Shown here: piece by piece, positions 1-36,387 of the stretch | Layout of the letters: each line of letters starts with the position of its first letter | Numbering within the stretch: the first letter of the stretch is position 1 | From: Prolixibacteraceae bacterium | Lineage (GTDB): Bacteria > Bacteroidota > Bacteroidia > Bacteroidales > Prolixibacteraceae | Reading direction: 5' to 3' | DNA: 36,387 nucleotides | Assembly (NCBI GenBank): GCA_018648265.1 | Contig: JABGRN010000055.1 | Location: forward strand, 1-36,387 | Program-made: the position numbers and the translations under genes | Notes under the pieces: model-generated | The model's database searches: none | Seen by the model: only the letters and a program-made list of their open reading frames with translations | What the model was told of the DNA's origin: nothing

Positions 1-312
1 ATGCCGATACTACAACAAAGGAGTATGCTGAGTAAAACGAAAGTATGCGACATTTAGTTGTTAAATCGGTATAGCTACTTATTTAGGAATATTCTAATCC
101 ATAATTCCATGTTGTTTAGTGTACTAAAATGAAATTAAAAGCGATTAAGCAAAACACTTCGATATATCACCGGCTAGAAATTAGTCTAAACTGAGCAGAA
201 GACTAAAATCCTAAACAAAACCATATTGACAGATAAGACTTAAAAATTTCTTAGAGAATCTCTTTATCATTATAATTTGGTAAATTGAGCTTCTTTCTAA
301 AAAGTTACTGCG
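1..312. other. Non-coding left edge with a dispersed repeat copy
   Basis: No convincing gene is visible. Bases 1-72, read on the minus strand, match 32599-32670 at roughly three bases in four by eye (shared landmarks are ATACCGA, ACAAC, ACTTTCG and CTTTGTTGTA), so this is one of two oppositely oriented copies of a degenerate dispersed element. The rest (73-312) is AT-rich spacer ahead of the SGNH hydrolase. A loose TA-rich/TTTG match near 275 (TATAATTTG) could be part of its promoter, but its spacing departs from the usual TAnnTTTG. Confidence 0.5.
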
Positions 313-954
313 ATGAGAATAATTTTAACAGTTCTTTTTCTTATAATAAACTTTGGGGAATGGCAAAGTGAGAAAGTAAAAATCCTAATAATTGGAGACT
401 CAATTTCAATTGCTTACACACCTTTTGTGCAGGAGGCATTGTCGGATAATGCGATTGTGGTACACAGTCCGGGGAATGCTCAACATTCAGGAATCGGCCT
501 TGCAAAACTAGACGAATGGATAGGAGAAGAACAGTGGGATATTATTCAGTTTAATTGGGGTTTGTGGGATATTTGTTACCGTCATCCCGATTCTGAAATA
601 CAGGGGAATCGCGATAAAATTAATGGCACCCAAACCTTTTCGTTAAAAGAATACAGGGCGAATTTATCAGAACTTGTAAAACGCCTTAAAAAGACCAATG
701 CAAAACTCATATTTATAACTACATCGTATGTTCCCGAAGGGGAGGCCGGACGTTTTTCCGGTGATGAAATTAAATTTAACAAAGTAGCCAAAAAAGTAAT
801 GTGGGGAAACGATATTTTAGTGAACGATATACACAGGGCTTCAAAAAATATCCATTTAAAACATGCAAAGGCACCTGATGATGTTCATTACACAAAAGAA
901 GGCTCCCAAATGCTGGCTGTTGAAATTGTTAATTTTCTTAAAAAAGAAATTTAA
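313..954 (+). CDS. SGNH/GDSL-type hydrolase
   Basis: A 213-residue protein of the SGNH hydrolase (esterase/lipase-like) fold. The block I motif GDSIS near residues 28-32 supplies the likely nucleophilic Ser. A Gly-containing block II lies around GNAQHSG, a block III Asn in FNWGLWD, and the C-terminal DDVHYT supplies the Asp/His pair. The N-terminus is short and hydrophobic and may be a weak signal peptide or anchor, so the location is uncertain. It is followed after 10 bases by an exported endonuclease/exonuclease/phosphatase-fold protein, so the two are probably co-transcribed. Sugar esters or acetylated glycans are typical substrates of the family, but nothing here identifies the substrate. 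Confidence 0.8.
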   Translation: MRIILTVLFLIINFGEWQSEKVKILIIGDSISIAYTPFVQEALSDNAIVVHSPGNAQHSGIGLAKLDEWIGEEQWDIIQFNWGLWDICYRHPDSEIQGNRDKINGTQTFSLKEYRANLSELVKRLKKTNAKLIFITTSYVPEGEAGRFSGDEIKFNKVAKKVMWGNDILVNDIHRASKNIHLKHAKAPDDVHYTKEGSQMLAVEIVNFLKKEI

Positions 955-964
955 AAGTAATATT

Positions 965-1756
965 GTGAAAACTATTTGTCTATTAATTGTATCATTTTTT
1001 TTCTGTGGAATAATAAGTAGTGCTCAACAGAAAATGGTAAAAGAACAAACTGTTCGTGTATTAACTTTTAATATTTTACATGGAGCAACTACAAAAGGGG
1101 ATTTTAATTTAGATGCAATTGCCTCAGTGATTTTAAAAACTAATCCCGATTTGGTGGCATTGCAAGAAGTTGATTTTAAAACAAATCGGGCAAAAAAGTA
1201 CGATTTAGCAACGGAACTTGGCTGGCGGACAAAAATGGCTTCCTTATTTGGCAAAGCGATGAATTATGATGGTGGTGCTTATGGAGAAGGCGTGCTTACC
1301 AAAATGCCCATTATTGCCAGTCGCAATGTACCACTGCCACACTCTCCGGGCAACGAACCGAGGGCTGCACTTGAAGTTACAGTGGAATTAGATTGGGGTG
1401 ATACAATTTGTTTTATTGGCACTCATTTGGAACACCAACGCAATAGTCCCGATCGTGTTGACCAGACAAAAGAAATCAACCGGGTATTTCTTTCCAATAA
1501 ATTCCCTACAATTTTAGCAGGCGATTTAAACGATATCCCGGAAAGTGAAGCCATTTCAATCCTAAAAAAATATTGGATCGATACTTTTGGTGAAAACCCG
1601 AAACCAACATTTTCGTCTGCAGATCCACGACGAAAAATCGATTATATTTTTTACAGGCCAGTAAACCAATGGGAAGTTATTGAAAACAAAATAATTTGCG
1701 ATACTATTGCGTCCGATCACTGTGCGGTGCTTTCGGTCTTAAAATTTGTGAAATAA
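965..1756 (+). CDS. Exported endonuclease/exonuclease/phosphatase (EEP) family protein
   Basis: A metal-dependent phosphodiesterase fold of about 263 residues, starting at a GTG codon 10 bases after the SGNH gene. The frame is open upstream from 863, but that part overlaps the SGNH gene, while the GTG start gives a clean signal peptide (VKTICLLIVSFFFCGIISSA). Family landmarks appear in order: RVLTFNIL (metal-binding Asn), ALQEVD (catalytic Glu), GTHLEH, LAGDLND (Asp/Asn), and the C-terminal KIDYIF and ASDHCAV (Asp-His). It therefore has the complete catalytic set of exported EEP proteins, whose substrates range from nucleic acids to phospholipids and sugar phosphates. The substrate is not predictable. 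The gene ends 12 bases from a convergent gene. Confidence 0.82.
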   Translation: MKTICLLIVSFFFCGIISSAQQKMVKEQTVRVLTFNILHGATTKGDFNLDAIASVILKTNPDLVALQEVDFKTNRAKKYDLATELGWRTKMASLFGKAMNYDGGAYGEGVLTKMPIIASRNVPLPHSPGNEPRAALEVTVELDWGDTICFIGTHLEHQRNSPDRVDQTKEINRVFLSNKFPTILAGDLNDIPESEAISILKKYWIDTFGENPKPTFSSADPRRKIDYIFYRPVNQWEVIENKIICDTIASDHCAVLSVLKFVK

Positions 1757-1768
1757 TATTTACCGTTT

Positions 1769-3403
1769 TTATTTATCTTTTACAAGCCTGACTGAGAAAC
1801 CAAAATCCAACTCACCATCGATTCTAAAAACTTTTGGGGAAGCCGAAGATAAACCCCTAAAATAGCCATAAGTTCCGTTTGGAGTAACATTGGGGGTTGA
1901 TGTCCACCAGGCTCCGCCAACTCCAATTCCAATTGGGAAAGGTGTACCTCCAAAATCCAAAGTTCCACGAACGCCGGCCGGCAATGCCCCAAAACAAACT
2001 TCATCGGTTCCCGGGAAAAGTGAATCTTCCCATTCTCTGCAATATTTTAATTTGGTTCCCTGGTCGGTTCCCCTTAAACCCAAATTATCAATTTCGTTTT
2101 GAGACATACCCAATTCACTTTCCATCTTTTTCCATTCTTCGTCGGTAGGCAAACGCCAGCCATTCCCGATACTTTCGGCTGCTGATTTAGCTGCTTCCCA
2201 ATTATAAAGCACACCAAATTTTTTAAAATTCTCAGTAGTTTTTGCTTCGGCTACAATATTCCCATCATAATTATACACGTAATAACGCGGATCGATCCTC
2301 GAACTATCCTGAAAATGATTTACTGAAGGTAAAAATGCTAAGTTTTCGGCTAACCAGATTTGGTCTCCAATTTCAATGGTTTTGTAAACCTTGCCATCGC
2401 GTGGGTCGGAATATGTTTCATACTTACAATCGTTACATTCGGTAATAAATGAAACTATATTAGCAGATGAAGTCCCTTCGCTGTTTGTGGCAAATGCAAC
2501 AACAAAATACTCAGTTCCCGGGTCGAGGTTTGTAAGATTCAATTTTAAGGTGTCAAAACCATTCATCACAATTTCCGGAATGGTGTTTAATAAATTTTCA
2601 GAATCTGTTGAAAGATAAAATCCGCTTTCGGTAATTTCCGCACCACCATCATCCAGAATCTGCCCTGATAATGTAGCATTTGTTGCTGTAATATTTTTTA
2701 CCGCATAAGTTTCAACTTGTGCAATCCCCGACAAAGTGGTGAATTCAATTTCTTCACCATAACCAACGCCTTCACTATTAATTGCATAAGCTTTTACATA
2801 ATAAGTTTGACCAGGATTTAAACCACTTACGAGTTTTAAGAATTCGCCTAAACCTGCACCGGCTATAATTTTAGTTTTGCTTGTGTCTATTCCAGTTTGC
2901 ATCTCATAGTAAAATCCCCGTTCGGTAATTTCTTCGCCGCCATCGTCAACTACAAATCCATGAAATGATGCTGAAGTATTGTCGATATCGGTAATGTCGT
3001 TTGTTATTACAATTGGTAATTCGCTTGGGAAATTAAATAACAAACTATTTACATAGTTGCTTTTATTTTTATCGGCCACGGCAACAATCCGGTAAAAAAA
3101 TGCAGAACCAGGTTGATAAATTGTATCTGTAAATTCTCTTTTTTCTTTTTCAACTAATTTTGTTGAAATGTTGTTCCAGTTAATACTATCTGTACTTCGT
3201 TCGATTGTAAAACCGTCGAAATGTTTTTCGTATTGTTGCCATTTCAATAATACTCCCTCCAATGATTTTTCTGCTGTCAGGTTTTCCGGGCTCCAGATTT
3301 CCGGTGGGCAATCAGAATCGTATGGGTTTATCCAGTCGCGTGTACAAGAAAAAATTGCAAGGCTCATTAAAAAAGCAAAAATATATATTAATCGTTTTCT
3401 CAT
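1769..3403 (-). CDS. Surface lipoprotein with fibronectin III-like repeats and a FISUMP domain
   Basis: A 544-residue lipoprotein. The signal peptide ends in the lipobox LAIFSC, with Cys20 as the lipidated residue. Three fibronectin type III-like modules follow (about 35-125, 130-222 and 228-318). The second and third are near-duplicates that share DDGG-EITE-GFY and the NxGTxYYVxAYAxNSEG-type strand. The C-terminal ~200 residues match the Fibrobacter succinogenes major paralogous (FISUMP) domain: IGDQIWLAENL, GWRLPTDEEW, and an aromatic/Gly-rich end with SVRLVKD. Such proteins sit on the cell surface of Bacteroidota and Fibrobacteres; their molecular function is not known. It is the last gene of a three-gene minus-strand run of exported proteins, only 3 bases after its neighbour. 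Confidence 0.82.
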   Translation of the reverse strand: MRKRLIYIFAFLMSLAIFSCTRDWINPYDSDCPPEIWSPENLTAEKSLEGVLLKWQQYEKHFDGFTIERSTDSINWNNISTKLVEKEKREFTDTIYQPGSAFFYRIVAVADKNKSNYVNSLLFNFPSELPIVITNDITDIDNTSASFHGFVVDDGGEEITERGFYYEMQTGIDTSKTKIIAGAGLGEFLKLVSGLNPGQTYYVKAYAINSEGVGYGEEIEFTTLSGIAQVETYAVKNITATNATLSGQILDDGGAEITESGFYLSTDSENLLNTIPEIVMNGFDTLKLNLTNLDPGTEYFVVAFATNSEGTSSANIVSFITECNDCKYETYSDPRDGKVYKTIEIGDQIWLAENLAFLPSVNHFQDSSRIDPRYYVYNYDGNIVAEAKTTENFKKFGVLYNWEAAKSAAESIGNGWRLPTDEEWKKMESELGMSQNEIDNLGLRGTDQGTKLKYCREWEDSLFPGTDEVCFGALPAGVRGTLDFGGTPFPIGIGVGGAWWTSTPNVTPNGTYGYFRGLSSASPKVFRIDGELDFGFSVRLVKDK

Positions 3404-3406
3404 TTT

Positions 3407-4111
3407 TTAAAATTTATAAACAAAACTTAATCCCGATCCCTGGTTAACCATTTGATATTGAATCGCCAGATCATTCATTTTGTTTTTATGTTTTACCTGA
3501 ATAATTACACCGGTTGCCCCCAAAACCCCGGCAAGGCCAAAAGCAATATTACCCAGCATGTCGTAGGTTTTTATTTTTGAATGCTGATTATTTGCTTCAT
3601 TTGTTTCCGATAGCGAAGGATACTCGTCGTACAAGGCATTAGATTTCAAGTAAGATAAAGCACCTCCGGTAGCAGAAACCCCGGCAGCCACAAACCACCA
3701 GTTCATCCATTTTTCTTTTTCGGGTTTAAAAGTTGGTATCGGCGTTTCAATTATTTTTTCCTCGAAAAACGAATTAACAATTAAATCGGCAACCACTTTT
3801 GCATTAATAATCGTATTTGTTTTTGTAAAACCATCGGCGGCCATATTCCAGATAATTTTTTTGTTTTCGCCCGGTTGGATATTATTGCCAACATCACCAA
3901 AAATAGTTTTTGTATCGATAATATTTCCGGTAGAATCCATAACTTCAATATGTACATTATTCAGTGGAACCTCTCCGACAATGGTGAAATTTATGATTAA
4001 ACTATCACGCGATTTACTTAATTTGATTGAAGTATTTTCTATGGTTGAAACCTGTGCTTGAAGTTGAAAAAGTATCAGGCTAAAAATAATCAGTACAATA
4101 AGTTTCTTCAT
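3407..4111 (-). CDS. Exported protein of unknown function with two C-terminal hydrophobic segments
   Basis: A 234-residue protein I do not recognise. A signal peptide (MKKLIVLIIFSLILFQLQAQ) is followed by a beta-rich segment with the feel of an immunoglobulin-like domain (about 25-110; LIINFTIVGEVPLNNVHIEV, then a PGENKKIIWNM turn). Two Gly/Ala-rich hydrophobic stretches follow (about 137-155 and 186-205), the kind seen in Bacteroidota proteins annotated as having transmembrane helices before a short periplasmic end. It lies between an exported protein of unknown function (10-base gap) and the FISUMP lipoprotein (3-base gap), so all three are probably made from one transcript and may form one envelope complex. 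Confidence 0.65.
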   Translation of the reverse strand: MKKLIVLIIFSLILFQLQAQVSTIENTSIKLSKSRDSLIINFTIVGEVPLNNVHIEVMDSTGNIIDTKTIFGDVGNNIQPGENKKIIWNMAADGFTKTNTIINAKVVADLIVNSFFEEKIIETPIPTFKPEKEKWMNWWFVAAGVSATGGALSYLKSNALYDEYPSLSETNEANNQHSKIKTYDMLGNIAFGLAGVLGATGVIIQVKHKNKMNDLAIQYQMVNQGSGLSFVYKF

Positions 4112-4120
4112 TTTTTAATA

Positions 4121-4924
4121 TTATTTAGGGATGATACTTCCAAATGCATCATGAATTACTATTTCGATTGAAACTCTGCGGTATTTCCCCCCCTTAAAAT
4201 CACTTACCAAAGCTTTGTAGAAAAATTTATTTTGAGTAATCCAAAATTTTTCAATATTCTTCAAAATATAGTTTTTAACGGAGTAGGCACGAATAAATGC
4301 CAGTTGATAATTGCTTTGAATATCAGTTTGTTCATTAATTTTATAACGGATTGTACTTCCTGTAACTTCACATTCTTCATTTATTTCAGGACCAAATTCC
4401 CCGTTGTATTCAATAACTCCCCTGAGGGCTACCGCATCTGCATTCCCCTGTATTGTAAACGATATTTTTTGCCCGGCATTTGTATATTTTGCCAGTTGTC
4501 CATTCATGGTTTTTTTTATGATTGAAAAGGTAACCAGGGCAGCATTCGACTGTTCAACCCGATATTCCCCCAAGGGGAAATCATCGGTTTGAAATTTCAT
4601 TGTATCATTTTTCAATGAATATTCATATATAACTTTTAAGTCTAAAACATCATCTCCAATCACCTCTAAACTAACATCGGTTATTACATTGTCGCTGATG
4701 AACTGCTGGTTTTGCATGTCGGCAACATAATCGCGTAAATCCCGTTTCATGCTGGTTTCAACATTTCTGATCTCCTTTTTGATTTCCTCTTTTGTAGGAA
4801 TATGTAAAAAAATAGTCTGACCGGAAATTTTAACCGTGTCAGACTTAACTATTTTTTGAGCTAAAAGAGCTGTTGAAATCAAAAGAAGGTAAATCAATAA
4901 AACTGCTTTTTTTGAGAAAGTCAT
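4121..4924 (-). CDS. Exported protein of unknown function
   Basis: A 267-residue protein with a clear signal peptide (hydrophobic core KAVLLIYLLLISTALLAQ). The mature part begins with a charged helical stretch (TKEEIKKEIRNVETSMKRDL, about 44-63), followed by strands alternating hydrophobic and polar residues. No catalytic motif, lipobox or transmembrane helix is visible and I do not recognise the family. It is the first gene of the three-gene minus-strand run ending with the FISUMP lipoprotein. The upstream ~260 bases separate it from the saccharopine dehydrogenase gene, which reads in the same direction, and hold a large hairpin. Confidence 0.62.
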   Translation of the reverse strand: MTFSKKAVLLIYLLLISTALLAQKIVKSDTVKISGQTIFLHIPTKEEIKKEIRNVETSMKRDLRDYVADMQNQQFISDNVITDVSLEVIGDDVLDLKVIYEYSLKNDTMKFQTDDFPLGEYRVEQSNAALVTFSIIKKTMNGQLAKYTNAGQKISFTIQGNADAVALRGVIEYNGEFGPEINEECEVTGSTIRYKINEQTDIQSNYQLAFIRAYSVKNYILKNIEKFWITQNKFFYKALVSDFKGGKYRRVSIEIVIHDAFGSIIPK

Positions 4925-5106
4925 ATTGCTAATTGTATTGTTTTTGATCTTTGCAAAATATGGAATTAATATAAAACAGCAATTTGTTGAACTATTGAGT
5001 TTTCAACAGTTTTTTCAACTTTGGCCTAAATGTTTATGCCAATACGCAATAAAACTTCTTAAAATGCAATGTTATTAACATTGTGAAACTTAAGCCTCCA
5101 GATTAA

Positions 5107-5166
5107 TGGGTGTGGCGGTTTCCAAACCGCCATTAAAAAATTGCGAATCGGAACTCGCATCACCCA
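5107..5166. repeat. Nested hairpin cassette (outer stem enclosing a perfect 9-bp stem)
   Basis: TGGGTG (5107-5112) pairs with CACCCA (5161-5166). Inside lies the perfect inverted repeat TGGCGGTTTCCAAACCGCCA (5113-5132) and a second, weaker TGCGA/TCGCA stem (5142-5159), so the element can fold as a three-way junction. The same plan, with different stem sequences, recurs at 35941-35978. It lies just after the stop of the last gene of the lysine cluster (minus strand) and could end or protect that transcript. Elements of this look are common in Bacteroidota intergenic DNA. Confidence 0.7.
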
Positions 5167-5186
5167 GTTTTACAAATCAATTTTTT

Positions 5187-6533
5187 CTAACAATACTCCG
5201 GAACTTCTTCGTACACTTTCTCCGTAAATGTAATTCCGTAATTTTTTAATTCATTTAAAACAAGTTCATAAATATTTTTATGCGTTGGAATGTACATTCC
5301 TTTCAAATTCAATTTTCCGGTTAATACTAATTTTGCTGCAATTGCCAATGGCAAACCTACTGTTTTCGACATGGCAGTGTGCTCGCTATTTTCTCCGATA
5401 ACTGCAAGCGAACTGGTAAGTTTTACTTTTTTGTTGAGACTTGAATCGTGGTAGATAAATTTATGCCACATCACAATCATATCTTTATCATCGGACTGAA
5501 GTTGCCACTTTTGTTTTAAAATGTGTTCCAATACTTGTGCCGGCGTTGCGCGTTTTAGCCTAATTTTGGTGTCATCGAAAATACCCAGCCAATTTAATTT
5601 ATAGATAATATCCGAATCCTGATCGATGTGCATCGCACGATACAATTTCAAATCCACCGAATCGGTTGACTGAAAATATAGAAATGAATTAATGAACTCG
5701 CAATTTGTCATGTTTTCGATATTCTCCAAATAATAAGAATCGTCGGTTGCACCCAATTGAACAAACACATCCCATGCACGGCAATAGCCAGGACGGCGTA
5801 GTGTTCCACGAAAAATTGTGGGAATTCCCTGCAAATTGTATTTTTCGATGTAGTTAAGCGAATCCCGGTTTGCATAACCTTCAAACATGCCAAAACCTTC
5901 AATGTCAATAATTTCTGTTCTTCTGAAAAGCCGGTTATACGGAATATATTTAAACTTGCCATTTTGAATAAATTTTGCCGGTCCGTCTTGTCCAGCGAGA
6001 ACTACATTTCTCGGGTTCCAGCTAAATTTATAATTCCACGGATTGTTATCCGATTCAGGCGCAACCAGCCCGCCTGTAAAAGATTCGAAACATTGCAAAT
6101 CGTGACCTTCCTTTTTAATTTCGTCGATTATCTTCATTGCCGACATGTGATCGAGTCCGGGATCTAAACCACATTCATTTAAAAAGAAAAGGCCCTTTTT
6201 TAGCACATCCTGCTCAAAAGTTTTTAATTCTTTTGTTTCATAGGAAGCGGTTAGCAGGTTTTTTGAAAACGTCACACAAGACTGTGCCACAAATTTATGA
6301 AAACGAGCGGGTAACATTGAAATTACCAAATCGGCATTTTTTACCTCTGAGTCACGGGCAAGCTCATCTTTTACATCCAAAATCGAGTAACTGATTCTTG
6401 AATGATCTTCTTTCCCATTTACTTGAACATCAACAACTTTTATCTTCCAATTAAATTCATTGGCATTGTCGGAGAGATATTTAATTAATGTGTTACTTGA
6501 ACGACCCGCTCCGAAAATTAAAATATTTTTCAT
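5187..6533 (-). CDS. Saccharopine dehydrogenase, L-glutamate-forming (Lys9-type)
   Basis: A 448-residue NAD(P)-dependent oxidoreductase close in length to yeast Lys9 (about 446). In the catabolic direction it splits saccharopine into L-glutamate and 2-aminoadipate 6-semialdehyde. The Rossmann motif GAGRSS is at residues 8-13. Lys9-family blocks are clear: NECGLDPGLDHM (119-130), GGLVAPESDNNPWNYKFSW (154-172), and further on GYANRDSL and FRGTLRRPGY. The lysine-ketoglutarate reductase half found fused in animal AASS is absent, so saccharopine must be made by a protein encoded elsewhere. It is the last gene of the cluster, 361 bases after the ALDH7 gene that would oxidise its product. That pairing makes the saccharopine route a firm reading rather than a generic 'saccharopine reductase' label. 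Confidence 0.9.
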   Translation of the reverse strand: MKNILIFGAGRSSNTLIKYLSDNANEFNWKIKVVDVQVNGKEDHSRISYSILDVKDELARDSEVKNADLVISMLPARFHKFVAQSCVTFSKNLLTASYETKELKTFEQDVLKKGLFFLNECGLDPGLDHMSAMKIIDEIKKEGHDLQCFESFTGGLVAPESDNNPWNYKFSWNPRNVVLAGQDGPAKFIQNGKFKYIPYNRLFRRTEIIDIEGFGMFEGYANRDSLNYIEKYNLQGIPTIFRGTLRRPGYCRAWDVFVQLGATDDSYYLENIENMTNCEFINSFLYFQSTDSVDLKLYRAMHIDQDSDIIYKLNWLGIFDDTKIRLKRATPAQVLEHILKQKWQLQSDDKDMIVMWHKFIYHDSSLNKKVKLTSSLAVIGENSEHTAMSKTVGLPLAIAAKLVLTGKLNLKGMYIPTHKNIYELVLNELKNYGITFTEKVYEEVPEYC

Positions 6534-6894
6534 TCTGTACTTATTACAATCTTATATTTTACATTGATAATAATTTCACGCTTCAGCCCTTTCAGGGCTT
6601 TATTCACGTTGAGCATTTCTACATAGGGCTTTGCCCTATGCTTTTAACTTTCGCCCCGTTGGGGCAATCTTTTTCAACTGTTTGTTAAATATTTTGATCC
6701 AATAATCTTCCTTTTTTATAGGTTGAACAAACATGCTAAATATTATTCAAAAACATTTATAGTTTTCGTGTGTCTGATAAGAAAATTCCAAGAATGAGGC
6801 TTTCGCAGTTTTGAAAATAAGGAGTTTACTATTGTAATCGACTGTTTTCAAAACAAGAGTAACGAAATTATTGGGATTTGCTTGCAGACATGAG
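6534..6894. repeat. Intergenic spacer with three consecutive hairpins
   Basis: There is no gene in this 361-base gap between the ALDH7 and saccharopine dehydrogenase genes. It carries three short perfect inverted repeats: AGCCCTTTCAGGGCT (6585-6599), CATAGGGCTTTGCCCTATG (6622-6640) and GCCCCGTTGGGGC (6653-6665). The remainder (6670-6894) is AT-rich with no pattern I can name. The cluster of hairpins resembles mobile or spreading palindromic cassettes of Bacteroidota, and in the mRNA it would form a string of stems between two co-oriented genes. Confidence 0.7.
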
Positions 6895-8424
6895 TTAAAC
6901 GTTAAACTCTATTCCTTGCGCAAGAGGAAGTTCAGTTCCGTAGTTAATTGTATTTGTTTGTCGGCGCATGTATGCTTTCCATGCATCGGAACCGGATTCC
7001 CGTCCGCCGCCAGTCTCCTTTTCACCACCAAAAGCACCACCAATCTCAGCTCCCGAAGTACCAATATTTATATTTGCAATTCCACAATCAGAACCTTCTT
7101 GCGAAAGGAATTTTTCTGCCTCCAACATATTTGTTGAAAACAATGCCGATGACAAACCTTGTGGTACATCGTTTTGAATTCGAATTGCTTCTTCCAAATC
7201 GGTGTATTTTATCAAATATAAAAGTGGCGCGAAAGTCTCTTCCTGAACAATCTCGAAATGATTCTCCACCTCGGCAATACATGGATTTACGAAACAACCA
7301 GATTCGAAGCCTTCTCCTTCTAAAGACTCGCCACCAACTATAATTTTACCACCTTCAGCTTTAACTTTTTCTATTGAATTCTGAAAATCCTGAACAGCAT
7401 ATTTGTCAACTAGCGGACCAACCAATGTTTTAGAATCGAGTGCATTCCCAATTGGCAACTTCTTGTAAATAGCTACTAATTTTTGTTTGATTTCCTCATA
7501 AATTGAGGTGTGAACAATTATTCTTCGTGTTGATGTGCAACGTTGTCCGCAAGTACCAACAGCACCAAAAACCACGGCTCGAAGTGCCATTTCCATGTCA
7601 GCATTTGGCGTAATAATTATTGCGTTGTTACCTCCCAATTCCAAAATAGACCTTCCCAGACGTTCGCCAACCAAACGACCTACTTTTTTTCCAATTGGTG
7701 TTGAGCCAGTAAACGAAATTAAAGGAACATCTTTATTGCTGAAGAATTCGTCGCCTAAATCTCTAGAACTTGCAATAACTAAATTCAAAACTCCTTCGGG
7801 CACATCGTTTTCTTTTAAAACATTTGCAACAATATTGTGTACAGCCACCGCGCACAACGAAACTTTCGACGAAGGTTTCCAAACAACAACATCGCCAGCA
7901 ATTAAGGCAATCATTGCATTCCATGCCCAAACCGCCACCGGAAAATTAAATGCCGAAACAACACCAACAATTCCAAGCGGGTGATATTGGTCGTACATCC
8001 GGTGTTTTTCGCGTTCTGAGTGCATAGTAAATCCATACAACTGACGCGATTGGCCAACTGCAAAATCGCAGATGTCAATCATTTCTTGCACTTCACCCAA
8101 ACCTTCCTGGTAAATTTTACCCATTTCGTAGGATACCAATTTTCCCAGGGGCTCTTTGTATTTTCGAAGTTCCAATCCAATTAGCCTCACAATTTCGCCA
8201 CGTTTTGGAGCGGGAACCATTCGCCACTTTTCAAAAGCCCCTTTTGCGGTATCAATTATTTCTTTGTAATCTTTTGGAGTTGCCAGATTTATTTCTGCAA
8301 TTAATTTACCATCCGAAGGCGAAAATGATTGAATTGCTTTTCCCTCTGTTTCTTTCCAATTCGTTCCTGTACTTGCACCGCTATTTACTTTTCCGATGCC
8401 TAATTCTTTTAATACTTCGTTCAT
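6895..8424 (-). CDS. ALDH7-family 2-aminoadipate 6-semialdehyde / piperideine-6-carboxylate dehydrogenase
   Basis: A 509-residue aldehyde dehydrogenase of the antiquitin (ALDH7A1/AmaB) type, which oxidises 2-aminoadipate 6-semialdehyde (in equilibrium with piperideine-6-carboxylate) to 2-aminoadipate using NAD+. Seen are the oxyanion Asn160 (SAFNFP), SFTGSTPIGKKVG (about 237-249), general base Glu262 in LELGGNN, and nucleophile Cys296 in GTCGQRCTSTRR. The C-terminal block TSGAEIGGAFGGEKETGGGR followed by ESGSDAWK and MRR is diagnostic of ALDH7 and separates it from generic succinate-semialdehyde or betaine-aldehyde dehydrogenases. It lies upstream of the Lys9-type saccharopine dehydrogenase and downstream of a 3-oxoadipyl-CoA thiolase, linking lysine degradation to the rest of the cluster. 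Confidence 0.92.
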   Translation of the reverse strand: MNEVLKELGIGKVNSGASTGTNWKETEGKAIQSFSPSDGKLIAEINLATPKDYKEIIDTAKGAFEKWRMVPAPKRGEIVRLIGLELRKYKEPLGKLVSYEMGKIYQEGLGEVQEMIDICDFAVGQSRQLYGFTMHSEREKHRMYDQYHPLGIVGVVSAFNFPVAVWAWNAMIALIAGDVVVWKPSSKVSLCAVAVHNIVANVLKENDVPEGVLNLVIASSRDLGDEFFSNKDVPLISFTGSTPIGKKVGRLVGERLGRSILELGGNNAIIITPNADMEMALRAVVFGAVGTCGQRCTSTRRIIVHTSIYEEIKQKLVAIYKKLPIGNALDSKTLVGPLVDKYAVQDFQNSIEKVKAEGGKIIVGGESLEGEGFESGCFVNPCIAEVENHFEIVQEETFAPLLYLIKYTDLEEAIRIQNDVPQGLSSALFSTNMLEAEKFLSQEGSDCGIANINIGTSGAEIGGAFGGEKETGGGRESGSDAWKAYMRRQTNTINYGTELPLAQGIEFNV

Positions 8425-8504
8425 TTTTGTCTGTTTTATTTATAATTTATGTTATTGTCTTCTATTCTTTCAAATTACTATTTTATCTCTTTTTAATTGC
8501 ACCA

Positions 8505-8645
8505 TGCTTTAGCTTGGTTTTTATACAACCAGGTGCTGAATTCTGGCTTTAGCCTTAAATTTTTCTTTTAATATCTTTAACTATTAACGGCTAAAGCCGT
8601 GTTTATTTTGCTTTCATCATCACCGCCCTAAAGGACGGTGCTAAA
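8505..8645. repeat. Hairpin cassette between thiolase and ALDH7 genes
   Basis: The gap contains ACGGCTAAAGCCGT (8587-8600), a perfect inverted repeat, and CACCGCCCTAAAGGACGGTG (8621-8640), an inverted repeat with one mismatch. A looser CCATGCTTTAGCTTGG-type stem lies around 8512-8518. It sits between two genes of one cluster, as do similar elements at 6585-6665 and 9930-9959. Confidence 0.65.
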
Positions 8646-8664
8646 CAGATTCTCATTAAATAAT

Positions 8665-9867
8665 TTAAACCTTTTCCAGCACCATTGAAATTCCTTGTCC
8701 AACACCAATGCACATTGTACAAAGTGCATATTTTGAATCGGAATTTTGCAACTGATAATAAGCTGAAGTTATCAATCTGGCTCCCGACATTCCCAGTGGA
8801 TGCCCTAAAGCAATGGCTCCTCCCAGCGGATTTATTCTTTTATCGTCATCGTCTAAACCAAGCTCGCGGATACAGGCAAGAGCCTGTGATGCAAATGCTT
8901 CATTTAATTCAATAATCCCCATTTCGTCAAGTGACATTCCCAGTCGCTTTAGTAATTTTTTTGTAGCGGGTACTGGCCCAATTCCCATAATACGGGGTGG
9001 GACTCCTGCTGCTTGCGTTCCTAAAATTTTAGCTTTTGGGGTCAAATTGTACTTTTTAACGGCTGCTTTCGAAGCCAATATAATTGCAGCCGCTCCATCG
9101 TTGATTCCCGAGGCATTACCTGCCGTAACTGTTCCATTTTCCCTTGTTACAGGTTTCAAAGTAGCAAGTTTTTTTGTTGACGATAAACGGGGATGTTCAT
9201 CTTTGTCAACAATAATTGGTTCTCCTTTTCTCTGTGGAACTGGAACGGGGATAATTTCATTTGAAAGTTTACCATTTTTTTGAGCTTTTGCCGCTTTCAA
9301 CTGGCTATTGTGCGCAAAGTAATCCTGGTCTTCCCGGCTTATATTATATTCATCAGCCAGATTTTCTGCGGTTTCTATCAACGGGTCTGTTCCAAATACA
9401 TTCTGGAATTTTTTATTTACAAATCTCCAACCAATGGTTGTATCATATATTTCTGCAGCTCTTGAAAATGCTGAAGTTGCCTTTGGCATTACTAATGGCG
9501 CCCTCGACATACTTTCAACACCGCCGGCAATAATAAGATCTGCTTCGCCCGACATAATTGTTCTTGCTGCCATTCCTACAGCTTCCATGCCGGAGCCGCA
9601 TAAACGGTTTACGGTAACACCAGAAACAGTTTCCGGAAAACCTGCCAACAAAAGTGACATACGGGCAACATTCCGATTGTCCTCGCCAGCTTGATTCGCA
9701 CAACCATATATCACATCGTCAATGGCAACCTTGTCAATTTGTGGATTTCTTTCAATTAAAACCTTCATAGGAATAGCTCCTAAATCATCTGTTCGTACCG
9801 ATGAAAATTCCCCACCGTATTTTCCAACAGGAGTTCGTATCGCGTCACAAATAAAAACTTCATTCAT
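8665..9867 (-). CDS. pcaF: 3-oxoadipyl-CoA thiolase (PcaF/PaaJ type)
   Basis: A 400-residue thiolase that would cleave 3-oxoadipyl-CoA with CoA to succinyl-CoA and acetyl-CoA. The nucleophile is Cys90 (NRLCGSG), with His356 in GHPLGMSGA and Cys386 in CTMCIGVGQG. Two blocks are, from memory, hallmarks of PcaF/PaaJ rather than AtoB/PhaA thiolases: GCANQAGEDNRNVARM (about 55-70) and DTTIGWRF (about 142-149). The start MNEVFICDAIRTP at 9867 is chosen because it aligns with PcaF; the frame extends to 9930, but that part reads through a hairpin cassette. No aromatic-degradation genes are nearby, so the substrate 3-oxoadipate must arise another way. The neighbouring aminomutase, transaminase and PcaIJ-type CoA-transferase give such a source. 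Confidence 0.9.
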   Translation of the reverse strand: MNEVFICDAIRTPVGKYGGEFSSVRTDDLGAIPMKVLIERNPQIDKVAIDDVIYGCANQAGEDNRNVARMSLLLAGFPETVSGVTVNRLCGSGMEAVGMAARTIMSGEADLIIAGGVESMSRAPLVMPKATSAFSRAAEIYDTTIGWRFVNKKFQNVFGTDPLIETAENLADEYNISREDQDYFAHNSQLKAAKAQKNGKLSNEIIPVPVPQRKGEPIIVDKDEHPRLSSTKKLATLKPVTRENGTVTAGNASGINDGAAAIILASKAAVKKYNLTPKAKILGTQAAGVPPRIMGIGPVPATKKLLKRLGMSLDEMGIIELNEAFASQALACIRELGLDDDDKRINPLGGAIALGHPLGMSGARLITSAYYQLQNSDSKYALCTMCIGVGQGISMVLEKV

Positions 9868-9929
9868 ATCTTTTAATTTTTTTGTACCCCCCGTTCTCGC
9901 CTCATCCCGCCAAGCGGTCTTGCGGCTCA

Positions 9930-9959
9930 AACTGTCCCCCTCAATTGAGGGGGACAGTT
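9930..9959. repeat. Perfect 30-bp palindrome upstream of the thiolase start
   Basis: The sequence begins AACTGTCCCCCTCAA and continues as its exact reverse complement. It is followed by a second small stem, AACGGCTCGACCGT (9971-9984). The element lies in the 288-base gap between the aminotransferase and the thiolase start, where it could terminate, pause or stabilise the transcript, or be a binding site. The remainder of the gap (10000-10155) is AT-rich with nothing recognised. Confidence 0.75.
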
Positions 9960-10155
9960 GAGGACAGTGGAACGGCTCGACCGTGACACTTCCAAAACAG
10001 GGGGTAACTTGATTTAATTATCATACAGTATGCAATAATTATTTTGCCTTAAATATTTCATCTCATCATAATTATATTTTTTAAAAGTATTCAATGGAAC
10101 TCGCAGAATAATGATTCTCCTGTGTGCCAATATTTGCCATACTCGTTTCATATTA

Positions 10156-11493
10156 TCAATTATATAATTCTTCAATTTTAGGTTTAAGAGCTTTAAATGC
10201 ATTCAGCAAACCTTCTGTTAGTTTGTCTATTTCTTTTTGTGTCATTACAGTTGAAAGCATGCAGGAAAATGTATTTATCATTAGAATATTTTCCTTACAA
10301 TACATGAAATCAAGAAGTTCTTTTATTACATCATTAACTTCTTTAGTCTGATATGTTTCGCGATATGTATTCGGCGGTGTTGACCTCAAATGCATTCGAA
10401 ACATTGAACCGGCTCCGGTAATTGAGACCGGCACATCAACAAGCTTTATAACCTCATGAATCTGGTTAATGGCTTTTTGGGTCAAGGCATTTAATTTCTG
10501 AACTGCCTCGCTGTCGAAAAATTCCATGGCTTTGTAACCGGCTGTCATTGTAATAGGATTAGCTGAGAAAGTTCCGGAATGAGGGAATAATATTTTTCTT
10601 TGATGGGGGTCGAAAACTTTCATCACATCGGCCCTGCCCGCAACAGCTCCTACAGGGAAACCACCCCCAATTATTTTACCCATAGCAGTTAAATCGGGCT
10701 TTACCGAATAGTTTTCCTGTGCTCCCCCATAATTAACTCTTAAAGTAATTACTTCGTCGAATACAAGCAAAGCTCCGTTTTTACGGGTCCAGCTATAAAT
10801 TGCTTCAATAAACTCACTCTTTCCGGGTATCAGCCCAACTCTGTGAGGTACTGGATCGATAAGCACACAAGCAATTTGGTCTGCCTGCTTGTCAAGAATG
10901 GCAATTGTTCTCTCAATATCATTATATGGAAAAACAATAACATTATCTATAACCGCATTAGGTGTTCCATGAGCAAGCGCTACACTTGTAGGGCTATCAA
11001 TATCGCCCCAGTTTGATGGATTTGAAGTCTGGCTAACTTCGGCAAAATCGTAAGTGCCATGATATGTTCCTTCAGCTTTAGCAATTTTCGATCTTCCGGT
11101 ATAAGCTCTTGATGCTTTTATCATTGCCATAACCGCTTCAGTTCCCGAATTAACAAACCTTATTCTTTCAAGTCCCTTTACCCTTTCGGTTAGAAGTTGT
11201 GCAAAAGCCACTTCAATTTCAGAAGCCAGTGTATAGGCTGTTCCTTTTTGAAGTTGTTCGGCAACGGCATTAATTACCGGAGGATATGAATGACCATGGA
11301 TAAGTGCTGCCATATTGTTTGCAAAGTCAGTGCGAACATTGCCTTCTACATCGGTTATATAACACCCATTTGCTGTATTGGCATAATGAGGATGTGGTTT
11401 ACGAAAAATTGTATTCCTACTCACGCCTCCTATTATTACCTTTCTTGCCTGCTTGTATATCTCTTCGCTTTTATTGTTTTTGGACATGACCAT
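10156..11493 (-). CDS. Class III PLP aminotransferase, GSAM-fold; proposed 3-aminoadipate (beta-amino acid) transaminase
   Basis: A 445-residue fold-type I PLP enzyme related to glutamate-1-semialdehyde aminomutase and to beta-amino acid transaminases such as beta-phenylalanine aminotransferase. PLP contacts are visible: SGTEA (116-120), Asp246 in FDEV, the Schiff-base Lys273 in AMGKIIGGGFP, and HSGTFSANP (305-313). Arg26 in GGVSRNTIF lies where beta-phenylalanine aminotransferase has its substrate-carboxylate Arg (by-eye alignment). It starts 5 bases after the CoA-transferase beta subunit, in a tight four-gene block with the aminomutase. Its place between an enzyme that makes beta-amino acids and one that activates beta-keto acids points to beta-amino to beta-keto conversion, here 3-aminoadipate to 3-oxoadipate. 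It is unlikely to be HemL because of this context. ATG at 11487 is an alternative start. Confidence 0.82.
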   Translation of the reverse strand: MVMSKNNKSEEIYKQARKVIIGGVSRNTIFRKPHPHYANTANGCYITDVEGNVRTDFANNMAALIHGHSYPPVINAVAEQLQKGTAYTLASEIEVAFAQLLTERVKGLERIRFVNSGTEAVMAMIKASRAYTGRSKIAKAEGTYHGTYDFAEVSQTSNPSNWGDIDSPTSVALAHGTPNAVIDNVIVFPYNDIERTIAILDKQADQIACVLIDPVPHRVGLIPGKSEFIEAIYSWTRKNGALLVFDEVITLRVNYGGAQENYSVKPDLTAMGKIIGGGFPVGAVAGRADVMKVFDPHQRKILFPHSGTFSANPITMTAGYKAMEFFDSEAVQKLNALTQKAINQIHEVIKLVDVPVSITGAGSMFRMHLRSTPPNTYRETYQTKEVNDVIKELLDFMYCKENILMINTFSCMLSTVMTQKEIDKLTEGLLNAFKALKPKIEELYN

Positions 11494-11498
11494 CAGCT

Positions 11499-12167
11499 TT
11501 AACTACCTTCTTTTGCAAGGCTTAATTTCGCTTCCGTGTTTTGTTGTAAATATTTAAAAGTTACCTCTGGGGCAAGTTCTCTTACAACTAATTCCTTATT
11601 AATTACATCAATAATGGCAAGGTTTGAGTAAATCCGACTAACAACATTTTTCCCGGTAAGCGGGTAAGTACATTGTTTTACAATTTTGGATTCACCAGAT
11701 TTGGTGCTATGTTTTGTTATCACAAATATGGTTTTAACACCGGCTACCAAATCCATTGCACCTCCCACGGCAGGTATATCATTCGAATTTCCCGTTGACC
11801 AATTGGCAATGTCTCCTTCTTCAGAAACCTGATAAGCGCCAAGTACACAAATATCAATATGTCCACCCCGAATCATGGCAAAACTGTCGGCATGATGAAA
11901 ATATGCTGCACCTGGAATGGCGGTTACATACTTTTTCCCTGCATTAACAAGCTCCGGATCTTCAGTACCAATATTTGCTGTTTTTCCCATTCCAAGTAAA
12001 CCATTTTCGGTATGATAGATAACTTCACGGCCTTCAGGAATAAAACCGGCCACAAGTTCAGGCATTCCAATTCCAAGGTTTACATATGCCCCATCGTTAA
12101 TATCCATAGCTACTTTCTGCGCCATCTCAGTTACACTCCACCCAATATTTTTATTATTTAATTCCAT
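11499..12167 (-). CDS. pcaJ: 3-oxoadipate CoA-transferase, beta subunit (PcaJ-type)
   Basis: A 222-residue beta subunit of a family I CoA-transferase. With the alpha subunit it would move CoA from succinyl-CoA to 3-oxoadipate. The catalytic Glu is Glu54 in TENGLLGMG, which carries the gamma-glutamyl-CoA intermediate. YVNLGIGMP (28-36), FHHADSFAMIRGGHID, IPAVGGAMDL and CTYPLTG...VSRIY resemble PcaJ more than ScoB/AtoA (comparison from memory). Its start overlaps the end of the alpha subunit gene by 10 bases, typical of translationally coupled subunits. Related enzymes act on acetoacetate, so substrate assignment leans on the PcaF-type thiolase in the same cluster. Confidence 0.87.
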   Translation of the reverse strand: MELNNKNIGWSVTEMAQKVAMDINDGAYVNLGIGMPELVAGFIPEGREVIYHTENGLLGMGKTANIGTEDPELVNAGKKYVTAIPGAAYFHHADSFAMIRGGHIDICVLGAYQVSEEGDIANWSTGNSNDIPAVGGAMDLVAGVKTIFVITKHSTKSGESKIVKQCTYPLTGKNVVSRIYSNLAIIDVINKELVVRELAPEVTFKYLQQNTEAKLSLAKEGS

Positions 12168-12874
12168 GGGTACCTCCTTTTTTCTTCAACAAGTTTCGAC
12201 TCATCAGCCGGATTGGTGATTTCCACAACGCGCTTTACAAATATCCCCGGAGTAATAACACATTCGGGATCGATCTCGCCAACATCAAGGATATTCTTTG
12301 CCTGAACAATTGTCGTTTTTGCCGCCATACACATTATTGGCCCAAAATTTCTGGCTGTTTTATTGTAAATAAGATTGCCATATTTATCAGATGCCGAACA
12401 CTTTACAAAAGAGAAATCGGCTTCAATTGCGTGTTCTAAAACGTAAGTTTTATCATTAAAAACACGTTTATCTTTTCCTTCGGCAAGAGGAGTATTAACC
12501 GATGTTTGCGTGAAAAATGCAGGTATTCCTGCTCCAGCTGCCCTTATTCTTTCAGCAAGAGTTCCCTGTGGAACCAGTTCCAGCTCGATTTCACCCTTGC
12601 GGTACAGTTCTGGAAAAACCACTGAAATGGCGGTTCTGGGAAATGAACAAAAAATTTTCCTAACCTGCTTATTCTCTATAAGAGCCGCAAGACCAACATG
12701 CCCACTTCCGGCATTATTGCTAACAATGGTGAGGTTTTTGGCACCCTGATCAACCAAAGCATGGATCAGTTCAATTGGGCTACCTGCTTCACCAAAACCG
12801 CTAATCATTACAGTTGCACCGTCAAAAATATCGGCCACCGCCTCCTTTGCTGATTTGTATATCTTGTTAATCAT
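12158..12874 (-). CDS. pcaI: 3-oxoadipate CoA-transferase, alpha subunit (PcaI-type)
   Basis: A 238-residue alpha subunit of a family I CoA-transferase, with the Gly-rich GFGEAGSP at 26-33, SNNAG, CSFPR, LVPQGTLAERIRAAGAGIP and TARNFGPIM-MAAKT blocks. The SNNAG and CSFPR segments match my recollection of PcaI, whereas ScoA has other residues there. It forms the heterodimer half that binds CoA; the catalytic Glu is on the beta subunit, whose gene overlaps by 10 bases. It begins 6 bases after the aminomutase stop, so aminomutase, CoA-transferase and aminotransferase are almost certainly one transcript. Confidence 0.88.
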   Translation of the reverse strand: MINKIYKSAKEAVADIFDGATVMISGFGEAGSPIELIHALVDQGAKNLTIVSNNAGSGHVGLAALIENKQVRKIFCSFPRTAISVVFPELYRKGEIELELVPQGTLAERIRAAGAGIPAFFTQTSVNTPLAEGKDKRVFNDKTYVLEHAIEADFSFVKCSASDKYGNLIYNKTARNFGPIMCMAAKTTIVQAKNILDVGEIDPECVITPGIFVKRVVEITNPADESKLVEEKRRYPWN

Positions 12875-12880
12875 TAATTA

Positions 12881-14452
12881 TTACATCTTATTTATTTCCG
12901 ATTCCAAAGCTTCAGAAAGTTTGTTTTCAATTTCAATTAACTCATCTTCATAAAAATATTTATCGGTGCCGAATGGTTTTAATTTTTCGATGGTATTTTC
13001 TTTTTCGTCATATTTTGCAAAAAATACCCTATCCATCCATTTCATGTTTCTAGCTTCGTTAAACTTTAACACAAACACTTTTTCTCCGTTAATTTCTGCC
13101 GTTCCCAACAACGATGTTTTCCCTGCAGAAGAGGTCATTGTTATATACCTTGACGGACGGTTTATCGATGCAAGTTCTCTGTAAATTTTGCTGAATATTT
13201 TTGTGATATCAGCCAATGGAGCTGTAAAATAATGGTGTTCGCCTGTTGGCCTGGCACAATACATAGAATGAAACCCTACGCCCAAAACAGCAAAAATATT
13301 CCCTAGGTCTATCCAGTTTTGGGCAGTTTTATCAACATCAACCTTTCCATTTTCGTCATAAAATAAGCTGAAATGATTCATTATCGGGCTCTGGCTTTTT
13401 ACTGTAATCCCATATTTCTTTAAACGCCTGATTGCAGCCAGTGCACCCGGATTTAAAACCTCATTTGGCGTTGATAAATGCGCCACCCAAACCACCTGAA
13501 TCCCGTTATCAATAAGCTTCTGCCATAATTCCAATATTTTTTTGAACTCATTACTCAGAATCAATTCCGGATGAAATGTAATCGCCCTTGAACCAATACG
13601 GAAAGTTTTAATGTGCAATAAATCCGGATCGTCTAACAAAGGCTCAACATACTCCGAAAGGCGCTCGAATGAAATATGCGCTCCATCGCCGCCGGTAATT
13701 AAAATATCGCTTATTTCTTTATGTTTTTTTAAGTAATTATGCACCTGGCCCACATCCCGCTGAACAAACATATCTTCATCCCCTCTTACCTGAGCATGCC
13801 TGAAACAATAAGTACAAAAGGCAAAGCAGCTCTGAGTAGTTTTATCAAAAATCAGTTTTATGGGAGGGTATTTATGCTGACTTCCCAATAAAATTTCCAA
13901 TTGTCCTTCGTCGTTTTTGTACCAGGGTTTATTCAGTTTTTGCTTGCCATCGTGTGGGTTTGTTTTTTTCTGATAATCTTCAACAATCGTCTTCTTTTCT
14001 TCATCAGTTTTAGCATCGATATACTTTTTAACTTCCTGGTGTTTAATCATTCCAGGTTGGGGAAATATTAGCTGATAAAGCGGATCCTTTTTATAATTGC
14101 TCCAGTCGATTGCATTCAAAACATACTTAGTTGCAAGAAACCTGTAAACTTCTATAAAAAACTCGCGATCTTTTAAATGGCCTATATCAATTCCATGGTC
14201 TTTGAGTTTTCCAACAATCTCCCGAAAACCTTTTAATCCCGAATAATTAGTCTTGTCGGTAAAAATAGCTTCATCAGAATTTAAAAATCCTGAATATTCT
14301 GGATAACTGGAATGAAGCCTTTTTATTAGTCCTGGTGGAAGTAAGTTCTCATTCACAATATTATTTATTGTTTCAGAACTAAGATTATATCTCACCATCA
14401 TTTTCTGAATATCAGATGGTTCCACATTTATTTTTTTATCCTGCAAATTCAT
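12881..14452 (-). CDS. KamA-family radical SAM aminomutase; proposed 2-aminoadipate 2,3-aminomutase
   Basis: A 523-residue radical SAM, PLP-dependent aminomutase. Cys209-x3-Cys213-x2-Cys216 binds the [4Fe-4S] cluster, TGGD (253-256) contacts SAM, Arg218 sits where KamA Arg134 holds the substrate carboxylate, and Lys445 in SSAGKTSLLG is the PLP lysine. Clostridial KamA is about 416 residues, so this protein has an extra ~90 residues in front and a longer tail. By eye, KamA Asp293 and Asp330, which bind the lysine epsilon-amino group, fall at Ala400 (next to Arg401 in YCARPTG) and Thr438. A lysine substrate is therefore unlikely; glutamate 2,3-aminomutase also changes these two sites, to Lys and Asn. 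With saccharopine-pathway enzymes making 2-aminoadipate and PcaIJ/PcaF using 3-oxoadipate, 2-aminoadipate is the natural candidate. First gene of the cluster. Confidence 0.87.
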   Translation of the reverse strand: MNLQDKKINVEPSDIQKMMVRYNLSSETINNIVNENLLPPGLIKRLHSSYPEYSGFLNSDEAIFTDKTNYSGLKGFREIVGKLKDHGIDIGHLKDREFFIEVYRFLATKYVLNAIDWSNYKKDPLYQLIFPQPGMIKHQEVKKYIDAKTDEEKKTIVEDYQKKTNPHDGKQKLNKPWYKNDEGQLEILLGSQHKYPPIKLIFDKTTQSCFAFCTYCFRHAQVRGDEDMFVQRDVGQVHNYLKKHKEISDILITGGDGAHISFERLSEYVEPLLDDPDLLHIKTFRIGSRAITFHPELILSNEFKKILELWQKLIDNGIQVVWVAHLSTPNEVLNPGALAAIRRLKKYGITVKSQSPIMNHFSLFYDENGKVDVDKTAQNWIDLGNIFAVLGVGFHSMYCARPTGEHHYFTAPLADITKIFSKIYRELASINRPSRYITMTSSAGKTSLLGTAEINGEKVFVLKFNEARNMKWMDRVFFAKYDEKENTIEKLKPFGTDKYFYEDELIEIENKLSEALESEINKM

Positions 14453-15117
14453 AAATATTGATTATTATTATGATTACATATTGTCTAATTTACTTTTGAA
14501 TGAAATTGATTTGAATAAATTCCTATTTTCAGATATTTCAACAAATCAATCGGAACAAACGGCTACACCACTATTCGCAGATGAAATCTTCATTTAAAAA
14601 AGTTTAAGAATCCTAATTCAATTTTTTGTATTATTTAATTGCGTGTAAACACAATCAATTCGAAGAGCAAAAAGAACATAGGAAAAAAGAGAAGCTACGA
14701 GTGTAGCTAATGAGAAACAGTATCGTCATCGAGACATTCGGGCATCCCGAGGTAAAAGAAAACAGGACATGAATACGATTGAATCATGTGCACAAGTTAG
14801 AAAAACTTATTCTTAATTCATCCTGAGGTGAATATTTTTTAATAAATTAATTTGTTGATAAGGCGCTTAAATTTTTATGGTTCGACAATATTGGTATAAC
14901 AACATAAGTTGTTCTGTACGTAAACCAGCAATTTTAAAAAGAACTACCAAATGCAAAACCGGAATCAGGGATAAATCTTAAAAATCAATATTCAAGTGTT
15001 TGAACAGTTTTGAATATTGAAATTTCTTCCGTTTGCTATTTAATTGTATTTTGGTATTTGTGGATTGAGATTTTTTGGATTTGGATTTATGGACAGGCAC
15101 AATTCAAAACCTGAAAA
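14453..15117. other. Long non-coding region upstream of the lysine cluster, with hairpins
   Basis: No gene is visible. On the plus strand 14640-14840 holds small perfect stems: GTGTAAACAC (14643-14652), AGCTAC-gagt-GTAGCT (14693-14708) and TCGGG-cat-CCCGA (14738-14750). ATTCA...TGAAT then follows (about 14816-14833), ahead of a T-run. This could be a plus-strand small RNA ending in a terminator, or debris; I cannot tell which. 14889-14920 (TTGGTATAACAACATAAGTT) resembles 32736-32755, and 14987-15080 resembles 31263-31355; both are dispersed repeats. The promoter of the minus-strand cluster must lie near 14460-14560, but no clear TAnnTTTG could be assigned. Confidence 0.4.
14987..15080 (+). 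repeat. Dispersed AT-rich repeat (TTGAATATTGAA family), copy 1
   Basis: TCAATATT near the start, TTTTGAATATTGAA in the middle, and a TTTGTGGATTGAGATTTT-type end align with 31263-31355 in the same orientation (TTTTGAATATTGAA and TTTGTCGATTGAAATTTT). Identity is roughly 70 per cent by eye. A shorter relative in opposite orientation lies at 23603-23648. No coding potential. Confidence 0.55.
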
Positions 15118-15283
15118 CCTGGTGCGTGCAGGAACAGGCAGGGATTGAAGTGATAGCTTGCCGAAGCAGGTGAGGGTGACGGCTGCCCGGAAGTGGCGAC
15201 CTAAGGAAGCCCACTGCCGGGCATTGCCGGAACCGGAACCTGCAAGGCAACTAAAACGGAAAGCCCGGCAGCCTGCCAAACCT
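15118..15283. repeat. GC-rich structured element
   Basis: This ~165-base block is visibly GC-rich (about 60 per cent) in an otherwise AT-rich window. It can form several alternative stems: TGCCCGG (15184-15190) with CCGGGCA (15217-15223), and CTGCCGGGC (15214-15222) with GCCCGGCAG (15263-15271). Phrases such as ATTGAAGTGATAGC and CGGAAAGCCCGGC remind me of a recurring Bacteroidota intergenic element, but this is memory, not a search. It ends about 58 bases before the ECF sigma factor start and would lie in or near its leader. Open frames through it (for example 15158 onward) are read-through and not coding. Confidence 0.5.
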
Positions 15284-15340
15284 AAAATAATTGAATTTTA
15301 TTGCAACATTTTTAATGGGTATGAGTCTGATGTAATAGTT

Positions 15341-15928
15341 ATGAATGATGCCGAACTGGTAGTACAAATTTTAAACGGAAATAACAACGCGTTCAGGTTT
15401 CTTGTTTCGAAACACGAGCGCTTAGTTTTGCACGTAGTTGGCCGGGTTGTTCAAAGGCAAGAAGATGTGGAGGATATTTGCCAGGAGGTATTTATTAAGG
15501 TTTTCAGGAAATTGAAACGTTTTAAGGGCGAGTCGAGGCTTTCGACATGGATTGCAGCAATTGCTTACAATACAAGTATTTCGCACATTAGAAAAAAGAT
15601 TCGGCAAAACGAGCATTCGTATGACGAACACCCCATTTTGATTGCAGCCGAAGAAGATGATGCGCTGAACCAGAAAATAGTGGAAAAAGAGGAAGCGAAA
15701 AAATATCTTCTTGAAATGATAGAACGTTTGCCTGTTAATTATCGGACGGTGTTGACATTATTTCATTTAGAGGAGTTTTCGTATAAAGAGATTGAGCAAA
15801 TTACCGGGATGCCGGAAGGAACAATAAAAAGTTATTTGTCGAGGGCTCGGAAATTATTAAAAGAGAAGTTGGAACTTGTAGCAAAAACTGAAAAAACAAA
15901 TATCTTTGTAGATTATGTTGAAGGGTGA
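15341..15928 (+). CDS. ECF-family RNA polymerase sigma factor
   Basis: A 195-residue extracytoplasmic-function sigma factor. Region 2 spans about 20-90 (FRFLVSKHERLVLHVVGRVV, then DVEDICQEVFIKVF and FKGESRLSTWIAAIAYN). Region 4 lies near the C-terminus (LPVNYRTVLTLFHLEEFSYK, EIEQITGMPEGTIKSYLSRA), with a helix-turn-helix for the -35 element. The ATG at 15341 is chosen because family homology begins there (MNDAELVVQIL); the frame runs further upstream through a GC-rich repeat. A small membrane protein gene follows 7 bases after the stop and may encode the regulator. Its target genes cannot be named. Confidence 0.9.
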   Translation: MNDAELVVQILNGNNNAFRFLVSKHERLVLHVVGRVVQRQEDVEDICQEVFIKVFRKLKRFKGESRLSTWIAAIAYNTSISHIRKKIRQNEHSYDEHPILIAAEEDDALNQKIVEKEEAKKYLLEMIERLPVNYRTVLTLFHLEEFSYKEIEQITGMPEGTIKSYLSRARKLLKEKLELVAKTEKTNIFVDYVEG

Positions 15929-15935
15929 AAAAAAT

Positions 15936-16283
15936 ATGGACTGTGAAAAACTGTTGGATGAAGCTTTAATAACTGGCCCCGGCTATACTTTATCCGATAA
16001 TTTTGCCGATTCGCTGGCTTTAAAAGTAGGGCGCAAATTTGCCTGGGAACAATATTTTAAAGAATTCCTTATTTATCTTGGCGTAATTTTAGGTATTTCG
16101 ATTGTTTCGGTGGCGATGGCTTTTATATGGTACGATGCAAACTGGCAAGAGTGGTTTAACTTTATTATTTCTAACCTGCCGCTCGTAACTGGCATTAATT
16201 TTATATTGATATTTATACTGTTTACCGACCGTGTTTTGCTGCGCTATTTTTTTTATAAATCATCGATGGGGACGATTAATTAA
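15936..16283 (+). CDS. Small membrane protein, possible anti-sigma partner
   Basis: A 115-residue protein with a soluble N-terminal ~42 residues (MDCEKLLDEALITGPGYTLS) and two transmembrane helices (about 48-72 and 83-102). It has no zinc-binding HxxxCxxC motif, so it is not a classical ZAS anti-sigma factor. Its position directly after an ECF sigma gene and its cytoplasm-plus-membrane layout nevertheless make a sigma-regulating role plausible. ATG at 15936 follows an AAGGG-like ribosome site; ATG at 15915, overlapping the sigma gene, is an alternative. The stop overlaps the convergent glucosaminidase gene by 8 bases. Confidence 0.65.
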   Translation: MDCEKLLDEALITGPGYTLSDNFADSLALKVGRKFAWEQYFKEFLIYLGVILGISIVSVAMAFIWYDANWQEWFNFIISNLPLVTGINFILIFILFTDRVLLRYFFYKSSMGTIN

Positions 16284-17217
16284 TTTTTTTCCTTTTGTGT
16301 AGAAAAACTATTTGTCCGGGTTCGGGTTCCTGCCCTAAATTCATACGGTTCCTAAAAAACAGAGGTTTTAATTTAATCGCATACATTTGCGAAATATAGT
16401 GCATGGTTTCCCCATTTTGCGCCGTGTGCGTTATTTTGTCTTTTTGTGTTTTTCGTTTTTTCGGCTGAATATAAACTACTTCGTTTGCTTGTGGGATGTA
16501 TCCGGGGGGCTGGTCGTTAAATTTGTATATTTCCCAGTCGCTTAAACCAAATTCCTGAGCCAAAATTTCAAATGTATCCCCTTTTCTTGCAACAACCGAT
16601 TTTACGCGGTTCCGTTTTTCTACCATACGGGTTTGGTACGGATTAATGGTGACACTGTTTGAAATTCCCGGATTACCGATTCGTTTTTGTTCAAACACCG
16701 CCAACTCATTAACCGAAGTTTTGTAATCGAGTTGGTATAACTGGTACTTTTCTATAATATCAATTAAACGTTTATCGTAAGTTTTGGCTGTGGCATATCC
16801 CGCCTTTTTTAATCCTTTTGCCCAGCCTTTGTAATCGGTTGTTTTTAAACTGAAAAGAGATGAGTAACGTGGATTGTCGAGTAGGAAATTGGTGTGATCG
16901 ATGAACGATTCTTCGATACTTTTATACTTTCTAAAACATTCATTTTTTGCGTCATCGTCGAAATAAACCTTTTTACCTTTCCAATCCCATTTGCATTTTA
17001 TACCAAAATGGTTATTCGATTTTTTTGCCAGTTGACTATTTCCGTCTGCCGACTCGAGACAAGCCTGTGCCATTTTTATGCTGGCCGGCACCCCGCTCCT
17101 TCCCATCTCCTGAATAGCCAGTAATTGGTATTTATTAATGTAATCGTGCCGCGATTGTTGTGCAAATGCTACAAAACCAATAATTAAGAACAGTATTGAA
17201 AGATGGATATGTTTCAT
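16276..17217 (-). CDS. Exported GH73-type glucosaminidase with two LysM domains
   Basis: A peptidoglycan hydrolase of 313 residues from the chosen ATG at 17217, which gives a clean signal peptide (MKHIHLSILFLIIGFVAFAQ); an in-frame upstream ATG at 17262 would add 15 residues ahead of it. The catalytic domain (about 22-170) shows the family pattern SGVPASIKMAQACLES (likely acid Glu in LES), NNHFGIKC, and GWAKGLKKAGYAT near its end. Two LysM peptidoglycan-binding domains follow: VVARKGDTFEILAQEFGLSD (about 205-250) and THTAQNGETMHYISQMYAIK (about 262-305). It should cut the glycan backbone in the periplasm during wall growth or division. It stands alone, convergent with the sigma factor pair. 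Confidence 0.9.
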   Translation of the reverse strand: MKHIHLSILFLIIGFVAFAQQSRHDYINKYQLLAIQEMGRSGVPASIKMAQACLESADGNSQLAKKSNNHFGIKCKWDWKGKKVYFDDDAKNECFRKYKSIEESFIDHTNFLLDNPRYSSLFSLKTTDYKGWAKGLKKAGYATAKTYDKRLIDIIEKYQLYQLDYKTSVNELAVFEQKRIGNPGISNSVTINPYQTRMVEKRNRVKSVVARKGDTFEILAQEFGLSDWEIYKFNDQPPGYIPQANEVVYIQPKKRKTQKDKITHTAQNGETMHYISQMYAIKLKPLFFRNRMNLGQEPEPGQIVFLHKRKKIN

Positions 17218-17382
17218 ATTTTTTGTTTGATTTTGAAAACGGCTTAAAAATAGATACTTCATTTAAAGTTATTTTATTTAAAATGGATTTTTTATAAACA
17301 TATTTACGTGAATTACCCAATTGAAAAAGTTGTTTATTTTATGATGCAGAAACTTGCTAATATAGATTTATCATTAAAATTG

Positions 17383-17390
17383 TACATTTG
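17383..17390 (+). promoter_or_regulatory. Bacteroidota-type -7 promoter element (TACATTTG) for cytidine deaminase
   Basis: TACATTTG matches the TAnnTTTG -7 consensus of the Bacteroidota primary sigma factor exactly and lies 15 bases before the ATG at 17406. The TTG codon at 17388 that opens the frame earlier falls inside this element, which argues for the ATG start. No convincing -33 TTTG at the ideal distance was found. Confidence 0.5.
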
Positions 17391-17405
17391 ACCAAAATAA
17401 TCGTT

Positions 17406-17888
17406 ATGCGAACGAAGGAACTAAGGATTTTTGTTTATGAGTACGACACGGTTTTAGAATTACCCGAAACCGATCAAAAACTGGTTTTTGCAGCCCGCGA
17501 TGCTTCAGAAAAAGCGTATGCCCCGTATTCTAAGTTTCAAGTTGGGGCAGCCTTACTTTTAGCTAACGGCGAAATTATTCAAGGGAACAATCAGGAAAAT
17601 TCAGCATTTACAAATGGTCTTTGTGCCGAACGGGTTGCCCTTTTTTATGCCAACGCCAATTTCCCCGATGTCTCGGTGAAAGCACTTGCGGTTACCGCAA
17701 AAAATATAAATGGTTTAGTTGCCGGGCCTGTAAAACCATGTGGGTCGTGCCGTCAGGTTTTGGTAGAAACTGAAGCGCGGTTTAAAAATCCAATCCGTCT
17801 TATTTTAGATGGAAAGAAAAAAATACAAATTTTCGAAGGTGTAGATAATTTGTTACCATTTGCTTTTAAACCAGATTCACTGGGCTAA
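17406..17888 (+). CDS. cdd: Cytidine deaminase
   Basis: A 160-residue zinc-dependent cytidine/deoxycytidine deaminase of pyrimidine salvage, producing (deoxy)uridine. The zinc and catalytic motifs are complete: CAER (Cys ligand and proton-shuttle Glu) and PCGSCRQ (the two further Cys ligands). The substrate loop AYAPYSKFQVGAALL and the NQENSAF segment are also present. The length fits the homotetrameric class with a slight N-terminal extension. The last 23 bases overlap the convergent pseudouridine synthase gene. A deoxyribose-phosphate aldolase gene lies further along the window, but not in the same operon. Confidence 0.95.
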   Translation: MRTKELRIFVYEYDTVLELPETDQKLVFAARDASEKAYAPYSKFQVGAALLLANGEIIQGNNQENSAFTNGLCAERVALFYANANFPDVSVKALAVTAKNINGLVAGPVKPCGSCRQVLVETEARFKNPIRLILDGKKKIQIFEGVDNLLPFAFKPDSLG

Positions 17889-18576
17889 ACCGGTTATTCC
17901 TGAATAATTTCATAAATTCGTTCCAAACAACATCATCGGGAGGTTCAGCAATAATTGTAAGCATTTCTTTTTTTACCGGGTGAACAAATTCAATTTTTCT
18001 TGCATGAAGATGGATTCCCCTGTCGAGGTTTGGGCGCCGGAATCCATATTTCAGATCGCCTTTAATATGAAGGTTAAGTTGCCTTAGCTGAACCCTGATT
18101 TGATGGTGACGGCCCGTGTGTAATTCTATTTCCAGCAAATGGTAACGTTCTATGCTGGCAACATGGCGATACGTTAAACTGGCAAGTTTTGAACCCTGAC
18201 GATGTTCAGTGTAACCATAACTTCTGTTTTGTTCCTGGTTTTTTATGAGGTAATGTTCCAGGGTGTCTGTGTATTTGGGTGGGCGTTTATCAACAACAGC
18301 CCAATAAGTTTTGTTTACCTGATCTTTGGTTTGAAAAAGTTTATTTAACCGAGGTAAAACTTTACTTGTTTTTGCCAGTACAAGCAATCCACTTGTTGGC
18401 CGATCGAGGCGGTGGGGCAGGCCTAAATACACATTTCCTGGTTTTTTGTATTTTTTTTTCAGGAATGCTTTTACAATGTCGGGCAATGTTTTATCCCCGG
18501 TTTTGTCGCCTTGCACAACTTCGCCACAAGCTTTGTTAACTATAATTATGTGATTATCTTCGTAAATTACCTGCAC
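17866..18576 (-). CDS. RluA-family pseudouridine synthase
   Basis: A 236-residue RNA pseudouridine synthase. The catalytic motif HRLDRPTSGLLVLAKT holds the invariant Asp, and LHTGRHHQIRVQLRQLNLHI, GDLKYG and HLHARKIEFVHP are typical of the RluA branch. No S4 RNA-binding domain precedes the catalytic domain (it starts directly with VIYEDNHIIIVNK), as in RluA/TruC-like short members, so the target (23S rRNA or tRNA) cannot be assigned. It is convergent with cdd, overlapping by 23 bases, and may be co-transcribed with panB upstream (69-base gap). Confidence 0.9.
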   Translation of the reverse strand: MQVIYEDNHIIIVNKACGEVVQGDKTGDKTLPDIVKAFLKKKYKKPGNVYLGLPHRLDRPTSGLLVLAKTSKVLPRLNKLFQTKDQVNKTYWAVVDKRPPKYTDTLEHYLIKNQEQNRSYGYTEHRQGSKLASLTYRHVASIERYHLLEIELHTGRHHQIRVQLRQLNLHIKGDLKYGFRRPNLDRGIHLHARKIEFVHPVKKEMLTIIAEPPDDVVWNEFMKLFRNNRFSPVNLV

Positions 18577-18645
18577 TTTTCAACAACTATCTTTAACTTT
18601 ACTTAACCAGGGAAACCTTAAATCTTAAACTTTGCATTCCTTAAA

Positions 18646-19461
18646 TTAATATTGCTCTTTCTCGTTTGGGAAATCCATCGATTTTACGTCGTTAACATAA
18701 TTACCAACAGCACCTTTTATTTCGGCTGCCAGATTGTGATAACGCCTCAAAAACCGGGGCGAAAATTGTTGCGTAATCCCTACCATGTCATGAAAAACAA
18801 GTACCTGGCCATCGACACCGGAACCTGCACCAATCCCGATAACCGGAATTTTTAATTCCGCAGCTACTTGTGCGCCAAGTTTAGCTGGAATTTTTTCAAG
18901 GACCAACGCAAAGCAACCTGCTTCTTCCAATAATTTTGCATCAGAAATAAGTTTTTCGGCCTCGGCTTCTTCTTTCGCTCGAACTGTGTAAGTTCCAAAT
19001 TTGTGGATCGACTGAGGCATTAAACCCAGGTGTCCCATTATTGGGATTCCCGCCGATAAAATTCGATGAACTGATTCGATAACTTCAGAACCGCCTTCAA
19101 GTTTGACCGAATCGGCAGCCGTTTCTTTCATAATCCTGATGGCGGAACTCAGTGCTTCGCGCGAGTTGCCCTGATATGTTCCAAAAGGGAGATCGACAAC
19201 AACCAAAGCCCGATGAACTGCTTTTACAACCGATGTGCCATGATAAATCATTTGGTCGAGTGTAATTGGTAAGGTTGTTTCGTTGCCAGCCATAACATTC
19301 GAAGCTGAATCGCCTACTAAAATTACATCAACCCCGGCTTCGTCAACCAATTGTGCAAGGCTAAAATCGTACGAAGTCAGCATTGCAATCTTTTCACCGC
19401 GCAATTTCATTTCCGACAAACGGTGAGTAGTTACTTTCCTTATTTCTTTGTGTACCGACAT
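18646..19461 (-). CDS. panB: 3-methyl-2-oxobutanoate hydroxymethyltransferase
   Basis: A 271-residue ketopantoate hydroxymethyltransferase, the first step of pantothenate (and so CoA) synthesis: 2-oxoisovalerate plus methylene-tetrahydrofolate gives ketopantoate. The TIM-barrel motifs are clear: [27 protein letters not shown] (metal-binding Asp), [36 protein letters not shown], and [20 protein letters not shown]. The start at 19461 ([11 protein letters not shown]) is chosen because family homology begins there and because a good promoter covers the upstream part of the longer frame (to 19530). The other pantothenate genes are not in this window. Confidence 0.96.
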
Positions 19462-19486
19462 TATTAATTTAATTGAATCTACACGA

Positions 19487-19518
19487 CAAAAGTAACCAAA
19501 CCATTTTATCTGCCCAAA
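19487..19518 (-). promoter_or_regulatory. Promoter of panB (-33 TTTG, -7 TACTTTTG)
   Basis: On the minus strand, TTTG (19515-19518) and TACTTTTG (19487-19494) are separated by 20 bases, an almost ideal Bacteroidota housekeeping promoter. It is placed 26 bases before the ATG at 19461. It overlaps the upstream extension of the panB frame and so supports the shorter start. Confidence 0.65.
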
Positions 19519-19629
19519 GTAAAATTTCATTCAAAATCGAAAATAAGCTGGGTTAACGTTTATTAACCGCAATAATTGATCAGTTTAAAATAGGTTTGTT
19601 TATTTTGAGTCTTCTTATAATTTTAAAAG

Positions 19630-20931
19630 ATGAAGAATAAAATAACAAGCGTTTTTATTTCAATTATATTATCTGTTTTGTTTATAATCGGGCTGGTTTA
19701 CTCCGTGGAAGCCGAAAAAAATGATAGTACAAAACAATTTTATTTTATAAAAAATGAGATTAATTCGGGGGTAGTTTTTTCTGGTAACAATGAACGCGAA
19801 GAACTCAGGAATGATTTATTCACTATAAAAGAGGAGCTTTTCACAGGTTCTGTTAAATATCGGATTGGCAGCCAGTTTTGGAATTTATTGGATAACAAAC
19901 AGGAAGAACTGAATTTTAATTTTGAAACGGGACCATTGTTTGGCAGCGGTAGTTTTATCGATAGTTCGGCAAATAATGTGATAAAATCCGACCATAATAT
20001 TTATGGTTTGAGAACAAATGCCTCGCTTGGTTATTCAAGTCGTTTTTATTACGATCGAAAAAATTACACCCTTGTAAATATAAATGGCTGGGCACGATAC
20101 GATTTGTACAAACAGGCGTCGGAAGGTACGCTGCTTGATTCAAACCTGGTAATCTCTGATTATAACCAAACTGACAATAAAGATAAATTGAGATATGGAT
20201 TTCAGGCAAAGGCAGGGTGGGGTTTTGGTTGGTTAAACCCAATGAACCATTTTATGGTTGCAGAATATTTAATGGACAAATATTACAAAGGACGCGTTTT
20301 TTCGAAAATTGAATTAGAAAACCTGGCTTATGAAATAGGTAAAATTAAGCTTGCAAGAAATACAAAATCGGAAAATTTAAGCGAAAAAGAATTGGAAACT
20401 ATTTCTGATTTTTTAAGTTCAAAGATGATGCTTTCGCCCCCCGAAAACCTGGAGAAAGATTGGGAAATGGGAGAATTCCGACCGCGTTTAAACGGAAAAC
20501 GTTTTGAATTTGGGCCCTTCTTTAATTATTACAATCGCGAGCCTGATTTTATTTATGGCGGTTTTATTGAATTTAAAAATCATGCTTATCAAAATTTTAA
20601 CCGGACCCGGAATTTAAGTGTAAATCTTAATTATAACCGATATAAAAAACAGGATTGGATTTTACTGGAAACCGATTTTGGATGGTCAATTTATCCAAAC
20701 CTGAAAACTCAATTCGATTTTGGTTTGAAATATGTTCCGGGGGTTGTAGTAAATGGTTTTGAAAATATCGAAACAATAAAACATAATTTTATCCCCTACA
20801 TTGAATATTTTACACAGGTAAATTCAAAAGCAAGGGTAAATTTTGCATTTGCCTGGAAAATTACCGACAGCGATCAGTTTATGCTTGCCGGCCCGGAATT
20901 TTCGCTTGCTGTTTATCGGAGTAGATATTGA
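19630..20931 (+). CDS. Outer-membrane beta-barrel-like protein with a helical insert
   Basis: A 433-residue exported protein of unknown function. An N-terminal signal (KITSVFISIILSVLFIIGLV) is followed by alternating-hydrophobicity strands with many aromatic residues, as in outer-membrane barrels (for example LRTNASLGYSSRFYYDRKNY). In the middle (about 200-280) a charged helical stretch interrupts the strands: GWGFGWLNPMNHFMVAEYLM, then ENLAYEIGKIKLARNTKSE and LSEKELETISDFLSSKMM. The same plan occurs in the gene at 22248-23603, so the two are probably diverged paralogues. It ends at the base before the stop of a convergent membrane acyltransferase gene. Confidence 0.65.
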   Translation: MKNKITSVFISIILSVLFIIGLVYSVEAEKNDSTKQFYFIKNEINSGVVFSGNNEREELRNDLFTIKEELFTGSVKYRIGSQFWNLLDNKQEELNFNFETGPLFGSGSFIDSSANNVIKSDHNIYGLRTNASLGYSSRFYYDRKNYTLVNINGWARYDLYKQASEGTLLDSNLVISDYNQTDNKDKLRYGFQAKAGWGFGWLNPMNHFMVAEYLMDKYYKGRVFSKIELENLAYEIGKIKLARNTKSENLSEKELETISDFLSSKMMLSPPENLEKDWEMGEFRPRLNGKRFEFGPFFNYYNREPDFIYGGFIEFKNHAYQNFNRTRNLSVNLNYNRYKKQDWILLETDFGWSIYPNLKTQFDFGLKYVPGVVVNGFENIETIKHNFIPYIEYFTQVNSKARVNFAFAWKITDSDQFMLAGPEFSLAVYRSRY

Positions 20932-22041
20932 TTAAACCCGAAGGAATATTTTTTTCTTGTACATATAATAAAGTAAAAGCCATGTTAATAGTAATCCTCC
21001 AAGCATCAAAAGCACGTTGCCATTTTCACCCAATGGTTTAGCAAGCCAACCAAAAAAGAATTCAGTAATATTTCCGACATCAACAATTCTTGTAAACAAG
21101 TAAATAAAGATGGAGTTCATCCCAATTATTCGGAAATAGAAAGCCCAGCCACGGAATCCCCAATGATCAATTATCAGGTAAAAAAATGCAATTAATAAAA
21201 AGCTAATTCCCCCGGCAAGTAAATTAAATGTTGAAGTCCAGACACTTTTAATAATTGGATAAAAAGGAGAAAGTATTAATGCCAATAGAATTGAAACTAC
21301 CCCGGAAAAAACAAGATATCCTATTTTTTGCCAGTCGCTAGTCCTCTTTTTACGTAGTATATTTCCGGCAACTGTTCCCATTAATGCGATTCCTGTTGCA
21401 GAAAGACTGCACAAGATACCTTCGGGATCGAAAGTTCCGCCGTGCAACCTTCCAGGTAAAAGTAATTGATCGATAAATCCATTTATCGATCCTTCCGGGG
21501 TTAAAACCCCGGCTCCAAATCCAGGTACAGGAACCAAAAGCTGGACAAGACCATAAACAAACAGAATTCCACCAAGCCAGATTAACCTGCTCCTGAACGA
21601 TTTAAAATAAATAACAATAAGCGAAGCAAAAAAGTAGGCAATTCCAATTTGCCCCAAAACGCTTGCAACTCTTCCACCATCGAAACCACGGCGGAAAGTG
21701 CCATTGTACAATATTCCTAAAAGTATCAGAATTGTCATTCGTTTAAAAACCTTCCAAAAGAGTTTTGTTTTTGGAACGTTTTTTTCGAGTTTGGCTTTTA
21801 CAGAAAAAGGAATGGCAACCCCGGCAATAAACATGAACAGTGGAAAAATCAAATCCTGAAACCGGAAACCTTCCCATTTTACATGGTGCATATGCGATTC
21901 GAGCCAATCAGCCCCGGTAATTTGTGAAATGGCAATGGCCAGAGCTCCCCCGCCGGTTATCCAAAACATATCGAAACCGCGAAGGGCGTCTAACGAATAC
22001 AAACGTTTTTGTGGTGCCGTCCTGAGTGGCTTATTTGTCAT
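20932..22041 (-). CDS. HGSNAT/DUF5009-type membrane acyltransferase
   Basis: A 369-residue polytopic membrane protein related to heparan-alpha-glucosaminide N-acetyltransferase and NagX. It begins with the family signature RLYSLDALRGFDMFWI (about 13-28), followed by LIFPLFMFIAGVAIPFS and about ten hydrophobic segments, with TGIALMGTVAGN and IGMNSIFIYLF near the end. In animals this family moves acetyl groups from cytosolic acetyl-CoA across the membrane to terminal glucosamine; in Bacteroidota it is common near glycan-use genes, with substrate unknown. It lies between two barrel-like protein genes that read the other way. Confidence 0.82.
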   Translation of the reverse strand: MTNKPLRTAPQKRLYSLDALRGFDMFWITGGGALAIAISQITGADWLESHMHHVKWEGFRFQDLIFPLFMFIAGVAIPFSVKAKLEKNVPKTKLFWKVFKRMTILILLGILYNGTFRRGFDGGRVASVLGQIGIAYFFASLIVIYFKSFRSRLIWLGGILFVYGLVQLLVPVPGFGAGVLTPEGSINGFIDQLLLPGRLHGGTFDPEGILCSLSATGIALMGTVAGNILRKKRTSDWQKIGYLVFSGVVSILLALILSPFYPIIKSVWTSTFNLLAGGISFLLIAFFYLIIDHWGFRGWAFYFRIIGMNSIFIYLFTRIVDVGNITEFFFGWLAKPLGENGNVLLMLGGLLLTWLLLYYMYKKKIFLRV

Positions 22042-22247
22042 AATTTGTCGTTTTATAATAATTCGAAATTAACAAAGTTTTGGTAAAAAATAAAAATGGA
22101 ATTTTTTAAAATAAGAAATTACAAATTGATGTTTTATGAATGATGAATCTTTTTTCATACTATTTGAATACTTAAGTTTGTGTAATTTTATTTTTCAATT
22201 GGAATAATCTTTGTAAAATTGCCGAGCAAATTAAAAATCCAAAAATC

Positions 22248-23603
22248 ATGAGATTTGTTTTACCCTTTGTCGCTTTCTTTTTAATAAGTTTTGTCTCATT
22301 TTCACAGCTTGAAAATTTCGATCTCTCAAAATATAAATTACCTGAAATTAAAAGGCATCTGATGGATTTTGGATTTAATTCGGATGGTAGTACCAGGAAT
22401 ACATTCTATATCTATGAAAACGGAATTGATACATTTAAGGACCGGAGTAAAAATTTTTCATGGACTTCAAATCTTAACTATTCAATATTTAGCAGTTCAA
22501 CTCAATTTCAAAAAACGCTAAATACAAATTTATATTCGAATGTCGATTTTACAGACAGTGAAAGTAATTATTCAAGAGATTATATCCAGTTAGATTATCA
22601 AAATCGATTTAATTTTTCTTATGACTGGAAGTATTTCATAAATAACAAGATGTGGTTTATAAATCTTGTTCCTTCAATATATTCATCTTTAAGCAATAGT
22701 AATAGTTTGTTAAATTCTGATGATGGCAAATCGTACAGTTATACAAATCAAAGCTCCGTAGGAGTAGGATTTGGCAAAGGAAGAATTGAACAGGTTCAGG
22801 ATTTCAGACAAGCAATATTAATTTTCAGGGAATTAGAAAAAAAAGGAAGTTTGAAACGAAATCCAACTGAAAAAGAAGTAGTAGAATTGGCTACGCTAAT
22901 TTCGAAACTTAAAAACCAAAGAGTTTTTGATTCAAGAAAAAGAAAACAAGCAGATCTTACTGAAATAAATTCGTATTTAAATAAAAACGAATTAATTACT
23001 AAAACAGATATTTTATATTTTATTGGTTTAGAAGATATGTGGGTATTTGGTGGTTTGCAAACTCGCGAAAGTGGAAATCAAATTAAACTAATTTTTACAC
23101 CAGAATTTAATTATAATATTTCAGGAATCCAGAAAGAAGATCCTAATTATGAAACGGGTTCCTGGGCGGTAAATACTGATTTTATTTTTATCTCGAAAAT
23201 TCCACTATCAAATCAATTTCAAAGTAATTTTGAAATAGGAATGTATAACAAAGTTTCAGACCACTATAAAGTTTCCAATGAATCAGAACCATATAAATCA
23301 TTCGTAACGGATTTAATGGGAACATATTCACTTGGATTTTATCCGAATACCAGAACCTATTTAAACATTACAAGTATAGCGGGCATTGGTCATAGCAGTT
23401 TTGAAAAGATTTTTGAAAATGGTTATTTTAATAGTTGGTTGTCTTTTTCTTCAAATGGTTATTATTATATTTCTGAAAGACTTAGAATTGGTTATCAAAT
23501 TTATTTTGACAAATGGATGAATTACATTTTCGATGAACAAAGACAAAATGAAAAGTTTTCCAGATTTAACTATACACTGAATTTCAATTACGCCATCTTT
23601 TAA
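22248..23603 (+). CDS. Outer-membrane beta-barrel-like protein, paralogue of the gene at 19630
   Basis: A 451-residue exported protein. The signal peptide (MRFVLPFVAFFLISFVSFSQ) is followed by strand-rich, aromatic-rich sequence (WTSNLNYSIF, RDYIQLDYQNRFNFSYDWKY). A central helical insert at about 175-260 reads GVGFGKGRIEQVQDFRQAIL, then FRELEKKGSLKRNPTEKEVV and SRKRKQADLTEINSYL. Strands resume to the end (FNYTLNFNYAIF, an aromatic terminus usual for outer-membrane barrels). The insert parallels that of the 19630 gene (GFG..., a helix, KxG, E-LA-I-K-K, then a second helix). Function unknown. Confidence 0.65.
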   Translation: MRFVLPFVAFFLISFVSFSQLENFDLSKYKLPEIKRHLMDFGFNSDGSTRNTFYIYENGIDTFKDRSKNFSWTSNLNYSIFSSSTQFQKTLNTNLYSNVDFTDSESNYSRDYIQLDYQNRFNFSYDWKYFINNKMWFINLVPSIYSSLSNSNSLLNSDDGKSYSYTNQSSVGVGFGKGRIEQVQDFRQAILIFRELEKKGSLKRNPTEKEVVELATLISKLKNQRVFDSRKRKQADLTEINSYLNKNELITKTDILYFIGLEDMWVFGGLQTRESGNQIKLIFTPEFNYNISGIQKEDPNYETGSWAVNTDFIFISKIPLSNQFQSNFEIGMYNKVSDHYKVSNESEPYKSFVTDLMGTYSLGFYPNTRTYLNITSIAGIGHSSFEKIFENGYFNSWLSFSSNGYYYISERLRIGYQIYFDKWMNYIFDEQRQNEKFSRFNYTLNFNYAIF

Positions 23604-23648
23604 AATTCAACATTTAATATTCTTTATTCAGCATTCAACATTCAAGCT
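23603..23648 (-). repeat. Dispersed AT-rich repeat (TTGAATATTGAA family), short copy
   Basis: Read on the minus strand this is a run of GAATGTTGAATGCTGAAT-like and AATATTAAATGTTGAAT units, related to the longer copies at 14987-15080 and 31263-31355. It lies in the 200-base gap between the second barrel gene and dnaK. Confidence 0.4.
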
Positions 23649-23658
23649 TCTGTCTTTT

Positions 23659-23675
23659 TGTCACCAGTTTTGACA
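23659..23675. promoter_or_regulatory. Candidate enhancer: TGTCA-N7-TGACA inverted repeat
   Basis: TGTCA (23659-23663) and TGACA (23671-23675) form an inverted repeat about 80 bases upstream of a sigma-54-like site and 130 bases upstream of dnaK. A further TGTCA lies at about 23704-23708. This geometry fits a binding site for a sigma-54 activator, though a chance palindrome cannot be excluded. Confidence 0.35.
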
Positions 23676-23738
23676 GGATTAAAACCGTGATTTCTAAAAT
23701 ATGTGTCAGTTTTGCGTTTAATTTTGGTCATATTCCAG

Positions 23739-23754
23739 TGGCACAATCATTGAT
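23739..23754 (+). promoter_or_regulatory. Candidate sigma-54 (-24/-12) promoter of dnaK
   Basis: TGGCACAATCATTGAT matches the sigma-54 consensus TGGCACN5TTGC at all fixed positions but the last C of TTGC (here A). It ends 50 bases before the dnaK ATG. No good TAnnTTTG promoter was seen in the same gap, which raises the chance that this is the working promoter. Confidence 0.45.
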
Positions 23755-23803
23755 TAAACCCAACCGTAAAATTTTCAGAAATAATAAATAAAATCATATA
23801 ATA

Positions 23804-25729
23804 ATGGGAAAAATTATCGGAATAGATTTAGGAACAACAAACTCGTGTGTTTCTGTAATGGAAGGTAACGAGCCTGTAGTTATCCCCAATAGCGAAGGAA
23901 AACGAACAACACCATCAATTGTTGCATTTGTTGAAAATGGGGAACGTAAAATTGGCGATCCAGCTAAAAGACAGGCCATCACAAACCCAACAAAAACAGT
24001 TTCTTCAATTAAACGTTTTATGGGCGAAACTTACGACAGGGTTTCAAAAGAAGTTGCCCGGGTACCATACAAAGTTATTAAAGGAGACAATAATACACCC
24101 AGGGTACAAATTGATGACAGAAAATATTCCCCACAGGAAATTTCAGCCATGGTCCTTCAGAAAATGAAAAAGACTGCTGAAGATTACCTGGGACAAGAAG
24201 TGACAGAAGCTGTAATTACAGTTCCGGCATATTTTAGTGATTCACAACGGCAAGCCACAAAAGAAGCCGGTGAAATTGCAGGTTTGGAAGTTCGCAGGAT
24301 TATCAACGAACCAACCGCAGCATCGTTGGCTTACGGAATGGACAAAATGGACAAGGACATGAAAATTGCCGTGTTCGATCTTGGTGGCGGAACATTCGAT
24401 ATTTCAATTCTTGAATTAGGAGAAGGCGTTTTCGAAGTAAAATCTACCGATGGGGATACTCATCTTGGTGGTGATGATTTTGACCAGGTAATTATTGATT
24501 GGTTGGCCGCTGAATTCAAAAAAGACGAAGGGATTGATTTAAAAAGAGATCCGATGGCTTTGCAACGTTTGAAAGAGGCCGCTGAAAAAGCTAAAATTGA
24601 ACTCTCAAGTTCAAGCCAGACTGAAATCAATTTACCATATATTATGCCGGTTGACGGAATTCCAAAACACCTTGTAAAAACATTAACCCGTGCGAAGTTC
24701 GAACAATTAGCTGATTCATTGATTAATGCAACTATTGAGCCATGTAAAAAAGCAATGAAAAATGCAGGTTTGTCAGCCAGCGACATCGACGAGGTTATTT
24801 TAGTTGGAGGATCTACACGTATTCCTTCTATTCAGGAAAAAGTTCAGGAATTTTTTGGCAAAGCTCCTTCGAAAGGAGTAAATCCTGACGAAGTAGTTGC
24901 AGTAGGTGCAGCCATTCAGGGAGGTGTTTTAACTGGCGAAGTTAAAGATGTGTTGCTTTTAGATGTTACCCCACTTTCATTGGGAATTGAAACTATGGGT
25001 GGTGTTATGACAAAATTAATAGAATCGAACACAACTATCCCGACAAAAAAATCGGAAACTTTTACAACGGCAGCCGATAATCAACCCTCTGTTGAAATTC
25101 ATGTACTTCAGGGCGAACGTCCAATTGCAACAGGGAATAAAACAATTGGCAGGTTTCATTTAGACGGGCTTCCACCGGCACAACGCGGAACCCCACAAAT
25201 TGAAGTGACTTTCGATATCGATGCAAACGGGATTCTGCATGTTAATGCAAAAGACAAAGCTACGGGTAAATCGCAATCAATACGTATTGAAGCTTCCTCT
25301 GGGTTGTCGGATGATGAAATTACAAAAATGAAGGCCGAAGCCGAAGCCAATGCCGAAACAGATAAAGCTGCAAAAGAATCGGCTGATAAAATTAACCAGG
25401 CCGACAGTTTGATTTTTCAAACTGAAAAGCAACTGAAAGAATTTGGAGATAAACTTCCGGCAGACAAAAAACAACCCATCGAAGATGCGTTGAAAAAGTT
25501 GAAAGAAGCACATGCAAGTAAAGACATGGCTGCAATCGATACATCGATGAATGAGTTGAATACTGTTTTTCAGGCGGCTTCACAAGAAATGTACAACGCT
25601 TCTCAGGCGCAGGGTGGAGAAGGTGCCCCGCAAGGTGATCCAACCGGAGGAGCACAGGCAGGTCCAACTGATGGCCAGCCCAAAGAGGACGGTGAAGTTA
25701 CAGACGTTGATTTCGAAGAAGTAAAATAA
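23804..25729 (+). CDS. dnaK: Molecular chaperone DnaK (Hsp70)
   Basis: A complete 641-residue Hsp70 chaperone. The N-terminal ATPase begins [20 protein letters not shown], with [28 protein letters not shown] and [14 protein letters not shown] as nucleotide-binding blocks. The substrate-binding domain follows ([20 protein letters not shown], then [20 protein letters not shown]), then a helical lid and a low-complexity Gly/Gln-rich tail ending in [11 protein letters not shown]. Neither grpE nor dnaJ is next to it: the gene stands alone, as in several Bacteroidota, with a hairpin terminator just downstream. The upstream gap carries a sigma-54-like site and an inverted repeat rather than an obvious CIRCE element. 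Confidence 0.98.
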
Positions 25730-25784
25730 AAATATACGCAATTCAGTTGGTGATTTAAGTTTCCTTATTGAATTTTCTTTTTAT

Positions 25785-25820
25785 AAAAAGCCTTTCCGCA
25801 AACAAACGGAGGGGCTTTTT
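25785..25820 (+). terminator. Rho-independent-type terminator after dnaK
   Basis: AAAAAGCCTTTCCG (25785-25798) pairs with CGGAGGGGCTTTTT (25807-25820) around an 8-base loop, and the T-run closes the stem. It lies 56 bases after the dnaK stop and ahead of the MORN-repeat gene. Confidence 0.75.
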
Positions 25821-25882
25821 ATTTGTATGAAGTTCAATCAGAATAAATATCTATTTTTACAGTTTTAATAAAAAAAGTAATT

Positions 25883-26677
25883 ATGAAGATTGTAATATTA
25901 ATATTCATCTTTTTACCTTTTTTCTCTTTCTCCCAAATCAATCAATCCGATACAAATGGATTAAGACAGGGATTTTGGAAAAAGGAATATCCCAACGGTG
26001 GCTTAATATACAAAGGGAATTTTAAAGATGGTAAACCAGTTGGGGAGTGGAAACGTTTCTACAAAGGTGGCCAGAAAAAAGCCATCATAAATTATTTTGA
26101 AAATTCTGACACTGCTTACACACAATTGTTTGATTTATGGGGAAAGAAAGTGGCCGAAGGGAATTATTTTAATGAAAGAAAAACAGGGCATTGGATTTTG
26201 TTCTCAAAAAGTATAAAGATTGCGGAAGAGCAGTTTTCGAATGGAAACAAACACGGTGTTTGCCGTAAATTTTACAATACCGGGGAATTACTTGAGGAAG
26301 CGGAGTGGGAGCTTGGAAAGCAGGAAGGGAAATACCAGGTGTTTTATAATAACGGGAAACCATACATGCAATGTAAATTTAGCAATAACATGCGAAACGG
26401 GCTTTGTATTACGTATTTTCAAAATGGGAAACTGGAATTGGACGGTAATTACAAAAACAACCTGAGGCAAGGCAATTGGAAATATTATAACGAAAAAGGC
26501 GAACTTTTATACAATTTGAAATACAACGAAGGGAAATTGTTAAATCCCGAAGTGCGCGACAGCATTGATAACCTGCAAATGCAAAATTTGGAAAGGGGTA
26601 AAAACTCACTTCTCGATCCTGAAAAATTCATGGAAAACCCTTCGGAATATATGCTGAAAAATAAAATATACCGTTAA
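25883..26677 (+). CDS. Exported MORN/YwqK-type repeat protein
   Basis: A 264-residue exported protein. A signal peptide (MKIVILIFIFLPFFSFSQ) is followed by about eight copies of a ~23-residue repeat of the MORN_2/YwqK kind, each with a pattern like G-W-x-x-Y-x-N-G-x-x-x-x-x-G-N-F-K-x-G-K: FWKKEYPNGG, EWKRFYKGGQ, HWILFSKS, VCRKFYNTGE, YQVFYNNGKP, ITYFQNGK, NWKYYNEKGE. Such repeats form beta-hairpin stacks in many Bacteroidota envelope proteins; the label 'toxin-antitoxin YwqK antitoxin' often attached to them has little support here. No partner gene is evident. The C-terminal ~40 residues are charged and outside the repeats. Confidence 0.75.
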   Translation: MKIVILIFIFLPFFSFSQINQSDTNGLRQGFWKKEYPNGGLIYKGNFKDGKPVGEWKRFYKGGQKKAIINYFENSDTAYTQLFDLWGKKVAEGNYFNERKTGHWILFSKSIKIAEEQFSNGNKHGVCRKFYNTGELLEEAEWELGKQEGKYQVFYNNGKPYMQCKFSNNMRNGLCITYFQNGKLELDGNYKNNLRQGNWKYYNEKGELLYNLKYNEGKLLNPEVRDSIDNLQMQNLERGKNSLLDPEKFMENPSEYMLKNKIYR

Positions 26678-26739
26678 GAAGTTGCAGATTATTCATTAAT
26701 TTGTTTTAAATTCTATATTTATTGAAAAGCCGGATTAAC

Positions 26740-28386
26740 ATGAAAAACATAATATTTTTCTTTTTTGCAAGTGTTTTTATTTTTCAATCAGTTCAATTAA
26801 AATCGCAGGAATATTTTTGGCTTGAATTTATCGATAAAAATAACTCAGGATATTCCTTTTCTCAGCCCGAAAAATTTCTCTCAGAAAGAGCAATTCAGAG
26901 ACGGGCAGTGCAAAATATTGCAATCGATTCTCTCGATCTTCCAGTAAATTCAGAGTATATAAATCAGGTTTTACAACTGGGTGTTTCGTTCGTCCATTCA
27001 TCGAAATGGTTAAATGGCATAACAGTAAAAGTTGAAATTGACAGTTTCGAAACAAAAGTTTTCCAACTTCCTTTTATTAAAGAAATTCAGCTAACCAAGC
27101 CAGCACAAATATCTAAAAGTGCAATAAATAAATTTTATGAAATCCAAACACTGGATGATGATTTGTATATTGATACTTCGTTTTACGGCGCATCGGTTTT
27201 CCAGGTGGGACAGTTAAACGGCCAGTTTTTGCATAATCTGGATTTTCGGGGACAAGGGATGCAAATAGCTATTTTAGATGGAGGATTTTTGAATACCAAT
27301 GTTTATCCGGCATTCGATAGTCTTTGGGCAAACAATCAGATTTTAGGAACAATAGATTTTGTAAATCCGGATGAAAATATTTTCGAAACGTCTTATCACG
27401 GAATGAGTATGCTCTCTTGTATGGGTGGAAATATTCCGGGCGAATTAATCGGAACCTCGCCAAAAGCTTCGTATTGGTTAATGCGTACCGAAGATACAAA
27501 TTCAGAATATCTTATTGAAGAGGACAATTGGGTGGCTGCCGCTGAATATGCCGATAGTGCAGGGATTGATGTCATTAACTCTTCGTTGGGTTATTATTTG
27601 TTTGATGATAAGAATATGGATCATTCTTATGTAGATATGGACGGCAAAACAACCCGTGTAACAAAGGGCGCCAATATTGCGGCCTCTCGTGGGATTCTTG
27701 TGTTTGCAAGTGCCGGGAACGAAGGGAACGATCCCTGGAAATATATTATTGCACCGTCGGATGGAGACAGTGTACTTGGAATAGGAGCAGTTAACAAAGA
27801 TGGTGCGCCAGCTTATTTTACTTCGTTCGGCCCGGCTTCCGATGGCGATATAAAACCAAATGTGTCGGCAATTGGCTGGAATACTTTTTTACAAAAAAGC
27901 GACGGGTCTTTGGGATATAGCAGTGGAACATCTTTTTCGTCGCCGGTAATGGCAGGAATGGCAGCATGTTTATGGCAGGCTAATCCGCAATCAACAGCGT
28001 TTCAGGTCCGACACGCTATTGAACAAAGTGCACATCTGTTTTTAAATCCCGATTCGCTGCTCGGATTTGGTATTCCCGACATGAAACTGGCGAACCAGAT
28101 TTTACAAACCTCGCTTGTAAAACAATGGGAAAACCAAAATAATTGGTTGGTTTACCCAAATCCGCTCCAGGATTATTTAGTACTTCAAAAAGCGGGAGTC
28201 CAGATTCAAGGCAAAATAGAAATTGCGTTTTATACTGCTGACGGGCGTTTGGTTCGTAAGGAACAAAAAGATGATGCCTTCAAAATTATCCTCCGTAATT
28301 TGCAATCTTTGCCCACTGGTTTGTTGATTTTGAAAATAAGCTCCGAAAATTCGAGCGAAACATTAAAATTGAACAAAAGCCGTTAG
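26740..28386 (+). CDS. Secreted S8 subtilisin-like protease with type IX secretion tail
   Basis: A 548-residue serine protease from the ATG at 26740 (an in-frame TTG at 26722 adds only 6 residues). After a signal peptide and a pro-region (about 25-150), the catalytic triad is Asp180 (AILDGGF), His220 (YHGMSM) and Ser398 (SGTSFSSPVMAGM), with the oxyanion Asn in ASAGNEG. The last ~80 residues (WLVYPNPLQDYLVL, FYTADGRLV, LPTGLLILKI) form a type A T9SS sorting domain, so the enzyme should be exported by the type IX system and attached to or released from the surface. The stop is 2 bases before xseA, so the protease and exonuclease VII genes are probably co-transcribed. Confidence 0.9.
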   Translation: MKNIIFFFFASVFIFQSVQLKSQEYFWLEFIDKNNSGYSFSQPEKFLSERAIQRRAVQNIAIDSLDLPVNSEYINQVLQLGVSFVHSSKWLNGITVKVEIDSFETKVFQLPFIKEIQLTKPAQISKSAINKFYEIQTLDDDLYIDTSFYGASVFQVGQLNGQFLHNLDFRGQGMQIAILDGGFLNTNVYPAFDSLWANNQILGTIDFVNPDENIFETSYHGMSMLSCMGGNIPGELIGTSPKASYWLMRTEDTNSEYLIEEDNWVAAAEYADSAGIDVINSSLGYYLFDDKNMDHSYVDMDGKTTRVTKGANIAASRGILVFASAGNEGNDPWKYIIAPSDGDSVLGIGAVNKDGAPAYFTSFGPASDGDIKPNVSAIGWNTFLQKSDGSLGYSSGTSFSSPVMAGMAACLWQANPQSTAFQVRHAIEQSAHLFLNPDSLLGFGIPDMKLANQILQTSLVKQWENQNNWLVYPNPLQDYLVLQKAGVQIQGKIEIAFYTADGRLVRKEQKDDAFKIILRNLQSLPTGLLILKISSENSSETLKLNKSR

Positions 28387-28387
28387 G

Positions 28388-29833
28388 ATGAATCAAAATC
28401 TCACCCTTTCAGAATTAAATGGATTGATAAAAGATGTATTGGCAGATACGTTTTCGTCAGCGGTTTGGGTGGTTGCCGAAATTAGCGAATTAAAAGAAAA
28501 CAGGAGCGGGCATTGTTATTTAGAACTGATTGAAAAGGAAGGGGATGAAATTATTGCACGGTCGCGGGCAACAATTTGGTCCTACACATTTCGAATGTTA
28601 AAGCCTTATTTTGAAACTTCAACAGGCCAGCTATTTACCGACGGTATTAAAATTTTAGTCCAGGTATCTGTTGAGTTTCACCCTTCGTTCGGATTAAGTT
28701 TAAACATAAAAGATATCGACCCAACATACACAGTTGGCGATTTGGCTTTGCAGCGGAAAGAGATAATAAGCAGGTTGCAAAATGATGGTGTGTTTGACAT
28801 GAACAAAGAATTATCACTGCCATTAGTTCCTCAAAAACTTGCACTTATTTCTTCAGAAACGGCGGCAGGTTATCTGGATTTTATGGATCAGCTAAATTCC
28901 AATGAATTTGGATTTCGATTTCACACAAAACTTTTTGAAGCATTCATGCAAGGCTCCGATTCTGTTCGATCAATAATCGCTGCACTTGAAAGAATTTATC
29001 GGTACGAAGATTTTTTTGATGCTGTAATAATTATTCGCGGGGGCGGTGCAACAGCCGATTTAAGTAGTTTCGATAATTACGATCTGGCATTTAATGTAAC
29101 CCAATTTCCGCTTCCTGTAATTACCGGAATTGGCCACGAGAAAGATGATACTATTATCGATTTGGTAGCTCATACAAGGTTAAAAACCCCAACTGCTGTA
29201 GCCGAATTTTTTATAAATGGCCTCGGCCGGTTTTACGAAAGATTGGTTGATCTTGAAAATAATGTTGTAAGTAAAACACGCGAAACAATCGGGTTCAAAC
29301 AAAATAATCTGGAACGGATTGCAGAAAGCCTAAATTTTTCGGTCTCAGCTTATATTATTGAAAAACAAAACTATCTGGTAAAAAAAGGGCATGAACTGCA
29401 ACAAAATGTTAACGGGTTTTCTTACAAGAAAAAATACGAATTAAATAAACTACAACACGAAATTGATACAGCGGTTTCGCTTTGGTTTGCCGAAACACGT
29501 AATAAAATAAGCCATAAAAAACGGATTCTAAACCGGGTAGTTGGGGAAGCGCTTCTAAAAAAAGGTTCGGAACTCGTTCATTTAAAAGATTTGTTTGGAA
29601 GTAAATCACGAAAAATGCTTTACCTGGAAAAAGAACGTGTTCATTTAAACGAAAATACAGTACGTTTGCTAAATCCCGAAAATGTGTTAAAACGTGGGTT
29701 TACATTAACTTTGAAAGATGGCAGGATTGTGAAATCGGCAAAACAACTTAAATTAAACGAAGAGATAGAAACACAATTTGCCGATGGAAAAGTAAAAAGC
29801 AAAATCACAAAAAAAGAGAATAATGGCAACTAA
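28388..29833 (+). CDS. xseA: Exodeoxyribonuclease VII large subunit
   Basis: A 481-residue large subunit of exonuclease VII, which degrades single-stranded DNA. It has an N-terminal OB-fold (about 5-105; VWVVAEISELKENRSGHCYL) and the catalytic domain with ALISSETAAGYLDF, VIIIRGGGATADLSSFDNYD, VITGIGHEKDDTIIDLVAHT and LKTPTAVAEF. A long coiled-coil region follows, ending in the VLKRGFTLTLKDGRIVKSA segment. The small-subunit gene overlaps by 11 bases, the usual arrangement. Confidence 0.95.
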   Translation: MNQNLTLSELNGLIKDVLADTFSSAVWVVAEISELKENRSGHCYLELIEKEGDEIIARSRATIWSYTFRMLKPYFETSTGQLFTDGIKILVQVSVEFHPSFGLSLNIKDIDPTYTVGDLALQRKEIISRLQNDGVFDMNKELSLPLVPQKLALISSETAAGYLDFMDQLNSNEFGFRFHTKLFEAFMQGSDSVRSIIAALERIYRYEDFFDAVIIIRGGGATADLSSFDNYDLAFNVTQFPLPVITGIGHEKDDTIIDLVAHTRLKTPTAVAEFFINGLGRFYERLVDLENNVVSKTRETIGFKQNNLERIAESLNFSVSAYIIEKQNYLVKKGHELQQNVNGFSYKKKYELNKLQHEIDTAVSLWFAETRNKISHKKRILNRVVGEALLKKGSELVHLKDLFGSKSRKMLYLEKERVHLNENTVRLLNPENVLKRGFTLTLKDGRIVKSAKQLKLNEEIETQFADGKVKSKITKKENNGN

Positions 29834-30023
29834 AAAAGTATCGTACAGCGAAGCAATGACCGAAATTGAAGGGATTTTGGAAAAAATTGAAAACGAAGAA
29901 TTAGATGTTGACGAGCTGGCTGAAAAAGTAAAACGGGTTTCAACTTTGTTAAAGGTTTGTAAAGACAAACTAATGAAAACAAACGAACAAGTGGAGCAGA
30001 TTTTAAAGGAAATGGATAATTAG
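29823..30023 (+). CDS. xseB: Exodeoxyribonuclease VII small subunit
   Basis: A 66-residue helical protein matching the XseB family: YSEAMTEIEGILEKIENEEL, then DVDELAEKVKRVSTLLKVCK and LMKTNEQVEQIL. Several small subunits bind the coiled coil of XseA. The ATG lies 11 bases inside the xseA end, so translation is probably coupled. Confidence 0.92.
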   Translation: MATKKVSYSEAMTEIEGILEKIENEELDVDELAEKVKRVSTLLKVCKDKLMKTNEQVEQILKEMDN

Positions 30024-30099
30024 TGTCTCTTAGAAACACTTGAAAAATATATAGTTTTCTTAGAAGTACTAATTAGAAAAGATTTGAAAATTGGAAAAT

Positions 30100-30327
30100 A
30101 TGGCAAATAAAAATGAACTTGTGCTGGTTTTTACCGGCAATGAAATAATTACCGAAAGGATTAAAGCAGAATTGGAATTAAACGGGATTGTTTCAATAAT
30201 AAAGGATGGGTTTAAATCGGGAATAGCTGCCGGTTTTGGCGGTGGAATTTCGTCGGCCATCGACCTTTTTGTTGTGGATTCGGATTCTGAAAAGGCAGCA
30301 GAAATTATTAAAGCAATTATTGAATAA
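30100..30327 (+). CDS. DUF2007-like small protein
   Basis: A 75-residue protein: ELVLVFTGNEIITERIKAEL, then a Gly/Ala-rich turn and IDLFVVDSDSEKAAEIIKAI. This is the pattern of DUF2007 (putative signal-transducing protein, a small ferredoxin-like alpha/beta fold). Its function is unknown. The ATG at 30100 is preferred over the in-frame TTG at 30091. It starts 76 bases after xseB and ends 16 bases before deoC, so it is likely in the same transcript as deoC. Confidence 0.7.
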   Translation: MANKNELVLVFTGNEIITERIKAELELNGIVSIIKDGFKSGIAAGFGGGISSAIDLFVVDSDSEKAAEIIKAIIE

Positions 30328-30343
30328 AATAATTTTTGAAAAT

Positions 30344-31024
30344 ATGTACACAAAAAAACAAGTAGCCAAAACCATCGATCATGCGGTACTTAAACCAGAG
30401 TCAACCGACGCCGATTTGCAGCAAAATGCAAAAATGTGCATCGAAAATGACGTTTTTAGTATGTGTGTAAAACCGTGCGATATTAAAGCCGCTGCCGAAT
30501 TGTTAAAAAACAGCGATGTAAAAGTGTCGTGTGTTTTAAGTTTTCCTCACGGTGCAGATGCCACACCCACAAAAGCTTTTCAGGCGAAACAATCTATCGC
30601 CGACGGAGCCGATGAAATTGACATGGTAATGAATATTGGCAAATTCCTTTCGGGCGATTACGATTATGTTGTGAACGATATTAAAGCGGTAGTTGAGGTT
30701 GCACACCAACAAGGGATTTTAGTAAAAGTTATTCAGGAAAGCGGCCATTTAACTTTAGAGCAAATTGCAAAAGCATGCGAATTGTCGTATCAAGCCGGTG
30801 CCGATTTTGTAAAAACCTCGACCGGGTTTGGTCCGGGTGGTGCAAAACCAGAATATATCGACGTGATGGTAAAAACTGTTGGCGATAAAATGCAGGTTAA
30901 ACCTTCGGGTGGAATACGCGACTGGGAAACCGCTGTGTCATTTCTCGAACAGGGAGCTAATCGTTTGGGGATTGGTTCAACAGAAGCAGTTTTAAATGGG
31001 GCAAAAGCTGAGGGTGATTATTAA
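30344..31024 (+). CDS. deoC: Deoxyribose-phosphate aldolase
   Basis: A 226-residue class I aldolase that splits 2-deoxyribose 5-phosphate into glyceraldehyde 3-phosphate and acetaldehyde in nucleoside salvage. The motifs are TIDHAVLKPEST, VKVIQESGHLT, the Schiff-base Lys in DFVKTSTGFGPGGA, and VKPSGGIRDWETA. The start MYTKKQVAKTIDHA at 30344 is chosen from family homology; the frame runs upstream but overlaps the DUF2007-like gene. The length is normal for the short bacterial form. Confidence 0.95.
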   Translation: MYTKKQVAKTIDHAVLKPESTDADLQQNAKMCIENDVFSMCVKPCDIKAAAELLKNSDVKVSCVLSFPHGADATPTKAFQAKQSIADGADEIDMVMNIGKFLSGDYDYVVNDIKAVVEVAHQQGILVKVIQESGHLTLEQIAKACELSYQAGADFVKTSTGFGPGGAKPEYIDVMVKTVGDKMQVKPSGGIRDWETAVSFLEQGANRLGIGSTEAVLNGAKAEGDY

Positions 31025-31130
31025 AACCGCGTTTTTGCGCTACTTTCGGAAATGAGTTTTTAGAGATGCCCTTAAGTTATCTGTTTTTTGAAATAGCAAA
31101 TAAGAGTTTTCTCCGAAAAATCAAAATGTC

Positions 31131-31210
31131 CGTCATTGCAAAGTACGATGCAATTTTACAACGCTGTAAATATGTCTGTTAAAAATTGCTTTACTTCGTT
31201 CGTAATGACG
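31131..31210. repeat. Palindromic REP-like element (CGTCATTGCA ... CGTAATGACG)
   Basis: CGTCATTGCA (31131-31140) and CGTAATGACG (31201-31210) form the ends, with inner arms GATGCAATTTT and AAAATTGCTTTAC. This is a decayed form of the CGTCATTGCGA...TCGCAATGACG palindrome that is scattered through many bacterial genomes. It lies after deoC and could act as a transcript end. Confidence 0.6.
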
Positions 31211-31262
31211 AAAAAGCACTTTTTGGAGTAGGCTTAATAATAAAACTTAGATCATAAGTAGT

Positions 31263-31355
31263 ATCAATATTAAAATGTTGGAAACAATTTTGAATATTGA
31301 ATTTATGTTCATATCGTTTTTTTGAATTTTATGTTTGTCGATTGAAATTTTATTA
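31263..31355 (+). repeat. Dispersed AT-rich repeat (TTGAATATTGAA family), copy 2
   Basis: It aligns by eye with 14987-15080 in the same orientation, sharing TCAATATT, TTTTGAATATTGAA and TTTGT-GATTGA-ATTTT. No coding potential. Confidence 0.55.
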
Positions 31356-31467
31356 TTTATTTTGAATTCAGACTTTGAAGCAGACTTAATTTAACTTTTG
31401 TGCATTTCCAATTTTTTTTCACCAAAAAAACAAGCATATTTGTAAGCCCTTTTAAAAAGGAGAAAGA

Positions 31468-32598
31468 ATGTATTTTTTAAACGGAGATCGATTATATATA
31501 AAACCTGAAAACGGAAAGGCCAAACTCGATGTACAGTTGCAAAATTGTTTGCAGCAGTTGAAACAGATCAATTCAGGCAAAAAAATTTTTAAACTGAATT
31601 TTTTTGTTGATACGGTTACCGACAAAGCTTATCAGGAACTTCAGCAGAAAGTCCAGTCCCTCGTATCTGGTTTGTTTTCAGAAGAAATTGTTCTGGGTTT
31701 AATTGCCCAGCCGCCGCTTACCTGCAAAATTATTGTTGAAGCCTTCTTTTACGATACTTCACTTTGGCAGGCGAAATTTATTTCAGAAGGGAATAATGCA
31801 GCACTTTTGTTTAGCAGGGATAACACGGAAATATTAATTGGCAGCGTGCAGGCAAACCTTAAACAAGGTTGCAAAAAAAACGCAGAAAACACTTTTGTAG
31901 TTTTAGATTCAATTTTTAATTCGGTAGGTTTTCCTGTAAATTCAATTGTAAGGCAGTGGAATTATCTTGAGGATATTTTGGGTTTTGATGGTGAAGATCA
32001 GCATTATCAGGAATTTAATAATGTGCGATCGAAATTTTATGGAAATAGTTTTGAAGAATCCGGCTACCCCGCTGCTACCGGAATTGGGATGAACCAGGGT
32101 GGGCTGATTATTGAATTTGTAGCCGTAAAATCAGGTGAGGTGCTTACTTTCCCGGTTGACAATCCCGACCAGATAGCAGCGCATCATTATAGTAAAAAAG
32201 TGTTGGTTGGCGAGGAATGTGTAATTAAGACCACACCAAAATTCGAGCGTGCGAGGTATTTAAATTCGTTTGGGAAACAGTTGATTTTTATTTCCGGAAC
32301 AGCCTCAATTTTGGGTGAAAAAACAGTCGGTATCGGAAACCCCGAAGAGCAAACTGAAGTTACAATAAATAATATTCAACGTTTGTATTCCAGTAAGGTA
32401 ATAAAGAAAATCTCAGAAAAGACCCTTAGCCCAAAATATGGCCATGCAAGGGTTTATATTAAAAAACGGGAAGATTTCCCAACCATTAAAAAAGTGTTTA
32501 AAACTCATTTTGGCAATCTTCCGGTAGTTTATATTGTGGCCGATATTTGCCGCACTAATTTGCTTGTAGAAATAGAAGGCAAAGTAATCCTGAACTAA
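31468..32598 (+). CDS. Chorismatase/RidA-like protein (FkbO/Hyg5/XanB2 relatives)
   Basis: A 376-residue protein that looks like two RidA (YjgF)-like domains in tandem: residues ~33-170 (FKLNFFVDTV, LIAQPPLTCKIIVEAFFY) and ~180-376. The second domain carries NNVRSKFY (184-191), GYPAATGIGM (199-208), Glu216, and the closing ADICRTNLLVEIEG with Arg362, Glu368 and Glu370. This is the layout of chorismatases, which hydrolyse chorismate to hydroxybenzoates or dihydroxy-dienoates. In Bacteroidota such proteins feed aryl-polyene/flexirubin or dialkylresorcinol pigments, but no such genes are nearby. It could instead be a non-enzymatic or other RidA-superfamily member. It stands alone between two repeat-rich gaps. 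Confidence 0.55.
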   Translation: MYFLNGDRLYIKPENGKAKLDVQLQNCLQQLKQINSGKKIFKLNFFVDTVTDKAYQELQQKVQSLVSGLFSEEIVLGLIAQPPLTCKIIVEAFFYDTSLWQAKFISEGNNAALLFSRDNTEILIGSVQANLKQGCKKNAENTFVVLDSIFNSVGFPVNSIVRQWNYLEDILGFDGEDQHYQEFNNVRSKFYGNSFEESGYPAATGIGMNQGGLIIEFVAVKSGEVLTFPVDNPDQIAAHHYSKKVLVGEECVIKTTPKFERARYLNSFGKQLIFISGTASILGEKTVGIGNPEEQTEVTINNIQRLYSSKVIKKISEKTLSPKYGHARVYIKKREDFPTIKKVFKTHFGNLPVVYIVADICRTNLLVEIEGKVILN

Positions 32599-32670
32599 TA
32601 CCGACTTGACAACAAAATGTTGTAAACTTTCGCTTTGTTCAGTCTGCTTCTTTGTTGTATTATTTGCATT
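32599..32670 (+). repeat. Dispersed repeat copy, inverse of bases 1-72
   Basis: It begins ATACCGACTTGACAAC within two bases of the preceding stop codon and matches the minus strand of 1-72 over its length, with roughly one difference in four by eye. Its start so close to a stop codon in this copy suggests insertion or a transcript-end role. Confidence 0.55.
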
Positions 32671-32700
32671 AATCCCGAAATAGATTCGAGGCTATTGTAA

Positions 32701-32730
32701 CTTCAAAATTTGCTATGTGGCATTTTGAAG
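32701..32730. repeat. Hairpin CTTCAAAAT / ATTTTGAAG in a convergent gap
   Basis: CTTCAAAAT (32701-32709) and ATTTTGAAG (32722-32730) form a perfect 9-bp stem with a 12-base loop, between two convergent genes. It could be a weak two-way terminator, but no long T-run follows. Next to it, 32734-32760 (AATTGGTATAATAACC) resembles 14890-14920. Confidence 0.45.
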
Positions 32731-32870
32731 AACAATTGGTATAATAACCTGAGTTCTGTAAATAATATTACACAGAAAATCATAATTATTTTAAGGAATG
32801 TAGGCAAGCTTAACTTTTACAGGTTTTATTGTTTTTGGTAACGATGCTAATCAAATAATGTATTGATTCC

Positions 32871-35312
32871 TTAAAATTTAAAATTAAGCCCAAATATAAA
32901 ATGAGTGCCTGCCTGCGGAAAATAACCATCCATTTTATATCGTTCGCCGCCCAAAATGTATGAATAAACCCAGGCGTTGCTTTCGTAGATTTCGTTGAAT
33001 AAATTATTTACCATTAAATGAACTGTTATTTCTTTAAATAATTTTGTGCCAAAGGAATATGCCGCATTTAAATTATTTACAAAGTAAGCATCCAGAATAC
33101 GATCTTCACTCGATGAATTATCGATAAATTGTTTTCCAACAAAAGATGAAATAAAACGTAAACTCAGGTTTTTTACCGGTTCAAAAATTAGTTGGCTGTT
33201 GGCAACAATGTTTGGCGAAAAAGCCAAATCGGTGGTTCCCAGTTTATAACTTTCCTGTCCCCATGTATCCCAGTTATCAAGATGTTCAGTAAAATAGAGA
33301 ATTTTATTTTGGCTGAATGTGCTATTTCCTGTCCATTGTAAAGTGCGGGTTATTTTAAGCCCTGCCTGAAGCTCAAAACCTGTCCGGTAGCTTTTATCTA
33401 CATTTGCCATAATTGGTGCTCCCACATCGTTAATTTCGCCGGTTAAAACCAACTGGTTTTTATAACACATGTAATAAAAATTGGCACTTGCAGTAAAAGC
33501 CGGTGAGCGGAAATTATACCCCAGTTCCCAGTCGCGCAAAGTTTCGTAAACCGGCTGATTTCCATCAGGATCGGCATCGGTATAATTGCCACGGTTGGGT
33601 TCGCGGTTGGCAATAGCAAACGAAAGGTACAAATTCTGATTGGGGCCTGCCTGATAAAAAATACCCACTTTTGGATTAAAAAAGTTAAAATCATGTTCCT
33701 GCGAAATATTCCTCAAATCATCGTCAATCCCATTAATTTCATAATTAATTTTTCTAAACTGGAGATCGGCGAATAAATTAAGTTTTCGTGTTAGTGCATA
33801 ATTGTATTTGGCAAATACATTAAAGTCTTTTTTTAAACCATTGTTTTGATACCAATTGTGGTTGAAGTCGGCATTTCCTAAAAACTGCGCCCAAATAATT
33901 TTTCCAAAATGATCCCCATCGTAAATGCTCCAGCCACCCCCAAAAGTAAAATCGCCGTTTTTGTTTTTGTGGTTTAGCGAATAAGTAATTCCGTAGAAAT
34001 CATTGTCCAGCCATTTTCGGTTTACCAAATCAGTAGTTTCAATAATTTCCTGGCCCACTGTTATATTCTGAATTTGGTAATCGGCAAGGTCTTCGCCCGC
34101 TTTAAAATTTTCGTAATATCCTTTACCGTGGGTAAAATGTGCCGAGGCATTTAAATTAAAATATTGATTGAATTTATGCGAGAAATGAAATTGATAATGA
34201 TCTTGCTGATAATTATCTACCTGGTTTTCGAAAGTATAGAAATTGTAAGTCCGGCTGTCGGAATTAATCATTTCGCTGGTTTGCCTGGGCGAATACAACC
34301 AATGTTCTTCGTAGCGTTTCATTCCACTTAAATCGTTATTTAAGCGCACCGACGGGACACCATTCCACGATTGGTATGTTTCTTCAAAACCCGAAAACAC
34401 ATTTACTTTTATAACTGTATTTTCTGAATAAAAACCGCCGGACACAAAAAACGATTTCAGGTCAGAAAAAGCGCGATCGACAAAGCCATCTGACGAAACC
34501 TTCGACAGGCGGGCATCGAGGGTAAATCTGTTGTTTAACAAACCTGTTCCGGCAGAAACGGTATTTTTAAAAGTATTGAATGTACCGAAAGCCGTTTTAT
34601 ATTCGGCGTAGGCATCTTTTTTTAAGGTGTTTGTTTGCATATTTAGTGTGGCCCCAAAAGCAGCCGCCCCGTTTGTCGATGTTCCCACACCCCGCTGGAT
34701 CTGAATATTTTCTAAGGAAGAAGCCAGATCGGGCAGATCGACAAACCAGGTTCCATGCGACTCGGCATCATTCACCGGGATTCCGTTTATGGTAACATTC
34801 ACCCGGTTCATATCGGTTCCGCGAATCCTGAAATTTGTATAACCAACACCTGCCCCGGCATCTGAAGTAGCCACAAACGAAGGACTTAATTGTAATAAAT
34901 ATGGAATATCCTGTCCAGTATTTCGTGAATCAATTTCATCGGACGAAATTGTGGAATAAGTAAACGGGGTTTTTTCTTTAACCCTTGTTGCGGCCACTAG
35001 TATTTCGCCTGTCATTACAACATTTGGTACCAACTCAATTTTTATTTGCCGATTGGAATTTAGATTTATTTTTAACTCATTGGTTTCAAAACCAACAAAT
35101 GAGATTTTAATAATGTAATCTCCGGCTTTTAAGTTTTTAAATTCAAAAGACCCGTCACTTTTTGTGGAAATTCCAATAAAAGTATTTTCGATTATTACAC
35201 TTGCACCGGGTAGTGGTTCCCCGTTCCCGGTAACAATCCCTTTTAAGTTAAATTGTGCGTAAACAACAATAACCATTAACTGCAAAAGCAGTATCAAATT
35301 TAATTTTTTCAT
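32871..35312 (-). CDS. TonB-dependent receptor, probable thiamin(-precursor) transporter
   Basis: An 813-residue outer-membrane TonB-dependent receptor. A signal peptide (LNLILLLQLMVIVVYAQ) precedes a carboxypeptidase-regulatory-like beta-sandwich (about 22-100; GIVTGNGEPLPGASVIIENT), a plug domain (about 105-215; SFVATSDAGAGVGYTNFRIR, VNVTINGIPVNDAESHGTWF) and a 22-strand barrel ending in THFIFGLNFKF. No SusD-like gene accompanies it, unlike glycan receptors. A TPP riboswitch lies just upstream on the same strand, so it should be made when thiamin pyrophosphate is scarce; TPP-controlled receptors of this kind in Bacteroidota are taken to import thiamin. The ATG at 35312 gives the cleanest signal peptide; 35333 is an alternative. 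Confidence 0.9.
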   Translation of the reverse strand: MKKLNLILLLQLMVIVVYAQFNLKGIVTGNGEPLPGASVIIENTFIGISTKSDGSFEFKNLKAGDYIIKISFVGFETNELKINLNSNRQIKIELVPNVVMTGEILVAATRVKEKTPFTYSTISSDEIDSRNTGQDIPYLLQLSPSFVATSDAGAGVGYTNFRIRGTDMNRVNVTINGIPVNDAESHGTWFVDLPDLASSLENIQIQRGVGTSTNGAAAFGATLNMQTNTLKKDAYAEYKTAFGTFNTFKNTVSAGTGLLNNRFTLDARLSKVSSDGFVDRAFSDLKSFFVSGGFYSENTVIKVNVFSGFEETYQSWNGVPSVRLNNDLSGMKRYEEHWLYSPRQTSEMINSDSRTYNFYTFENQVDNYQQDHYQFHFSHKFNQYFNLNASAHFTHGKGYYENFKAGEDLADYQIQNITVGQEIIETTDLVNRKWLDNDFYGITYSLNHKNKNGDFTFGGGWSIYDGDHFGKIIWAQFLGNADFNHNWYQNNGLKKDFNVFAKYNYALTRKLNLFADLQFRKINYEINGIDDDLRNISQEHDFNFFNPKVGIFYQAGPNQNLYLSFAIANREPNRGNYTDADPDGNQPVYETLRDWELGYNFRSPAFTASANFYYMCYKNQLVLTGEINDVGAPIMANVDKSYRTGFELQAGLKITRTLQWTGNSTFSQNKILYFTEHLDNWDTWGQESYKLGTTDLAFSPNIVANSQLIFEPVKNLSLRFISSFVGKQFIDNSSSEDRILDAYFVNNLNAAYSFGTKLFKEITVHLMVNNLFNEIYESNAWVYSYILGGERYKMDGYFPQAGTHFIFGLNFKF

Positions 35313-35365
35313 TTTTAGAAATTTGGTTATCAACTAACCAATGGAGTGGGACGGATCCCTTTTTG

Positions 35366-35442
35366 CTTTCCCTACGCCGGCATTATCCGGATCAGGTTTT
35401 GTGAGTATAATCTCAGCCCTAATTTTATTAGGCACCCCCATT
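35366..35442 (-). promoter_or_regulatory. TPP (thiamin pyrophosphate) riboswitch
   Basis: On the minus strand the conserved THI-box parts occur in order: GGGGGTGCC, GGGCTGAGA, CCTGATCCGGATAATGCCGG and CGTAGGGAA. These are the pyrimidine- and pyrophosphate-sensing helices. The element lies about 54 bases before the receptor start; TPP binding would be expected to reduce expression through termination or start-site masking. A small stem-like region (35341-35365) follows the aptamer and could be the expression platform. Confidence 0.95.
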
Positions 35443-35618
35443 GCATAAAATATCATCGCAAAGTTAAAATGGTTTTTCGATTTGGCAAAAATTTATTTCT
35501 CCTTAAAAAAACCACCTGACTTGCTGGTACTTATTTTTTTTGGCAATGCCTGAGTTTGTTTATTAGATTGAATGATGAATTTGGATTAAGGAATGGGGAT
35601 TTGTGAAGTAAAACTGAA

Positions 35619-35896
35619 GGAATTGTTAACTTCCAATTTAAAAATATGTTTGCCTTTTAACCCCCTAAATCCCCCTAAAGGGACAACTCCTCCCCTTTGG
35701 GGAGGTCGGGTGGGGTCAATTGATTACAAATAAAAAGTTCAATTTGTAATGTTAAACCTTTTGAAAGGCCCCGGGAAGAAAGGCCTACCAACCCCATCAG
35801 GATTATGAAACTTGTAATTTCTGCTCATTTGTTAAGTAAAAGAAAATTTCTTTGAACCTAACTATTTAGTTGTGCAATAGCTGGGAACTAAACCAC
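35619..35896 (+). repeat. ~280-bp direct repeat, copy 1
   Basis: It shares with copy 2 (36060-36345), in the same order: GGAATTGTT-ACTT, CCCCCTAAA-TCCCCC, GGGACAACTCCTCCCCTTTG then GGGAGGTCGGGTGGGGTC, TTCAATTTGTAATGTTAAAC, CTTTTGAAAGGCCCCGGGAA, TCAGGATTATGAAACTTGTA and TTTAGTTGTGCAATAGCTGG. Identity is high in the second half. The CTCCCC/GGGGAG palindrome in it is common in Bacteroidota intergenic DNA. Confidence 0.85.
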
Positions 35897-35940
35897 ACAA
35901 TACAATCGTGCAATAACGGGGGACTTAGAAAGCCCGGCTC

Positions 35941-35978
35941 CCGGGTGTGGCGGATTCCGATCCGCCATTAAAACCCGG
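35941..35978. repeat. Nested hairpin between the two direct repeats
   Basis: The outer stem CCGGGT (35941-35946) / ACCCGG (35973-35978) encloses TGGCGGATTCCGATCCGCCA (35948-35967). It has the same plan as the cassette at 5107-5166, including the ATTAAAA after the inner stem. Confidence 0.7.
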
Positions 35979-36059
35979 TTAAAATCAAATGAATTTTGTA
36001 AACCTGAATTTACACGTAAAACAGCAGGCACAAAGTTGATGTTTCAAAAGTAATTTGCA

Positions 36060-36345
36060 GGAATTGTTTACTTACGAATAGAATATTATAATTGCTTTTG
36101 GACCCCCTAAAATCCCCCAATTTAAGGGGACAACTCCTCCCCTTTGGGGAGGTCGGGTGGGGTCGTTTGATTACAAATTGAAAATTCAATTTGTAATGTT
36201 AAACCTTTTGAAAGGCCCCGGGAAGAAAAGCCCACCCACACCGTCAGGATTATGAAACTTGTAATTACATGTTCATTTGTTAAATGAAAGAAAATTTCTT
36301 TGAACCTAACTATTTAGTTGTGCAATAGCTGGAAAGTAAACAACC
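36060..36345 (+). repeat. ~280-bp direct repeat, copy 2
   Basis: The second copy of the unit at 35619-35896, displaced by about 441-448 bases, with small insertions. The copies are separated by about 163 bases that are not repeated. No open reading frame or transposase is seen in either. Confidence 0.85.
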
Positions 36346-36387
36346 ACGCCCAAAGGACGTGGCTTTGAGATAACCCCTAAAAGGGGA

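Follow-up and report, generated by a model that had tools for sequence, protein, structure and literature searches.

A radical SAM aminomutase gene cluster that probably links lysine catabolism with the beta-ketoadipate pathway in a Prolixibacteraceae bacterium

In the genome of a Prolixibacteraceae bacterium, genes of lysine catabolism are located beside a gene for a KamA-like aminomutase and genes of beta-ketoadipate pathway families, which raises the question of whether they encode one common route. The window, i.e., the whole stretch of 36,387 nucleotides analyzed, harbors all seven genes of this cluster on the minus strand (5187-14452). A preliminary description of the region had reported seven co-oriented genes and their families, and both statements were borne out by profile and PDB matches. 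Based on gene presence, family membership, co-location and conserved residues, all of which are seen in the sequence, it is considered likely that the cluster represents a catabolic route from lysine to succinate and acetyl-CoA without decarboxylation, in which every substrate is predicted.

In the proposed route, lysine and 2-oxoglutarate would be converted to saccharopine by an unlinked lysine-ketoglutarate reductase (LKR), followed by release of glutamate and 2-aminoadipate semialdehyde by saccharopine dehydrogenase (SDH) and oxidation of the latter to 2-aminoadipate by ALDH7. The new step would be the conversion of 2-aminoadipate to 3-aminoadipate by the radical SAM/PLP 2,3-aminomutase (MUT). 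Subsequently, a GSAM-fold beta-transaminase (AT) would form 3-oxoadipate with a keto acid as amino acceptor, the CoA-transferase (CTA/CTB) would yield 3-oxoadipyl-CoA and succinate from 3-oxoadipate and succinyl-CoA, and the PcaF thiolase (THL) would cleave 3-oxoadipyl-CoA with CoA to succinyl-CoA and acetyl-CoA. The reaction order from saccharopine to succinyl-CoA and acetyl-CoA had been put forward before; with its predicted substrates it agrees with every family assignment, and it gains further support from the LKR gene in the genome, the conserved core and lysine-gene linkage in related loci, the uniform thiolase type, the best solved relative of AT and the rarity of intradiol dioxygenase matches, as detailed below.

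SDH (5187..6533, minus strand) was assigned to the L-glutamate-forming Lys9/AASS-SDH type (Sacchrp_dh_C, 251 bits). It matched AASS-SDH/Lys9 with an E-value of 6.6e-64 over residues 2-438 of 448, i.e., over its full length, and its best PDB matches were mitochondrial AASS and saccharopine reductase; no NCBIfam model matched at 0.001. ALDH7 (6895..8424, minus strand), a 2-aminoadipate-6-semialdehyde/piperideine-6-carboxylate dehydrogenase, exceeded the cut-off of NF050084, the model for L-piperidine-6-carboxylate dehydrogenase (802 vs. 730 bits). An LKR gene was absent from the window and was found on another contig of the same genome (G000, C153, 54642-55847); its product is similar to the LKR portion of mitochondrial AASS (2.4e-39). 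Among the 21 genomes compared, the same 11 carry both LKR (E<=1e-60) and SDH (E<=1e-80); in two of them (G406 and G407) LKR/SDH adjoin ALDH7, and G396 possesses LKR and SDH with no ALDH match. Since ALDH7 was present in 196/395 genomes searched in this phylum, it is uninformative by itself and was dropped as genome-wide support.

MUT (12881..14452, minus strand; 523 aa) did not reach the threshold of any aminomutase model that it matched in the NCBIfam scan, with 73 bits against the KamA family model (cut-off 199), 58.8 bits against the lysine 2,3-aminomutase equivalog TIGR03820 (cut-off 525.4) and 53 bits against TIGR04368 for glutamate 2,3-aminomutase (cut-off 650). The protein was missed by the Pfam search of the genome because its Radical_SAM score of 21.5 lies under the cut-off of 29.5. 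No protein of the genome matched TIGR03820 at 1e-100. For the AlphaFold model of MUT (pLDDT 76; poor at residues 166-229 and 402-407), the only PDB matches with E<=0.001 were two chains of 2a5h, lysine 2,3-aminomutase (LAM), covering 425 columns at 16-17% identity with a TM-score of 0.45-0.46 by query and an rmsd of about 10; direct sequence homology to 2a5h is limited to residues of about 181-363. In LAM, CxxxCxxC is the cluster motif, Lys337 the PLP lysine and Arg134 the carboxylate binder, and Asp293 and Asp330 bind the lysine side-chain amine. The radical-cluster, PLP and carboxylate residues are matched in MUT by C209/C213/C216, K445 and R218, all of which are kept in 20/20 relatives, MUT itself included. 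In contrast, neither lysine-binding Asp is aligned in any of the 20 mutases: the Asp330 position corresponds to residue 438 (T in 13, S in seven), and the Asp293 position to A400 or R401, the alignment being uncertain by one residue. A plain lysine 2,3-aminomutase identity was therefore rejected by residues and model score. Arginine at 401 was also present in all 29 distinct rows of the paralogous clade B and in the three plasmid relatives aligned. Since it is common to the paralog clade, this residue is not specific for 2-aminoadipate, and glutamate would fit as well; it was dropped as proof of the substrate. The best reading of MUT is that of a putative 2-aminoadipate 2,3-aminomutase.

CTA (12158..12874, minus strand) and CTB (11499..12167, minus strand) encode subunits A and B of a PcaI/ScoA- and PcaJ/ScoB-family CoA-transferase (TIGR02429, 348 bits vs. 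cut-off 128.5; TIGR02428, 296 bits vs. 243.6). Both are subfamily-level models (pcaI/scoA, pcaJ/scoB) that do not separate 3-oxoadipate from acetoacetate, and the enzyme could be of the acetoacetate type. CTA is the single match for CoA-transferase A in the whole genome, and its best solved relatives are succinyl-CoA:3-ketoacid types. THL (8665..9867, minus strand), the sole PcaF match in the genome, was classified as 3-oxoadipyl-CoA thiolase (TIGR02430, 670 bits vs. 597), with the beta-ketoadipyl-CoA thiolase 6pca as second-best PDB match; all 16 thiolases scanned, THL included, matched TIGR02430 at E<=1e-170. Its reading frame is open to TTG 9930, and ATG 9867 is the likely start. Aromatic catabolism by intradiol cleavage was rejected, as the genome has no match for intradiol dioxygenase (PF00775). 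In total, 20 of the 21 genomes lacked a PF00775 match, which supports the proposed route.

AT (10156..11493, minus strand), a class-III aminotransferase of the GSAM fold (Aminotran_3), is proposed to act as 3-aminoadipate transaminase. A HemL role was rejected, since AT scored 339 bits against TIGR00713 (cut-off 527.3) and carries beta-transaminase residues. Its best PDB match was 6k8h (StoTA; E 1.8e-113), which is described as a transaminase acting on free beta-amino acids, with Arg36 as proposed carboxylate binder (PMC10589169). In the alignment with 6k8h, StoTA residues Arg36, N70, K282 and T317 correspond to AT R26, N60, K273 and T308, and these are kept in 18/18 sequences.

The comparison comprised 20 related loci of mutase clade A from several phyla and 21 genomes; the latter include G412, whose locus (L056) was left out due to a mutase broken into pieces, and L010/L011 were left out as they contain the same genes as L065/L066. 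Most relatives are metagenome-assembled genomes (MAGs), in which binning errors are possible. The core MUT-CTA-CTB-AT-THL was complete and in the same order in 16/20 loci; L041 and L044 are truncated at a contig end, L054 has no THL within its locus, and L049 shows MUT-AT-ALDH7-LysDH-like without CTA, CTB and THL in its 16 kb. Distances of the core proteins correlate (r 0.72-0.91 over 16 loci, with 0/2000 permutations as high), which partly reflects ancestry. Genes leading from lysine to 2-aminoadipate adjoin the mutase cluster, or lie one gene off, in six loci: SDH and ALDH7 in the window, L039, L042 and L055, SDH and LKR one gene upstream in L040, and ALDH7 with a saccharopine-dehydrogenase-family protein, taken as lysine-6-dehydrogenase-like, in L049. 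These cases involve three gene sets and are distributed over three distinct branches in the mutase tree. The remaining 14 have no lysine gene with the mutase, two of them (L041/L044) ending inside the cluster. Consistent absence of ALDH7 and SDH from homologous clusters, which the preliminary description had named as evidence against the route, was thus not found, although absence prevails. Among the 20 genomes whose mutase is intact, seven (three Shewanella, an Aliivibrio MAG, Ignavibacteria, Sumerlaeaceae and one Cloacimonadota; mostly MAGs, completeness not given) lack LKR and SDH at the above thresholds as well as an over-cut-off ALDH7; weak SDH-family matches were seen in G397 and G399. 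Within Pseudomonadota, only G405 itself was retrieved by the mutase search (1/398 genomes at E<=1e-120), and all 92 records from the plasmid search were below 60% identity.

Gaps between AT, THL, ALDH7 and SDH in the window amount to 240-361 bp, so a single transcript is not established; the corresponding gaps in L042 are <=30 bp, as deduced from ORF starts. As a separate observation, 35 promoter-like sites (30.4 expected, sd 4.9) and 14 terminator-like sites (8.8 expected, sd 3.4) were counted.

Transamination may follow CoA transfer. In this variant, which is included in the route considered likely above, 3-aminoadipate would be activated to 3-aminoadipyl-CoA and then transaminated to 3-oxoadipyl-CoA. 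Kat (3-aminobutyryl-CoA aminotransferase), a hemL-like class-III enzyme found in lysine fermenters, acts likewise on 3-aminobutyryl-CoA and requires the CoA thioester (PMC3149608); moreover, free beta-keto acids are unstable (PMC10589169). Conservation of the proposed carboxylate-binding Arg of StoTA, the use of free beta-amino acids by that enzyme and the 3-oxoacid type of the CoA-transferase argue against this order, which is regarded as unlikely.

Other readings concern the substrate of MUT. A mutase forming 3-aminoglutarate from glutamate, with 3-oxoglutarate as next intermediate and the lysine genes as bystanders merely yielding glutamate, would agree with a residue pattern suited to any acidic side chain, with glutamate release by SDH and with the existence of a known glutamate 2,3-aminomutase. 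It is improbable given the low TIGR04368 score, the PcaF-type thiolases, which fit a C6 dicarboxylate, and the ALDH7 linkage that it leaves unexplained. Quite improbable, too, is a lysine 2,3-aminomutase providing beta-lysine for 6-amino-3-oxohexanoate and its thiolysis to 4-aminobutyryl-CoA and acetyl-CoA: the missing Asp residues, the TIGR03820 score, the PcaF equivalog thiolase and the ALDH7/SDH linkage oppose it, whereas it has KamA family membership in its favor and would suit the carriers devoid of strong ALDH7, LKR and SDH matches. Finally, the 14 loci without lysine genes could indicate that these genes adjoin an unrelated module by chance; recurrence of the linkage in three branches with three gene sets makes this very improbable.

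The proposed lysine route shares features with several known systems. MUT resembles lysine 2,3-aminomutase (KamA/AblA; 2a5h) in fold, CxxxCxxC motif, PLP lysine and carboxylate Arg, and differs in being about 100 residues longer and in the replacement of both lysine-binding Asp residues. Both Asp are reportedly also lost in the glutamate 2,3-aminomutase of Ruzicka and Frey (2007). That enzyme shifts the amino group of an acidic amino acid between C2 and C3, as proposed for MUT; the expected MUT substrate is one carbon longer. LKR, SDH and ALDH7, leading to 2-aminoadipate, are common to the saccharopine pathway of lysine catabolism, whose known continuation runs via 2-oxoadipate and glutaryl-CoA, loses two CO2 and ends in acetyl-CoA. 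The last two steps and their enzyme families are those of the beta-ketoadipate pathway (PcaIJF), whereas 3-oxoadipate would here derive from an amino acid and not from aromatic rings. The Kat variant, reported for Cloacamonas and a Bacteroidetes genome, also employs a KamA-type mutase, a hemL-like beta-transaminase, a CoA-transferase and a thiolase on lysine; compared by description, it runs via beta-lysine, 3,5-diaminohexanoate and 3-aminobutyryl-CoA without saccharopine, ALDH7 or 3-oxoadipate (PMC3149608).

No description of the proposed route was found in the open-licence PMC literature searched. Taken together, lysine catabolism is probably connected with the beta-ketoadipate pathway through an apparently undescribed 2-aminoadipate 2,3-aminomutase; the resulting lysine pathway, which would keep all six carbons, has apparently spread between phyla. 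The route hinges on one directly testable enzyme, MUT. If true, an old amino-acid pathway would have a new terminal section, radical aminomutases would act on one more substrate, and 3-aminoadipate could be obtained from this source; genes of the type presently annotated as lysine 2,3-aminomutase and GSAM would have to be renamed. Lysine would become a source of TCA intermediates, and the return of C4 and C2 units without oxidative decarboxylation would suit anaerobic or TCA-limited growth.

All seven co-oriented genes of the preliminary description (5187..14452) were present on the minus strand, and family scans concurred with their assignments: a KamA-like mutase (MUT), a CoA-transferase (CTA/CTB), an aminotransferase (AT), a PcaF thiolase (THL), ALDH7 and a Lys9/AASS-type saccharopine dehydrogenase (SDH). 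ALDH7 and the thiolase exceeded their curated equivalog cut-offs (802 vs. 730 and 670 vs. 597 bits, respectively). The PcaF and PcaI/ScoA models each matched once in the own genome, in which neither an intradiol dioxygenase nor, at 1e-100, a lysine 2,3-aminomutase was found. Short GC-rich palindromes (6622-6640 and 8587-8600) lie inside the intergenic gaps 6534-6894 and 8425-8664, whose counterparts in locus L042 measure <=30 bp; these gaps perhaps contain inserted repeat elements. Elsewhere in the window, a TPP riboswitch (35353-35449, minus strand) precedes a TonB-dependent receptor gene (32871-35333), probably encoding a thiamine-regulated outer-membrane transporter, and a FkbO/Hyg5-like chorismatase-family protein is encoded at 31468-32598.

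Scanning of genome contigs yielded 18 mutase relatives. Within the window's phylum, 46 of 395 genomes matched at E<=1e-20, namely the own genome, two more at 66-71% identity and 43 whose sole match was a 33-39% paralog, intact or in fragments; of 398 genomes from the same phylum as G405, G405 alone matched. MUT and its relatives (clade A) comprise 20 loci, leaving out a broken copy matched in separate pieces in an Alteromonadaceae MAG (L056:10001-11754). Going by record titles, the hosts, mostly MAGs, belong to Bacteroidota, Cloacimonadota, Ignavibacteria, Neomarinimicrobiota, Sumerlaeaceae and Shewanella, together with an Aliivibrio MAG and an Alphaproteobacterium. Co-occurrence of the mutase with pathway genes, previously proposed as a check, held for the core order MUT-CTA-CTB-AT-THL (complete in 16/20 loci), with lysine-to-2-aminoadipate genes alongside in 6/20. 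Contig ends truncate clusters L041 and L044, THL is missing from the L054 locus and L049 reads MUT-AT-ALDH7-LysDH-like. Core protein distances were correlated over 16 loci (r 0.72-0.91; 0/2000 permutations as high), which is due in part to shared ancestry.

In the mutase tree, the six lysine-linked loci are spread over three distinct branches. The window, L039, L042 and L055 (one branch, support 87/84) carry SDH and ALDH7 behind the thiolase. In L040, SDH and LKR (lysine-ketoglutarate reductase) lie upstream, separated from the cluster by one peptidase-like gene. In L049 the aminotransferase is followed by ALDH7 and a saccharopine-dehydrogenase-family protein of 358 aa; among solved structures, the latter is closest to PH1688 (3abi), a lysine dehydrogenase. 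Differing enzymes for one precursor beside the same mutase are the strongest evidence for 2-aminoadipate.

LKR, SDH and ALDH7 would jointly convert lysine to 2-aminoadipate. LKR is absent from the window and is encoded elsewhere in the own genome (G000:C153:54642-55847; best solved relative mitochondrial AASS, E 2.4e-39). SDH (E<=1e-80) and LKR (E<=1e-60) occurred in the same 11/21 genomes and above-cut-off ALDH7 in 12/21; since 196/395 genomes of the phylum also have ALDH7, its presence alone says little. In genomes G406 and G407, the three genes are co-oriented neighbours apart from the core. The main weakness of the 2-aminoadipate reading is that 7/20 carriers with an intact mutase lacked LKR, SDH and ALDH7 alike at these thresholds. 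The own genome encodes a second Lys9-type protein (G000:C30:3146-4444; 36% identity to the window SDH), of the type adjoining LKR in L040, G406 and G407, and either protein may serve lysine breakdown there.

MUT scored below cut-off against TIGR00238 (73 vs. 199 bits) and Pfam Radical_SAM (21.5 vs. 29.5 bits), and by sequence its kinship to KamA is only distant. Direct homology to 2a5h spans residues about 181-363, widened to 86-451 by profile-profile alignment. The AlphaFold model (pLDDT 76, pTM 0.82; poor at 166-229 and 402-407) matched only 2a5h in the PDB at E<=0.001 (TM-score 0.45-0.46 by query). C209/C213/C216, R218 and K445, invariant in 20/20 mutases, align in lysine 2,3-aminomutase with the cysteines of the cluster, the carboxylate-binding Arg134 and the PLP-binding Lys337. 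D293 and D330 of that enzyme, the Asp pair binding lysine's amine, correspond to A400 (profile alignment) or R401 (MAFFT) and to T438 (13 mutases) or S (seven). Loss of both argues against lysine as substrate. It does not discriminate between 2-aminoadipate and glutamate, since the R401-type Arg is retained in the paralog clade as well.

This second KamA-like clade (G000:C57:15015-16205 and loci L012-L038; 33-39% identity to MUT, about 420-470 aa) is represented by complete or fragmentary copies in 45/395 genomes of the phylum. Its Arg precedes a D/N/E-T-G motif, the lysine-binding Asp is absent, and the six neighbourhoods listed lack core genes. Furthermore, an Amycolatopsis plasmid (L126:4137-16341) carries a 28.6% relative of MUT, annotated as lysine 2,3-aminomutase, beside a Glu/Leu dehydrogenase, CoA ester lyases, MaoC dehydratases and a CoA-transferase, which looks like another mutase-fed CoA pathway. 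On a Rhodococcus plasmid (L127:7899-14693), a mutase relative occurs in a gene run with a saccharopine-dehydrogenase-type protein and monooxygenases, with ATP-grasp genes nearby, perhaps a biosynthetic cluster.

Regarding the later steps, the best solved relative of AT is 6k8h, described in PMC10589169 as a transaminase acting on both beta- and gamma-amino acids, with R36 suggested there to bind the substrate carboxylate. AT R26, matching R36, and N60 were invariant in 18/18 sequences. The PcaF model was matched by 16/16 scanned thiolases (E<=1e-170). Since the CoA-transferase models are subfamily-level and PDB neighbours of CTA are succinyl-CoA:3-ketoacid types, CoA-transferase specificity rests on context.

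Taken together, MUT probably converts 2-aminoadipate derived from lysine to 3-aminoadipate, which would proceed via 3-oxoadipate to succinate and acetyl-CoA. CoA transfer before transamination is a real alternative, with a precedent in the Kat route, where CoA transfer comes first (PMC3149608); it alters the step sequence only and leaves the new mutase step unaffected. In the portions of open-licence full texts covered, neither 3-aminoadipate as a metabolite nor a lysine route through it was found described. The closest known systems, namely lysine 2,3-aminomutase, the Kat route of fermentation and the saccharopine and beta-ketoadipate pathways, each supply part of the proposed route without the join. 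With mutase-derived 3-aminoadipate as the link, 3-oxoadipate and CoA would yield net succinate and acetyl-CoA, so that all six carbons of lysine would be kept.
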